Shown: positions 1 to 64,000 of the stretch, one piece after another
How the letters are laid out: each line of letters opens with the position of its first letter
How positions within the stretch are numbered: the stretch's first letter is position 1
Assembly (NCBI GenBank): GCA_002747175.1
Contig: PDTK01000028.1
Location: 1-64,000 of the forward strand
Direction of reading: 5' to 3'
Source of the DNA: Deltaproteobacteria bacterium
GTDB lineage: Bacteria > Desulfobacterota > Desulfobacteria > Desulfobacterales > Desulfosarcinaceae
Length of the DNA: 64,000 bases
Program-made: the position numbers and the translations under genes
The notes under the pieces: generated by a model
Told to the model about the DNA's origin: nothing
Database searches by the model: none
Seen by the model: only the letters and a program-made list of their open reading frames with translations

Positions 1-135
1 GTTCACCGCGGCTGCCTGATGCCTGTTTCTATTTTTCTAATCTCAGGGCTCGTAGCTTATCCCTCCCATCAGGCTGTCCAATTAATTGGGTCCACCGCAG
101 TTTAATCTATTGAATAATTAGTCGGTGTATTTCAA

Positions 136-447
136 ATGCCAGATTATGTCGAAACAATTATATCTATATGCTTAGTAATCCTATCATGGATTCTTGTTCT
201 AAGTATTGGCACATTTCAGGATCATTTGCATAATAAATATGAAGAAATCTGGAAAAAAGTTACCTTCAGGCATTGGTTTTTCATTTTGAGAGATAATTAT
301 CCCTTTGTTCCTTTTAATTTTAAAGGATTGAAGTTGTTATTGTTTAAATCATATTTTGATGATCAAACATTGGTGAGGTTGAGGAATAGAATAAGAATTA
401 TTTTAATAAGTTGTTTGATAATAGTTGTATTTTTAATCAGTACATAG
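136..447 (+). CDS. Small hypothetical membrane protein, AT-rich
   Basis: 103-aa ORF with hydrophobic segments at both ends; local AT-rich composition unlike the rest of the window. Confidence 0.4.
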   Translation: MPDYVETIISICLVILSWILVLSIGTFQDHLHNKYEEIWKKVTFRHWFFILRDNYPFVPFNFKGLKLLLFKSYFDDQTLVRLRNRIRIILISCLIIVVFLIST

Positions 448-659
448 CCGAGGAACATACAGGGCAATCGCATGGGCATTTTTGATCCGTTTTTCTATAA
501 ATTCCCTTGAGCTTTCGTTTCCCTCGCGATTCATAGGATATGGTGCAAACATATCTTGAGAAGATACAAAATATCGCTGTGGCTCGCCGGTAAGCCTGTT
601 GCACTATGAACAAAAAGGTGAGGATGCCCTGGTGCTGATTTTGTCTCGCGCCACTGGAG

Positions 660-2366
660 CTATACCGTGAACCTGGCCGCAATCTCTTTGAGCTCATCGG
701 CGACTTTGCTTACCGCTTCGACGCTTTCTTTGACCTGTTTGCCCTCGTTGGTGATGCTCGAGGCGATAATATGCATCTCTTCGGAGACCGAGGCGGTGAC
801 CTCTGTACTCTGCTCTACGTTGTGTCCTACTTCCTCCATGCTCGTTGCGGTTTGATGTACGTTCTCACTGATTTCCTGGGTCGTTGCAGATTGCTCTTCC
901 ACTGCTGCGGCGATGGTATTTACCAGATTGTTGGTACTGGAGATAATCTCGTTGACGCCGGAGATTTCCTGTACCGTATCGTTTGTTGAAGACTGTATCC
1001 CGTCAATCTTGCCGCGGATTTCAAGGGTAGCTTCTGACGTTTGTTTTGCCAACTCCTTGATTTCATTGGCAACGACAGCAAATCCTTTTCCAGCCTCCCC
1101 GGCTCTGGCGGCTTCAATGGTGGCATTTAAGGCGAGCAGGTTGGTTTGTTCAGAGATCTCGGTGATCACTTCAGTGACCTTGCTGATATCATTTGCGGCG
1201 GTGCCAAGAGTCTCCACTTTTTCAGAAGCCGTACGGCTACGGTCAACCGCGTCTTCGACGATAACCCGGGCCTGGGCAGATGTCTGGGCAATTTCCTGTA
1301 CTGTTTGGGTCATCTCTTCTGTAGCGTCAGCAATGAGGTTCATCCTGGACACGGTATCCTGGGATGTCTTGTCCAGGGTGCTCATATTGTCGCTCATCTT
1401 TTTGGCCGAAGCGGCGACTTCCAAGGTGCGTTTTGAGGCGTCTTCAATGGTGGTTCCCATGGCCTTGGTGGCCACCTTCAAGTCGCTTGATGATTGCTGC
1501 AGACTGGTGACACCAGAGACCACGACACCAATGGTGTCACGTAAGTTATTGGTCATCTTGCGTAAATTCTCTGCCAGAATTCCTACCTCATCGCTGCCTG
1601 CAATGGTGATTTGGCGGGTAAGATCTCCGGAGCCAACAATGCTGATATCATTGGAGAGGTGGTTGAGCGGGACGATTACTTTCTTAAGGATAATACCAAA
1701 AGAAACGATCCAACAACTAATGAGTATCCCAATAATGGCAATGCTTATTTCCATATATTTCTCTTCTTTTTTCAATAGGTTGGAAACTTCTTGGTGGGTG
1801 CGTTGTTCCAGCTTTTTTACGAAAGTATTGATTGGTGTCATAATGTTGGTGACATGCTGGTCGTATTTTTCGCCAAAAACCAGACTTCTTGCCTTTTCCA
1901 TATCTGGGCCATCACCAGCAACATATCTGCCACTCGCATCTTTGAACAGGCCTTTGACGGCATTCATTGCCTCGGTTTCGGTATCCACCAAACCATTGGA
2001 TTTTTTTGCCGCATCATCAAGCAAGGCAAATTCTTGCTGGGAAAAGCCAAGCTCTTTCATAATGTCTCGCAGGGCAATGGTTCTGCCATCTGGACGAGCC
2101 TTTTTACCATCACGAATCTTGAGAACATCCTCATAGCCTTGTTTGTAAAGCTCGTTTCCGGTACAGGCATAGGCTTGAACCAGTCGGGTGAGATCTTGGG
2201 AACTTTGCCGGAGTTCGTCGGCCACTTGGTAAGAGAGGTAACGATTTTTTTGGCTCTCGTTAAGGAGCTTGCTGCTTTGGTTGATAAGAAAGATGATCCA
2301 GCTCAGTGTAAAAAGTAACGTTAAAAAAACGGCAAAAACCACAAGAAACATTTTGCGGATTGACAT
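660..2366 (-). CDS. Methyl-accepting chemotaxis protein
   Basis: N-terminal TM, periplasmic helical region, second TM, HAMP, and the MCP signalling hairpin '[41 protein letters not shown]'. Confidence 0.96.
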
Positions 2367-2614
2367 GGTTTACACTCCTTTGCAGAAACCAAATGACAAG
2401 TTTTTAAGACTCCTTGCATATCAATATAATATATGTAATAGCCTCGTAAAACTTATTTTCCTGCCGTTGCTATTATCGAAAAAATTAAACAAAAGGGGTT
2501 GTATGAGAAAAAGAAATCTCCAGATGAGATAAATCTCACACCTGGGGAATCTTTTGCCTGAGAATTATTAAAAATGCAAGAAAAACCGGTACGGTTTGTT
2601 GAAAGACCGTATTT

Positions 2615-2722
2615 TTACGTTGCAGAAGATATTTCGAGATCACCACGTTTAATCAGGCGTTTTTCCAGCCAGTCAAAGTCCATCTTGGGGACCGAAGAGA
2701 GCAGCAGGTCGGTATGTTCATG
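2615..2722 (-). pseudogene. Possible C-terminal remnant of an oligopeptide-type ABC transporter ATPase
   Basis: Frame reads HEHTDLLLSSVPKMDFDWLEKRLIKRGDLEISSAT*, resembling the 'HPYT..LL.SVP' tail of dipeptide/oligopeptide ABC ATPases; no upstream body present. Confidence 0.25.
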
Positions 2723-2782
2723 ATGCGGTCATCGAAAATACAGATCCCCGTCTGCGCGGGGACGACAAAAAAAAAACAATTT

Positions 2783-2802
2783 CGACTTTTTACGAGTTCG
2801 TC
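2783..2802 (-). repeat. Relic of a MITE-like terminal inverted repeat (GACGAACTCGTAAAAAGTCG)
   Basis: Resembles the ends of the 95-bp repeats at 16074 and 17805 (TGATGGTTTCGTAAAAAG) and TGATGCCTCGGTAAAAAGTCG near 17903. Confidence 0.5.
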
Positions 2803-4688
2803 AAATTTACTGCCTTTGGAGGATTGCGCAAAAACGCTTCGGCTGCATCGGCTGCAAGGGGCTTGCTGTAAAGGTAACCCTGAATTTGCTGGCAGCCGAT
2901 GGCACGCAAGAATTCCGTTTGGGCTGGGGTTTCGATGCCCTCGGAAATGACGCTGAGATCAAGACACTTTGCCAGGGCGACGATCCCCTTGATGAGATCC
3001 TGAGCACTGGCACTGCTTTCGATCTCATTGACAAAACAGCGATCTATTTTCAGATGATCCACCTGGATTCTCCTGAAGCGGCTTATGCCGGCATACCCGG
3101 TTCCAAAATCATCGATAGCGATACTGATATGCATGTTCCTGAGCTGTTGCACGATTTGTTCAAGATCAACAATATTTTCTCCGAACAGGGTTTCGGTGAC
3201 CTCCACTTCAAGAACCCGTGGGTCAAGTCCGGTATCTGTCAGGACCTCTTGTATGGTGGCAACAAAATTGGGGTGACTGAATTGTTTGATGGATACATTT
3301 ACTGCAATGCGCGGCACAGGCAGACCTTGATCTCTCCATGCTTTGGCCTGGCCGCAGGCGGTACGCAGGACCCAGGTGCCGATATCCACGATCAGGCCGA
3401 GTTCTTCGGCGACCTCGATAAATTCCAATGGTGGAACCTGCCCCAGGCTTGGGTTGTACCACCGCAGGAGCGCCTCCAGTCCGCTGATTTTACCGGTGTG
3501 CAGGTCCATCTGCGGCTGGTAATGAAGGGAAAATTCGTTGCGGACCAACGCCTGCCGTAATGAACTTTCCAGGGTCAGGCGTTTTACGGCCCGCATATTC
3601 ATGGACTTCCGGTAGTAGGCAATGGTGTTCTGGCCGCTGCGTTTGGCGGCGTACATGGCCAGATCCGCATGTTTAAGCAGTTCTTCGTCGGTTTCTCCGT
3701 CCTGAGGATAGAGAGCGATACCGATGCTGAGTGTGGCCAGAATCTGATGTTCGTCCAGGGTCAGCGGCTGGGAAACGGTGTCGGCAATGCGTTGGGCGAC
3801 TGCGGCTGCGTCATGCTCCGAGGCGATTTTGGGTAATATGACGATAAACTCATCGCCGCCAAGTCTGGCCGCAGTCCAACGACCGATAATGTCCGAGCTG
3901 CGCAGACAGGAGACGATCCTTTCGGCAATGACCTTGAGCAGTTTATCTCCAATGCTGTGACCCAGAGAGTCATTGATCAGCTTGAAATTATCCACGTCGA
4001 TAAAGAGCAGAGATACCAGGGCTTGCGTTTGCCTGGCATGTTCCAGGAGCACGGGCAGTCGCTCGGAAAGCATGGCTCTGTTGGGCAGACTGGTCAACAC
4101 GTCATAGAACGCGAGTTGATGCAGGCGGCCCTTGACCTCTTTTGCAAGTTCCCATTTGCGGGTCAGCGTATGGGTCATTTGCAGGACTTCCATATTGTCG
4201 AAGGGCTTTTTGAGAATCAGCAGATTGTCCGTCTCTCCCAGGATGTTATGTATCTCCTGCCATGAATAGTCCGCGTGGGCTGTGCAGAGTACGACCTGTA
4301 ATTCCGGATCTTTTTGCCAGAGCGCCTGGATGGTTTGGACGCCGTCCATTCCCGGGGGCATACGGCCGTCAACAAAAGCCAGGGCGTATGGCTGATTTTT
4401 CGTCAGGGCCTGTTCCACCATAGCCAGACCTTCAGCGCCCTGGGTTGCACAATCCAGGATGAAATTCAAAGGGGTGGTCTCTGGCGTTGCTGTACCGAAA
4501 AGGCTTGCTTCCAACGCGTCCAGCTCGGCATTGTCAGCAGATGTTTTGAGTAGAATTTTGGCAAAATCCTGATGAATGGCCTGGTTGTCATCAATGGCAA
4601 GGATACGGTAGAGGGGCTTTTTTTCGCTGTCTGTCATGAATTTTCTCCGGGATGAACGGGAATTTCCAGGGTAAAGGTGGCGCCGCAT
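2790..4688 (-). CDS. Response regulator with GGDEF and EAL domains (c-di-GMP turnover)
   Basis: Receiver domain 'LAFVDGRMPPGMDG', intact 'RLGGDEF' and 'EALLRW' motifs. Confidence 0.95.
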   Translation of the reverse strand: MRRHLYPGNSRSSRRKFMTDSEKKPLYRILAIDDNQAIHQDFAKILLKTSADNAELDALEASLFGTATPETTPLNFILDCATQGAEGLAMVEQALTKNQPYALAFVDGRMPPGMDGVQTIQALWQKDPELQVVLCTAHADYSWQEIHNILGETDNLLILKKPFDNMEVLQMTHTLTRKWELAKEVKGRLHQLAFYDVLTSLPNRAMLSERLPVLLEHARQTQALVSLLFIDVDNFKLINDSLGHSIGDKLLKVIAERIVSCLRSSDIIGRWTAARLGGDEFIVILPKIASEHDAAAVAQRIADTVSQPLTLDEHQILATLSIGIALYPQDGETDEELLKHADLAMYAAKRSGQNTIAYYRKSMNMRAVKRLTLESSLRQALVRNEFSLHYQPQMDLHTGKISGLEALLRWYNPSLGQVPPLEFIEVAEELGLIVDIGTWVLRTACGQAKAWRDQGLPVPRIAVNVSIKQFSHPNFVATIQEVLTDTGLDPRVLEVEVTETLFGENIVDLEQIVQQLRNMHISIAIDDFGTGYAGISRFRRIQVDHLKIDRCFVNEIESSASAQDLIKGIVALAKCLDLSVISEGIETPAQTEFLRAIGCQQIQGYLYSKPLAADAAEAFLRNPPKAVNLTNS

Positions 4689-6850
4689 CCGGGGCCGTCG
4701 CTGTCAGCGGTCAGCGTGCCGCCAAGCCCGCGGGCAGCCAGGGCGCCGCTGTGCAAGCCAAAGCCATGTCCCTTTTTCCGGGTGGTAAATCCGTGCTGAA
4801 AGATACGCTCCCTGTTTTCGGGCAGGATGCCGACGCCCGTGTCCTGTACCTGAAATGCGATCCGTTCAGGAGCGGGACTGAAAATGCGCAGGGTAACCTT
4901 CTTGGGGCCATCGTTTTCCGAGCAGGCATATTTGGCATTATTGATAAAATTCAGCAAAATCTGGATTATGGTATGTTTGTCTACGGTAATAACGGGAACC
5001 TCCTCATAATCACGGCAAACATCAATCCCATGCCGGATGAGTGCTCCTGAGTTCAGGGTCAGGGCGTCCTCCATCAGATTTTCGGGCCTTACGGTTTCGA
5101 CCACACCAAAAACACGGCCATAAGCCTGCTGCATGGTGACGATTTCCTTGATATGATCGATTTTATGATGCAGGGAGTCGATTTCTTTCGTTATCTCCTG
5201 ACGTTCTTTTTGCAGAGCGTCGGACAAGGACGTCAGATAGGCGGGGATCTGTCTGCCGCGGGGATCCTCTGTGAGAAAACGAGACAAGCCGCCTTCGGGA
5301 TTGGTCAGAAGCTGCGCAACCTTGTCGATGTTGGCTATCCGGGACTGGCGAATCTGTTCCCTGATCAGGTTGCTGGAAACGTTGACGCTGTTTAAGACGT
5401 TGCCGACGTTGTGAAGCACGCCTGTGGCGACCTCGGCCATGCCGGCAGTCCGGGATATCTCCAGCAGCGAGCTTTGGGTTTTGGCCAGCTGGCTCAATGC
5501 CTGCTCCTTGGCCATTACCTGGTCTTTGAGTTCCCTGGTCCGTTCCTCGACCCGTTTTTCGAGGGTGGCCTTGGCTTCCACCAGGGATTGCTGGGCCCGC
5601 TGCCGGGCAATGGTCGTTCCCAGCATATCTGCGATGGCACGCACACTGTCCTGCTCGCTTTCAAGCCAGATGCGCTCGTGGACACAGTCATCAAAACCGA
5701 TATATCCCCACCAGCGCTTTTCTACGATAATTGGCACAAAGAGGATCGAGCAAATGCCCTGGGGGTCTACGATCTCTCGGATTTCATCGCTCATTTCAGA
5801 CAAGGTCATGGAGAGCGTATCATTGTGACTGAGCAAAGAGATGGTTTGCGCATCCAGACCACTGTCGGCATAGGGCAGATTTTGCAATTCGGGATTGGAC
5901 AATTGGGACGTAATGTTTTCCGCCACCCATTCGTATCGCTGGGACATACACAACTGGCCCGCCTCGTTGGTATGATTCTCAAAAATATAGACCCTGGAAG
6001 CATCGACCGCCTGACCTATTTTCTTCAAAATATCCGGGATGGCGGTTTCCCATTCACTGGTGTGCAAAAAGAGCTCGGCTGCATAACGGACACTGTCCAG
6101 AATGCTGTCCCGGTGCAGCAGCCCTTCGGCCATGATGTTGACCGAGACGGCCAGGCTGCCGATTTCATCTCGGCGGATGGCATTGGCACGCACATTGAGG
6201 TTACCACTGGCGATTTGGTGAACGACTTGGCGCAGCCGGACAATGGGTTTGACCAATTGATGGGCGTAGCCCAGGCAGATGAGTAGACTGATGACCGCGC
6301 AGCCGAGGCCCAGCCAGAGGGTATAGCGGTAGAGGATGGCCACGTTCTGATTATAATCTCGAAGAGTTACGCCAACATGAACCCATCCCCATTCAATACC
6401 GGAATAATCAAGTGGATGAGCGTGATGAAAGACCTGTCTGTTCAGAATAGGAACCGTGGCGATGGCACTAAAATACTGGCGTCTCTCAGGAAGCCAGAAT
6501 TCATTTATGTCTTTTTCGACCTTCCATCCTTTTCGCTGGTTGACCACAGCAAATTCGTTATTTTTCACGATCACCAGGAATTCCAGATCATTGTCACCCT
6601 CTATCAATGCCTGGCTGGTGCTGATCAGGCTGGCAAAATCCTCATTGATGGCCGCTCCTGCAATTACATTATGAAGTGAAGCCTCCACACTTCTGCTCTT
6701 GGATTCCAGATTTCGCAAGAATACCGTTTTTTGCTGGGGGATGAGCACAAGGACAAAAACCGTCAGGGTGCCGATGGCGATCAGCCAGGAAAGCAGGGCA
6801 ATGCGCAGACCTATACCGAAAGGAATGGGGAGTATTTCTAAGTGTTTCAT
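4634..6850 (-). CDS. Sensor histidine kinase (TM-HAMP-GAF-HATPase_c)
   Basis: HAMP region, GAF-like segment, 'GVLHNVGNVLNSVNVSSNLI' H-box, 'DTGVGILPENRERIFQHGFTTRKKGHGFGLH'; overlaps the response regulator gene start. Confidence 0.93.
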   Translation of the reverse strand: MKHLEILPIPFGIGLRIALLSWLIAIGTLTVFVLVLIPQQKTVFLRNLESKSRSVEASLHNVIAGAAINEDFASLISTSQALIEGDNDLEFLVIVKNNEFAVVNQRKGWKVEKDINEFWLPERRQYFSAIATVPILNRQVFHHAHPLDYSGIEWGWVHVGVTLRDYNQNVAILYRYTLWLGLGCAVISLLICLGYAHQLVKPIVRLRQVVHQIASGNLNVRANAIRRDEIGSLAVSVNIMAEGLLHRDSILDSVRYAAELFLHTSEWETAIPDILKKIGQAVDASRVYIFENHTNEAGQLCMSQRYEWVAENITSQLSNPELQNLPYADSGLDAQTISLLSHNDTLSMTLSEMSDEIREIVDPQGICSILFVPIIVEKRWWGYIGFDDCVHERIWLESEQDSVRAIADMLGTTIARQRAQQSLVEAKATLEKRVEERTRELKDQVMAKEQALSQLAKTQSSLLEISRTAGMAEVATGVLHNVGNVLNSVNVSSNLIREQIRQSRIANIDKVAQLLTNPEGGLSRFLTEDPRGRQIPAYLTSLSDALQKERQEITKEIDSLHHKIDHIKEIVTMQQAYGRVFGVVETVRPENLMEDALTLNSGALIRHGIDVCRDYEEVPVITVDKHTIIQILLNFINNAKYACSENDGPKKVTLRIFSPAPERIAFQVQDTGVGILPENRERIFQHGFTTRKKGHGFGLHSGALAARGLGGTLTADSDGPGCGATFTLEIPVHPGENS

Positions 6851-6892
6851 GGTTTCTTTCTCATTATGGGTTTCCTTTTCCTTGCCACGTGG

Positions 6893-7861
6893 TCAGTGAT
6901 CTGTACCAGACAGGATCTTGGCAAGCGCCCTGACCGTTTCCATCTCTTCCGGCCGGTAAGTGACAATTTGGTCTGTTTTGAACAGATGGAGTATTTGCTG
7001 ACCTGTGGGAGACAGGTGCAATTCCAGAATGCCATCAATAAAGTCCTGTTTGATTTTGGGACTGTCCCATCCCGTTTGGTTGATGCCGGTGATGCCGCAC
7101 ATCAACGGTTCGGAAACCGCAATGGGGCGCATTTTGTTGAGCTGCGGGTTGAGTTCTGCCATGAGTTTAAATTTTTCCCCAGTGATGAGCCCGGCATCTC
7201 TTTGGCCGAAAAAGACAGGTAAAATGGCCTTCATTGGGTCGGTTTCGACCTTGATATCTTTGAAAAATGATTCCATTGTCGCCAGGTTGTGTTCCCGAAG
7301 CAGACTTCGCAGCCAGGGAAACCCTATTTGCGTTTGGGGCATAAAAAGAATGTTGATGGTTTTACCGCGCAGGTCTTCAATGGTTTTTGCCGGGCTGTCG
7401 GGGAGGACAAGAATTTCAAAGGTGCTGCACACCCTGTCCCTGTCGATCGATGTGGCTGCAACCGGTGTAAGCCATCCTTCCTTTTCTATTTTCAGAAACT
7501 CCCAGCTTTCCAAAATGGCGATATGGGGCCGCATGTTTTCCGGAAGGGACACAAGTTCGTCCGCGTCCTTAAAGGTAGAGATGGTGATCTCCATGTCATA
7601 CCCTTTTTGTTTCCCGACGGTTCTGGCAAAGGTCTTGAACGCTGCCGCCGCGTCATTCTCGTTGCTTCCCAGAAAGGCGCTTTCAATCAATGCCACCTTT
7701 ATATGGGTTTTGACACGTGGTTTGTCTGCGCAAAAAGCTGTTTTGAACCAAAGCGGCATCACAACCACAATTATCAGCAGCATGGGCAGAAAACGCTGAA
7801 TGGCGTGTCCCCCTGACTTGGTGAAGATGAAAGGATTGAATGAAAAAAAATGAACCATCAT
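6893..7861 (-). CDS. PhnD-like phosphate/phosphonate-type substrate-binding protein
   Basis: Signal-like N-terminus, 'LRGKTINILFMPQTQIGFPWLRSLLREHNL', 'VFFGQRDAGLITGEKFKLMAELNPQL'. Confidence 0.85.
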   Translation of the reverse strand: MMVHFFSFNPFIFTKSGGHAIQRFLPMLLIIVVVMPLWFKTAFCADKPRVKTHIKVALIESAFLGSNENDAAAAFKTFARTVGKQKGYDMEITISTFKDADELVSLPENMRPHIAILESWEFLKIEKEGWLTPVAATSIDRDRVCSTFEILVLPDSPAKTIEDLRGKTINILFMPQTQIGFPWLRSLLREHNLATMESFFKDIKVETDPMKAILPVFFGQRDAGLITGEKFKLMAELNPQLNKMRPIAVSEPLMCGITGINQTGWDSPKIKQDFIDGILELHLSPTGQQILHLFKTDQIVTYRPEEMETVRALAKILSGTDH

Positions 7862-7987
7862 TTCTCGTCATTATCTCCGTTTTTTATAGTGGGTTTTCCC
7901 CAGCCTTGCAAAAACCGGAGGGCGTCAGCGCCAGGTGGCCAGGGGGAGGCCGTAGGACTGCCGGCGGGTGATACAGAAAAGAACATC

Positions 7988-9496
7988 CTATTTCCCTCCC
8001 AGGACATCCAGCACTGCCGTGCCGACGGTGAGATCCAGTTGAGACAATAGGGCAATATGGTCGAAGCGGGTTTTGTAATACTGGGCCGACATAAAGGATT
8101 CTACAAGCTGGGCCTGGGTGACATCTTCGGTTTGTACCAGTCCGTGCTGATAGGCCCTGGTGTTAAGATCCCGGTTATCAATCGATGCTTCCATGGCTGC
8201 CCGGGTCGCCCGCTGGGCTTTTGCCGCCGCAGCCATAGACAGGAATATATCTCGGACCTGGAGCCCCAGACCTTCCTTGAGAAGAATTTTTTGTTCCTTG
8301 AGCCTGGCCATTCTGGCGCGGCTTTCGGATAGTCGGGCACTGGTCAGAAAACCGTCGAAAAGCGGAATGTCAACCCCCACCCCTACGGACCAGCCTTCTT
8401 TGTTTGTATCCGTGGCCGATCCGGTGTTGCCGTTGTTCCACCATTTGTGCAGTTCGCCGGTCAGGGCCACTTTGGGAAGATGTCCACTTTTGGCAGTGCG
8501 CACCGCGCCTTTTGCGGCCCGGATGCCTGCCTCGATCCTGGCCCAGTCCGGACTGAACTGATAGGTGGCGCTGACCAGATCTTCCAGCGGAACGACAAAG
8601 GGCTCAAGGGGGATCGCGTCATCCATGGGGCGAACGCTGGCATTCCAGGGCAGTCCCATGACGCTGGCCAGGGCTGCCTGGGCCATACCTTCATTTTTTT
8701 CCAGCAGTGCGACCATGCTCCGTAAGGACTCGACCATGACTTTGGTGCCCAGCCAATCGGTTTTTTTGACCTGGCCGCTGCCTTCCTTGTACATGTTTTC
8801 GGTAATATTGAGCGTGACTTCCATTCGGGCCAGCGTGTCCACGCCGACCTGATGCAGCTGACGGGCCAGAACGGCGCCGTAATAATAGCGTTTTACGCTG
8901 TCTATTATTTCCAGATCGGTGCGCCGCGCTTTTTGCCGCATCGTGTCGAGATTGGCCCTGGCCTGCTCGTAATAACCTTTGCGCCTGCCACCGTCATAGA
9001 GCAACCACTGGGCTTGCAGTGAGGCAAGAATTGAATCTTCATCTCTGAGTATCAGGTCTTGATGAGGTGTTGTGATCTGTTGTTCCGGCACGGCTAACCG
9101 GGTTGCCGGTTGGGGTCCTGCGGGGGTATTGAGCGTGATACTTGTTCCTGGGGGCAGAGGTATCGATTGCGCTGGAATTGTGTAAGATGCTGTTGGCACA
9201 ATGAAATTTGGCGGCTCATCCAGATGTTGCCAGCCGCCGTGAGCTGAAAGTTGCGGCCAGTAGGCGGCCAGGGCTTGACGGTGTCGGGCTTCGGCCATAG
9301 CCACTGCAAAGCGGGAGGCCGGGCGGCGGTGATTGTTGTCCAGGGCTTCCTGAATGGCCTCCTCCAGACGGACCGTTCGGGCTTGTTTTGCCTCTTGCAT
9401 TTCCGCTGACAGAGGTACCGCAGCGAGCGTGCTCAGTATGGCCACGAGGAGGGGGACAAGAAATGGATGTCTTTTCATTGCTGTTTTTTGAGGCAA
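7988..9496 (-). CDS. TolC-family outer membrane efflux protein
   Basis: Signal peptide, two repeated OEP halves, 'EGWSVGVGVDIPLFDGFLTSARLSESRARM'. Confidence 0.92.
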   Translation of the reverse strand: MPQKTAMKRHPFLVPLLVAILSTLAAVPLSAEMQEAKQARTVRLEEAIQEALDNNHRRPASRFAVAMAEARHRQALAAYWPQLSAHGGWQHLDEPPNFIVPTASYTIPAQSIPLPPGTSITLNTPAGPQPATRLAVPEQQITTPHQDLILRDEDSILASLQAQWLLYDGGRRKGYYEQARANLDTMRQKARRTDLEIIDSVKRYYYGAVLARQLHQVGVDTLARMEVTLNITENMYKEGSGQVKKTDWLGTKVMVESLRSMVALLEKNEGMAQAALASVMGLPWNASVRPMDDAIPLEPFVVPLEDLVSATYQFSPDWARIEAGIRAAKGAVRTAKSGHLPKVALTGELHKWWNNGNTGSATDTNKEGWSVGVGVDIPLFDGFLTSARLSESRARMARLKEQKILLKEGLGLQVRDIFLSMAAAAKAQRATRAAMEASIDNRDLNTRAYQHGLVQTEDVTQAQLVESFMSAQYYKTRFDHIALLSQLDLTVGTAVLDVLGGK

Positions 9497-9556
9497 AGTG
9501 TCATCATGAGAAATATATGTTCAAGATATGCGCTGAACGCGTTTTCCTCTCAAAGC

Positions 9557-9622
9557 GTGTCTGTCCGGAAACAGGCAAATTGGGTCGAGATTAAGGCTTT
9601 CGAACAAATTGGCCATTTCCAG
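9557..9622 (-). repeat. Core-deleted copy of the dispersed palindromic repeat seen at 42394-42517
   Basis: GTGTCTGTCCGGAAACAGGCAAATTGGGTCGAGATTAAGGCTTTCGAAC followed by AAATTGGCCATTTCCAG, matching both outer arms of the 42.4-kb element. Confidence 0.7.
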
Positions 9623-9787
9623 CTGAACACGAAAACGATATCGGCTGCATGGTCTGTTTTGATAAGTGGTTTTGTCATATAATCGCACGCACATGGATAA
9701 CCGGGCCGGATTACTTTCGCTATGATGAAAAATCGATTCGCCTTGCCAGACACCGGCACCATGAAACCACTTAGGAAATCAAGGATC

Positions 9788-9832
9788 GTACCTGTTCACG
9801 GGGTAGAAACAGCCAACACTTGTAAAGCACAG
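9788..9832 (+). repeat. Dispersed 45-bp repeat, second copy at 29563-29607 (minus)
   Basis: GTACCTGTTCACGGGGTAGAAACAGCCAACACTTGTAAAGCACAG; 41/45 identical to the reverse complement of 29563-29607. Confidence 0.85.
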
Positions 9833-9859
9833 AATGAGGCGGGATAATGTGCTGAGCCC

Positions 9860-11182
9860 TCACGAATAAATATTGCGACAGTGGGTTTCCTTGATCATGA
9901 AGGTCGATGCCAGTGCAATCAGTCCAAAAAACAGCATGGCGATAAAGCCGTGCTGGTAATTACTTGCAGAATATATGCGGATACCGTTCTCAACGGTCCC
10001 ATCCCAGGACAGATCGACAAGCCAGCCGAAGAGGGGTTGCATCAGGGTCGCACCGAAGAAACAGCCCGTATTGACCACACTTACAGCCATTCCCGACAAA
10101 TCCGGATGGGCGATTTCCTTGGCGGAAGCAAAGGTCAGCACGAATCCCCCACCGGCAAGTCCCAGCACGCCAAACAGCACAAATCCCGCTCCACCCGGAG
10201 ACCAGGGGGCAAACATGAACAGCAGCCAGGCGAAGACATAGCTGGCAACACTGCAAACGATGAGCGGCTTGCGTTTACCGATACGGTCTGAGAACCAGCC
10301 GAAGAAAAGGGACCCGACAGCGAAACTGAAAAGCATGATCGTCATATGGTCGGCGGCAGCTTCCCTGGCCAAGCCGTGGACATCCCTGAGATAGGGGATG
10401 CCCCACAAGCCCATTAACGCGTAGAGGGCCCCCACCATGCCGAACTGCACCCAGAAACCGGGCCATAGATGAAAGATCCGGACGACGCTGCCCAGACTTC
10501 GGAGCCAGCCTTGTCTTCTGCCAGCCGCATCGCCGACGGCGTTGGTGTAGACGTTGGGTGCCGAAAATCCCAGGTCTTCGGGTCGGTTTCGGACGAACAG
10601 GTATCCCAACAATGCCAGGGCCAGGGACAGCCCACCGATACCGATGAACACCGTTCGCCAGGCCATCACAGACAGGACTTGGGCCAGCGGACCGGCCGCC
10701 AGGACGGATCCGAGGTTGCCGAACAGCAGGGTCAATCCGCTCATGATTCCGAACACGCTTTGGTGGAACCATACGGAGTTGCTTTTCATGATGCTTACGA
10801 ATACCGACGAGACCCCAAGCCCCACCAGGAAGCGGCCCACGCATGCCACCTCGAAGGATCCGGCCAGTCCGAATACCAGCGACCCCGTACCGGCGATGAG
10901 ATTACCGAATACGATGGACGTTCGGGTTCCCAGCGTGTCCGCGATGACACCTGACGGTATCTGCATAAAAGCGTATACGAAAAAATAGATGGCGGACAAA
11001 GACCCCAGTCGTGTACCGGTTGTTTGAAATTCCGCCATCAGGAATTCTGAAACGACACCGGGCGCCATGCGGTGAAAGTAGACCAGAACATAGGTCAATA
11101 TGATAATGACGAATATGGACCATCTGGCCGTTTCGAACTGAAGATCGGGTGTTGCTGCACTGCCGGTCGATTGCTTTCCCAT
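9860..11182 (-). CDS. MFS transporter
   Basis: 12-TM-like hydrophobic pattern, 'YFHRMAPGVVSEFLMAEF', 'FGWFSDRIGKRKPLIV'; start placed at MGKQSTGS. Confidence 0.9.
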   Translation of the reverse strand: MGKQSTGSAATPDLQFETARWSIFVIIILTYVLVYFHRMAPGVVSEFLMAEFQTTGTRLGSLSAIYFFVYAFMQIPSGVIADTLGTRTSIVFGNLIAGTGSLVFGLAGSFEVACVGRFLVGLGVSSVFVSIMKSNSVWFHQSVFGIMSGLTLLFGNLGSVLAAGPLAQVLSVMAWRTVFIGIGGLSLALALLGYLFVRNRPEDLGFSAPNVYTNAVGDAAGRRQGWLRSLGSVVRIFHLWPGFWVQFGMVGALYALMGLWGIPYLRDVHGLAREAAADHMTIMLFSFAVGSLFFGWFSDRIGKRKPLIVCSVASYVFAWLLFMFAPWSPGGAGFVLFGVLGLAGGGFVLTFASAKEIAHPDLSGMAVSVVNTGCFFGATLMQPLFGWLVDLSWDGTVENGIRIYSASNYQHGFIAMLFFGLIALASTFMIKETHCRNIYS

Positions 11183-11355
11183 CCGATGTTGACTCCGTAG
11201 CGTGTAAAATGAAGCCCCCTTGAAGGGGGCTAAAATCCAAACCAAAGAACATCGAACATTCAACTTGGCACATTGAACATTATTTTATTTCACCCGCTTC
11301 GCTCAAGCCCCCAGACTCGCAAAGAAAAGTGCCATTTCTTGATTTTCACCAATGG

Positions 11356-13041
11356 TCAGGGAAAAGCGTCCGGCGGCGTCACCGTCATGCGGGACAGGGA
11401 CACCCGGGTCACCAGGGGACGAAGTCCTGCAGCACGCGCCTGGCTGTATACATGAGCGGCATTGGCCGTGGAGATGCAGTAATCCACCGAAAAAACCGGC
11501 AGGTCCCTGGAAAGATACATCTGATACTGGGCCAGCCGATTGGCGGTGGACCAATCGTCTTCGTGACGTTCGTGCAGATCTCCGGCCCGGGGATCATCCC
11601 AGTCGGCGTCACCATCACCGTGGTACCAGGTGTCTTCCACGGCCAGGGCGTCTATGGCGGCGGCATAGCGTGACGGAGCGCTGTCGATCAGATAGGGAGC
11701 GTTTTGGGGGATCACCAGAAATTCCGGATCTACGGCCCGGCCCGCAGAACCAATTTCTTCAATGAATTCGATCATTTCGAACGCCGGATCGACACCGTCC
11801 TGCTCGGCCGCATCGATAACGGCGTCGTCGTCGTAAGCCTCCACCCAGTCGAGATAGACACCATCGAAACCATAGCGGGCCAGGGTGGCGATGATGCCTT
11901 GGGAGCCAAGCCAAATCGTTTTCCACGCCTGACGCCAGAAAGCCACCGGGTAGTTGCCGCTCCAGCCGTCGGGGTCGATGGTCACCAGAAAGTCCGGAGA
12001 TCCCCGTTGGATGGCGGTCGGGGCCACCCAGTCCTCGCCCCAGTAATCACGGTAGTCTTCCGCCTGGCCGATATCGATATAGGCCAACAGAAGCCGCGGC
12101 TGGCCATCCGGTGTCCGGTCCAGTGCCGTTGTGATGGAAGCCGTATCGTAAGGCCATTGTGAAAAATTGTGGCCCGGCTCCAGGATCAGAAGCGGATAGT
12201 CGCTGGCCGCCAGGGCATCCACGGCGCCGTCCTGGTCCAAATTCTGGATCTGGTACATCCAGGTTTGAGCCGCCGCCAGACGTGCCGTTTTGTTCCCTGC
12301 GCATCCGGTATCGACCCCATTGCAGTCCTGGTCAATACCGTCCCCACAAACATCGATGGCGCCGGGGTGTACGGCCGCATCCGCATCGTTGCAATCTCCC
12401 TGGTATTCGCTGGTGCCGTCACCATCATCGTCCATATCCGGGGCGCCGGTATACAGGACAGAGATGGTACGCTTGAAGGGAACAAATCCGGCGGCAAAAA
12501 CATACAGGGGCGAAATTTGCCGGTTATCATTCAGGGAGACGTCCAGGCTGTATTGACCGAGGTGGTCGCCACAGGAAAACATGCTCTGTCCGTTGGCCAG
12601 AACCAGGGCACATACCGGCGTGCCGTCAGACTGGATTGTCCCGCTGACATTGACGGTGCTGTCCGTTTGGCCTGCGGAGACCGAGGAAGTCACGGCAAGT
12701 GACCGGCTGTCCGCCGATGCACGGGCCATGGCGATATCAATGGATACGGCTCCCGACGGTGTTATCGTTTTCCTGAACGGTGCGAAACCGTTGGCAAATG
12801 CCTGAACCGTGACTTCACCGTTTTTATCGAGGGGGACATCCAATTTGTATTGGCCTGAATTGGTGTCACATGAAAACATGCGCTGCCCGTTGACCAGGAC
12901 CAGGGCGCAGACGGGCATCCCCTCAGCCGTCACCTCACCGTCGATCTCAATCCATGTTGCCGCAACGCACCATGGGGCCATGTTGAGGATGCCGGCAATG
13001 ACAACAACAATCATCGCCCCATAGGTTCGTAAAGGTTTCAT
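11356..13041 (-). CDS. Secreted protein: two PVCALVL(A/V)NGQ repeat modules, MopE-like motif, GH114/TM1410-like endo-alpha-1,4-polygalactosaminidase domain
   Basis: Signal peptide; two copies of 'G.PVCALVL.NGQ.MFSC...G.Y.LDV.L'; 'GDCNDADAAVHPGAIDVCGDGIDQDCNGVD'; 'LLLAYIDIGQAEDYRDYW', 'YGFDGVYLDWVEAYDD'. Confidence 0.85.
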   Translation of the reverse strand: MKPLRTYGAMIVVVIAGILNMAPWCVAATWIEIDGEVTAEGMPVCALVLVNGQRMFSCDTNSGQYKLDVPLDKNGEVTVQAFANGFAPFRKTITPSGAVSIDIAMARASADSRSLAVTSSVSAGQTDSTVNVSGTIQSDGTPVCALVLANGQSMFSCGDHLGQYSLDVSLNDNRQISPLYVFAAGFVPFKRTISVLYTGAPDMDDDGDGTSEYQGDCNDADAAVHPGAIDVCGDGIDQDCNGVDTGCAGNKTARLAAAQTWMYQIQNLDQDGAVDALAASDYPLLILEPGHNFSQWPYDTASITTALDRTPDGQPRLLLAYIDIGQAEDYRDYWGEDWVAPTAIQRGSPDFLVTIDPDGWSGNYPVAFWRQAWKTIWLGSQGIIATLARYGFDGVYLDWVEAYDDDAVIDAAEQDGVDPAFEMIEFIEEIGSAGRAVDPEFLVIPQNAPYLIDSAPSRYAAAIDALAVEDTWYHGDGDADWDDPRAGDLHERHEDDWSTANRLAQYQMYLSRDLPVFSVDYCISTANAAHVYSQARAAGLRPLVTRVSLSRMTVTPPDAFP

Positions 13042-13068
13042 TTTACTTATTTTTCCAAATTCGTCTGT

Positions 13069-14454
13069 TTATTGGGTCAGATTGGTACCGGTCAACTCCA
13101 GGGTCAAAGGCTCTCCCATAAACGAAAAATGGCCGATGCTCTTGATCATGCCGATTCCCCGGGCGACCCAATAGTGAACCTCTACATCTTCCTGGCCGAT
13201 AGTGCCATTGGTATACTGGGGAATTGTGGTGGTGCGGACCACCTCGACGATGTTGGTATAGGTCGTCTGGTTAACGGTCATGCTCGCCTGATGGCCGACA
13301 ATTTTCCATGTTTCGACGGAAGTGATCGGCACACTGTTTCTCGTGGTTTTGTCCATCCCACTACCGGTTATCGTGGCATCGATATCGGCTGTGCCGGATA
13401 CCGTTCCGGCTTCGCTGTAAGTGTATCCGTCGGGGAGCTGATCCAGATCGGTGCGGTCCAAAAACCATTCCACGGGGCTGTTCCATTGGGTGGCAGCGTC
13501 AATGCTAACGACCGCAGACTGACCCAAGAAAGACAGGTTCATGCCGATATCCATTTCCTGGGAATCAATCAGGGTTTTGCCCTCGGCCGTTACCAAATTC
13601 TCGGCAAAGTCGGCCGTACAGGATCCCGAGGCGGCACCGCTGACGCTCCCGCTGAAGCTGCCTCTGCGGACCAGCGAGTGCGGATCGATAGACAGATGGA
13701 TGTCGTTGAAATTGAAATTCATGGTCGTACCTTCCACCGCAATCTGAATGCCGTCATTGGCGATGTGGTAATCCCAGTACAGGATCATGGGGGTGCCGGC
13801 GGCATCCTTGTACGTGGTTGGTGAAAAGGATTCTCGGCCGTCCTGGTCGGGTTCATAGGTTCCGATTTCCTCGGCCGTGTACACGTATTTGTAAGGCGGC
13901 AGGCCCCTGCAAAATCCGTAAAAGGTTACGCTGCCATCCGTTTCGAGGGGTACGTCCAGACTGAAGCTGCCCTTTGGCTTCGATTTATCCGAACAGGTGA
14001 AGGCGTGTTGCCCGTTGGCCAACACCATGGCGCATACCGGCTGCCCGTTGCGGCTCACCGTGCCTTCGATCACACCGCGGCTATTGTTTTTGGCCTCCAC
14101 TGTGGCGTCGATGGTCAGGGCCGGGTCGCTGTCCGATCTTTCCATGACCACGGTCAAGGCTGCGGCCTCGGCCGGTGAAACTGTCTGGCTGTAAGGTGCC
14201 AGGCCGTTACAGAAGACCAGCACCGTTATTTCCTGCTCGGAACCCGGCGGACAGGTGAAATCGAAGCTGCCGTCACCCCAAGAGCTGAAGACGTGTTGCC
14301 CGTTGGCCAGGACCATGGCAGACACCGGCGTACCGTTGTAGAGTACATTGCCGGCGACCTTGGTCCATCCGTCGTCGTCGGCCAGGATCGGTTTGGCAAT
14401 GGATACGATCAGACAACCGATCAACACCAGTAAAGACGACTTAATTTTGTTCAT
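13069..14454 (-). CDS. Secreted protein with two copies of the same PV(C/S)AMVLANGQ module
   Basis: Signal peptide from MNKIKSSLLVLIGCL; 'GTPVSAMVLANGQHVFSS' and 'GQPVCAMVLANGQHAFTCSD'. Confidence 0.8.
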   Translation of the reverse strand: MNKIKSSLLVLIGCLIVSIAKPILADDDGWTKVAGNVLYNGTPVSAMVLANGQHVFSSWGDGSFDFTCPPGSEQEITVLVFCNGLAPYSQTVSPAEAAALTVVMERSDSDPALTIDATVEAKNNSRGVIEGTVSRNGQPVCAMVLANGQHAFTCSDKSKPKGSFSLDVPLETDGSVTFYGFCRGLPPYKYVYTAEEIGTYEPDQDGRESFSPTTYKDAAGTPMILYWDYHIANDGIQIAVEGTTMNFNFNDIHLSIDPHSLVRRGSFSGSVSGAASGSCTADFAENLVTAEGKTLIDSQEMDIGMNLSFLGQSAVVSIDAATQWNSPVEWFLDRTDLDQLPDGYTYSEAGTVSGTADIDATITGSGMDKTTRNSVPITSVETWKIVGHQASMTVNQTTYTNIVEVVRTTTIPQYTNGTIGQEDVEVHYWVARGIGMIKSIGHFSFMGEPLTLELTGTNLTQ

Positions 14455-14786
14455 TTTTGCCTCCTTTTTACAAATATTGTCAACTTTGGGAACATATATC
14501 AAGCCCCCAGTAAATTACAAGCCGGCAGCGCTTTGGGTCAGGGTGAGTTTGTTTTACCTGAGTTGAACCATTCGCAATTGGATTTTAGCAATTAGCAGAA
14601 TGATTCCGGATTGTTAACGAAAAGCATGACGCTACCCGCCGGGTTAAGCCCTGATGTCTTGTAAAGATATGAAACAAAGGGGCCAAGCGCTGACGGCTAA
14701 AAGCGAATCACTTATCTTGGGTTCTATGGAGCAAAACATATGCGGTCATAAAGCAAATTCCGTGCCTTGCAAACGCTCACGTTTTT

Positions 14787-15731
14787 TCATTGCCGGCAGG
14801 CACCAATGGACAGGCGTCCGCAGCGCTTGCCGTTGAACCACACGGCACCTGCCAAGTAGGCATCGGTCAGGATGGCATCGTCCACGGCGGCGCCAACCAG
14901 ATTGGCGCCGGACAGGTTGGCATCGGTCAGGTTGGCGCCGGAGAGATCGGCCATTTTGAGATTGGTCTTTCCCAGATCGGCGCCTCGGAGATGGGCACCG
15001 GTCAAATCCGTGCCCAAGAGGACGGCTTCACGGCAATCGGCACTTTCCATTCGGGCGTTTCGCATGGTCGCGTGGACCAGCAAGGCCTGGCGCAGGTAGG
15101 CGCTCGACAAATCACCGTTTGTGAGATCGGCTTCGGTAAAATCCGTAGCAAGCAGCAGACTGTCGGTGAAATCCGCACCTGCTGCGATGGCGCGGGTCAG
15201 GTTGGCCCGGGTGAGATCGGCAAGTGATAAACGGGTATGGGACAGGTCCGCGCGGGTCAAGTCCGCGCCTTTCAACATGGCACCGGAAAGATCCAGACCT
15301 GCCAGGGTCCCGGCCTTGAGGTTGCAGCCCGCACATTGGCGAGCGTCGATCAAAGCCATGGTTTCCGCCGTCCGGCAGCGTCCGATGGAACCGGGACCAC
15401 AGGTTTTGCCGTTGACCCAGGTGGCGGCCGTCAAATCGGCCCCTTCCAGGTGGGCGCGCCGGGTGTCAGCATTGGTCAAATTGGCCTGCACCAGCGACGC
15501 CCCGGTCAGATCGGTGCCGGCCAGAACGGTTCCGACCAGATCGGCATCGGACAGGTCGGCGCCGCTCAGGTCGGCACCGCTCAGATCGCACAAACGACAC
15601 TGGCGGCTGGCTTCCAGACGTTCGCGCAGGCCGGTCGGTGCTACTAGCAACCGGCCCCCAAAAAACATGGTTGCCACCAGCAGTATGCTGATTGTGACGC
15701 TTATAAGGGCCTTTTTGAATCGGGACGACAT
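14787..15731 (-). CDS. Membrane-anchored pentapeptide-repeat protein
   Basis: N-terminal TM then many A(D/N)LXX repeats; two segments end in 'W(V/F)NGK.CG..SIG.CR'. Confidence 0.93.
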   Translation of the reverse strand: MSSRFKKALISVTISILLVATMFFGGRLLVAPTGLRERLEASRQCRLCDLSGADLSGADLSDADLVGTVLAGTDLTGASLVQANLTNADTRRAHLEGADLTAATWVNGKTCGPGSIGRCRTAETMALIDARQCAGCNLKAGTLAGLDLSGAMLKGADLTRADLSHTRLSLADLTRANLTRAIAAGADFTDSLLLATDFTEADLTNGDLSSAYLRQALLVHATMRNARMESADCREAVLLGTDLTGAHLRGADLGKTNLKMADLSGANLTDANLSGANLVGAAVDDAILTDAYLAGAVWFNGKRCGRLSIGACRQ

Positions 15732-16073
15732 ATAACGGCCTATCGAAAACGCTTCACTTTAATCAGAAAATTGTCTTCCATTTATTGTGGGAATCAACAC
15801 CCGGGCTTGTTCAAAAGACGGTTCAGATTGTGGCCCGTTACGCTCAAACAATCTAACCTTATTCGTTCTGTAAATTATGGTGCCGAATTTAATGAAGGTT
15901 TGCATTTTGACTGAATACAATCACGAAAATAAAGATTAATTAAATTTTTGATATGGAGTACCCGTTTCATTTGCTAAATTTTTTTAAAATAGTCAATTAT
16001 ATCGATTCCTATCCGGATGGTAACCTGTCTATTCAGGATTTTAGCATACGGATTTTTGCTGTCCTTCATTTCT

Positions 16074-16168
16074 TGATGGTTTCGTAAAAAGTTCTTTTCT
16101 ATCGATTTTACCCTGCATAACTTGTTGAAATTATTAAGGTCGATTTTTGATTTTTTACGGGACTATCA
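16074..16168 (+). repeat. 95-bp MITE-like repeat, copy 1
   Basis: 92/95 identical, without indels, to 17805-17899; ends are imperfect inverted repeats TGATGGTTTCGTAAAAAG / TGATAGTCCCGTAAAAAA. Confidence 0.9.
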
Positions 16169-16184
16169 TCTCTTCAAAGCTGTA

Positions 16185-16328
16185 TCAAAATTTCATTATT
16201 TTACTCATTTTTTTTTCAATATCTATGGAAAGTTTTTCTTTAAAGGAAGACTCCGCTACCCCGGATACCCGGTTTAGCGCACCGGGAGATGATTCCTCAT
16301 GACCGATGACAAATGCACATATTTTCAT
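16185..16328 (-). pseudogene. Truncated N-terminus resembling a phage-type N-acetylmuramoyl-L-alanine amidase
   Basis: MKICAFVIGHEESSPGALNRVSGVAESSFKEKLSIDIEKKMSKIMKF* preceded by AAAGGAG 7 nt from ATG; stops 17 nt from repeat copy 1. Confidence 0.5.
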
Positions 16329-16451
16329 CACTATGCTCCTTTGATTTAGATGAAAAACGTGTCGACAAAGCTAGGATATTGGTGCTTTACAGCTATTTTT
16401 TATATCTGTATAAGATATAGCTTTTACGATCAATAAGAAAGGCTATTAATA

Positions 16452-17764
16452 ATGGAAAAACTTCAGAAAAATATGGTTTTTGGACCGCTACGGCCATGGT
16501 TGTCGGCATTGTTATCGGTTCCGGTGTCTTCTTTAAGGCGGATGATGTATTAAAATCCTCCGGGGGCAGTCTACCCACGGCGTTGACCGCCTGGCTCATT
16601 GGCGGTGGTATCATGGTCGTGACCGCCTATGTGTTTTCGCACATTGCCACCCGTATTGGCAAAGTGAACGGTGTGGTAGATTATTTTGAAGAGGCATACG
16701 GGGAAAATGCCGGCTATATTGTGGCCTGGTTTATGACCTTTATTTATTATCCCACCCTGGTGGCCGTGCTGGCCTGGGTGTCTGCCAATTATACACAGGC
16801 CCTGCTGGGCATGGACAATGTGGTATGGATGATTTCTGTGGTGTATCTGGTATTGTTTTTTCTGCTGAATGTACTTACACCGGTGCTGGCCGGAAAATGG
16901 CAGGTGTCTTCTACGGTGATCAAGTTGATTCCCCTGGGCCTTGTGGCGTTGGTGGGCATGGTGAAAGGCGTGACTTCGGGTCAGATCATCGACAGTTTTA
17001 CCATGGGGGCCAAAGCGGTGAACGATGTCGGCGGTGGTCTGGCCGTGGCGACCTTATCCACCGCATTTGCTTATGAGGGTTGGATCATTGCCACTGCCAT
17101 TAATGCGGAACTTAAAGATGCGAAAAAGACACTGCCCAAGGCCCTTGTCGTCGGTACCCTGGTGGTTGTGGCGGTTTATATGCTGTATTATGTCGGTATC
17201 GCCGGTGTACTCTCCAATGACGAGGTACTCAAAGCCGGAGATGGTGCCCCTGTTCAGGTAATATCGCTGATTTTTGGTAAAATCAGCGCCTCTTTGCTTT
17301 CCGTTTTTGTGATTATCTCCTGTCTTGGCACCCTGAACGGGTTGATCATGGGCTGCGCCAGGGGGATGTATGCCATTGCCAGCCGGGGTATGGGGCCGGC
17401 CCCCATGGTATTCCGCACCGTTAATCCTAAAACCGATACTTCAATTGCATCGGCGGTGCTTGGCTTTATCATGTCCGCCATCTGGCTGGTGGTATGGTAT
17501 GGCAATTTTAACAACTGGTGGGGCGGTTTTATGGATATCTCCGAGCTGCCCATCGCATTCTTATATGTAATTTACATCTCTTTGTACTTATGGGTGATGA
17601 AAACCTTTATTGATCTGCCTGCAATCAGCCGTTTTGTTGCGCCGGTTCTGGCGTGCACAGGATCTGTTTTCATCATTTGGGGCGCTGTTCAAAAGGCCAT
17701 GTTTGCGCCCTTCCTGGTGATCACCCTGATTATGGTGGGCTCCGGGTTTCTGATTCGCAAATAA
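16452..17764 (+). pseudogene. APC-family amino-acid permease with an apparent 1-nt frameshift near the start
   Basis: ATG with RBS (AGAAAGG) at 16452 encodes MEKLQK, then the frame must shift by 1 nt in the A-run at 16467-16471 to reach YGFWTATAMVVGIVIGSGVFFKADDVL... (long ORF 16496-17764). Confidence 0.8.
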
Positions 17765-17804
17765 AAAATATTGACCGTGTTGGATCCGTTCAAAGGGCAC
17801 GCTT

Positions 17805-17899
17805 TGATGGTTTCGTAAAAAGGTCTTTTCTATCGATTTTACCCTGCATAACTTTTTGAAATTATTAAGGGCGATTTTTGATTTTTTACGGGACTATCA
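17805..17899 (+). repeat. 95-bp MITE-like repeat, copy 2
   Basis: 92/95 identical to 16074-16168, direct orientation, flanks the permease. Confidence 0.9.
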
Positions 17900-18004
17900 A
17901 TCGTGATGCCTCGGTAAAAAGTCGAATAGGTTGCGTCCGGATCGGAAGGATTATGCAGCGAGTCCGAACGGATCTGTTTGGGGGCCTTGAGGTCAATCGT
18001 TCTG

Positions 18005-18189
18005 TCGGCGGGAGGGCCAAAACGGCTTATGGCTTACTCCAGGGCGTTAATACAAAACGCCGAATCCAGTGTATTGGAAATCCGCCAGGACAAGATCTTG
18101 CGGCTGTGCCAGTCCATAATCGCCACAAGATACATGTATCCGCGTTCCATGGGGATGTAATTGATATCGGAAAGAATCTTTTTTTCCAT
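18005..18189 (-). mobile_element. IS3-family transposase (OrfB, rve core) remnant
   Basis: Minus-strand frame: MEKKILSDINYIPMERGYMYLVAIMDWHSRKILSWRISNTLDSAFCINALE*AISRFGPP; internal TAA, catalytic C-terminus missing. Confidence 0.85.
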
Positions 18190-18191
18190 CC

Positions 18192-19190
18192 TTAATCCCT
18201 GCTTTTTCGTTTCATCAACCGGTCATATGCATCAGACAGCCGGACAAATGTTTCCTGGTCACCTCCTTTGTCCGGGTGATGCTGTTTGGCCAATTTGCGA
18301 TATCGCCCGGTCAGTTCCCGGCCTCCCATTTTTTTGAGTGTTTCCACACTGACGCCGAACAATTGCGCATATTTGGCAAGGTTGACCCGCACACGCTCCG
18401 GCGGCCGGTGAATACGGTGGCGATTCATGAAATTGCGCAGTATGTCCTGAAACGGATCCTGCTCGGGAAAACGATAATCGAAAAACATGATCACATAACG
18501 AATCAGATGGGGACGCAAGCTTTCAGCCTTCCCGCAGCCTTGCCAGAAGCTGTCGTCCCGGTTAAGTCGGCACAGGGCATCAATGAAGACACGGTCCATT
18601 TTTTTCTGATCAAGCCCTTCGGGGTGACTGCGTGAAAATTGTTCGCTGAAGTGGCGCTGCAAATCGAATATTTCATATGTGTAGCGCACCCGTTCATGGG
18701 CTTTAAGGATGCGTTCGGCCGCGATGAAATCATATTCGATTTCGTCCCGCGATTTGCCGGTCAGACCTGAATAGAACCGATCGGGTATGCATCCCGTGCC
18801 CCGATGCCCGACCTGCCCCAGTTTCAGAAATTGCCGTCGGCAGCGATCGAAGTGGTGAACGGCGCTCGCCGGTGGACAGCGGTCGGTGGGCCTGCCGAAG
18901 CGATCCCGGCGATCAAAGCCTTCAATTACCCTGCGAATATGCGGTTCCACAAAGGGCAGAAAGAGCGGTTCCAGTTCATCCTGGGAGGCAGATATCCCCA
19001 ATTTCGCGATGGCGTCTTCAACATCCGAGTGGATGTAGAATCCGTTTCCTCCGGGATAGACGATGTATTGGGCGGGATTATCGCCCAGATCGAATAGGTC
19101 CCGGCTGCGAAAGCAGCGTCCGTCGCCATAAGACTGCCGGATGATATAGCGCAAGCCCCGGTTTTTGTCGGATATGCGGGCAAGGTACAT
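18192..19190 (-). CDS. J-domain (DnaJ-like) protein
   Basis: C-terminal 'GRELTGRYRKLAKQHHPDKGGDQETFVRLSDAYDRLMK' with HPD motif. Confidence 0.85.
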   Translation of the reverse strand: MYLARISDKNRGLRYIIRQSYGDGRCFRSRDLFDLGDNPAQYIVYPGGNGFYIHSDVEDAIAKLGISASQDELEPLFLPFVEPHIRRVIEGFDRRDRFGRPTDRCPPASAVHHFDRCRRQFLKLGQVGHRGTGCIPDRFYSGLTGKSRDEIEYDFIAAERILKAHERVRYTYEIFDLQRHFSEQFSRSHPEGLDQKKMDRVFIDALCRLNRDDSFWQGCGKAESLRPHLIRYVIMFFDYRFPEQDPFQDILRNFMNRHRIHRPPERVRVNLAKYAQLFGVSVETLKKMGGRELTGRYRKLAKQHHPDKGGDQETFVRLSDAYDRLMKRKSRD

Positions 19191-19454
19191 GGTTGCGGAC
19201 CCTTTTTGCGGGTGTGATGAAATTTATAAAATAATGGCCCTTTGCAAAAAGGCAACGGTCTGAGGCCATCGGCATGCGCGTTGCCTATTTCTGGACAGAC
19301 ACTCACTAAATGGCATGTCCCCAAAAAAACATCGACATCTTTATCCCTCCGGCTGGGACAATGCCAATCGGGATATTCGGTTTTCGGTTGCCTGCGAACC
19401 CAAGCCTTGATATCTTTGCGATGCATACGGCAATCCGCCAAAAGCCATTAACGC

Positions 19455-19510
19455 TTTTGTACCTGCTTACGGGGCAGGGCGCCAATACCCTGTGAACGCT
19501 TACACGTTTT
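19455..19510 (+). repeat. Short hairpin-like copy of the GTACCTG...GTTCACAGGG repeat family
   Basis: TTGTACCTGCTTACGGGGCAGGG...CCCTGTGAACGCTTACA; both arms recur at the ends of 29446-29611. Confidence 0.65.
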
Positions 19511-19591
19511 TGACAATGCCATGAAAGTCGACGCCGGCCAGTTGATACGCGAATTGGTCGATCATATCAAACAGAACGATCAGGGTGATCA

Positions 19592-20134
19592 ATGAAAACG
19601 GCTACATGCAACCGATCCGAATGTATCCTGAAGGGCAGGGTGTTCGATTTTTACCGCGAAAACCTCACCTTGCCGAACGGTGTCAACCTGGACATGGAAA
19701 TCATCCGTCATCCCGGTGCCGCAGCCATCGTTCCGGTTATGGCGGACCGGTCGGTATTGCTGATCAAGCAATACCGACACGCCGTAGGGGGCTATATTTG
19801 GGAGATCCCGGCCGGTACGCTGGAAGCCGATGAAACGCCCCTGGCATGTGCGCAACGGGAACTGACTGAAGAAACCGGATACCGGGCCCTGAATTTTGAA
19901 AAGCTGGCCGAAATCACACCATTGCCGGCGTACTCGGATGAACGCATTCATTTGTTTTTGGCCACGGACTTCACCCGGGCCGACCAGAACCTGGATGCCG
20001 ATGAACTGCTCAGCGTGCATACCGTCGATCTGCGCCAATGCATGCGGATGATTCGGGACGGAGAAATCCAGGATGCCAAAACCATCACCGGGATTCAGCT
20101 TGCCGCCGCTCGGCTTGGTGCCGCAGCAGCCTGA
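19592..20134 (+). CDS. NUDIX hydrolase (ADP-ribose pyrophosphatase-like)
   Basis: Nudix box 'GTLEADETPLACAQRELTEETGY'. Confidence 0.93.
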   Translation: MKTATCNRSECILKGRVFDFYRENLTLPNGVNLDMEIIRHPGAAAIVPVMADRSVLLIKQYRHAVGGYIWEIPAGTLEADETPLACAQRELTEETGYRALNFEKLAEITPLPAYSDERIHLFLATDFTRADQNLDADELLSVHTVDLRQCMRMIRDGEIQDAKTITGIQLAAARLGAAAA

Positions 20135-20267
20135 GAATTATCAGAGCCCCATCCTCGTCGGTCCCGAAGCATGCCTGGCTTTCCTTGCCGTGGCCGATGC
20201 CAGACCCCGGAAAAAGGAGACGTGAGGCGCCCATGGACCAGATGGATCCTCAACTGCCAGGCCGATT

Positions 20268-21437
20268 TCAGCTTCTCAGCCCCAAACCCAGGCAGATAAA
20301 CCCCAGGCAGGTCAACGCCCCCGAAACCCCACCGGTGGCGGTAATGCCGCCGGCCTGCCATACCGTGCTTCCCATCAATGCCCCCACGACCCTGCCGCAT
20401 CCACCCGCTGCGTAGAGACAGGCCATCATGGTGGCCCGTGACGCCGGCATCAATTCCGTCGCCAGTGAAAAACTGGTCACGATGGTGAATTCGTAGGTTA
20501 GAAACAGCAGGAAAAGACCTGTCAGGGCCAAAGGCAAGGTTCGCCCCACCGGAAGAGCGATATAGCTCAGGCAGGAAAGCGTCAGGCCGACCATCAATGA
20601 GCGCTTCAATCCGAATCGGTCGGACAAGGTGGCCGTGAGTCCCTCACCAAACAATTCGGCAACACCAATGATACTGGTCGCCATGCCCAGGACCACAATT
20701 CCGATACCGAAACCCGCCTCCAGCCAGGTGCCGTAAACCACAAACAAATTGTCATTGGCCGCATTGACGAAAAAAGCGTAGCCCAGCATCCCCATGACCG
20801 GTTTGCTGGCTGCCAGCTGGGTGTAGAATTCCCGGTAGTCGGTCAGCGATCCGGAATTGGCGGGCGCTGCGGAATCGTTTGGCATCATGCGATACAAGCC
20901 CAGCGCACCGATCAGGCTCAGGGCTCCCAAGAGCAAAAAAGGAGATTTCCAGCCGAAACGTTCTATAAGCACGGCGACCAAAGGAATGCCGATCAGGGTA
21001 CTGGCAGCCCAGGCCATTTCCACGATGCCGACGACCAATCCACGCCGATGATAGGCCACATGACTGCCTACCCACGCCTGTATGGCCGGGTCGAAAAAGC
21101 TTTTACCCAAACCAACCCCAAAAAGGGCGATCAGGACAACGGCATATACGGGCACCGCCACCACTGCCAGCATGCCAAGCCCCGTGACAAGCATGCCGAT
21201 GATCATCATCTTGCGATATCCGATGCGGTCAGCCAGGGGACCGATCAGGATCCCCAGCAGACCGGTGATCTGGTTGATGGCGATAAGTGCGGTGAACGCT
21301 GAAAGTGAAACACCCAACCCGCGGCTTAACGCCGGTGCGAAAGGATATACGAATCGCCTGGCAGTATTCAGTACGAGCCTGGAGAAAACGGCTCCGGCGA
21401 TGGCCCGGGCAATGAATGTATCGGATTGACACCGCAT
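20268..21437 (-). CDS. MFS transporter
   Basis: Repeated TM segments, 'GPLADRIGYRKMMIIGMLVTGLGM'. Confidence 0.88.
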   Translation of the reverse strand: MRCQSDTFIARAIAGAVFSRLVLNTARRFVYPFAPALSRGLGVSLSAFTALIAINQITGLLGILIGPLADRIGYRKMMIIGMLVTGLGMLAVVAVPVYAVVLIALFGVGLGKSFFDPAIQAWVGSHVAYHRRGLVVGIVEMAWAASTLIGIPLVAVLIERFGWKSPFLLLGALSLIGALGLYRMMPNDSAAPANSGSLTDYREFYTQLAASKPVMGMLGYAFFVNAANDNLFVVYGTWLEAGFGIGIVVLGMATSIIGVAELFGEGLTATLSDRFGLKRSLMVGLTLSCLSYIALPVGRTLPLALTGLFLLFLTYEFTIVTSFSLATELMPASRATMMACLYAAGGCGRVVGALMGSTVWQAGGITATGGVSGALTCLGFICLGLGLRS

Positions 21438-21466
21438 ATTCCACTCGAAAGGTGTTGGGATGGATT

Positions 21467-22399
21467 CTAGTTTCGCTCGAAACGTTTGGCACGGATGTGT
21501 TCGATATGTTCCTTGTCGAAAACGTAGTCGGTGTTGCAATGGTGGCAGCGTATCTCCACCGGAAACGGACCGTTTTGCCGTATGTCTTCGAGTTCATCCA
21601 CAGGCAGCATGGTGAGTACGTTCCGTATCTGTTCACGGTTGCAGTGGCAATGGAAGGATATGTCGCGCCGACCGATGATTTGCGGTGCGTAATCGCGCCA
21701 ATGCGCATCAATGAACGCTACCGGTGCAATTCCCTGGGCCAGGGCATCGCCGATTGACGGAAGTTGCACCACATGGGATTCGATCTTTTGGATCACGCTG
21801 TCGTCGGCTTCGGGCATGGCCTGTAGAAACATGCCGCCGGCGGCGACCACATTCCCGCCGCCATCAAACTTGACACTGAGTGTGAAAGCAGTCGGTATCT
21901 GTTCGGATGTCAAATAATAGTGGGCCAGATCCTTGGCCAGGTTCCCGTGGGCCAGCATGACCTTGCCGGTGAAAGGCTGTTTGGCGCCGGCCAATATCCG
22001 GGTGACGGACAAAAAACCGGCACCGAAAAACGGAGACAAATTAAAATCTTCCAGTGGCTGAGTCACTTCAATGGGGACCTTTTTCAAAAATCCGCGCACC
22101 TGACCGTCTGCGTTGGCCTCTACGGTCAGGCCTTTGATGGGCCCGGAGCAATCGATCTGTATCCCCAGACGATCTCTGCCTTTGAGTCCGGAACTCATCA
22201 AACAGGCACCCAGATAAGCGTGGCCCAGAACCAGTGTTTCCAGAATGCCCAATCCATGATTCCAGCGCATCTGGTTGACCATGCGGCTGCCGTCCACGAT
22301 GGTACCACGAATGGTTCCATCGGCCATTAAAAAACGATGCAGACCATCTTCGTCATCCTGACGATAAGCGATGGGCCCCCGGGGCGATTTTTTTTCCAT
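21467..22399 (-). CDS. hslO: Hsp33-family redox-regulated chaperone
   Basis: C-terminal zinc motif 'FHCHCNREQI...IRCHHCNTDYVF'; start placed at MEKKSPRG. Confidence 0.92.
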   Translation of the reverse strand: MEKKSPRGPIAYRQDDEDGLHRFLMADGTIRGTIVDGSRMVNQMRWNHGLGILETLVLGHAYLGACLMSSGLKGRDRLGIQIDCSGPIKGLTVEANADGQVRGFLKKVPIEVTQPLEDFNLSPFFGAGFLSVTRILAGAKQPFTGKVMLAHGNLAKDLAHYYLTSEQIPTAFTLSVKFDGGGNVVAAGGMFLQAMPEADDSVIQKIESHVVQLPSIGDALAQGIAPVAFIDAHWRDYAPQIIGRRDISFHCHCNREQIRNVLTMLPVDELEDIRQNGPFPVEIRCHHCNTDYVFDKEHIEHIRAKRFERN

Positions 22400-22455
22400 G
22401 AACCATTCCTGTTTGCAAGAGCTTACGGTTGACAGCCTGCGCCGCCGCCGGGCGG

Positions 22456-22881
22456 TCATTTCAATCCCATGGCTTTGCATGCTTTCCGAACACGTTGGAA
22501 CCGCTGCTGAGAATTTTTTATTTTGCCCATATTTGATAACAGATCGGATGCCCTTAAAGGGGATTCGCCACGGCTGTCGAGCAGCAGGCGATACCAGACG
22601 GGAATCTGGTGGGTATAGTGGTCGACCATTTCCATGGCGTACCGCCGGGCCCGTTTCAGCTGTTTCTCCCCGCTTTCGGGGCCCTGCGTTGGCTGGTTTT
22701 CATCCGGTAAATGATCAAAACGGGAGATATAGTCGGTCAATTCCCGACGAAGCTTCCGTCTGGTGGACCGGTAGCGCATGATGGGCATGATCCAGAGACG
22801 CACGATAATATACCCCGCCAGGCCGGCCACGAAACTGGCACCGGCGGCAACCAACAAGGAGGTGTCGATTATTGTCAACAT
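22456..22881 (-). CDS. Hypothetical single-TM protein
   Basis: 141-aa ORF with N-terminal TM, adjacent to and co-oriented with hslO. Confidence 0.55.
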   Translation of the reverse strand: MLTIIDTSLLVAAGASFVAGLAGYIIVRLWIMPIMRYRSTRRKLRRELTDYISRFDHLPDENQPTQGPESGEKQLKRARRYAMEMVDHYTHQIPVWYRLLLDSRGESPLRASDLLSNMGKIKNSQQRFQRVRKACKAMGLK

Positions 22882-22888
22882 GGCTGCC

Positions 22889-23032
22889 TAAGCCTCCCGT
22901 CGCGAACGATAACGATGATATTCGACCATGCGGGTTTCCAGCGCTTTTCCGGCGCTACCGGTTTCATCGAATCCCGATGTAATCAGGATCACATTTTTGA
23001 TGCCTTTCTTTTTCGGCAAGACGCCCACTATC
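22889..23032 (-). pseudogene. Possible remnant of an ADP-forming acyl-CoA synthetase CoA-binding domain
   Basis: Frame reads *IVGVLPKKKGIKNVILITSGFDETGSAGKALETRMVEYHRYRSRREA*. Confidence 0.4.
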
Positions 23033-23085
23033 TACTTGAGGTCGTCGGATTGGGTCAAGAATAATCCCATGCAGGGGGGAAACCA

Positions 23086-25674
23086 TCAATATTGAAGGGG
23101 TTGGCTGACAGCGACCGGCTGATCCACGATAGACTGATAGGCGAAGTCATCGAAATAGAGGTTCAGGGAGCCGTTTCCGAATGTGTGCAGGCCGAGGGTG
23201 GAGCCATCGGCCATCAACGCGTTTTCCGAGCTGCGAACGACCGTATCGGGCCGCTCAATGGAGGTGATCAAGGCCAGGTCAGGAACGGTCGGGTTCACCG
23301 CATCCCATTGGATCAATTCGAAATAGTCATTATCCGCGGTCCATGAATCGCCCGCATCCGGCGGCCAGTGAACCTCCGCCGGGTCAATGGGATGTGGATG
23401 CTTATGGCCGTCCAGTGGATCCGCATTGGGCGTACCGCACCCGGCTGCGGTCCCGAAATAACCCCGGATATAGTTATCCGCCGCTCTGAATTCGGTGATT
23501 GTCGCCAGTTCGCCTTTGCCCGTGACGGCCAGGCGTTCGCCGATCTGTAAGGTACCGCTGACATGATCCAGCAGCAGGGTCCCTGCGGCATTGGAAGACG
23601 ACCAGTCCCCACCGGACACCAAGGGCTCGCTCCGGACGGTTGCCGAGGCCCCGCTGATCCCGCCGACCAGGGTATCGCCGATATCTATGGCAATCGGCCC
23701 ACCATTGTCGAAGGCAATCGATGCCGACTGGATGAATCGGGCCAGCAGCGTCGACTGATTCAGCGGATAATCGCCGACAATGCGAATGTTATCGACATAC
23801 CAGCCCTCCCAATCGTTATAGTTCCCGTCGATGGAATCGAATCGGAACCGGATCAGGATCGTCTGTCCGGCATAGGCATTCAGGTCCACCTCGATTTCCT
23901 GCCAGGAGCCCATGGGGATATCCGGATACCTCACCTGGAAATCTTCGGACGTTTCCCATGTGGCGCCGTTGTCTGTGGACACATCCACATATTTTTTATC
24001 AAAATCGTTGGCTTGAACAGGATTGGGTTCGGTTTGATACCAGGTAGCATACAGCAGCCTGACCTGCTGGAAATCGCATAGATCAATGGGGGGTGACACC
24101 AGTGAACCGGCATTGGGATTGCCGGTATTGAAATGACGCGGTTCGGCATTGATGCCGTAATACCAGGCGTGGCTGCCGGCGGCATATCCGGGGGGATGGG
24201 TGTCGATATGCCATAGATCATTGCCGGATGCATCGCCGGTCGTCGTCCAGCCACCGGCTCCGCCTTCCACATCATCGGACATGATAACGAGGTCATCGAT
24301 CCGTTTATAGGCCAACCATTTTTTGTCCGTCCCATTTCCGGTGGCTTGCCATAGCACGATGGTCTGCGCATCATCTACCGGTACCAGACCATTTTCAATG
24401 TTGTCCGGCGGTGCGGCCGTTGTGTTGCCCCGCTGAAAGGAGAGGCCGTAGGCGTTGGCATTTTCGTACAACCGGAAGCACAGACCGGCCGAGTAGTAGG
24501 TCGGAATCGGTGAAGGATCGCAGCCATGCGTCGGCGGTGTCGCCGTTTCCAGAAAACCGATCTTGACCTGTGCATCGAAGCGATCCGGATCGAACCGGAC
24601 CGATCCCGTATTCAGGGCGATCAGACTGGTGCTGGACGAATTGGCATCGTTTTGGGAAACAGCCGTTACGCGGAGCACATTGTTGGTTCCGTCCAGGGCA
24701 TGGATGGCATGGTCGCCGGCACTGGAGGGATTCCATTGATCCAGGTTGTCAAAGGTCTCATGCAGACTTTCCCGAACAAGTCGATATTCTTCGGGGATCT
24801 GCACATGATAAACGATGTCGCGGGAGACCGCCATGTCGCCGTTGCCAACAACACCTGTGGAGGTCACCTTTACAAATTGTTTCAATCGTATGAATTCGTC
24901 CGTGGCCAGGATGAAATCCGCAAAACCGCTGCCGTCGGTACGCCGAATGGATGTCAGCAAAAAAGAGGCCCGTTGATATTCTTTGTATGTGTAAGTCTGG
25001 TTGCCAAGCACGAATGATCCGTTTCGCTCGGGAAACATGGCACCGGATCCGGGTTCCAATGACAGATCGCCGCCCTCGGATACGGTCTGGCCGCTGCCGG
25101 CCCTGGCCACTGGGTACACCGGTGTATCCACATCGGCGGTCAACCCCGCCGCAAGGGAAAAGGTGATCCGGGAACCGGAACGCGCGGCGGAGGAAAAGGA
25201 ATAAATGGTATCGTCAACGCTCAGATAACCGGAGGCGGGGAGTATGAATCCATCGGCCAGTTCGCCGTAAAATCGCGTCACCAATGTGGTTGTCGCCGCA
25301 GGGTCGGTATCGACTTGAAAATAATATGGATTAAAGGATAAAACGAATGCAAATGGATCCGTCGACAGCCGGTGGGTGACATCGTGAACAGCGTCCAGCG
25401 CCGCGTATCGATTGGCATCATCGCTTTCATTGAGATACAGGCTGGCGGCATAACGCAGCCCTGATTCGGCAAGATAGTAGGCCTGGGCCGATCGATTTGC
25501 CGCCGATTGCTGAAACTGGGAAGAAGCAATCATCGGGACAATGGCGGCTCCCAAGGCTGCAAAGACCATGATGGCCACAATGACACCGATTAACGCCGAT
25601 CCAGGCGGACCTGTGGTCTGTTTTCGGCAACCGGGTCCCTGGGCCTTAAAGAATACTGTCGATGAAGCAGGCAT
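23086..25674 (-). CDS. PilX-like minor pilin with very large C-terminal beta-sandwich/adhesin-like region
   Basis: N-terminal 'GSALIGVIVAIMVFAALGAAIVPMIASSQFQQSAANRSAQAYYLAESGLRYA'; C-terminal 'VDVSTDNGATWETSEDFQ...GQTILIRFRFDSIDGNYNDWEGWYVDNIRI'. Confidence 0.8.
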   Translation of the reverse strand: MPASSTVFFKAQGPGCRKQTTGPPGSALIGVIVAIMVFAALGAAIVPMIASSQFQQSAANRSAQAYYLAESGLRYAASLYLNESDDANRYAALDAVHDVTHRLSTDPFAFVLSFNPYYFQVDTDPAATTTLVTRFYGELADGFILPASGYLSVDDTIYSFSSAARSGSRITFSLAAGLTADVDTPVYPVARAGSGQTVSEGGDLSLEPGSGAMFPERNGSFVLGNQTYTYKEYQRASFLLTSIRRTDGSGFADFILATDEFIRLKQFVKVTSTGVVGNGDMAVSRDIVYHVQIPEEYRLVRESLHETFDNLDQWNPSSAGDHAIHALDGTNNVLRVTAVSQNDANSSSTSLIALNTGSVRFDPDRFDAQVKIGFLETATPPTHGCDPSPIPTYYSAGLCFRLYENANAYGLSFQRGNTTAAPPDNIENGLVPVDDAQTIVLWQATGNGTDKKWLAYKRIDDLVIMSDDVEGGAGGWTTTGDASGNDLWHIDTHPPGYAAGSHAWYYGINAEPRHFNTGNPNAGSLVSPPIDLCDFQQVRLLYATWYQTEPNPVQANDFDKKYVDVSTDNGATWETSEDFQVRYPDIPMGSWQEIEVDLNAYAGQTILIRFRFDSIDGNYNDWEGWYVDNIRIVGDYPLNQSTLLARFIQSASIAFDNGGPIAIDIGDTLVGGISGASATVRSEPLVSGGDWSSSNAAGTLLLDHVSGTLQIGERLAVTGKGELATITEFRAADNYIRGYFGTAAGCGTPNADPLDGHKHPHPIDPAEVHWPPDAGDSWTADNDYFELIQWDAVNPTVPDLALITSIERPDTVVRSSENALMADGSTLGLHTFGNGSLNLYFDDFAYQSIVDQPVAVSQPLQY

Positions 25675-26296
25675 AGTTTTTCAACGATGGTGGTGCCACC
25701 GGCAGGCCGGCGTTTTTGCCGCCGAGGTTGTCATTGTTTCGCAGATAGACCAATGTGTTGACCGATACCGGATTGCCGGAGGTTTCCTGCCGCTGCAGAT
25801 CAATGGAAAACCGGATGGTGGAAAGCTCGCGAATATCACCCCCGCTCCAATTTTCGCTGCCTTGAAAATAATTGAGCGAAAAATTTGCCACCTGGTCCGT
25901 CAGCAGATCCCCATTGTTTTCCAGGTATGTATCGGTGATCGGAATGACCGGCGTTTCGTACAACCGGATCGTATCATCAATCCTGGCAATGGCGCGGCGC
26001 TGACCGGTTGCGGATTCGTAGACGAGATAGGGGCGGGCGGTGCCCCGATCCGTAATGGCGGTCAACTCCAGCAATTCCCGGTGGATTCTCGCCGTGGCCA
26101 GTTGAATTTTCTGAGCCAGTCTTACGTTTTCCCTGACCACGGCATAACTGCCCATGGCGGATATGATCCCCATGCCGGCAATGGATGCCAAAATGGCGGT
26201 AATGATCAGCGCAAGAACCATTTCCAACAGGGTAAAACCGTCGGCGTGATTATGTGGTGCCATCCGCCGGATGATTTTCTTTATATTACGTTTCAA
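25646..26296 (-). CDS. Prepilin-type minor pilin (PilW-like)
   Basis: 'ADGFTLLEMVLALIITAILASIAGMGI' class III signal. Confidence 0.85.
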   Translation of the reverse strand: MKRNIKKIIRRMAPHNHADGFTLLEMVLALIITAILASIAGMGIISAMGSYAVVRENVRLAQKIQLATARIHRELLELTAITDRGTARPYLVYESATGQRRAIARIDDTIRLYETPVIPITDTYLENNGDLLTDQVANFSLNYFQGSENWSGGDIRELSTIRFSIDLQRQETSGNPVSVNTLVYLRNNDNLGGKNAGLPVAPPSLKNYACFIDSIL

Positions 26297-26300
26297 TAAA

Positions 26301-26717
26301 TTACCTTGAAAACAAAGCGGTCATCGAATGATCGCCTGAGGCGATTGCAATTTTCAGCACCTTGCAGTCGTTTGGTGTCGGATTGCAAGGGATTTCCGTG
26401 TGGGTGGTGTCGTTAAAAGTGATGAAAGCACTGGTCAGCACGGTGTAGGAACCATAATGGTTACACTCCACACGGGCCTTGAATGTATCCAAGGGTGTCA
26501 TGTCGGTCAGCAGCAGGTGCTTATAGTCTGCATTCATGTTTTCCATAAGGCTTTGCAAAACCATCTCCTGCCGGAAGGCCTCCAGCGGCTGCGCACTCCT
26601 GGAAACACTGGTCCCGAGGAACTGAAGCAACAATACCACCAAAATGGACGAAACCGTCAGGGTAACGATTATTTCGACCAGGGTGAACCCGCATGAACCG
26701 GTGCGTTGCGGCGTCAT
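26301..26717 (-). CDS. Prepilin-type minor pilin (PilV/GspI-like)
   Basis: 'GFTLVEIIVTLTVSSILVVLLLQFL'. Confidence 0.85.
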   Translation of the reverse strand: MTPQRTGSCGFTLVEIIVTLTVSSILVVLLLQFLGTSVSRSAQPLEAFRQEMVLQSLMENMNADYKHLLLTDMTPLDTFKARVECNHYGSYTVLTSAFITFNDTTHTEIPCNPTPNDCKVLKIAIASGDHSMTALFSR

Positions 26718-27250
26718 GGGATAAAGCCCGTGTTGCGGACAATGTGAATGGTCGTTGATTCACTTCCCGAGGATAAAGTAAGGTCGCGGTGACGAGTCAA
26801 CGGTACGGTCCCCTTGTCGTCGGAACAGGGTTGTCCACGATCATTGAACGATAAAAGCAAAGGGGTCAGGGTCAAACCGTTATCAACCAGGTCCACGGTA
26901 TCGGAGATTTCACCCGGAAGCAGGCGCCGGTTGGCTTCGGCGTCTACGAACATCCAATAGGTCTGACCGGATTCTGCGACCCGTATCCCCCACGGGTGGC
27001 TGGAGTTCAAGGAACGTGATTGTGCATAGCGGATATGGGCTTTGATGGTTTCGGCCTGGGCCATCAGTTCCGCATTTCCCATATCGCTTCGGCCGATCAC
27101 CACGGCACCGACAATACCGATAATGAACAAAATGGCAATGACCTCCAGGAGCGTTGAACCGGTCCTGTATTTTTTTTTCGAGCCCGTCCGGGAATGCGAT
27201 TGGACCTGTTTCTCCTGAATGACCATATCACGTACAATAGCAGATTCCAT
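26714..27250 (-). CDS. Prepilin-type pseudopilin (GspH/FimT-like)
   Basis: 'GSTLLEVIAILFIIGIVGAVVIGR'. Confidence 0.8.
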   Translation of the reverse strand: MESAIVRDMVIQEKQVQSHSRTGSKKKYRTGSTLLEVIAILFIIGIVGAVVIGRSDMGNAELMAQAETIKAHIRYAQSRSLNSSHPWGIRVAESGQTYWMFVDAEANRRLLPGEISDTVDLVDNGLTLTPLLLSFNDRGQPCSDDKGTVPLTRHRDLTLSSGSESTTIHIVRNTGFIP

Positions 27251-27340
27251 GCGCCAATAAAACTGAAATCAGTGTCCCAGGGATGCACCCAAAACGGGCA
27301 TGGCTTGATTCAAGCGGTTGACATTGCTATACGTTTCAAA

Positions 27341-29368
27341 ATGCGGATTCAATCAAGGGCACAACAGACAGCCTTGGCCTGGATGCTATTGCTGTCTGCA
27401 CTGCTGGTCACCTATTTCCCCTGTTTTTCGGGAGGATGGCATTACGACGATCATCCCAACATTCTCGATAACCCCAATGTACATCTAAGGTCGTGGGACA
27501 CGTCGGCCATTCGCCAGACATTCTTCTGGCAGGATGACCATCCCGGTGCCCGGCCACGCCTGCAGCGCCCACTGGCGTACTTCAGCTTTGCTATCAACTG
27601 GTATTTCGGGCAGGATCGCGTCTGCGGTTATCACATCGTCAATTTTATGATCCACTTTGTTACGGCCGGCATACTCTATCTGGTATGCCGGCAATTGGTC
27701 TCGCTACCACGGGTGGGGGGACGGTCTGCCGTACTGGCACATCCGGCGGCCTGCCTGGCGGCACTTTTTTGGGCGGTCCATCCGGTGCATGTGACGGCGG
27801 TCACCTATATCGTCCAGCGGATGGCATCCATGGCCGGCATGTTTACCATCATCTGCATCTATGCCTATCTGCAAGGCCGACTGTCCGGGGGGACCGCTTT
27901 TCAAACCTGCTGCCGCTTTGGTGCCGCCGCCATCTGTGCCGGGTTGGCCATTTCCACAAAGGAAAACGCGGCCCTTTTGCCGATTTCGATTCTGCTTCTG
28001 GAAATGCTGATCATTCAACATGACCCATCCGTGCGGGCGGTTCGCCCTGTGGTCCTGATTGCCGTTGCATTGGTGATTTTCGCGACAATCAGCGTGCTTA
28101 TCGCCGAACCGGCGGCGCTGTTGAACGGTTATGGCCATCGTCCCTATACGCCCGTGGAACGTGTATTGACCGAATCGCGGGTGATCCTGTTCTATCTGAA
28201 GCTGCTTTTCTACCCCCTGTTATCCGGTTTTACCCTGATCCACGATGTCCAGGTATCGACATCCCTGTGGTCTCCATGGACCACATCGGCATCCATATTC
28301 TGCCTTGTTGTGAGCGCTGTCTGGGCGGTGGTATGGTTGGCTCACCGTCACCCCCTGGCGGCCCTGGGTATTCTCTTCTTTCTGGCCAACCATGCCATCG
28401 AAGCCTCCTTCATTCCCCTGGAACTGGTTTACGAGCATCGCAATTACATTCCGTCGATGTTCATCTTCATTTTCCCGGCCATGCTGATCGTCCGTGTGTT
28501 CATGTATTTTCAGTATAATCGGTGTTTGCAGACTTTGATGGCTTTAAGCGGCGCCCTGATAATCGCAACCGTGGGTCATACAACCTTTGCCTACAACCGT
28601 GTTTTCATCAGCGATTTACATCTGTGGCGGGACAATGCGCTCAAAGCACCCGGCTTGAGTGTGGTGCAGAACAACTATGGTACGGCACTGATGCGCTTGG
28701 GACTGACCGGGAAGGCCGTTTCTGCATTCAAGCAGGCCATCCGCCAGGATCGGTATTTCAACCTGACCCAACGGGGCCTGGCCCACTACAACCTGGGACT
28801 GTACTACGAAAATGTTGCCGGAGATGATGTCACGGCCCTGGCCTGCTTTAAAGAAGCCATCCGCCGGGCCTACAGTTCAAAGCTTATGGGGGCGGCCCTG
28901 GCCATGAGCCAGTTGCGCAACGGGGAACTGAAAAATGCATTGACCACCATTGAACGGGGACTGGCCCAATGGCCCGAGGACCCGGCGTACCTGACCGCTT
29001 TGGCAACCCTTCAGATCATTCGCCATCAGTGGTTGCCGGCCCTGGAAACAATCCACCGCCTCCGGCGGGCCGAACCATTGGCTGCCGGGCCCTTCGGTTT
29101 TTACGGTGATGTCTATGGACATCTGGGAGATCCCCACAAGGCAATCTTTTTTTGGAATTGGTATGCACGGTGCGGCGGCAGACGGTGGGTGGCCGATCTC
29201 GCGCTGGTAAATCTCTACCATCAAACCGGTCAAGAACAACGCGCACAGATGACAGCCGGCAGACTGTCCGAATCCGAAGAATATCGGAATTGGCTGTCCC
29301 GACGGGTGTCAAAATCCGACGCCGGCATCCTTACCGAATTGATAACTCCTGAATTGAAGACAAAATAA
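27341..29368 (+). CDS. TMTC-like polytopic glycosyltransferase with C-terminal TPR repeats
   Basis: 'DDHPNILDNPNV', 'RPLAYFSFAINWYFGQD..GYHIVNFMIHF', 'ALFWAVHPVHVTAVTYIVQRMASMA', then TPRs ('NNYGTALMRLGLTGKAVSAFKQAIRQD'). Confidence 0.85.
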   Translation: MRIQSRAQQTALAWMLLLSALLVTYFPCFSGGWHYDDHPNILDNPNVHLRSWDTSAIRQTFFWQDDHPGARPRLQRPLAYFSFAINWYFGQDRVCGYHIVNFMIHFVTAGILYLVCRQLVSLPRVGGRSAVLAHPAACLAALFWAVHPVHVTAVTYIVQRMASMAGMFTIICIYAYLQGRLSGGTAFQTCCRFGAAAICAGLAISTKENAALLPISILLLEMLIIQHDPSVRAVRPVVLIAVALVIFATISVLIAEPAALLNGYGHRPYTPVERVLTESRVILFYLKLLFYPLLSGFTLIHDVQVSTSLWSPWTTSASIFCLVVSAVWAVVWLAHRHPLAALGILFFLANHAIEASFIPLELVYEHRNYIPSMFIFIFPAMLIVRVFMYFQYNRCLQTLMALSGALIIATVGHTTFAYNRVFISDLHLWRDNALKAPGLSVVQNNYGTALMRLGLTGKAVSAFKQAIRQDRYFNLTQRGLAHYNLGLYYENVAGDDVTALACFKEAIRRAYSSKLMGAALAMSQLRNGELKNALTTIERGLAQWPEDPAYLTALATLQIIRHQWLPALETIHRLRRAEPLAAGPFGFYGDVYGHLGDPHKAIFFWNWYARCGGRRWVADLALVNLYHQTGQEQRAQMTAGRLSESEEYRNWLSRRVSKSDAGILTELITPELKTK

Positions 29369-29445
29369 AATCGGGGATGACATCAATTACCAATTGCTAA
29401 AAGCCAACGGCTATGGCTCAACTCAAGTACAATATATAAAAAACT

Positions 29446-29611
29446 TTTGTAAGCGTTCACAGGGCGAATGCATCTGCTTTGTTACCGGGCACTTGAAGCA
29501 TGCCCCATACGTCTGCGGGCCCGAAGCCGCGCATCTGTGGCACCTGAGTAAACGCTTACCGGCTGTGCTTTACAGGTATTGGTTGCTTCTACCCCGTGAA
29601 CAGGTACAAGC
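29446..29611. repeat. About 166-bp MITE-like element between the TMTC-like gene and the pilin
   Basis: Imperfect inverted ends TTTTGTAAGCGTTCACAGGG / GCTTGTACCTGTTCACGGGG; right part recurs at 9788-9832, arms recur at 19455-19510. Confidence 0.65.
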
Positions 29612-29614
29612 TTT

Positions 29615-30019
29615 TTAAGGTGATCCAGGCCGGGGAATGGTCCGGGAACGTGTCTGGCCGTCCAGTTGGGTCCCCGCATTTCCTTGGACCTCCAGCGTAA
29701 TTTCTGTTCCTCCAGTCGTTGTCAAGGTGAAATCACCCAGGTTGGTTCCAATGGTCGTGTCATCATAAATTATTTGGCCGGGGGTTCTGCCCTGAAGCAG
29801 TTCCTTGGCAAAGTGCTGGTTGACACGGCCGACGCCTTCGGCCAAGGCGGCATCCAGGGCCTTGATCCTGGCTTCGGACTGAAGGTCGAAATACTTGGGG
29901 ATGGCGACAGCGGCCAAGATACCCAGGATGACCAATACGGCGATGATTTCAACCAGGGTGAAGCCATCCTGGTTGTTCTTTGAAATAGATTGTTCTTTTC
30001 GGCCCCGTGTCTCTATCAT
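29615..30019 (-). CDS. Type IV pilin / MSHA-type pilin
   Basis: 'QDGFTLVEIIAVLVILGILAAVAIPKYFDLQSEARIKAL'. Confidence 0.92.
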   Translation of the reverse strand: MIETRGRKEQSISKNNQDGFTLVEIIAVLVILGILAAVAIPKYFDLQSEARIKALDAALAEGVGRVNQHFAKELLQGRTPGQIIYDDTTIGTNLGDFTLTTTGGTEITLEVQGNAGTQLDGQTRSRTIPRPGSP

Positions 30020-30068
30020 GATCCCTCACTTGAACGTCGATAAATATAGCAGTCGTCAGCCCAATGCC

Positions 30069-30085
30069 AAGCACAGATGATGCCA
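30069..30085 (-). promoter_or_regulatory. Candidate sigma54 (-24/-12) promoter for the pilin gene
   Basis: Minus strand TGGCATCATCTGTGCTT: GG-N10-GC spacing exact; about 50 nt before the pilin start. Confidence 0.6.
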
Positions 30086-30151
30086 GCCTGAATGCTTATC
30101 TTTTTTTGCATCCTGTGGGGGTCGAATCTTCCCCAAAGTGCCCGGTGATCG

Positions 30152-30184
30152 CATAAATGGTTAGGACTCCGACAACCATTTATG
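30152..30184. terminator. Perfect 11-bp inverted repeat between pilin and the sigma54 activator
   Basis: CATAAATGGTT-N11-AACCATTTATG; no U-tract, so terminator function is uncertain. Confidence 0.4.
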
Positions 30185-30253
30185 ATAACTTACAATAGCA
30201 TTGTTCCTACATTTTTTGAAGCAAAAACTACAATAAATGAAGCTTTTGTCCGG

Positions 30254-31618
30254 TCATTTGAATTTAAAGTCGGCGACATTGATTTCGTGCTTTTTGATAC
30301 GGTGCCACAGACTTCGTTGTTTGATTCCCAGTAAGGCTGCCGCTTTTACCTGAACACCACCCACCTGTCGCAGTGCATCGATGATGAGTTGGCGCTCAAG
30401 TTGTCGGAGGCGCATATCCAGTCCGTTATTTTCATCCGGCGGGATGGTGGTCCCCATGGCGACTGCCGGTTTTTGGTGGTGCTGCCTTTCGCCAAAGGGC
30501 ATTGATCCGCGTTTATGGATGGAAATCGGCAGGTTGGCCGGCAAAATGGGGCCATCTGCCAGGACCGCGGCAGATTCCAGTGCATTTTTCAGTTCCCGGA
30601 CGTTTCCCGGCCAATCATCACTGATCAGCAACTGGAGTGCTTCGGAAGACAATTGGTTGTCGAAGCCCCGCTGGCTTAAAAAATGATCGGCCAGCAAGGG
30701 GATATCCTCACGCCGGTTTCGCAGGGGCGGCAGCATCACATGAAACACGTTTAAGCGGTAAAACAGATCCTCACGAAAGTTTCCGGCTTCAACCAATTGA
30801 TCGAGACTGCGATGGGTCGCGGCAATGAATCGCACATTGACGTCGATGGATTTGACCGCGCCTAACCGTTGGATCGTGTTTTCCTCAATGGCACGCAGGA
30901 TTTTGGCCTGGGTGTCCAGCGGCATATCGCCAATTTCATCCAAAAACAGCGTACCGGCGTCAGCCAATTCGAATTTGCCGGGTTTGGCCGTGTTTGCTCC
31001 GGTAAAGGCCCCCCGTTCGTGACCGAACAGTTCGCTCTCCAGCAAACCTTCCGGTATGGCCGCACAATTGATCGCCACAAAGGGACGGTTCCGTCGCTTG
31101 CTATGCTGATGAATACTCCGGGCGATGAGTTCCTTTCCGGTACCGGTTTCACCGGTAATCAAAACGGTTGAATCCTTTGGTGCCACCTTGACGATCTGGT
31201 TGAAAACACCGCGCATGGAACGGCTCTGGCCGACGATATCCGGAAACAACTGGCGAGACTCGACCTTGCTCAGCAGTTCGGTTACCTGATCGAAAACCAT
31301 GGTGAATTTTCCCATGTCGTCGTTGGCGGCCGGCCGGCCCGGCTTTTGAACGACATCGCCGACAATTCCCAACTCTTTGGTTTTGATGAAAAAACGTTTC
31401 ATCGGGTCGATCAGCAGCTTCACGATCAGGACACCGCAAACCAGCGTGAAAACGATGAGCAACACGCCCCACAAAGTGGCTGGCCACCGGGGATTCATTG
31501 CTTTGGAAAGATAGTACGTGGTTGTATTGTAGGTAACGATGATCGATAAAATGGCAAATCCGGCAAAGATTACCGGGATGGTGATGTACAAGCTTATATG
31601 GAAGCGGATATCCTTCAT
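30254..31618 (-). CDS. Membrane-anchored sigma54-dependent activator (2 TM + AAA + HTH, no receiver domain)
   Basis: Two N-terminal TMs; 'GETGTGKELIARSIHQHS', 'GAFTGA', C-terminal Fis-type HTH 'VKAAALLGIKQRSLWHRIKK'; start MKDIRF overlaps the stop of the upstream gene. Confidence 0.92.
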   Translation of the reverse strand: MKDIRFHISLYITIPVIFAGFAILSIIVTYNTTTYYLSKAMNPRWPATLWGVLLIVFTLVCGVLIVKLLIDPMKRFFIKTKELGIVGDVVQKPGRPAANDDMGKFTMVFDQVTELLSKVESRQLFPDIVGQSRSMRGVFNQIVKVAPKDSTVLITGETGTGKELIARSIHQHSKRRNRPFVAINCAAIPEGLLESELFGHERGAFTGANTAKPGKFELADAGTLFLDEIGDMPLDTQAKILRAIEENTIQRLGAVKSIDVNVRFIAATHRSLDQLVEAGNFREDLFYRLNVFHVMLPPLRNRREDIPLLADHFLSQRGFDNQLSSEALQLLISDDWPGNVRELKNALESAAVLADGPILPANLPISIHKRGSMPFGERQHHQKPAVAMGTTIPPDENNGLDMRLRQLERQLIIDALRQVGGVQVKAAALLGIKQRSLWHRIKKHEINVADFKFK

Positions 31619-32838
31619 TATTGCACCATTTGCACAAGATCCCACATGGGCAGATAGATAGCCAGGGCAAAGAAAAGCACCACAGCCGCCAGACATACGG
31701 TCAACAACGGGCCGACGGATTCGGCAATCTGTTTCATTGCGTATTCGAGTTCCGCATCATAATGAGACGCAGCCTCCTGAAGCATTTCATCCAGATTTCC
31801 GGATTCTTCACCAATGGCCACCATGTTGATGATGATCGGTGTAAAATAGGGCGATACCTTGAGGGGTTCGGCGATACCGCGCCCCTCCTCGAGCCGTTCG
31901 ATGATGCGATTGAATGCTCTGGCCAAAACGGCGTTGTTGATGGTTTCCGAAAGAATGGACATGGTTTCCAGAACGGAAATTCCACTTGACTGTAAAATGG
32001 CGAAAACACTTGCGAACCTGGCCATGACAGCCTTGCGTATGATGGTTCCGGCCACCGGCATGTGCAAAAGGATCTTGTCCCGCCGGAAGCGTCCTTCTTC
32101 CGTTTGCAGATAGATATGGAGGAGAATGCCGATACCAATGGCCGACAGCAACAAAAACGGCCAGAATGTCGCCAGGAACGTATACAAATGCATACAGATC
32201 AGTGTTGGCAAAGGCAAATCAAGTCCGGATTTGATGAAGATCCCGGTAAACTTGGGAATCACCAGGGTCAACAGGATGACAAACGCCACAAGCAGCGATA
32301 TCACGACAATAAAGGGGTATTGCATCGCCGAACGGATATCGGATTTGATCTTGTTGTCATGGTCGAAAATGTAAATCAGGCGCTCCAGAATTTCGGTCAG
32401 GCTGCCGCTCGTCTCACCGGCATGCAGCATGCTGCAATAAAGTGATGAAAACACAGCCGGATATTTTCTGAAGCCATCATACATGCTGCCGCCTTCGCGT
32501 ATATCCTGGGATATCGAGACAATAATCCGTTTGAGCTTGATATTCTCGGTCTGGCTTTCCAGTACCTGAAGCAATTTCAAAATCGGCACGCCGGAACGGA
32601 TCAATGTCCGCAACTGCTTGGTGAACAAGATCAGTTCAGGCGTTTTGACAGGGGTGAATTTTTCCCTGAGCTCGACCAGAAAAAATCCGCTGCCCGATTT
32701 GCTTGCATCCGTCAGCTTCTGGGGGATGTATCCACGAGAGGCCAGAGCATTGGTGGCCCCCTCGACGGAATCCGCATCAATGGATCCGGTAACCATACTG
32801 CCGTTTTCAGTGATCGCCTGATAGTAAAATTTGGTCAA
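31618..32838 (-). CDS. Type II secretion/type IV pilus inner membrane protein (GspF/PilC/MshG-like)
   Basis: Two GspF domains; 'FTKQLRTLIRSGVPILKLLQVLESQ'. Confidence 0.93.
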   Translation of the reverse strand: MTKFYYQAITENGSMVTGSIDADSVEGATNALASRGYIPQKLTDASKSGSGFFLVELREKFTPVKTPELILFTKQLRTLIRSGVPILKLLQVLESQTENIKLKRIIVSISQDIREGGSMYDGFRKYPAVFSSLYCSMLHAGETSGSLTEILERLIYIFDHDNKIKSDIRSAMQYPFIVVISLLVAFVILLTLVIPKFTGIFIKSGLDLPLPTLICMHLYTFLATFWPFLLLSAIGIGILLHIYLQTEEGRFRRDKILLHMPVAGTIIRKAVMARFASVFAILQSSGISVLETMSILSETINNAVLARAFNRIIERLEEGRGIAEPLKVSPYFTPIIINMVAIGEESGNLDEMLQEAASHYDAELEYAMKQIAESVGPLLTVCLAAVVLFFALAIYLPMWDLVQMVQ

Positions 32839-32864
32839 TTGACGCTGTTCCTTCCCGATGGAGA

Positions 32865-34592
32865 TTACATCATGACGGCCGATACCGCTTCGTCAAGGGT
32901 TGTTTCGCCATTCAATACCTTGCGGGTGGCATCGTCCCTCAGGGTCTGAAGGTTGCCGGCATCCCTGGCCGCACGCATGATTTCCCGGGATGACGCCCGC
33001 CTCAGGATCATCTCCTGAACCATTTCATCGATAGCCAGAATTTCAAAGATGCCGGTGCGCCCCTTGTATCCTTTGTCCATACAATTGAAACAGCCCTTTC
33101 CCTGTACGAAGTCCGCTCCTTCTATCTTATCCAGTCCCCAGTAAGAAAGGGCCGCCTTGGGAGGTTTCCAGCTTTTTTTACAGTGCGGACAGACCTTTCG
33201 CACGAGGCGTTGGGCGATGGATACCAGCATCACCGAACTGACCAGAAAGGGTTCGATCCCCATATCGATGAATCGATTGATCGCACCGGCGGCATCGTTG
33301 GTATGAACGGTGCTTAGCACACGATGGCCGGTCAACGCACTTTGAACGGCAATACCGGCGGTTTCGGAATCCCGGATTTCTCCGACCATGATCACGTCCG
33401 GGTCCTGCCGCATAATGGACCGCAGACCGCTGGCAAAGGTCATGCCCGCCTTGCGGTTGAGTTGAATCTGGCGGATCTTGTTGATCCGGTATTCAACCGG
33501 GTCCTCAATGGTGATGATATTGATGTCCGGCTGATTGATTTTCTTCAAAATGGAATACAGGGTCGTGCTTTTGCCGCTTCCTGTCGGTCCGGTACTCAAA
33601 ATCATGCCGTAGGGCCGGGTAATAATCGGCTCCAATTTGCGGATAGCCGCCTCGCTCATCCCCAAATGTTCCAGGGAATAGACCCCGCCACTGGTATCCA
33701 GCAGCCGCAACACCATGTTTTCACCGTAAATGGTGGGGATTGTGGAGGCCCGGATATTAATCTCCTTGTTGTCCATACGGATGGTGAAACGACCGTCCTG
33801 GGGCACCCGGGATAGCGATATATCCATGTTGGACAGGATTTTTATCCTTGATATAATCAACAATATCAAGGATTTTGGTGGGGCCGGAACATCATGAAGC
33901 TTTCCGTCCACCCTGAACCGAACCTGAACGAAATCTTTTTCCGGCGAGATATGGATATCACTGGCCCCTTCGCGCACCGCCTGGGACAGGATGGAATTCA
34001 CCAGGCGGATGACCGGCGCCTCCTCGGCCATGTCGTGAAGTGAACTGACCTCCACGTCCTCGGATATGGTGCTGGCTTCCCCGTCCTGATCGCTTTCGAT
34101 CTGCATATCGCTCATTCCGTCCAGCACACCACCGATGGCGGAATAGGTCCCGTACAGGCTCGAAATCATGTGGTTGAGTTCCTGATAGGTACAGATGACG
34201 GCTTCCACTTCGGTGTTCGTGTACACCTCTATGGCATCCAGGGCATTGATATCCATCGGGTCGGTCATGGCCACCTTCAACAGGTAATGGGTCCGCTCGA
34301 TGGGAATCAGCTGATGTTTCTGGCACAAGGCCAGCGGTATGACGTTGGACAGATGGATGTCGATGGGATAGGATTCCGGCTTGTATTTTTCGATGGACAA
34401 TTGCCGCGATACCAGATTCACGATTTCCGAACTGCTGACAATGCCTTCACGAACCAGGTATTCACCCAATTTGATATGGCTGCGTTTATGATTGACGATG
34501 GCCTCATCGAGCTGTTCCTGAGTCAGCAATCCACCGTCTATGAGCATTTCACCGAGCTTTTTCTTTTCTTTCACATTGTCACCTACAGCCAT
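32865..34592 (-). CDS. GspE/PilB/MshE-like assembly ATPase
   Basis: 'STGPTGSGKSTTLYSIL', 'GEIRDSETAGIAVQSALTGHRVLSTVHTNDA', 'CPHCKKSWK...CFNCMDKGYKGRTGIFEIL'. Confidence 0.97.
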   Translation of the reverse strand: MAVGDNVKEKKKLGEMLIDGGLLTQEQLDEAIVNHKRSHIKLGEYLVREGIVSSSEIVNLVSRQLSIEKYKPESYPIDIHLSNVIPLALCQKHQLIPIERTHYLLKVAMTDPMDINALDAIEVYTNTEVEAVICTYQELNHMISSLYGTYSAIGGVLDGMSDMQIESDQDGEASTISEDVEVSSLHDMAEEAPVIRLVNSILSQAVREGASDIHISPEKDFVQVRFRVDGKLHDVPAPPKSLILLIISRIKILSNMDISLSRVPQDGRFTIRMDNKEINIRASTIPTIYGENMVLRLLDTSGGVYSLEHLGMSEAAIRKLEPIITRPYGMILSTGPTGSGKSTTLYSILKKINQPDINIITIEDPVEYRINKIRQIQLNRKAGMTFASGLRSIMRQDPDVIMVGEIRDSETAGIAVQSALTGHRVLSTVHTNDAAGAINRFIDMGIEPFLVSSVMLVSIAQRLVRKVCPHCKKSWKPPKAALSYWGLDKIEGADFVQGKGCFNCMDKGYKGRTGIFEILAIDEMVQEMILRRASSREIMRAARDAGNLQTLRDDATRKVLNGETTLDEAVSAVMM

Positions 34593-34601
34593 TTTGAAGC
34601 G

Positions 34602-36350
34602 TCAGTCCCATCGGCCCTTACCTGCAAATGGATCTGAAAAAAAGACGGTCCCCGCCGGCCAACCGGAAATAATTTCGACAACGGCGGATAAGTCCTCCGG
34701 AAGCCTGGCCCTGGCATTTTCCGCCCCCTGGGCGTTGAAAAAATAGCCATGCACAAAAAGCCCGTACCGCAATCCGGCCTGTCGATCCCATACCGCGATG
34801 ATGCGCCGGGCAGGGTACCCATCCATCCTTGTCAGCGCTTCCCGATATGCCGCTTCCATCGAATCCGTATCGCCGATCTTGAGCCACCAGCCCGGGGTGT
34901 GATGTTGAACATCATCAAGGGGCATTGCCGGGAAGTGGACCACATCGCCCACGTTAATGGCATCGGCATGCCGGATATGCGGATTGGCCGCCAATACGGC
35001 GTCAAGAAACCGGCTGCGCAAATCACCGTACACAACCATGAGCATCTGCCCCAAGGTGTCCTTGGGGGCAACGTTCAGGGTGCCCAGCAGCGCCGGCATC
35101 GAAACGGCGTTCCGGAAAGGTTCCTTTTTTTTCCGGAACGCGGAATCGTCAACATTGTCAGAAAGCATGTCCGGTTCTGTCGCCGGGATATCCCGGATTG
35201 CCGCAGAATCGGCAGCCAGAGGTTCCGGAAGGGCTGATATTTCCAGATCGTTTATCAATCCGTCCCCACTGCCTGTCGTCCCGCCGTCCGGCTGGGGTTG
35301 GGTTTCATTTTGGGAGACAGATCCTGTGTAAACCGCAGTCCCCCCAAGGTTCCGATCCGACACATGGTTGGGTGCGACGGTCACCAGGAGCGTTTTATTG
35401 CCGATGGAGATAGATACCGGCGGCAGCCAACCGGAACGGTATAAAAGGAGCACGCCGGCACCGACACATAAAACCGTCACCATAAACGCAAAGGTACCTT
35501 GCAAAAAGGGTTGTCTCCGATTCACCTGCGGGCTCAGGGACCGACGCTGGCAGGACCGAACCAGCCGCCGGTTCACACGGCAGCGGTTTTGCACGATCAG
35601 TGCCAAAATGCACTGATGGCACAGGTTGATAATCTTGCGTGGATAACCTTGTGTCACGCGATATATTTCAAAAAGGGCCGGCGTGGTAAACAGTTTCAGC
35701 TGCCGGTCAGGTTTACCGGCCTGATCGACCCGGAACTGAATCATCCTGCGGCTGTCGGAATAGGTCATGGGGCCCAGAAAATGAATCAGGTTGACCCGGT
35801 CGGCCAGGTTGTCACGACGTTCCAGGATATCCTGGAACTCTTTCTGGGCAAAAAGTACGATCTGCAGCAATTTATGATCGTTGGTTTCATAATTCAACAA
35901 TTCCCGAAGTATTTCGAGGCAGAATTCGGGAAGCTTCTGCCCCTCGTCAACCACCAGAACAACCGTCTTGCCGGCACCGATTCCGCGCTTGTAAAGATGG
36001 TTTTTGATGCCTTCCTTGAGCGACTGCTCGTCGGCCTTACCATCCAGACTCACCGCCATCATGGAAGCGATGGTTTCCAAAAAGACCAATGGCGATGCAA
36101 AGGACGGGTCCAGAACCAGATGGATCTCGAAACACGCATCCCCGGACAAACGTTTCAGCAGGGTCCGACAGATCGTCGTTTTACCGGACCCGACGGCGCC
36201 GATGACGATGTTCAGCCCACGTTTGAGGCGCAGTGCCAGCTCGATTTTCTGCAGACAGGCCACATGCTGTGCGGAATGATAAAAAAAATCGGGATCGGGT
36301 GAGTTCGAAAAGGGTTCTCGATCCAGATTGACAACGGTAAAATAGTCCAT
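34602..36350 (-). CDS. ExeA/MshM-like AAA protein with TM, LysM-like and C-terminal SPOR-like region
   Basis: 'LNIVIGAVGSGKTTICRTLL', 'VLVVDEGQKL', central TM, 'DTLGQMLMVVYGDLRSRFLDAVLAANPHI'. Confidence 0.85.
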   Translation of the reverse strand: MDYFTVVNLDREPFSNSPDPDFFYHSAQHVACLQKIELALRLKRGLNIVIGAVGSGKTTICRTLLKRLSGDACFEIHLVLDPSFASPLVFLETIASMMAVSLDGKADEQSLKEGIKNHLYKRGIGAGKTVVLVVDEGQKLPEFCLEILRELLNYETNDHKLLQIVLFAQKEFQDILERRDNLADRVNLIHFLGPMTYSDSRRMIQFRVDQAGKPDRQLKLFTTPALFEIYRVTQGYPRKIINLCHQCILALIVQNRCRVNRRLVRSCQRRSLSPQVNRRQPFLQGTFAFMVTVLCVGAGVLLLYRSGWLPPVSISIGNKTLLVTVAPNHVSDRNLGGTAVYTGSVSQNETQPQPDGGTTGSGDGLINDLEISALPEPLAADSAAIRDIPATEPDMLSDNVDDSAFRKKKEPFRNAVSMPALLGTLNVAPKDTLGQMLMVVYGDLRSRFLDAVLAANPHIRHADAINVGDVVHFPAMPLDDVQHHTPGWWLKIGDTDSMEAAYREALTRMDGYPARRIIAVWDRQAGLRYGLFVHGYFFNAQGAENARARLPEDLSAVVEIISGWPAGTVFFSDPFAGKGRWD

Positions 36351-36407
36351 GGTAGCATTTGCCGGAAGATAGGGGACCCTCAATACCTGCGGATCCGATC
36401 GACATGA

Positions 36408-37997
36408 TCAGTCCTGTTGGGCCGGCGTCGATCCTGTCGTCCCACCCGCCGTACCGGAATCAGGCAGCCGGCTTTTCAGGATATGGGGTGTGATGAAAAT
36501 CAGCAGCTCCTGCATTTGTTGCCCTTTGGACGATCCCTTAAACAGATATCCGAGTCCCGGAACATTTCGTAGCCAGGGCGTTCCGTAATCAAGGTTTTGA
36601 CCGGTTTGTTTGTTCAATCCACCAATCACCGTGGTCTGTCCATCGAAAACAACGACATTGGTTTTGGCGTATTTGGTAATGACCGTTGGATTGCCGTTGA
36701 CGGTCCGTGAAAAATCCGGCTCGTCCTTGTTGGTCACGATATCCAGACGCAATGTGTCGCCTTCGATAACATGGGGGGTCACTTCCAGGCGCAACACCGC
36801 CTTTTTGTATTCAACCTGGACCTTGTTGTCATTCACGGTTTGAAAGGGGATATCGTTACCGCTTTCGATGATGGCAGCCTGGTTGTCCAAGGTTGTAATG
36901 GAGGGTTTGGACAGAATGTTGAGTTTGTTTTCTTCCTCCAGTGCCGTCAACTGGGCGGAAAGAATGGCATTGCTGGTTTCTGCGATCATTCCCAGGGACA
37001 AACCGGAGCCCGCTACCGTCGCCGAGGTCAGATCGGCCGGAAAACTGCCGGCCCACCCCGTCGTCGGATTCAGATTGTCCGTGGATGAGCCGACACCGAT
37101 GGCATTTCCGGCGTTGGGGGTGATCCAGTAGTTGTCGCTTTTCCGATGCCAGCGGTAGGCACCGCCCCATTGAACGCCGAGTTCTCTGGCGGTCTGACGG
37201 GTGGTTTCGATAATGTGCGCCTCGATAAGCACCTGTGCGGTGGGCTGGTCCAATTCGGTGATCAATGCCAGGATGCGTTCGAGATCCGACCGGGTGGCCT
37301 GGATGATCAGGGCGTTGTTGTGATCATCGACGAGGACCGAACCGCGGGTTTTACCATCGTCACCGGGGCTCAGGAAATGTTTCAGGTTATTTTTTAGATT
37401 CCCGGCATCGGCGTAATCCACATGCACAATTTTGGTAACCAGCGGCTCCGCGAGGGCCATCTGCCGGCGGGCGGACAAAAGTTTGCGGTCCGCCTCCAGC
37501 TGCTTGACCATGTCGGTCTTGTCCGCAAGTGTAACGATTCGCAGCAGCTCACCCTCCCAGGCATAAGACAGGCCGTGGGTTTTGAGGATGCCTTCGAAGA
37601 CCTGCCCCCAGGGAATTTTGACCACGTTCACGCTGGTGGTCCCTTTGACGGTCTCGTTGATGATGATACTGATACCGACCGAACGCGCCAGGGCACGCAG
37701 GAGTACGGGCAGTTCGCCCTGATGAATTTTCAGCGTGATGGGTTTTTCAGGAAGGGGCCTGTCCGGATACCGATCCACCGTTTCGTGCCCCAGGCCGGTT
37801 GTCTGTTTCTCCGGCATATCGATGATGCGGTGTTGGACGGGAGGTGAAAAACCTCTGGAATCGGCGACCCGCGCCCGCCACGTTTCAAGCGGGTCAGGGT
37901 GATTCCGGGTGGCCTGGGGCGTACATCCGGTCAAGCCGGCCAACAGACAGATTCCGGTCGATACCATCACGACCCGTTTTCGAAACGAAAATAACAT
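36408..37997 (-). CDS. Secretin (MshL/PilQ-like outer membrane pore)
   Basis: Lipobox-like 'LAGLTGCTP'; secretin C-terminus 'VVFDGQTTVIGGLNKQTGQNLDYGTPWLRNVPGLGYLFKG'. Confidence 0.95.
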   Translation of the reverse strand: MLFSFRKRVVMVSTGICLLAGLTGCTPQATRNHPDPLETWRARVADSRGFSPPVQHRIIDMPEKQTTGLGHETVDRYPDRPLPEKPITLKIHQGELPVLLRALARSVGISIIINETVKGTTSVNVVKIPWGQVFEGILKTHGLSYAWEGELLRIVTLADKTDMVKQLEADRKLLSARRQMALAEPLVTKIVHVDYADAGNLKNNLKHFLSPGDDGKTRGSVLVDDHNNALIIQATRSDLERILALITELDQPTAQVLIEAHIIETTRQTARELGVQWGGAYRWHRKSDNYWITPNAGNAIGVGSSTDNLNPTTGWAGSFPADLTSATVAGSGLSLGMIAETSNAILSAQLTALEEENKLNILSKPSITTLDNQAAIIESGNDIPFQTVNDNKVQVEYKKAVLRLEVTPHVIEGDTLRLDIVTNKDEPDFSRTVNGNPTVITKYAKTNVVVFDGQTTVIGGLNKQTGQNLDYGTPWLRNVPGLGYLFKGSSKGQQMQELLIFITPHILKSRLPDSGTAGGTTGSTPAQQD

Positions 37998-38020
37998 GAG
38001 ACTCCTGTTCGGTTCCCTTC

Positions 38021-38629
38021 CTAATGGCTATCGCCCACACCCGATTCCGTATATTTCAGTATAATCATATCTGCCGCATCGCGTCTGCCGATGTCAACCT
38101 GTTGCGGCCCAATGCGCCGAACATAATACCCTTTGTCATTGACGGATTCCCCGGTGGCATATTCGATTCCGTTGATGATGGCCAGGCGCTGTGAGCCGGC
38201 CTCAATATATCCCGTATAAACCATGTCGATCGAAGATTTTGCATCGACCGGCGCCCGGTTCGAAGCCCTGGACGATTTTTTTTCCGACAGGGACAAGGTC
38301 GTGTCGATAAATGGATCTTTCTGCCATGCGCGTTCGGCGCGGCGCATACTGAACAACTCTCTGGCCGTTGTGTCGGCGTCTTCCGCTTTGAGTTTCCGGC
38401 TCGCTTCACGGGCAAATTCCATGGCCTGCTGCATCGTGTCTTGTCCGTTGACCGTTCGGGATATCGGCGCTGAAGCCCCCCAGTAGACATACACACCCGA
38501 CAAAACGGTGACCACCATGATGGAAAGGATGATTTTTTCTCTTTTCGACATATCAGTTGCAGACCAATGGGTTATGCGGTCGGCTGTTTCGGTCATTGGT
38601 GAAACAGCGATACCGTCAACTGAATCCAT
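38021..38629 (-). CDS. PilP/MshK-like pilus assembly protein (tentative)
   Basis: Single N-terminal TM; 'YTGYIEAGSQRLAIINGIEYATGESVNDKGYYVRRIGPQQVDI'; position in the locus. Confidence 0.6.
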   Translation of the reverse strand: MDSVDGIAVSPMTETADRITHWSATDMSKREKIILSIMVVTVLSGVYVYWGASAPISRTVNGQDTMQQAMEFAREASRKLKAEDADTTARELFSMRRAERAWQKDPFIDTTLSLSEKKSSRASNRAPVDAKSSIDMVYTGYIEAGSQRLAIINGIEYATGESVNDKGYYVRRIGPQQVDIGRRDAADMIILKYTESGVGDSH

Positions 38630-39120
38630 TTTTTGCTGGAGTTGTCGCTGCGAACCTGTATGGTTTCGATGCGATCCACATATCCTTGCGCGGCGATGGT
38701 GTTGATCAATGTCTGTAGGTTTAAAAAGGCGCCCCGAAAAACGACATCCACCTTGAGCCGCCCTTCAGCCTGATTGAGATCCCGGACATCCGGAATGACA
38801 CTCTCCAGAACAAGATCGGCTGTCGCCGCAATCCCCTGAAAAAGCCCTGTCAGGCGAGTGGTGTCATCCGTGTTCAATGCTTTTCGCTGAGGGATTTTCA
38901 GTTGTGCAGACGGAGAAATCCGCACTTTTTTCACCAGTTTTTGATAAATGGGCGCCAATGAGCGCCTGAGCGTGATTTCCTCGTTCAGAGCCGCGATCTG
39001 TCGATCCTGTTCAGCCAGGGTCCTGTAATTGGGGTAGATCACCAGTACCATGAACGCAAAAAGCCCCAGAGCGCATACAACCACCAGAATCGGATTGTTT
39101 TGACCTTTCGAATTCGACAT
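38593..39120 (-). CDS. PilO/MshJ-like pilus assembly protein
   Basis: N-terminal TM plus coiled coil, ferredoxin-like C-terminus; position in the locus. Confidence 0.65.
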   Translation of the reverse strand: MSNSKGQNNPILVVVCALGLFAFMVLVIYPNYRTLAEQDRQIAALNEEITLRRSLAPIYQKLVKKVRISPSAQLKIPQRKALNTDDTTRLTGLFQGIAATADLVLESVIPDVRDLNQAEGRLKVDVVFRGAFLNLQTLINTIAAQGYVDRIETIQVRSDNSSKKWIQLTVSLFHQ

Positions 39121-39147
39121 TGACTGTTTCCTTGCACCGACCGGCGA

Positions 39148-41067
39148 TCAGGCCAGCTCGAACGCAATCGAAAACCGCATGACCTGACGCGTGTCCAGAA
39201 ACTGCAATCGTTTGCTTTTTACCGATGGCGTTTTGAACAAGAGGGATGATTCCATGTTGAGCATATAACCGGCAAGATCCGTTTCGAAGCGGAGCTGTTC
39301 GCCGGTAACGATTCCCTCTATGGTCAAGGTGGCCTCATCCCTTTTTCGACGCCCCGCACCGTGCCCCACCAAATCGATGCGAAGGGCGGTCAAGCGGATA
39401 TGATCGGGCGTCAGTTGCGTGATTTCGGAAATAATCGCCGACATGAGATAACGCTCGCCCAAGGCGGCGATCCCGGCACGTTTTTGGTTCACCTTGGACA
39501 ACAGCGCGGTGACCAGATCCTGGGTCAGCGGAACGTTGAAGGCATCTTTTTCGCTTGTCAATTGGGCGATCCGGTCGGCTTTGGCGAGAATCCGGTTTTC
39601 CTGCCACAAGAATCCGCCCAACAACAGAAACAGAAAAGCGATACTGGCTGCGGACATGGCGATCCTCAACCGCTGTGACCGAACCTGCTGTTCCTTGTGG
39701 CGATGGGTAAAAATGAAATTGGGGGTCAAATCATTCGAGGCCAACCCGATTCCAATGGCCGGGACAAAGCTTTCCCGATCCACGGCAGCGGACGGAATCG
39801 GCACGCTTTGCGAAAACGCATGACCGGCGGGGAAGGGATTGAGAACGTTCACCGGAGATCCCAGAAGCGATTCGATTTTTTCCACCACCGCCGGACTGGC
39901 CGTCACCTGGCCGGATATCAGCACCTCATCCACGCCGTTTTGGTTGAAGTGCATACAAAAATGGGCATTGGTGCGTTCAACCTGCCTGACCAGCCGTTCG
40001 ATGGCGGGGGAAATGGCCTGGTGTACATTCAGCAACGCATCTTGCAGATCATCGCTGGTTTTTTCGCCGTCGAGAAACCGCCTGAACATGTCGCTGGCAG
40101 CCTGGTAAACGAAGTCCTGCTCGTCATCATCGGCCGCCTGACCGGATGGACCGGCCTGCGTATTCGATTCGTGCCGCTGCAAATCAGGAATCAACCCCGC
40201 ATAATCTTTTGCGATGGCATCAATCATGCTGTGTATGCCGGCTTTGATGGCCCGCGACAGAACCAGATTCCCGTTCGCATAAATGGTGATCCGCGACCAG
40301 TCCCTGCCGATGAAAAGACAGCATGTATTGCGCCCTTTTCCCCTGACGATTCCGGTCTTCAGCAGATTTTGAACGGCGAACGGCACAATGGAGATACCGG
40401 TCAGGGGGTAACCGATACGGCTGAAGAGCTTTTTCAAGGCGTTGGTCTGGGCAATGGGAATGGTAAATGTCATGACCTCGGTTTTTACCATTCCGTTTTC
40501 GTTGACATCTCCCAGTACCCTGAAATCCAGCATCATCTCCTTGGGATCAAATGACACCTCTTTGGAGAAGGTCCAATAGACGGCATTGGCAATCTGTTTT
40601 CTGGGCAGCTTGGGAATCCGGATGCAGCGGGTTTCGACATTGGCCGATGCCGTGCAGCACCAGATATCATAGCGTTTAAGGCCCTTTGTGAAGCCGAAAA
40701 GCGCATTGGCCAGTGTTTTCGCCAGGGACGGCGAGTCGAAAGCGACCGATTCGTCAAGGGGGACGCAGGCGTAATCGAGCAACGCGAAAGATTTATCCGA
40801 CAGGTGGCCGATTTTGGCTATTCGAAGGTCACGATTACCGATTTCGATACCGATGCGGACGGGCCGTTTGAAGGCCAGGGTCCCGAGTAGGGTGCGTGCG
40901 GCGGGGGCCTTAACCGGACGATCTTCTTCGACGGACATCGATGTGGGATCATGGTTCCGGATCAGATCAAGCAACTTCTCGGTGGAAGAAATCTCGTCCT
41001 TGTTGGTCAATTCAGCGCTCCGTGTCACAAAAGCAGGCCATGGATGAAAACGGCCATGTCCCGCCAT
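39148..41067 (-). CDS. PilM-PilN-like fusion protein
   Basis: N-terminal PilM/actin-like 'RIGIEIGNRDLRIAKIG', then TM and PilN-like C-terminus 'LRIAMSAASIAFLFLLLGGFLWQENRILAKADRIAQL'. Confidence 0.7.
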   Translation of the reverse strand: MAGHGRFHPWPAFVTRSAELTNKDEISSTEKLLDLIRNHDPTSMSVEEDRPVKAPAARTLLGTLAFKRPVRIGIEIGNRDLRIAKIGHLSDKSFALLDYACVPLDESVAFDSPSLAKTLANALFGFTKGLKRYDIWCCTASANVETRCIRIPKLPRKQIANAVYWTFSKEVSFDPKEMMLDFRVLGDVNENGMVKTEVMTFTIPIAQTNALKKLFSRIGYPLTGISIVPFAVQNLLKTGIVRGKGRNTCCLFIGRDWSRITIYANGNLVLSRAIKAGIHSMIDAIAKDYAGLIPDLQRHESNTQAGPSGQAADDDEQDFVYQAASDMFRRFLDGEKTSDDLQDALLNVHQAISPAIERLVRQVERTNAHFCMHFNQNGVDEVLISGQVTASPAVVEKIESLLGSPVNVLNPFPAGHAFSQSVPIPSAAVDRESFVPAIGIGLASNDLTPNFIFTHRHKEQQVRSQRLRIAMSAASIAFLFLLLGGFLWQENRILAKADRIAQLTSEKDAFNVPLTQDLVTALLSKVNQKRAGIAALGERYLMSAIISEITQLTPDHIRLTALRIDLVGHGAGRRKRDEATLTIEGIVTGEQLRFETDLAGYMLNMESSLLFKTPSVKSKRLQFLDTRQVMRFSIAFELA

Positions 41068-41371
41068 TTTCGCAAGACCATCCCGGGCGGCGGCGGGGTC
41101 CCGGAAATGACTGGTTCAGATTTTTCGAATGTTGACGCATTCAAAAGGGTTTTGTCAAGACTAAACAGAACACCGGTACACGCCTTATCATTTTTTTATT
41201 ATTAGATATTTCATAAATCGAAAAAGGCTTTGGGAACCATCCGCCGGGTCCATGCGCGTCTGGCGATCGGGATGCGGACAGACAAAAGTCACTCCCGGCA
41301 GCGCAATAAGGCTTGAAAAAAAATAAGTTGCCTTCTATTTTCGTGAAGATACCCGACTCGGAGAACGATCC

Positions 41372-42286
41372 ATGAAGCTGCCCAATACATCCGTCAGGCT
41401 CACCGATCATATGATGCTGATCGGCATTTCGCTGGCCGCCATCTACTGGATTCTCGATTCGCTTTTGTCCATATTCACCCGCTACGACAATCTGTTCGAG
41501 CAATTGTCAGGTGTCAATCTAAATGAAATCTGGACGCGAATCATCGTGCTCTGCCTTTTTGCCATTTTCGGATCTCACGCCCAGTACACGATCAACGAAA
41601 GAAAAAAAACGGAAGCCAAACTCGAACAAAACGCAGCGACTCGCGAACGATTCCAGCGACTGCTGTCGCCGGATCTGGCCGAACGGGTCGTCTCCGGTGA
41701 GCTGAAAGTCGAAAAAGGCGGAAAAGATCAGGTGGCAACGGTTCTTTTCGTCGATATCCGCGGATTTGCCACCATCAGCGAAAACAACCAGGCGTCCGAG
41801 GTCCTGGGTATGCTCAACGAGTACTATGAGGCCTTGGTCGAAGTGGTTTTTCGCCATGAGGGCACCGTAGACAAATTCATCGGAGATGCAATGATGGTGA
41901 TCTGGGGCGCACCGGTAACCCATGCCGACGATCCCCACCGTGCGGTACAGGCAGCGCTTGAAATCAAGGAGGCCCTGGCCGACTTCAACCGGGCGGGTCT
42001 CAAAATCGGCCGTCCCCGGATCGCTGTCGGCATCGGCATCAACACCGGCAATCTCATGGCCGGCTATATCGGTTCCTCCCGCACCATGAGTTACTCGGTA
42101 ATTGGTGACACCGTCAACATCGCTTCACGACTTTGTTCGGCGGCCCGCCCGGATCAAATATTGGTTTCTGAAAATACGTGGAACCAGGTCAAAGACCAAT
42201 TCGAGGCCGTATCCCTCGGTCAGATACAGGCCAAAGGAAAATTTCAGCCGGTCAATGCCTATGCCGTCACCAAATCGATACAGTAA
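41372..42286 (+). CDS. Membrane class III adenylate/guanylate cyclase
   Basis: Two N-terminal TMs; 'VATVLFVDIRGFATISE', 'KFIGDAMMVIWGAP', 'IGINTGNLMAGYIGSSRTMSYSVIGDTVNIASRL'. Confidence 0.94.
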   Translation: MKLPNTSVRLTDHMMLIGISLAAIYWILDSLLSIFTRYDNLFEQLSGVNLNEIWTRIIVLCLFAIFGSHAQYTINERKKTEAKLEQNAATRERFQRLLSPDLAERVVSGELKVEKGGKDQVATVLFVDIRGFATISENNQASEVLGMLNEYYEALVEVVFRHEGTVDKFIGDAMMVIWGAPVTHADDPHRAVQAALEIKEALADFNRAGLKIGRPRIAVGIGINTGNLMAGYIGSSRTMSYSVIGDTVNIASRLCSAARPDQILVSENTWNQVKDQFEAVSLGQIQAKGKFQPVNAYAVTKSIQ

Positions 42287-42393
42287 TTACCCGACAGAAT
42301 CATTTTGCCAAAGGCTGGGACCGAAAGTGGGATGGCTCAGCTCAGGACTGAGTAACTTTACGCCCCCGGGCATTTGTGCTAAATAGTGCCCAT

Positions 42394-42517
42394 CCAGAAA
42401 TGGCCAATTTGCCCGATATCTGCGTTATACGAACATTTTTATCCTCGGCATATCAACCATATGCCTGCGGTAAAAATGTTCGAAAGCCTTGATCTCGAAT
42501 ATTTTGCCTATTTCTGG
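42394..42517. repeat. 124-bp dispersed palindromic (MITE/REP-like) element
   Basis: Core hairpin 42430-42482 (24-nt arms CGAACATTTTTATCCTCGGCATAT / ATATGCCTGCGGTAAAAATGTTCG, 5-nt loop) inside outer arms CCAGAAATGGCCAATTT... / ...ATTTTGCCTATTTCTGG; partial copies at 9557, 19278, 56268 and 63388. Confidence 0.85.
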
Positions 42518-42576
42518 ACAAACACCAAATAGCCGGTTCCTGAAGACCTAAAACAAGCAATCTCAAACGACTGAAC

Positions 42577-43071
42577 ATGACACGCATCGGTATGGGATAC
42601 GACATTCATCGCATGGTACCCGACAGGCCGCTGGTACTGGGCGGTGAAACCATACCGTATTCAAAAGGGCTGCTGGGCCATTCGGATGCCGACGTACTGG
42701 TGCATGCCGCCTGCGATGCGCTGCTGGGAGCAGCGGGTATGGGCGATATCGGAGAGATGTTCCCCGACACCGACCCGCAATACAAGGATGCCTACAGCAT
42801 CGACTTGTTGCGGGCCACAACGCAGCGAATTCAGGAAAAAGGATGGTTGCTGGTCAACATGGATGCCACCATCTTCGCCCAGGCACCCAGGCTGTCACCG
42901 TACAAAAAGGCGATGGCGGACCGTCTGGCCGCCTGCATGCAGGTCCAGTCGTCACGGATTAACATCAAAGCCACCACCACCGAAGGACTCGGTGCCGTTG
43001 GCAGCGGTGACGGCATCGCCGCCATGTGCGTGGTGTTGCTTCGTTCCAGACAACCCGCTGCCGACACATAA
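42577..43071 (+). CDS. ispF: 2-C-methyl-D-erythritol 2,4-cyclodiphosphate synthase
   Basis: 'RIGMGYDIHRMV', 'LGHSDADVLVHAACDALLGA', 'KATTTEGLGAVG'. Confidence 0.97.
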   Translation: MTRIGMGYDIHRMVPDRPLVLGGETIPYSKGLLGHSDADVLVHAACDALLGAAGMGDIGEMFPDTDPQYKDAYSIDLLRATTQRIQEKGWLLVNMDATIFAQAPRLSPYKKAMADRLAACMQVQSSRINIKATTTEGLGAVGSGDGIAAMCVVLLRSRQPAADT

Positions 43072-43097
43072 TCGTTGAACAAGAGGTTTGATCATTC

Positions 43098-44528
43098 ATG
43101 ACCATACGGATCTACAACACCCTGACGAAATCCAAGGAAAAATTTGAACCGGTCACCCCGGGCCAGGTGAACATCTACGTCTGCGGCCCCACGGTTTACG
43201 ATGACTGTCATGTGGGCCACGCCCGCTCCGTGGTGGTTTTCGATGCGATTGTCCGTTTCCTGCGGGCCATGGACTACCAGGTCAACTATGTCCGCAATTT
43301 TACGGATGTGGACGATAAGATCATCAATCGGGCCAACGAGATCGGGATCGACGCGAGTCAGTTGGCGCAGAAATTCATAGACGCCTTTTACCGGGATATG
43401 GATGCCCTCAACGTAATACGCGCCGACCGTGAGCCGAGGGTCACCGAACACATCGACGACATCGTCGCCATCGTGCAAACCCTTTTGAATAAAGGCGCGG
43501 CCTATGTCGTGGACGGGGACGTCTATTTCGCTGTGGACACCTTTGCGGATTACGGCAAGCTGTCCGGCAGGAAGCTCGACGACATGGTGGCCGGCAGCCG
43601 GGTCGAAATCAATACCAACAAACGCAATCCCTTCGACTTCGTCCTCTGGAAAGCGGCCAAACCCGGCGAACCGTCCTGGAGCAGCCCATGGGGGGAGGGG
43701 CGCCCTGGGTGGCACATCGAGTGCTCGGCCATGAGCAGCCATTTTCTCGGCCAGACCCTGGATATCCATGGCGGTGGCAAAGACCTGATCTTTCCCCATC
43801 ATGAGAACGAAATCGCCCAATCCGAAGCGGCCCATGGGGCCACCTTCGCACGCTATTGGATGCACAACGGATTCGTCAACATTGACAACGAAAAAATGTC
43901 CAAATCACTGAATAATTTTCTGATGATCAAGGATATTCTGGCATCCTGCCATCCGGAAAGTGTGCGCCTGTTTCTGCTTTCCAGCCATTATCGCAGCCCC
44001 ATCGATTTTTCCGACCAGAACCTCAAGGAGGCGGAAAAGGCACTGGATAAAATTTACGGTCTGCTCAAACGGTTGGCGGAAGAGGGCGGTATCGATGCTG
44101 TCGAGGCCCCGCCCGGCAAATATTGGACGGACTTTTGCGAGGCCATGAGCGATGATTTCAATACCGCCAAAGGGGTCGGGCTGCTGTTCAACCTGATCAA
44201 GGATGCCAACCGGATTCTCGACCAGGACGATTCATCCGCGACTGCCGGGGCCACACTGACCGAACTGGCCGCCGATTTAAGGCGCATGGGCAACATCCTG
44301 GGCATTTTGCAGACCGATTGGCAAACCTTTTTCGACACCCGGAAGACCAGCCAGCTCCAGGATGTAACCCTGACACCGGAAGCCATCGAAGCCCTGATTG
44401 CCGAACGGACGGCGGCCCGGAAAAACAAGGCGTGGCAGCGGGCCGACGAGATCCGGGATCAACTGGCCGAAAACGGCATTGTTCTGGAGGATAAGACTGA
44501 CGGCACCCATTGGAAGGTGGCCACCTGA
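43098..44528 (+). CDS. cysS: Cysteinyl-tRNA synthetase
   Basis: 'YVCGPTVYDDCHVGHARSVVVFD', 'GWHIECSAMS', 'KMSKSLNNF'. Confidence 0.98.
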   Translation: MTIRIYNTLTKSKEKFEPVTPGQVNIYVCGPTVYDDCHVGHARSVVVFDAIVRFLRAMDYQVNYVRNFTDVDDKIINRANEIGIDASQLAQKFIDAFYRDMDALNVIRADREPRVTEHIDDIVAIVQTLLNKGAAYVVDGDVYFAVDTFADYGKLSGRKLDDMVAGSRVEINTNKRNPFDFVLWKAAKPGEPSWSSPWGEGRPGWHIECSAMSSHFLGQTLDIHGGGKDLIFPHHENEIAQSEAAHGATFARYWMHNGFVNIDNEKMSKSLNNFLMIKDILASCHPESVRLFLLSSHYRSPIDFSDQNLKEAEKALDKIYGLLKRLAEEGGIDAVEAPPGKYWTDFCEAMSDDFNTAKGVGLLFNLIKDANRILDQDDSSATAGATLTELAADLRRMGNILGILQTDWQTFFDTRKTSQLQDVTLTPEAIEALIAERTAARKNKAWQRADEIRDQLAENGIVLEDKTDGTHWKVAT

Positions 44529-44696
44529 CGGATTCCTAAGAAGGCCGATATCTGCGTTAGGCTTCATCCCGCGTCACTGCGAAATCTTCCCGACACACGC
44601 GCTCCTCGGTTTTCGCAAGCCTTGATATCGACATTCTCACGAATCCGTTGTTCTATGGTATCGCCTGATAAGTTATCATAATCTTTGCATCTTGCT

Positions 44697-46691
44697 ATGC
44701 CAACCTTCACCATAGAATCCGAATACACCCCCTGCGGCGACCAACCCGCGGCCATCGACGCCATCTCCCAAAGCATTCTGGACGGCACCCGAAGCCAGGT
44801 ACTCCTGGGCGTTACCGGCTCCGGAAAAACCTTCACGATGGCCAACATCATCGCCCGGGTGAACCGCCCCGCACTGATCCTGGCCCCCAACAAAACCCTG
44901 GCCGCCCAGTTGTACAATGAGTTCCGGCAGCTTTTCCCTGAAAATGCGATCGAGTACTTTGTCAGCTATTACGATTACTACCAGCCGGAAGCCTACATCC
45001 CCACCACGGACACCTATATTCAAAAGGACTCGTCGATCAACGAGCTGATTGATAAAATGCGCCACTCGGCCACACGAAATGTGTTGTCGCGGACCGATGT
45101 GGTGGTGGTCGCCAGCGTTTCCTGCATTTTCGGGCTGGGCGCTCCGGAAGACTACCTTTCCATGCGTATCGACCTGGCCACAGAGATGGACCTGCCCCGG
45201 GAAAGGCTGCTCTACCAATTGGTTTCCATCCATTACCAGCGCAACGACATGGATTTTCATCGGGGCGTATTTCGGGTGCGCGGGGACCGGGTGGAAATCT
45301 TTCCGGCCTACGAAGAGGAGACGGCCATCCGTATCGATTTTTTCGGGGATGAAATCGAAGGAATCACCGAATTCGACCCGATCACCGGAACAACCCGCAA
45401 GCACCTGGACGCGGTCACCCTGTTCCCGGCCAGCCATTACGTGACCCGCAAGGCGACCCTGGAGAAGGCCACCCGCAGCATCGTCCAGGAACTCAAGGAA
45501 AGGGTCGAGCATTTCAGAGGCCAAAACGCCCTCATCGAAGCCCAACGCATCGAAGAGCGGACCCTTTTCGACCTGGAGATGATTCAAGAAATCGGCTACT
45601 GCAACGGTATCGAGAACTATTCGCGGCATTTGACCGGACGCCTGGCCGGACAGCCCCCGCCGACCCTGCTGGATTATTTTCCCGATGACTTCCTCATTTT
45701 CGTTGATGAAAGCCATATCGCCGTTCCCCAAATCCGGGCCATGTACAAAGGCGACCGCTCGCGCAAGGAGACCTTGGTCCGCTATGGTTTTCGGCTGCCG
45801 TCGGCCCTGGACAACCGTCCCCTGAAATTTGAAGAGTGGAGCCGGCGCATCCACCAGATCGTGTACGTTTCGGCAACACCGGCGGACTATGAACTAACCG
45901 CTTCAGGCCGGCGCGTGGTGGAGCAGATCGTTCGGCCCACCGGTTTGATTGATCCCGTCATTCATGTGCGCAAGGCCGGCAATCAGGTGGACGACCTTTA
46001 CGGAGAAATCCGTCAACGCCAGAAGCGCGGAGAACGCATCCTGGTGACCGTCTTGACCAAACGGATGGCCGAAGACCTGACCGAATACTACACGGACCTG
46101 GGGCTGGCCGTCCGCTATCTGCACGCCGACATCTCCACCATGGAACGCATGGACATCATCCGGGAACTGCGCGTGGGCAAATTCGATGCGTTGATCGGCA
46201 TCAATTTGCTGCGTGAGGGACTGGATATCCCCGAAGTGTCGCTGGTGGCCATTCTGGATGCCGACAAGGAAGGATTTTTGCGATCCACCCGCTCCCTGAT
46301 TCAGACCTTCGGCCGGGCCGCCCGCAATGTCAACGGCACGGTTGTCTTGTACGCGGATCGGGTGACCGCATCCATGCAGGCAGCCATGGAGGAAACGAAT
46401 AGAAGGCGCAGCATTCAGCAGCAATACAATCAGGATCACCACATCACGCCCCGGACCGTTGACAAGGCGATTACCGATATTTTCGATATGGCCTACGAAT
46501 CACAAGAGGATGAATTCACACAAGTGGCCGAGCCACAGATGGACTATGGTGCGGATACCGACCCGGAGGCCCTGATCGCCGATTTGGAAAAACAGATGCA
46601 GGCTGCGGCCAAGGAACTGGCTTTCGAGGAAGCCGCCCGACTGCGCGATCGGATCAAGGGCTTGCGCAAGCGATTGCTATTCGAAAAATAA
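44697..46691 (+). CDS. uvrB: Excinuclease ABC subunit B
   Basis: '[15 protein letters not shown]', '[25 protein letters not shown]', C-terminal UVR motif; ATG at 44697 preferred over the upstream TTG. Confidence 0.98.
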
Positions 46692-46720
46692 CCCCCAGGG
46701 TGTACAACGGCTGCCGATCA

Positions 46721-48562
46721 ATGAAACACAACGTCGCCAATCAGGAAATCACCGACACATTGGCGGGAACGCTGAAAGGCATCACCGATGCTCCCGGCGT
46801 CTATCTGATGAAAGATGCCGATGGCGAGATCATCTATATTGGCAAGGCCGTCAATCTCACCAAGCGGGTCTCCTCCTATTTCCAGCGCAAAGACCTGCTG
46901 GGACCGAAGACGGCCCTGATGGTGTCCCGGGTGGCCGATATCGAGACCATCGTCACCGCTTCGGAAAAAGAGGCCCTGATACTGGAAGCCAACCTGATCA
47001 AACGTCACCGACCGAGGTACAACGTCGTCCTCAAGGATGACAAACGCTATCCTTCCGTTCGCATCGATGTCCGCCGAACCTATCCCAAAATCGAGATCGT
47101 CAGGAAGACGCCCAAAGATGGCGCGATCTATTTCGGGCCGTTTTCGTCTGCCCACGCCGTACGGCAGACCGTTAAATTCGCCAACAAAACCTTCCCTTTG
47201 CGAAAATGCAGCGACCGGTCATTGAACAACCGCACCCGGCCCTGCATTCACCACCAGATGGGCCAGTGCCTGGCACCTTGCTGCCTGTCCGTCAAACCGA
47301 AAACATACCATGGGGTCGTCAAAGAGGTGATTCTCTTTCTAAAAGGACGCACCCCCGAACTGATCCAGCGCATTCGACGACAAATGCACGCCGCCGCCGA
47401 CCAACAGGCGTTCGAACTGGCGGCCGCCTTGAGGGACCGGATGGTGGCCCTGGAAAGAACCCTGGAACGTCAGGTCACGGTGACCACCGACTTTATGGAC
47501 CGGGATGTGATCGGCATGGCCGGCAACAGCGATTTCCGGTTGATTACGGTGATGCACCTGCGCAGCGGCGTATTGCGCGGTATGCGTCATTTCGAATTCA
47601 ATCAGGCTGCCCCTGAAAAAGACGAATTGGTTGCCCAGTTTCTGGGACAATACTACCGGCAGGACCACGGGGTGCCCAAGGAAGTGCTGGTCCCGCTGTT
47701 GCCGGAAAACAAGAATTTGCTCGAAGAGGCCCTTTCCGAATGGAAAGGGCGTCGGGTTCGGATTCACCGACCTGCTCGCGGTGAAAAGCGACGCCTGGTC
47801 GACATGGCCGAAACCAATGCCCAAAACACCCTTCGGGAACGATTGCAGCGTGCGACCCAGGAAGCCGCAATACTCAAGGCCATAGAGAAACGGCTGGGTC
47901 TGGACCGGCCGCCCGAACGCATCGAATGCTTCGACAACTCCAATCTGGCCGGCACCAATCCGGTCTCGGCCATGGCGGTTTTCGTCAACGGGCGTCCTGA
48001 GAAATCCCAATACCGGCGCTACGCCATCCGTTCCGTCACCTCACCGGACGACTACGCCAGTATGAACGAAGTGCTGAACCGTCGATATGGCAAAAACAGT
48101 TCCAACAGTCCTTTTCCGGATCTGTTATTGGTGGACGGCGGCAAGGGGCAATTGAACATTGCCGTTGCTGTATTGAATCGGCTGGGGATGGCGGATCGTT
48201 TTGCCGTGGCCGGGATTGCCAAAAAAGATGCGGAGCGCGGAGAGGATCAGGACAAAATTTACCTGCCCAACCGGGCCAACCCGGTCAATTTGGGAAGTGA
48301 CGGGCGCCTGTTGCTGCTTTTGCAGCAGATCCGCGATGAGGCCCATCGCTTCGCCATCACTTACCAGCGAAAGCGCAGAATCCGCAAAACGGTGAAATCG
48401 GAACTGGACCGGATCGACGGCGTGGGCCCGAAACGCAGGGCAACCCTGATGAAACATTTCGGCAGCATAAAAAAAATCCGGGCAGCCACGGTGGATGAAC
48501 TCAGCGAACTGCCCGGAATCAATCTGTCTTTGGCCGAAGCCATTAGAAAAGCATTGAATTAA
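46721..48562 (+). CDS. uvrC: Excinuclease ABC subunit C
   Basis: GIY-YIG 'APGVYLMKDADGEIIYIGKAVNLTKRVSSYF', UVR motif, C-terminal HhH. Confidence 0.97.
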   Translation: MKHNVANQEITDTLAGTLKGITDAPGVYLMKDADGEIIYIGKAVNLTKRVSSYFQRKDLLGPKTALMVSRVADIETIVTASEKEALILEANLIKRHRPRYNVVLKDDKRYPSVRIDVRRTYPKIEIVRKTPKDGAIYFGPFSSAHAVRQTVKFANKTFPLRKCSDRSLNNRTRPCIHHQMGQCLAPCCLSVKPKTYHGVVKEVILFLKGRTPELIQRIRRQMHAAADQQAFELAAALRDRMVALERTLERQVTVTTDFMDRDVIGMAGNSDFRLITVMHLRSGVLRGMRHFEFNQAAPEKDELVAQFLGQYYRQDHGVPKEVLVPLLPENKNLLEEALSEWKGRRVRIHRPARGEKRRLVDMAETNAQNTLRERLQRATQEAAILKAIEKRLGLDRPPERIECFDNSNLAGTNPVSAMAVFVNGRPEKSQYRRYAIRSVTSPDDYASMNEVLNRRYGKNSSNSPFPDLLLVDGGKGQLNIAVAVLNRLGMADRFAVAGIAKKDAERGEDQDKIYLPNRANPVNLGSDGRLLLLLQQIRDEAHRFAITYQRKRRIRKTVKSELDRIDGVGPKRRATLMKHFGSIKKIRAATVDELSELPGINLSLAEAIRKALN

Positions 48563-48573
48563 AACAATATTTG

Positions 48574-48702
48574 TTTGCAAAGGGTAGGTTGCGGTTCAGA
48601 TCGAGGCCGCAGCTTTTTCGAAGCCGGAGGCGTAGCAGCGCCATGTCGAGAACTTCGAAAATGCGAGAACGAAGATATGGGCCGCAAGATGCCCTTTGCG
48701 GA
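48574..48702. repeat. 129-bp palindromic element between convergent uvrC and mdh
   Basis: Ends TTTGCAAAGGGTAGGTTGCGG / CCGCAAGATGCCCTTTGCGGA; inner arms ATCGAGGCCGCAGCTTTTTCGAAG / CTTCGAAAATGCGAGAACGAAGAT. Confidence 0.75.
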
Positions 48703-48709
48703 CGAATAC

Positions 48710-49762
<1,053 letters not shown>

Positions 49763-49974
49763 CTAAGAAGTTAGTTCTCAAATGTTGACAATAAAAGGGC
49801 AAACAGGATAAAACACTTTTGTCAAAACACCAGGTTCATTGGGAATCACCACGCCAGGACGACAAAATCGCCGACAGCCGGGGCGCCATCCGCGGCACCG
49901 CCGGCCAGTGGCTTTCCGTGATCGCCCATGACGGTACAGGCAATGATGGATTGTCACGCATAACAGGATCATGA

Positions 49975-50898
49975 ATGGATATCGGCAAACAAATTAAATC
50001 CCTGCTCAATGAAGCGGAATTATACCGCTGCCAAGGATTGCTATCCGAAGCAAAAAACAGGTATCGGTCCGCGTCGGCCCTGATACAGGATCTCGACCGG
50101 TTGAAAAACAAAGCGCACCTGTTGAAAGTCATTTCGGAAAAAATACATTCTCTTGACGAAAAATCGGAAAAATTTCAAACCGGACCGGCATCTCCTGAAA
50201 TAACGGAAAAAGGACAGGATCTGATCAAGAACCTGTTCGGTAAAAACGACCTCCAAAAAGCCGTGGCACTGGCCAAATTCGGTCAGTTCGAAAGAGCCAT
50301 CGCCGAATTCGAGGCCCTTTTGAGAGACGATACATATCGTGTGGATGCCGGTAAAAACATTATCCGCTGCAAACTGGCCATCGCCACTGTGGATGATGCC
50401 ATCGACCAGTACAAACAATGGTACGCCGGCGATCTGTTCACCAGCAGCCAGTTGGAAGCGATTCGAACCTACCTCCACCCGATCCTGGAAAACAAGGGTA
50501 TTTCGACACCGTTGCCCGCCCCCGTGAACGAGAATCCCGATGACGATTCTGAGAACAAGACCGACACCGGTGGAATTGAGTTCAGTATGCCGGAACCGGA
50601 AGAGGACATGCTCGACATTACCTCTATCGGTATTACCTTCACCAGCGGTGCCAACCAGGGGAAAATGGTTGAATTCGACGTCAACTTCCAATCCGGTGAC
50701 ATGCTCAGCCTGATCATATCCAAATCGGATGCCGCATTCATCGAGGATTTGAATAATGGCGATAATTTGGACGACGTCCAGTTTTATTCCCCGATTGCCA
50801 TGTTCAAGGGAACCGCAGTGGTTGCCAACAAGACACGGATCAATTCCGGACCGAAACAAGGCGACTTCTGCCTGGACCTGAAGGTGACCGGCAGTTAA
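49975..50898 (+). CDS. TPR-containing protein with PilZ-like C-terminal region (tentative)
   Basis: N-terminal helical repeats; C-terminal 'LDITSIGITFTSGANQGKMVEFDVNFQSGDMLSLII'. Confidence 0.55.
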   Translation: MDIGKQIKSLLNEAELYRCQGLLSEAKNRYRSASALIQDLDRLKNKAHLLKVISEKIHSLDEKSEKFQTGPASPEITEKGQDLIKNLFGKNDLQKAVALAKFGQFERAIAEFEALLRDDTYRVDAGKNIIRCKLAIATVDDAIDQYKQWYAGDLFTSSQLEAIRTYLHPILENKGISTPLPAPVNENPDDDSENKTDTGGIEFSMPEPEEDMLDITSIGITFTSGANQGKMVEFDVNFQSGDMLSLIISKSDAAFIEDLNNGDNLDDVQFYSPIAMFKGTAVVANKTRINSGPKQGDFCLDLKVTGS

Positions 50899-50999
50899 CG
50901 CCGTTCAAACAGCCGGTTACCATTGAATGCGGCTGATATCGCTGAATCTGACGAGGCCTCCAGCGCACCTTTCACTCAATTAGTTAAGGAATAATTTCT

Positions 51000-51614
51000 A
51001 TGGCCATTTTCAACCTGAAGAAAAAGGAAATCGAGTGTAAAATCGTATATTACGGGCCCGGCCGCTGCGGTAAGACAACCAATCTCGAATATATTTTCAA
51101 ATCCTACAAGAAGCAGGTCACAGGAGAAATGGTCTCCATCAACACGGAAGGAGATCGTACACTGTTTTTCGATTTTCTGCCCATGGGCCTGGGAAAGATA
51201 AAGGGATGCGATATCCGCGTGCAGCTTTATACGGTGCCGGGTCAGGTAAAATATAGCTCGACGCGCAAATTGGTGCTTCGGGGTGTAGACGGAATCGTAT
51301 TCGTGGCCGACTCGCTGGAGGTTCGCAGAAAAAAAAACATGATCTCCTTGAAGGACCTTCAAGTCAATTTGAAAGAATACGGAAAAAGCATTTTTAAAGT
51401 GCCCCTGATCATGCAGTACAATAAAAGGGATTTGGCGGACGAAGGTATCCCGCTGATGTCCGTGGAACAGATGCAGCGCGACCTGAACAGGCAACTCAAA
51501 GTGCCTTTTTATCCGGGCAGTGCTGTCAAAGGCACCGGTGTGGGGGTGACATTGAAGGCATGTTTGATGAGCACATTGAAATCATTACAAAAAGAATTCA
51601 AATGGGCAAAGTAG
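51000..51614 (+). CDS. MglA-like small Ras-family GTPase
   Basis: 'IVYYGPGRCGKTTNLEYIF', 'QLYTVPGQVKYSSTRKLVLRGVDGIVFVADS', 'NKRDL'. Confidence 0.93.
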   Translation: MAIFNLKKKEIECKIVYYGPGRCGKTTNLEYIFKSYKKQVTGEMVSINTEGDRTLFFDFLPMGLGKIKGCDIRVQLYTVPGQVKYSSTRKLVLRGVDGIVFVADSLEVRRKKNMISLKDLQVNLKEYGKSIFKVPLIMQYNKRDLADEGIPLMSVEQMQRDLNRQLKVPFYPGSAVKGTGVGVTLKACLMSTLKSLQKEFKWAK

Positions 51615-51618
51615 GGGG

Positions 51619-52788
51619 TTGAGCCTGGCGATGAATGAGCGTTCCGTTCTATCAGGGAGCCTGGGATTCCTGTCGTTGGGAGATATCATCCAGCTTCTGG
51701 GGTCCAGCAGCAGCACCGGTGTGTTGCGTTTGATCAACCGTTATGCACCGGATCCCGGGTTTATCTACTTCATCGAAGGGAATCCGATCAACGCCCGAAA
51801 TGGAGATCTCGACGGACTGGATGCGCTTTATTCGTTTTTCGGGTGGCTGAACGGATCCTTCGAATTCACCCGGGAAGCCATTTTGTCCGATAAGCGTATC
51901 ACCAAAAGCAGAATGGGAATCATTCTGGAAGGCATGAAACTCCTGGATGACGGCCGCATAAAAAAAATCGGGCCGGAATCCGCGTCCGACATCGTCGGGA
52001 AACGGTCCTTATCAGCCACTCCCATCGTCAAAGGCCCGCTGGTGGACTATATGTATGTGGTTGATGAAGAGGACTTTTTCGATGGCGAACTCATCGTCGA
52101 AGAGGGCAAGCACGGCAGTTGGATCTGGGTCATTCTGGAAGGCGTGGTCGATATCGTCAAAGAGGGCGATTCGGGCAACATCCCCATCATTCGTATCGGG
52201 GACGGCTCGTTTATCGGGAGCATGGCTTCATTTTTGCTGCAAGGTCATATCCGTACCGCCACCGCCGTAGCTGTGGGCAATGTCCAACTGGGTGTGCTGG
52301 ATTCCCAACGGCTGGCCCAGGAATATGCCGGAATGTCGATAGAATTCCGGGCGTTTCTGACAAGTCTGGACAAACGCCTGAAGCAGCTGAGCGAACGGAT
52401 TACGGAACAACATGAAAACAGGGGCCGCACGACCGATGCCCTGAAAGGCAAATCCGTCATCCTCGATCCCAACGACACCAAACAGAAGTCACTTTATGTG
52501 ATCAGACAGGGAAGGGCATCCATCATTCAGGATACGGCCAACGGACCGGTCGTTTTGTCTCATCTCTATAAAGGCGATTTTTTTGGGCACGTCCCCTTCT
52601 TGCACCTGGGGCAGGAATCGGAAAAGGCGCTCGTTTACGGATCACACAACATAAAAGTCGCGAAAATTAAAACCGTCTCTCTTCAAAAAGAGTACAATCG
52701 TATGTCTACAACCTTTAAAAATATCGTGGATAACATGGTGTCATGCATATCCGTCACAACAGACTTGCTTAACCCCATCGGTACATAA
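51619..52788 (+). CDS. DUF4388 domain plus cyclic-nucleotide-binding domains
   Basis: 'LSGSLGFLSLGDIIQLLGSSSSTGVLRL' then two CNB-like segments ('WIWVILEGVVDIVKEG', 'SLYVIRQGRASIIQD'). Confidence 0.82.
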   Translation: MSLAMNERSVLSGSLGFLSLGDIIQLLGSSSSTGVLRLINRYAPDPGFIYFIEGNPINARNGDLDGLDALYSFFGWLNGSFEFTREAILSDKRITKSRMGIILEGMKLLDDGRIKKIGPESASDIVGKRSLSATPIVKGPLVDYMYVVDEEDFFDGELIVEEGKHGSWIWVILEGVVDIVKEGDSGNIPIIRIGDGSFIGSMASFLLQGHIRTATAVAVGNVQLGVLDSQRLAQEYAGMSIEFRAFLTSLDKRLKQLSERITEQHENRGRTTDALKGKSVILDPNDTKQKSLYVIRQGRASIIQDTANGPVVLSHLYKGDFFGHVPFLHLGQESEKALVYGSHNIKVAKIKTVSLQKEYNRMSTTFKNIVDNMVSCISVTTDLLNPIGT

Positions 52789-52821
52789 AAAACATTACCA
52801 GCGGGATAAAGGTGACCCCCA

Positions 52822-53172
52822 ATGAATGAAAAACGAAAACATTCCAGAGTGGACTCCATCTACTTGCTCAATTACGTGCATCTGGATGAAAACGATAAGA
52901 AAATCTTGCAAGGCATGGGACGAACCATGAATGTTTCCGAATCGGGAATCATGCTCGAAACCCATGTGTCCTTCAACGAGAACGATACGGTCGACGTGGT
53001 GGTCGGCCTGAAAGAAGACATGGTCACCATTCGGGGAAAAGTAATATTTACCCGCGTTTCTGAAACCGGTCGCTACCAGTCCGGAATCCAGTTTCTGGCA
53101 ATCGAAAAGGCGTCTTTGACGACATTGCGGCGCTACATCCACGCCTTTAACGCGATCATCTCTGAAGCCTGA
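52822..53172 (+). CDS. PilZ domain protein
   Basis: RxxxR 'RKHSR' and 'NVSESG' c-di-GMP motifs. Confidence 0.9.
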
Positions 53173-53233
53173 GCATGGACGGCACAGGTTTGGGTCGTGT
53201 GCCGTTACCGGTCTTTTATCTTTTCAACAAGGA

Positions 53234-54139
53234 TTGTCAAGGATGAGTTATACCGTTCGCGAAACAGATTTTCCAACGCTGAAATTACTTCAACGGGGCA
53301 AGGTCCGGGACATGTACGATGTCGGAGATGCCTATCTGATGGTGGCCACGGATCGCATGTCGGCCTTCGATGTCATTCTGCCTGATCCAATCCCGGATAA
53401 GGGGACCGTGCTCACGCAAATATCGCTGTTCTGGTTCGATATCATGGCGCCCCTGGTAAACAACCACGTCATTACCGCCGATGTTTCCGGCTATCCCGAA
53501 TCCTGCCGGCCCTATGCCGACGACCTGAAGGGTCGCAGCATCCTGGTGAAAAAAGCCGAACCGCTACCCGTGGAATGCGTGGTGCGCGGGTATATTTCCG
53601 GCTCCGGATGGAAGGCTTATCAGAAAACAGGCGCCGTTTGTGGCATCTCCCTGCCGGAAGGACTGGTGGAATCCGACCGCCTGCCGGCCCCTATCTTCAC
53701 CCCCTCGACCAAAGAAGGGCAGGGAAAACACGATATAAACATCGATTTTGACGAAATGGTGAAACGCATCGGTGCACCGCTGGCGGAAAAAGTCAAATCG
53801 CTTTCCCTGGATATTTATAATAAAGGCGCACAAATCGCCTCTGAAAAGGGAATTATCATTGCCGACACCAAATTCGAATTCGGTTTGGTGGATGGTGAAG
53901 TGATCCTGATCGACGAGGTCCTGACACCAGACTCGTCACGATTCTGGCCCAGCGCCACATATTCACCGGGAGGTTCACAAAAAAGCTTCGACAAACAATA
54001 TCTGCGTGATTATCTGCTTTCTCTGGAATGGAATAAAGCCGCTCCGGGTCCCCAGTTACCCCCAAACGTCATCGAAAATACACGGGAAAGGTACGTCGAG
54101 GCGCTCGCGCTTCTATCCGGCGATAGACATGGACTATAA
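53234..54139 (+). CDS. purC: Phosphoribosylaminoimidazole-succinocarboxamide synthase
   Basis: '[37 protein letters not shown]', '[14 protein letters not shown]'-like motif. Confidence 0.97.
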
Positions 54140-55079
54140 CCTGAGTACAGTTTCGCTGGACCGGATTCAAACCGACAACCATACCTTCCGCATTACCACT
54201 TCCGTTGACAAGCCGGACCTGTCAGGTTCCATTGCAGCCGTCGGTCTTTTGCAGCCGCCGGTTCTGCTGCCTGTCGACGGGGGATTCATAACGGTCTGCG
54301 GATTCCGCCGGATTGCAGCCTGCCTGGAAAATCATCAAACCCGGATCACGGCCAGGCTGCTGCCGGATGCTTCATCATGGGCGGCCTGTGCGGACATTGC
54401 CATTATCGACAACACCTCCCAGCGGCCCCTCAACATCGTTGAACAATCCCGTGCAATCACCTTGATCGGACGATATGCCGCAATGCATCCGGGGGAGGCC
54501 AGCCGGCTGGCCGATCTGTCCGGTTTGCCCACAGGGAAACGGGCAAAAAACCGTATCGCACCCGTAGCATCCATGCCATCGTCTCTGCAGCATGCCATTT
54601 TGGAAGGTTCCGTGGCGCTGCCGGTGGCACTGCGTATCGATCGGCTGCCCGCTGACGACGCCACAAGCATCTGTGATTTTTTCCGGTTGATCAACACCGG
54701 TTTGAATGTCCAGCGCGAATTGCTGGAATTGATCTGTGACATCTCCCAACGGGAGGATACACAGATCTGCCAATTGATTCAGACGGCTGAGGTCACGGCC
54801 ATATTAAAAGATACCGACGCGCCGATGCCCCAACGAGTCCACGGGTTGAGGCAGTTGTTCAAAAACTGGCGCTTTCCGGAACTGAGCACTGCCGAGGCAC
54901 GCTTTCACAAACGATTGAAATCCCTCAAACTGGCACCGAATGTCCAGTTGCTGCCCCCTCCGTTTTTTGAAGGGACCAATTTTCGTTTAACCTTGACCGT
55001 CAATTCCAAAAGACAACTAAGGGCCGCCAGACAACAAATCGACAAATTGGCGGATCATCCCGAGCTGTTTCCCGATTGA
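54129..55079 (+). CDS. Orphan ParB/Srx-like domain protein
   Basis: '[14 protein letters not shown]...[35 protein letters not shown]' resembling the ParB N-terminal fold; overlaps the purC end. Confidence 0.8.
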
Positions 55080-55171
55080 TTCTATCCCATGGTTGCTTAA
55101 AAATGAAAAAGTTGCAGATATTCGCGTGATCCATCGCCGCCGAAAAACATCCTTGGCCTGACTGAATTATT

Positions 55172-56278
55172 ATGTTGAAAAAACTCATAATTGACGCAGA
55201 TATCCAGTCGCATCCAGAAACCGGCCGTATTCGGCGCCGATTGGATATACCGGTGGAAGTGGTTGACGAAATCGATACGCTTTATGGATGGATCAACAGC
55301 GCGACCGACCCGATCGGCCGGAGTAAGGAGATCCTTTGTCTGACCCGAAACAAAGGCGGTTTTCTCAAGCCTTGTCCGGGCACCCGTGAATATACGTGCT
55401 GTGGCTATCAGATTTTACACATTGCTTCGTTTTGCACCATGGACTGTTCTTACTGCATCCTGCAAAGCTACTTTCATCCGCCATTGCTGCAATATTTCGT
55501 CAATCGTGAAGACCTGGATGCGGATCTGTCCCGGTTGTTCAATCAGAACAAGACCAGCAGGGTGGGCACCGGAGAATTTACGGACAGCCTCATTTGGGAG
55601 CCATGGACCGACCTGACCGAATACCTGGTCAACAGGTTTGCCGCCCAGGACCACTGCGTTCTGGAATTGAAAACCAAAACCGTCGATATAGACCGGCTGC
55701 AAAAGATGGATCACCGCCGTCGAACCATCGCCTCCTGGTCTTTGAATACCCCTGTGGTCATCAAAACGGAAGAGCGGCGAACGGCATCATTGACGGCACG
55801 TCTGAAAGCGGCCGCAAAATGTCAGCAATGGGGTTACCCCCTGGCTTTTCATTTCGACCCCATGGTTCTATATCCGGGATGCGAAACCGATTATCACCAG
55901 GTTGTCAAACAATTGTTCCGCTATGTATCTGCGGAAAACATCACCTGGATCAGCCTGGGGACCTTTCGTTTCATGCCGGCCCTGAAGCCGATCATCGCCA
56001 ATCGATTTCCGCGTTCAAAAATCATCTACGGTGAATTCATCACCGGCCTGGACAATAAAATGCGCTATTTCAAACCGTTGCGTATTGACCTGTATCGCCG
56101 CATGGTCCAGTGGATCAAGGATGAGGCCCCGGATGTGACAGTCTATTATTGTATGGAAGATGAAGCGGTGTGGACTGAAACCATGGGATTTTTCCCGCCG
56201 CCGGAAGATGGACTGAAAACCATACTGGATGATAGTGCCCGGCGGGTTTGCGGTCTGTTCGCCTGTGCCCATTCATAA
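55172..56278 (+). CDS. Spore photoproduct lyase-like radical SAM protein
   Basis: CX3CX2C 'CTMDCSYCILQSYF', 'GTGEFTDSLIWEPWTDLT', 'TKTVDIDRL'. Confidence 0.88.
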   Translation: MLKKLIIDADIQSHPETGRIRRRLDIPVEVVDEIDTLYGWINSATDPIGRSKEILCLTRNKGGFLKPCPGTREYTCCGYQILHIASFCTMDCSYCILQSYFHPPLLQYFVNREDLDADLSRLFNQNKTSRVGTGEFTDSLIWEPWTDLTEYLVNRFAAQDHCVLELKTKTVDIDRLQKMDHRRRTIASWSLNTPVVIKTEERRTASLTARLKAAAKCQQWGYPLAFHFDPMVLYPGCETDYHQVVKQLFRYVSAENITWISLGTFRFMPALKPIIANRFPRSKIIYGEFITGLDNKMRYFKPLRIDLYRRMVQWIKDEAPDVTVYYCMEDEAVWTETMGFFPPPEDGLKTILDDSARRVCGLFACAHS

Positions 56279-56302
56279 ATGGCCAATTGGCCCGATTATG
56301 CT
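56268..56302 (+). repeat. Left-end fragment of the 42.4-kb palindromic repeat
   Basis: GTGCCCATTCATAAATGGCCAATTGGCCCGAT vs GTGCCCATCCAGAAATGGCCAATTTGCCCGAT. Confidence 0.65.
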
Positions 56303-56335
56303 TTATGGACAGATACTTATATCATAGGAAGCCAT

Positions 56336-56989
56336 ATGATGATTTCAAAACCAATCTACCGCAATACCGGCCTGCTGACATTACTGCTGATATTTTTCTG
56401 GGCTGCCACCTGCCACGCCGGTGATCAGGTCCGTGTGCAATGGGTTGCCGACGGCGATACGATTGTGCTCACCGATGGCAGACATGTTCGTTACATCGGC
56501 ATCGATACGCCGGAAATCGATTCCGATAGCCGGCGTGCCCAACCCATGGGATACGAGGCCCGGGCCATCAACCGCAGCCTCGTGGAAGGCAAACGGCTGC
56601 GTCTGACCTACGACGAGGAAAGAAAAGACCGCTATGGCCGCACCCTGGCCTATGTCTATCTCCCCGATGGTACGCTGGTCAATGCCGAGCTGGTCAAACG
56701 CGGCGCCGCCTTTGTCCTTTACCGGCATCCGAACACCAGCAAGGCACGGCTCCTGCTGGATGCCCAGCGCGAAGCCATGCAAAAGGGCAGGGGAATCTGG
56801 CGCTGGGTTGACCGCCAGGCAACGCCGGTGAACGGGTTCAGGGGGAATCGGCGATCCATGCGATTTCATGCCCACGACTGCCCCAACGCGCACACCATTT
56901 CACCCAAAAACCGCATCCACCTCAAAAACCGATGGGAAGCCTTCTGGCAGGGATACGCCCCGGCCAGGCAGTGTCTTCCGTTCCCTTAA
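56336..56989 (+). CDS. Secreted thermonuclease (SNase-like)
   Basis: Signal peptide; 'VADGDTIVLTDGRHVRYIGIDTPE', 'RYGRTLAYVYLPDGTLVNAELVKRGAA'; start at MMISK preferred because the upstream ATG lies in repeat DNA. Confidence 0.92.
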   Translation: MMISKPIYRNTGLLTLLLIFFWAATCHAGDQVRVQWVADGDTIVLTDGRHVRYIGIDTPEIDSDSRRAQPMGYEARAINRSLVEGKRLRLTYDEERKDRYGRTLAYVYLPDGTLVNAELVKRGAAFVLYRHPNTSKARLLLDAQREAMQKGRGIWRWVDRQATPVNGFRGNRRSMRFHAHDCPNAHTISPKNRIHLKNRWEAFWQGYAPARQCLPFP

Positions 56990-57024
56990 AAAACTTTTTA
57001 TAGGTAGAAGAAATCATACAAAAT

Positions 57025-57055
57025 AAAAAAGGAAGGCCGAAGCCCTCCTTTTTTT
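57025..57055. terminator. Bidirectional intrinsic terminator
   Basis: AAAAAAGGAAGGCCGAAGCCCTCCTTTTTTT between convergent genes. Confidence 0.82.
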
Positions 57056-57084
57056 CACAGAAATTGAGGGCCCGCCCTCAATTT

Positions 57085-59151
57085 TTATTCTTCTTCCTCG
57101 GCCTTGATCGTTTCGATCACCTTGTTGGCAATCTGGGCCGGGACTTCGTCGTAACGCAGAAATTCCATGGTGTACATGCCCCGTCCACCGGTCATGGAGC
57201 GCAGGTCCGGCGCATAGGTCTGGAATTCAGCCAGGGGCACCTCGGCGTTGATCACCTGGTTTTTGCCGGCAGAGTCCATTCCCAGCACGCGTCCACGGCG
57301 GCTGTTCATATCACCCATGATATCACCCATATATTCGTCCGGTGTGGTTACGGTAACCTTCATGACCGGCTCCAGCAGTACCGGTTTGGCCTCCTCACAA
57401 GCCTTTTTATAGGCCAGAGAGCCGGCTACCTTGAACGCCATTTCCGAAGAGTCCACGGCATGGTAGCTACCGAAATCCACCGTGGCCCTAAAGTCCACGC
57501 AGGGAGCTCCGATCAAAGGACCTTTCTGGCAGGCTTCGACGATACCTTTCTCGACCGCCGGGATGTACTGTTTGGGGATAACGCCGCCTACGATGGCGTC
57601 CACGAACTCGAATCCACTTCCTCGGGGAAGCGGTTCCATGACAATCCAGCAGTCACCGTATTGTCCATGCCCGCCGGATTGTTTTTTGTGTTTTCCCTGA
57701 ACACGGACTTTCTTCTTGATGGTTTCGCGGTAGGGAATTTTAGGTGTATTGAGCAGCACCTCCACATTGAACTTGCGTTTGAGTTTCTCGATGGTGCTCT
57801 CTATGTGCACCTGGCCCAGACCGGACAGCAGAATTTCCTTGGTCTCCGCGTTCCGTTCAAGTTTCAAGGCCGTATCTTCTTCGGTGATTTTTGTCAGGGA
57901 AATATAGATCTTGTCCTCATCACCGGTGGCTTTGGATTCCAATGCGAATGAGATCAGCGTGGGCATGGGCTCGGCGCAGGAGAACTGAATCTTGGCATTG
58001 TCATCGCACAGGGTGTCGCCGGTTTTGGTCTCTTTGAGCTTGGCCACGGCCACAATGGAACCGGGTCCGGCTTCCGTAGCCGGTTTCTGCTCCTTACCGG
58101 TAATGGTCAGCAATTGGTTGAAGCGTTCTTTGACACCCTGGGTGGTGTTGTAGAAGTTGCCGTCACCGCTCAATTTGCCCGAAACGACCTTAAACAGTGT
58201 CAGACGTCCGGCGTAGGGGTCCGCCACGGTTTTGAAGACAAAAGCGGAAAAGGGCGCGTCCGGATCAAAAGCGCGTTCGGCGGCCTCGTCGTTTTTCGGA
58301 TCGACACCCTGTTTGGGAGGAAGTTCCAGAGGCGAAGGCAGACAATCGGTCATGAAATCCATGAGCAGGTCCACGCCGATATTGGCTGTGGCGCTACCGC
58401 ACAGAACCGGCGCAAAGGTTCTCGACAAGATCCCTTTTTTGAGCGTATCGCGAAGCTCCTGGTTGGTAATTTCTTCACCCTCCAGATAGCGTTCGATCAG
58501 TTCGTCATCCGCCTCGGCGATGTTCTCGATCAGGGTTTCACGTTCGCTCTCGGCTGCATCCTGCATATCCGCAGGGATGTCGATGGCTGTGGCATTGCCT
58601 TTATCGTCGTATTGATAAGCCTTCATCGCCAACAGATCGACAATCCCGTTGAAATCGGCCTCCGCGCCAATGGGCAGCTGCACAATGATCGGTTTGGGGG
58701 CCAGGCATTGTACGGCATCGTCTACGGCGCGCATGAAGTCCGCCCGCTCACGATCCAGTTTATTGACGAATATCGCGCAGGGCAGCCCGTAATCGGCCGC
58801 GAATTCCGCCACCTGCTCGGTTTGCACCTTGACGCCGTCTACGCCGTCTACGAGGATCAGTGCCGTATCGGCCGCCTGCAGACACAGCTTGGCATCGGAT
58901 ATAAAATTCTGATCGCCCGGCGTATCCACCAGGCTGATGGTATGTTTTTTCCATGGCAACTGGAAAAAACCACTGGAGATACTGGACTGCCGCTTGAGTT
59001 CCTCCGGTTCGAAATCCATCACCGTATTGCCGTCCTCCACACGACCGATGCGAGTGGTCAGGCCGGCTTTGTTGATCATGATTTCAGCAAGTGATGTTTT
59101 TCCCGCTCCGCCATGGGCAACCAGTGCCACATTCCTTAAGGTTTCGTTCAT
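57085..59151 (-). CDS. Elongation factor G-like protein (EF-G paralogue)
   Basis: 'AHGGAGKTSLAEIMINKAG', 'DTPGDQNFISDAK', 'VNKLDRERADF', full EF-G domain order. Confidence 0.93.
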   Translation of the reverse strand: MNETLRNVALVAHGGAGKTSLAEIMINKAGLTTRIGRVEDGNTVMDFEPEELKRQSSISSGFFQLPWKKHTISLVDTPGDQNFISDAKLCLQAADTALILVDGVDGVKVQTEQVAEFAADYGLPCAIFVNKLDRERADFMRAVDDAVQCLAPKPIIVQLPIGAEADFNGIVDLLAMKAYQYDDKGNATAIDIPADMQDAAESERETLIENIAEADDELIERYLEGEEITNQELRDTLKKGILSRTFAPVLCGSATANIGVDLLMDFMTDCLPSPLELPPKQGVDPKNDEAAERAFDPDAPFSAFVFKTVADPYAGRLTLFKVVSGKLSGDGNFYNTTQGVKERFNQLLTITGKEQKPATEAGPGSIVAVAKLKETKTGDTLCDDNAKIQFSCAEPMPTLISFALESKATGDEDKIYISLTKITEEDTALKLERNAETKEILLSGLGQVHIESTIEKLKRKFNVEVLLNTPKIPYRETIKKKVRVQGKHKKQSGGHGQYGDCWIVMEPLPRGSGFEFVDAIVGGVIPKQYIPAVEKGIVEACQKGPLIGAPCVDFRATVDFGSYHAVDSSEMAFKVAGSLAYKKACEEAKPVLLEPVMKVTVTTPDEYMGDIMGDMNSRRGRVLGMDSAGKNQVINAEVPLAEFQTYAPDLRSMTGGRGMYTMEFLRYDEVPAQIANKVIETIKAEEEE

Positions 59152-59251
59152 TTGGCCTACTCAAGCTCCTCTCTCCATTGTATTTTTTGATCATTTGGCA
59201 GAATTTCATCAAAGCCTGCTTTTATAAATCGATGGACGAAAAAAATCAAGT

Positions 59252-60007
59252 TTAAAAACTTGATTTTAAATTGGAATCGGGTTTTCGCAGGAGAATAATG
59301 TATTCCCGGTTGCCCTTGGGTCCCAAAATAGGGGAGGGGACCACCGGCCCACATTGAAGCGAAAGGCCGCTGAAAAACGATTTGAGATCGTCGATGATCT
59401 CTTCATGCAGCGCCGGGTCACGAATCACACCGCCTTTGCCGACCCTGCCTTTGCCGGCTTCAAACTGGGGTTTGATCAATGCCAGGATGATGCCGTCTGA
59501 CTTCAGGAAAGGCAAGGCCGCAGGAAGGACAATCTTCAAGGAAATGAAGGACGTATCGATGGTTATCAAATCTACGGGTTGGGGGATGAGCGCCGGATCC
59601 ATGTGGCGGATGTTGGTCCGTTCGATGACCACCACCCGTTCGTCCTGCCTCAGGGACCAGGCCAGTTGCCCGTACCCGACATCCACGGCAAACACCCGGG
59701 CTGCGCCATTTTGCAACAGACAATCGGTAAAGCCGCCCGTCGAAGCACCCACATCGAGGCAAATCAGTCCGTCGCAGTGGATCGCATTGGCATCTATCGC
59801 GGCTGCCAGTTTCAATCCGCCGCGGCTCACATAGGGCAGATCGTCGCCTTTCAGGCTGATTTCGGCGGTGTCGGGAAATTGGGTGCCCGGTTTGTCACAA
59901 AGAAGCTGATTGACCCGCACCCGGCCGGCCATGATCAATGCTTTGGCACGCTGACGGCTCTGGCAGAGATTGCGTTCGACCAGGAGGGTGTCAATCCGTT
60001 TTTTCAT
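59252..60007 (-). CDS. tlyA: TlyA-family RNA methyltransferase/hemolysin (S4 + FtsJ)
   Basis: 'RIDTLLVERNLCQSRQRAKALIMAGRVRVN', 'DVGASTGGFTDCLLQNGAARVFAVDVGYGQLAW'. Confidence 0.95.
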   Translation of the reverse strand: MKKRIDTLLVERNLCQSRQRAKALIMAGRVRVNQLLCDKPGTQFPDTAEISLKGDDLPYVSRGGLKLAAAIDANAIHCDGLICLDVGASTGGFTDCLLQNGAARVFAVDVGYGQLAWSLRQDERVVVIERTNIRHMDPALIPQPVDLITIDTSFISLKIVLPAALPFLKSDGIILALIKPQFEAGKGRVGKGGVIRDPALHEEIIDDLKSFFSGLSLQCGPVVPSPILGPKGNREYIILLRKPDSNLKSSF

Positions 60008-60043
60008 GGGGCCCGCTCCGTAAGGGTTGAGTACTGAGGGCTG

Positions 60044-60106
60044 AGGCGGGAAACCCGCAAACCATGTACCCCCATTTTCTTGTTTTTTTTGACAGAAACT
60101 GGGGGT
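60044..60106 (+). repeat. Hairpin-rich repeat, copy 1 (downstream of dxs)
   Basis: GGCGGGAAACCCGCAAACCATGTACCCCCATTTTCTTGTTTTTTTTGACAGAAACTGGGGG; near-identical to 62092-62153. Confidence 0.85.
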
Positions 60107-60120
60107 AAGGCACTAATGGC

Positions 60121-62052
60121 TCAACTCAGGCGGTATGTATCAGGCCGATTTGTATTTTGCACACCCACCAGGTCACATGCGGCCTGGATGATGCCGGCGG
60201 CATCCATATGGTATTTGGAGCGCAGGGTCTGTTGCGGGCCATGCTCAATGAACATATCCCGAACCCCCAGCCGTACCACCTCCACATTGCGAACGCCCTG
60301 ATCACTGAACATTTCCAGGACCGCACTGCCGAATCCGCCCGGCAGGCTGTTTTCTTCCACGGTAATCACACGGCCGATGCGTTCGGCCAAGGGAATGATC
60401 AGTTCCCGATCCAGCGGTTTAATGAAACGGGCATTGACCACCGTCGCCCGGATGCCGTGATCGGCGGCAAGCAGTGCCTCGGCACAGATCGCCTCACTGA
60501 CCATGCTGCCCACGGCCAAAATCAGCACATCGGCACCATCACTCAGGCGTTCTCCCGTTCCGATGGGAATCAGATTATAGTCGTCATCCATCCGGGCCCC
60601 GCTGCCCCGCCCCCGGGGATACCGCAGCGCAATGGGGCCGTCGTGGGCCAACGCGGTGGCCAGCAGGTGCCGCAACTCGTTCTCGTCCCTGGGCGCCATC
60701 ACGACCATATTGGGGATGGAACGCAGATAGGACAGGTCGAACAAACCATGGTGGGTCGGTCCGTCTTCGCCGACAATCCCTCCCCGATCCAAAGCAAAAA
60801 CCACCGGTAAGCGTTCGATACAAACATCGTGAATGATTTGATCGTAGGCCCGTTGCAGAAAGGTGGAATAGATCGCCACCACCGGTTTGAAACCCTCGGT
60901 GGCCATGCCGGCGGCAAAGGTGACCCCATGCTGTTCGGCGATTCCCACATCGAAGAACCGATCCGGATAGGTCTTGGAGAAGGGGACCAGACCGGTTCCT
61001 TCCGGCATGGCCGCAGTGACGGCGATGATTTTGTCATCGGCCTCGGCCAGCTCGACCATGGATTTACCGAACACCTCGGTGTAGGTGGGGACATTGGTTG
61101 CGGTCTTTCGACAGACGCCGGTGTCCACATCAAAAGAACCCACGCCATGAAAATAGACCGGATTTTGTTCCGCCTGCCGGTACCCCTTACCCTTTTGGGT
61201 AATCACGTGCAACAGTACGGGTTCCCTTATACTTTTGATATTATTTAGGATATCAATAAGATGTGTCAGATTGTGGCCGTCGATGGGTCCAAAATACTCA
61301 AAATTGAACGCCTCAAAGAGCATGCCCGGCGTAACAAAGGTTTTAAAGGATTCCTCGCTGCGTTTGGCCAGTTGATAGACGTTTTCGCCAATGCGGGGCA
61401 GGGATTTGAGGAACTCTCCGAATTCCTTGCGCAGCATCTGGAGTTTGGAGGCCGAGAAAGTGCGGCTGAGCAGGGAGGACAGGGCGCCCACATTGTGTGA
61501 AATGGACATTTCGTTGTCATTGAGAATGACGATCAGGTCCTTGTCCTTGTGGGTGTCACCCGTCTGGTTCAACCCTTCATAGGCAAGTCCGGCGGTCAGG
61601 GAGCCGTCTCCGATCACGGCCACGACCTTGGAAGCATCCTTTTTCAGATGTTTGGCGCAGGCGATTCCCAATCCGGCGGAAATCGAAGTGCTGCTGTGTC
61701 CGGTGGTGAACGCGTCGTATCGGCTTTCACTGCGTTTGGTGAAACCCGACATCCCCCCATGCCGGCGCAAAGTGGTGAATTGCTCACGCCGTCCAGTCAG
61801 CAGTTTGTGGGCATAGGCCTGATGGCCGACATCCCATAAAAGGCGATCATCCGGCGCATTGAATACATAATGCAGGGCGATGGCCAACTCGACCGTGCCG
61901 AGGCTAGATGCCAGATGCCCCCCCGAGGTCGATACCACATCCACGATGGTTTTGCGGATTTCTTTCGCCAGATCGGTCAATTGCGGGCGTTCCAGCGCCT
62001 TCAGGTCGGCGGGTGAATGAATGGTCTTCAAAAGTGATGATGAATCTTGCAA
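60121..62052 (-). CDS. dxs: 1-deoxy-D-xylulose-5-phosphate synthase
   Basis: '[20 protein letters not shown]', '[18 protein letters not shown]', '[21 protein letters not shown]'; TTG start at 62052 preferred because the ORF-track N-terminus lies in repeat DNA. Confidence 0.95.
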
Positions 62053-62091
62053 AAGACATGCTCCCTGATAACGTCTGTTAATTATAACTAA

Positions 62092-62153
62092 GGCGGGAAA
62101 CCCGCAACCCATGTACCCCACCCTATTTTCTTGTTTTTTTGACAGAAACTGAG
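62092..62153 (+). repeat. Hairpin-rich repeat, copy 2 (upstream of dxs)
   Basis: GGCGGGAAACCCGCAACCCATGTACCCCACCCTATTTTCTTGTTTTTTTGACAGAAACTGAGG. Confidence 0.85.
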
Positions 62154-62205
62154 GTGTAATGTACTAAAAAAACAAACGATTCGCTTTTAGCCGTTAACGT
62201 GCCGT

Positions 62206-63114
62206 TTAACGGCGCCTTTCAATAATATACTGTGCGATGGCACGCAAGGGATCCGCCTTGATATCAAATACGTCCAGTTCGCTCAAGGCATCGTCCACCA
62301 GGCGCTGTGCGTAGGCCTCGGCGGCCTCCAGGCCAATAAGTGCCGGATAGGTATTCTTGCCCCGCATCTGATCGGTTCCCACCGCCTTGCCGAGTTTTTG
62401 CGGATCCCCCTTGATGTTGAGGAGGTCATCCGTGACCTGAAACGCCAGGCCGATCTTTCCGGCGTAGGAGAGCAGGGCGTTTTGCGCCGTTTTGGAAGCA
62501 GCGGCAATGATCGCCCCCGATTGTACGGAGATCTCTATCATACGACCGGTTTTCAGCCGGTGCATCGCCTCCAGTTCAGGCATTGGAATCCTTTTCCCTT
62601 CGTAGGCCATGTCCCGCATCTGCCCTTCGATCATACCATTGCAGCCGGCAGCGCAAGCCACGGATCCCAAAGCTTCAAGCCACCGGTGTCGAACGTCGGG
62701 TTCGGATTGCATACCGGCCCTGGAAATGACCTCGAAGGCCAGGGTCAGCAAGGCGTCGCCAGCCAGGATCGCCGTGGGTTCATCAAAACGGACGTGGCAG
62801 GTGGCTTTGCCGCGCCGCGTATCGTCATCATCCATGGCCGGCAGGTCATCGTGAATCAGGGAATAGGTGTGAATCAGTTCCAGCGCGCACGCCATGGGCA
62901 TTACGGATGCGGCGCTGGCACCAACGGTTTCCGCTGCGGCGATGCACAAAACGGGACGCAGCCGCTTCCCACCGGCCATGACGGCGTAGTGCATGGCCCT
63001 GGACAGGGTTGAGGCACAAGCGGAACCGCCCAGATACGAATCAAGTGCTTCCTCCACACGTTTACGACAATCGGCCAGGTAGACCTGCAGGTCGAACATA
63101 CCACCTCTTTTCAT
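62206..63114 (-). CDS. ispA: Polyprenyl (farnesyl/geranyl) diphosphate synthase
   Basis: 'AGGKRLRPVLCIAAAE', 'IHDDLPAMDDDDTRRGKATCH', 'LAFQVTDDLLNIKGD'. Confidence 0.95.
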   Translation of the reverse strand: MKRGGMFDLQVYLADCRKRVEEALDSYLGGSACASTLSRAMHYAVMAGGKRLRPVLCIAAAETVGASAASVMPMACALELIHTYSLIHDDLPAMDDDDTRRGKATCHVRFDEPTAILAGDALLTLAFEVISRAGMQSEPDVRHRWLEALGSVACAAGCNGMIEGQMRDMAYEGKRIPMPELEAMHRLKTGRMIEISVQSGAIIAAASKTAQNALLSYAGKIGLAFQVTDDLLNIKGDPQKLGKAVGTDQMRGKNTYPALIGLEAAEAYAQRLVDDALSELDVFDIKADPLRAIAQYIIERRR

Positions 63115-63139
63115 TCAAGATGCGTGCACCATTGCAAAG

Positions 63140-63379
63140 CTAATCACCAATCTCGAAGGGCTGCCGCTCCGGCGCATCGGTCTTGCCGCCCATCATCAGC
63201 GAAACCCGCTGCTCCGCATCCTCCAGCATTTCCGAACAATACTGGGAAAGCTCGATGCCGGATTCGAATTTTTGCAGGGCCTTCTCCAGGGGCAAATCAC
63301 CCGATTCGAGGACCTTGACGATTTTTTCCAGATCATTGATTGCTTTTTCGAAACTCGGTTTGTTTTTCGGTGCCATCAT
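63140..63379 (-). CDS. xseB: Exodeoxyribonuclease VII small subunit
   Basis: 'SFEKAINDLEKIVKVLESGDLPLEKALQKFESGIELSQYC'. Confidence 0.93.
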   Translation of the reverse strand: MMAPKNKPSFEKAINDLEKIVKVLESGDLPLEKALQKFESGIELSQYCSEMLEDAEQRVSLMMGGKTDAPERQPFEIGD

Positions 63380-63387
63380 TTTCCCTT

Positions 63388-63460
63388 AGGCATATGGTTG
63401 ATATTCCGAGGATAAAAATGTTCGCGCAACGCAGGTATCGGGCAAACCGGATGGGCACTA
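63388..63460 (-). repeat. Half-element of the 42.4-kb palindromic repeat inside the xseA-xseB gap
   Basis: Reverse complement TAGTGCCCATCCGGTTTGCCCGATACCTGCGTTGCGCGAACATTTTTATCCTCGGAATATCAACCATATGCCT matches 42385-42465. Confidence 0.8.
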
Positions 63461-63461
63461 G

Positions 63462-63980
63462 TTATGCGTTATTGTGTTTTTCCCTTACCCGGACGGTCAG
63501 TCGTCCACGCCCCAGCAGCACTTCAAGAGCCTGGCCGCGTTTCACCCGTTCGGCGCTGCGTACGACCTTTTCTTCCGGGCAGGTTCGCGTGATGCTGTAT
63601 CCCCGCTGTAAAATGGCCATGGGGTTGAGGGCATCCAGCATGGACCGGCTTTTTTCCAATTGGGTGCCGCAATCTGTGATTTTCTTCCTGATCCGACGGG
63701 TCAAATCCCGCTGGGCGATACCAACACGTTCTTTCATGGGCATCAGGTCTTTGCCCGGCCCCATGTGTATCAGCAGGTGACGGTGCATTTGCAGCCGCTC
63801 CCGACGGCGAGACAGGGTTTCTTTGATCCGCGCTGCCAATCGCTGGGACACGTCGTCCAGCCGCAGTCGCATATCCTGCAACCGGCGTTTGGGGTGGACG
63901 ATTCTATCACTTATCGACATTAGTATTTTTCTATTTATATTCAGACTGTTTTGTATTGATTGATAAAGTGATTGATTCAA
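63462..63980 (-). CDS. xseA: Exodeoxyribonuclease VII large subunit, C-terminal part (continues past the window end)
   Basis: Long coiled-coil region and 'NPMAILQRGYSITRTCPEEKVVRSAERVKRGQALEVLLGRGRLTVRV'. Confidence 0.85.
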   Translation of the reverse strand: MNQSLYQSIQNSLNINRKILMSISDRIVHPKRRLQDMRLRLDDVSQRLAARIKETLSRRRERLQMHRHLLIHMGPGKDLMPMKERVGIAQRDLTRRIRKKITDCGTQLEKSRSMLDALNPMAILQRGYSITRTCPEEKVVRSAERVKRGQALEVLLGRGRLTVRVREKHNNA

Positions 63981-64000
63981 TAAGTCCAGATGTCGTGACA

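Follow-up and report, generated by a model that had tools for sequence, protein, structure and literature searches.

Gene content of the locus

Four genes lie in tandem on the plus strand at positions 49975-53172 of the window, which is the whole 64,000-nucleotide stretch of DNA analysed here. Open reading frames and Pfam domains bear out an earlier note's description of the four genes, and the TVPGQ, RKHSR and NVSESG motifs that it named are all present. The pilus locus and class III cyclase that it placed in the same window were likewise found. The features are as follows.

49975-50898, plus strand: protein with TPR-type helices (residues 3-173) and, at its C-terminus, a PilZ-like beta domain (residues 215-306), by AlphaFold2 and Foldseek
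51000-51614, plus strand: group 1 MglA-type small GTPase (TVPGQ, Arg53 finger, NKRD) of an MglB-uncoupled clade, by Pfam and tree
51631-52788, plus strand: DUF4388 (PATAN-like) domain and two non-canonical CNB domains, by Pfam and motif alignment
52822-53172, plus strand: single-domain PilZ protein carrying both RxxxR and [DN]xSxxG, by Pfam and motif alignment
30254-41067, minus strand: pilus-type locus, by gene content in the window
32865-34592: MshEN-bearing ATPase, part of the pilus locus
41372-42286, plus strand: class III adenylate/guanylate cyclase whose N-terminal region is uncharacterised, some 8 kb upstream of the module

The ATG at 51631 is a more likely start for the third gene than the TTG at 51619. 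Intergenic gaps along the module measure 101, 16 and 33 bp, and the two shorter ones suggest that the last three genes are probably carried on one transcript. An Rfam scan returned no RNA element, and scans for promoters and terminators gave matches at chance level only.

The first gene encodes a protein of 307 aa that gives only sub-threshold matches to Pfam TPR models. AlphaFold2 predicts helical hairpins over residues 3-173, mostly with pLDDT above 80, and these have weak TPR-type matches in Foldseek (E 0.002-0.02). Residues 215-306 are modelled confidently as an all-beta domain, which has no Pfam match, lacks the RxxxR c-di-GMP motif, and aligns weakly in Foldseek with the PilZ-domain protein MrkH (E about 0.006, 3.0 A rmsd, 93-94 columns).

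The fourth gene encodes a PilZ protein (Pfam E=2e-10). Its RxxxR motif is present in 61/61 orthologues, and within [DN]xSxxG the [DN] and G positions are kept in 61/61 and the S in 59/61. These motifs make c-di-GMP binding likely and to that extent support the c-di-GMP side of the earlier interpretation. In a known system, the PilZ protein PixA affects MglA polarity (PMC8316039).

The GTPase

The module GTPase matches Ras-, Arf- and EF-Tu-type GTPase models of Pfam over their cut-offs and aligns over its full length with structures of Myxococcus xanthus MglA (E=4e-64). The G3 motif TVPGQ is found in 69/69 orthologues, the catalytic Arg53 of the G2/switch-1 loop (DRTLFFDFLP) in 68/69, and the nucleotide-binding motifs G1 (GKT) and G4 (NKRD) are invariant. 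The tree, which with 69 module-type sequences is narrower than the 139 carrier genomes surveyed below, places all of them in a clade of their own (support 0.86), apart from the paralogues that are paired with MglB. Judged by motifs and tree position, the enzyme is an Arg-finger/TVPGQ group 1 MglA of a separate clade. The second MglA paralogue of the window's family is 54-62% identical to it. One module GTPase, in family f18 (L169), has Ser in place of Arg53.

Uncoupling from MglB

Group 1 MglA genes usually have an MglB gene within four genes, although a minority of MglAs are known to be orphans (PMC4316618). The module lacks that coupling and contains no Roadblock gene. The earlier observation that none adjoins the module is correct, and none occurs elsewhere in the window's own assembly. 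This metagenome-assembled genome (MAG) of 1.85 Mb is 63% complete, so the absence is by itself weak evidence and was set aside in favour of an order-wide survey. The survey covers 241 genomes, with tallies made from hand-transcribed lists. Module-type GTPases were assigned by score (E<=1e-86), and one genome with a contig-split gene was counted by hand. Roadblock proteins were searched with the Pfam model (PF03259) and a clade-specific MglB profile, which gives strong E-values where MglB exists and thus makes the absences credible.

A module-type GTPase is encoded in 139/241 genomes, and in 49 of these neither model detects a Roadblock protein. Among carriers at least 97% complete, 17/62 are without a detectable Roadblock, and 14 of the 17 encode no other MglA. 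MglB is present in 45/49 genomes that hold other MglA types only. The persistence of the GTPase in near-complete genomes that lack a Roadblock protein indicates that it does not depend on MglB, which is the strongest new fact of this analysis. Since a third of the carrier genomes have no Roadblock, another protein probably regulates the GTPase.

The Arg finger of MglA is put in place by MglB (PMC6876712). In the module GTPases, conservation of the Arg-finger loop is 0.95 in genomes without MglB and 0.93 in genomes with it, and switch 2 is as conserved in the MglB-less genomes as in the others. Retention of the loop where MglB is missing predicts that a different partner positions the Arg finger; this is the most interesting consequence of the sequence comparison.

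It is possible, at fairly low probability, that an MglB encoded elsewhere serves the GTPase in trans and that the module only adds an effector arm to an otherwise ordinary MglA/MglB system. About 65% of module-GTPase genomes do encode MglB, including, by Roadblock matches over the cut-off, 25 of the 30 genomes of the window's family that were searched. The faces that bind MglB, switch 1 and switch 2, are almost the same as in MglB-coupled MglAs, and the low completeness of the window's MAG leaves room for a missing gene. In family f18 (L169), the module is followed a few kb downstream by mglB and a second mglA. However, in the window's family the Roadblock protein adjoins the other MglA paralogue, and the near-complete genomes without any Roadblock, most of which have the module GTPase as their sole MglA, argue against a general role in trans. 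The same genome search does not support the earlier suggestion that MglB may be replaced, since those 25 family genomes encode MglB elsewhere, beside a paralogous MglA.

The DUF4388-CNB protein

The third gene encodes a protein with an N-terminal DUF4388 domain (PF14332; 60.5 bits against a cut-off of 25, E=2e-16) followed by two cNMP_binding (CNB) stretches (Pfam E=2e-21). DUF4388 corresponds to the PATAN domain; among the control genomes PF14332 also matches Synechococcus. The domain has no PF03259 match, and hhalign against the clade's MglB gives a probability of 0.4%, so it is rejected as a disguised Roadblock. Its predicted order of elements, beta-alpha-3beta-alpha-beta-alpha, differs from the Roadblock topology and likewise counts against that candidate. 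A Foldseek search with the whole model was dominated by CNB matches and returned nothing on DUF4388.

Both CNB pockets are altered and, to judge from residue conservation, are under constraint. In CNB1, the ribose-binding Glu is found in 0/75 orthologues and is replaced by Ser, Thr or Asn in almost all, while the phosphate-binding Arg is kept in 75/75. CNB2 has the Glu in 1/75 and the Arg in 1/75, and a G[HQ]EP loop is conserved in their place. CNB2 is therefore unlikely to bind cAMP in the ordinary way, and for CNB1 such binding is doubtful. The pocket residues give no support to cAMP sensing by canonical CNB chemistry, and they contradict the earlier proposal that the GTPase is tied to cAMP.

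The survey contains 18 genomes in which the DUF4388-CNB protein is present without the module GTPase type, and this retention, with the lack of Roadblock homology, makes an effector or adaptor likelier than a dedicated GTPase-activating protein (GAP). One family has lost the GTPase, TPR and PilZ genes of the module but retains the DUF4388-CNB gene, near which lies a divergently oriented REC-class III adenylate/guanylate cyclase gene (L191:4353-5432, L195:7597-8688); given this neighbour, cAMP may still be relevant to the protein. A second family without the module GTPase has an ion-channel gene with a zinc ribbon directly after its DUF4388-CNB gene (L160:4110-4940).

A new kind of GAP or guanine nucleotide exchange factor unrelated to Roadblock is also conceivable. 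That role would fall to the DUF4388-CNB protein or to the PilZ-tailed TPR protein, with gating by c-di-GMP via PilZ and by some ligand that the altered CNB pockets bind (CNB1 has Ser in place of Glu, and CNB2 has the G[HQ]EP motif). We regard this as unlikely. About as unlikely is the earlier suggestion that the DUF4388-CNB protein replaces MglB as GAP or regulator and ties the GTPase to both cAMP and c-di-GMP. Every one of the 139 genomes with the module GTPase also encodes the DUF4388-CNB protein, its gene follows that of the GTPase at only 16 bp, the conserved Arg-finger loop of MglB-less genomes implies some positioning partner, and a class III cyclase stands beside the gene in one family. 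Against it stand the lack of Roadblock homology, the different predicted strand and helix order, the 18 genomes that keep the protein without its supposed client, and, for the cAMP part, the ribose Glu lost from CNB1 in 75/75 and both residues lost from CNB2 in nearly all. Thus, of the claim that the GTPase is regulated without MglB, the uncoupling from MglB stands and the DUF4388-CNB protein as the substitute is disfavoured.

Conservation and linkage of the module

The relatives that bear names are Desulfosarcina and Desulfatitalea, alongside related MAGs. Loci of the family keep the order TPR, GTPase, DUF4388-CNB and PilZ wherever the contig allows. A neighbourhood search, proposed earlier as a check, was made on 40 loci across the Desulfosarcina order, about one per family. 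The complete four-gene order is present in 29/40 loci, which argues that the module is not a product of chance. The GTPase gene is adjacent in 37/40, the TPR gene takes the first position in 33/40, and the PilZ gene is adjacent in 33/40; the 7/40 loci that lack TPR and the 7/40 that lack PilZ weigh against the function proposed below. At order level, the median identity to the window's proteins is 77.5% for the GTPase vs 39-45% for its module neighbours, which marks the GTPase as by far the more constrained. In a sample of the phylum, full-length DUF4388-CNB matches fall mostly in the Desulfosarcina order with a few in sister lineages, where three loci keep GTPase, TPR and DUF4388-CNB together. 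Together the four genes make up a module conserved across the Desulfosarcina order.

The flanking housekeeping genes uvrC, mdh and purC are syntenic across the order as well, so synteny alone overstates functional linkage and the block could be partly frozen; co-occurrence is the stronger evidence. That the four genes are merely neighbours in such a frozen block, with no common pathway, is improbable, since presence of the GTPase implies presence of the DUF4388-CNB protein in all carrier genomes and the sister-lineage loci keep three of the genes together.

The pilus locus and the extension ATPase

The pilus locus of the window encodes a sigma-54 activator, a GspF/PilC-like protein, an MshE/PilB-like ATPase with an MshEN c-di-GMP-binding domain, an XrtA-associated-type ATPase, a PilQ-like secretin and a PilM-like protein. 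Most of the family genomes with this locus have it about 10 kb away from the module, and in most other families the two are unlinked. Judged by its PilM, only 65/139 module genomes contain a relative, and the locus is rejected as an obligate partner of the module. For PilB, plain presence of a TIGR02538 match is uninformative (239/241 genomes) and the model becomes informative at its cut-off. Over that cut-off, a canonical T4aP PilB is found in 5/139 module genomes and in 56/102 others, a comparison that phylogeny confounds. This near exclusion suggests that the extension ATPase targeted by the module, if there is one, is of an MSH/T2SS-like kind.

Proposed function and relation to known systems

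MglA-type GTPases correspond in bacteria to the Ras switches, and in other bacteria MglA determines the cell end at which pili are made. The control of their GTP hydrolysis through the Roadblock protein MglB is well studied. An order-wide clade that keeps the Arg-finger loop, often without a detectable MglB, beside fixed partner genes that include a likely c-di-GMP receptor, offers a concrete candidate set for a different MglA regulator and for a direct link from c-di-GMP to MglA. Its hosts are sulfate reducers of environmental importance, of which several are in culture (Desulfosarcina, Desulfatitalea).

The best explanation, which we hold tentatively, is that the GTPase is an MglA switch independent of MglB. 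In its GTP form it would act on a pilus or secretion ATPase by way of the TPR and PATAN-like/CNB proteins, and PilZ would bring in c-di-GMP. The GTP-bound GTPase would bind the TPR protein, the DUF4388-CNB protein or both, the TPR protein by analogy with SgmX and Bd2492. The PATAN-like DUF4388 domain could then pass the signal to a pilus or secretion extension ATPase, as in the PATAN-PilB pairing of Synechocystis; a candidate target of the MSH/T2SS-like kind is the MshEN-bearing ATPase at 32865-34592. The PilZ protein would supply the c-di-GMP input, and the CNB domains may be a scaffold, or their ligand may be something different from ordinary cAMP. Hydrolysis of GTP would use the intrinsic Arg53, positioned by a non-MglB partner for which the best candidates lie inside the module. 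We infer the pilus or secretion output from homology only.

Several known systems provide these analogies. In M. xanthus, MglA-GTP binds SgmX, and MglA-GTP, SgmX and PilB together serve as a precedent (PMC7519303). As in the MglA/MglB/RomR-RomX and SgmX system of that organism, the module has a group 1 MglA with intrinsic Arg53 and TVPGQ, its TPR protein is a candidate effector, and type IV pilus regulation is a likely output. It differs in that the unit has no MglB gene and a third of the genomes lack one altogether, in that its small TPR protein carries a PilZ-like tail, and in that dedicated PATAN-like/CNB and PilZ genes belong to the unit.

The Bdellovibrio hub of MglA, the TPR protein Bd2492, RomR and the c-di-GMP receptor CdgA is, according to the available text of its report, similar in having an MglB-less MglA, a TPR partner and a c-di-GMP receptor in the circuit (PMC3983030), the last two being candidates in the module. 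Its genes are scattered and that text describes no DUF4388/CNB protein in it, whereas here the components share one conserved locus.

In Synechocystis, PATAN domains have the extension ATPase PilB as a binding partner (PMC10519157, PMC9090330). Loci of MglA groups 1 and 5 near PATAN genes were noted by Wuichet and Sogaard-Andersen (2014) and by Makarova et al. (2006), and such neighbourhoods were described as occasional (PMC4316618). By analogy, the PilB precedent and these neighbourhoods make an ATPase-directed adaptor role likelier than a GAP role for the DUF4388-CNB protein. A search of the published literature found no description of the module, its order-wide gene order, its MglB independence or the CNB pocket changes; the module is a real, conserved and apparently undescribed arrangement of known parts. 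The DUF4388-CNB protein resembles the Synechocystis PATAN regulators PixE, PixG and LsiR in its N-terminal PATAN-like domain fused to a regulatory module. Unlike these regulators, from whose organism the PilB-binding precedent comes, it has DUF4388 fused to CNB domains instead of REC.
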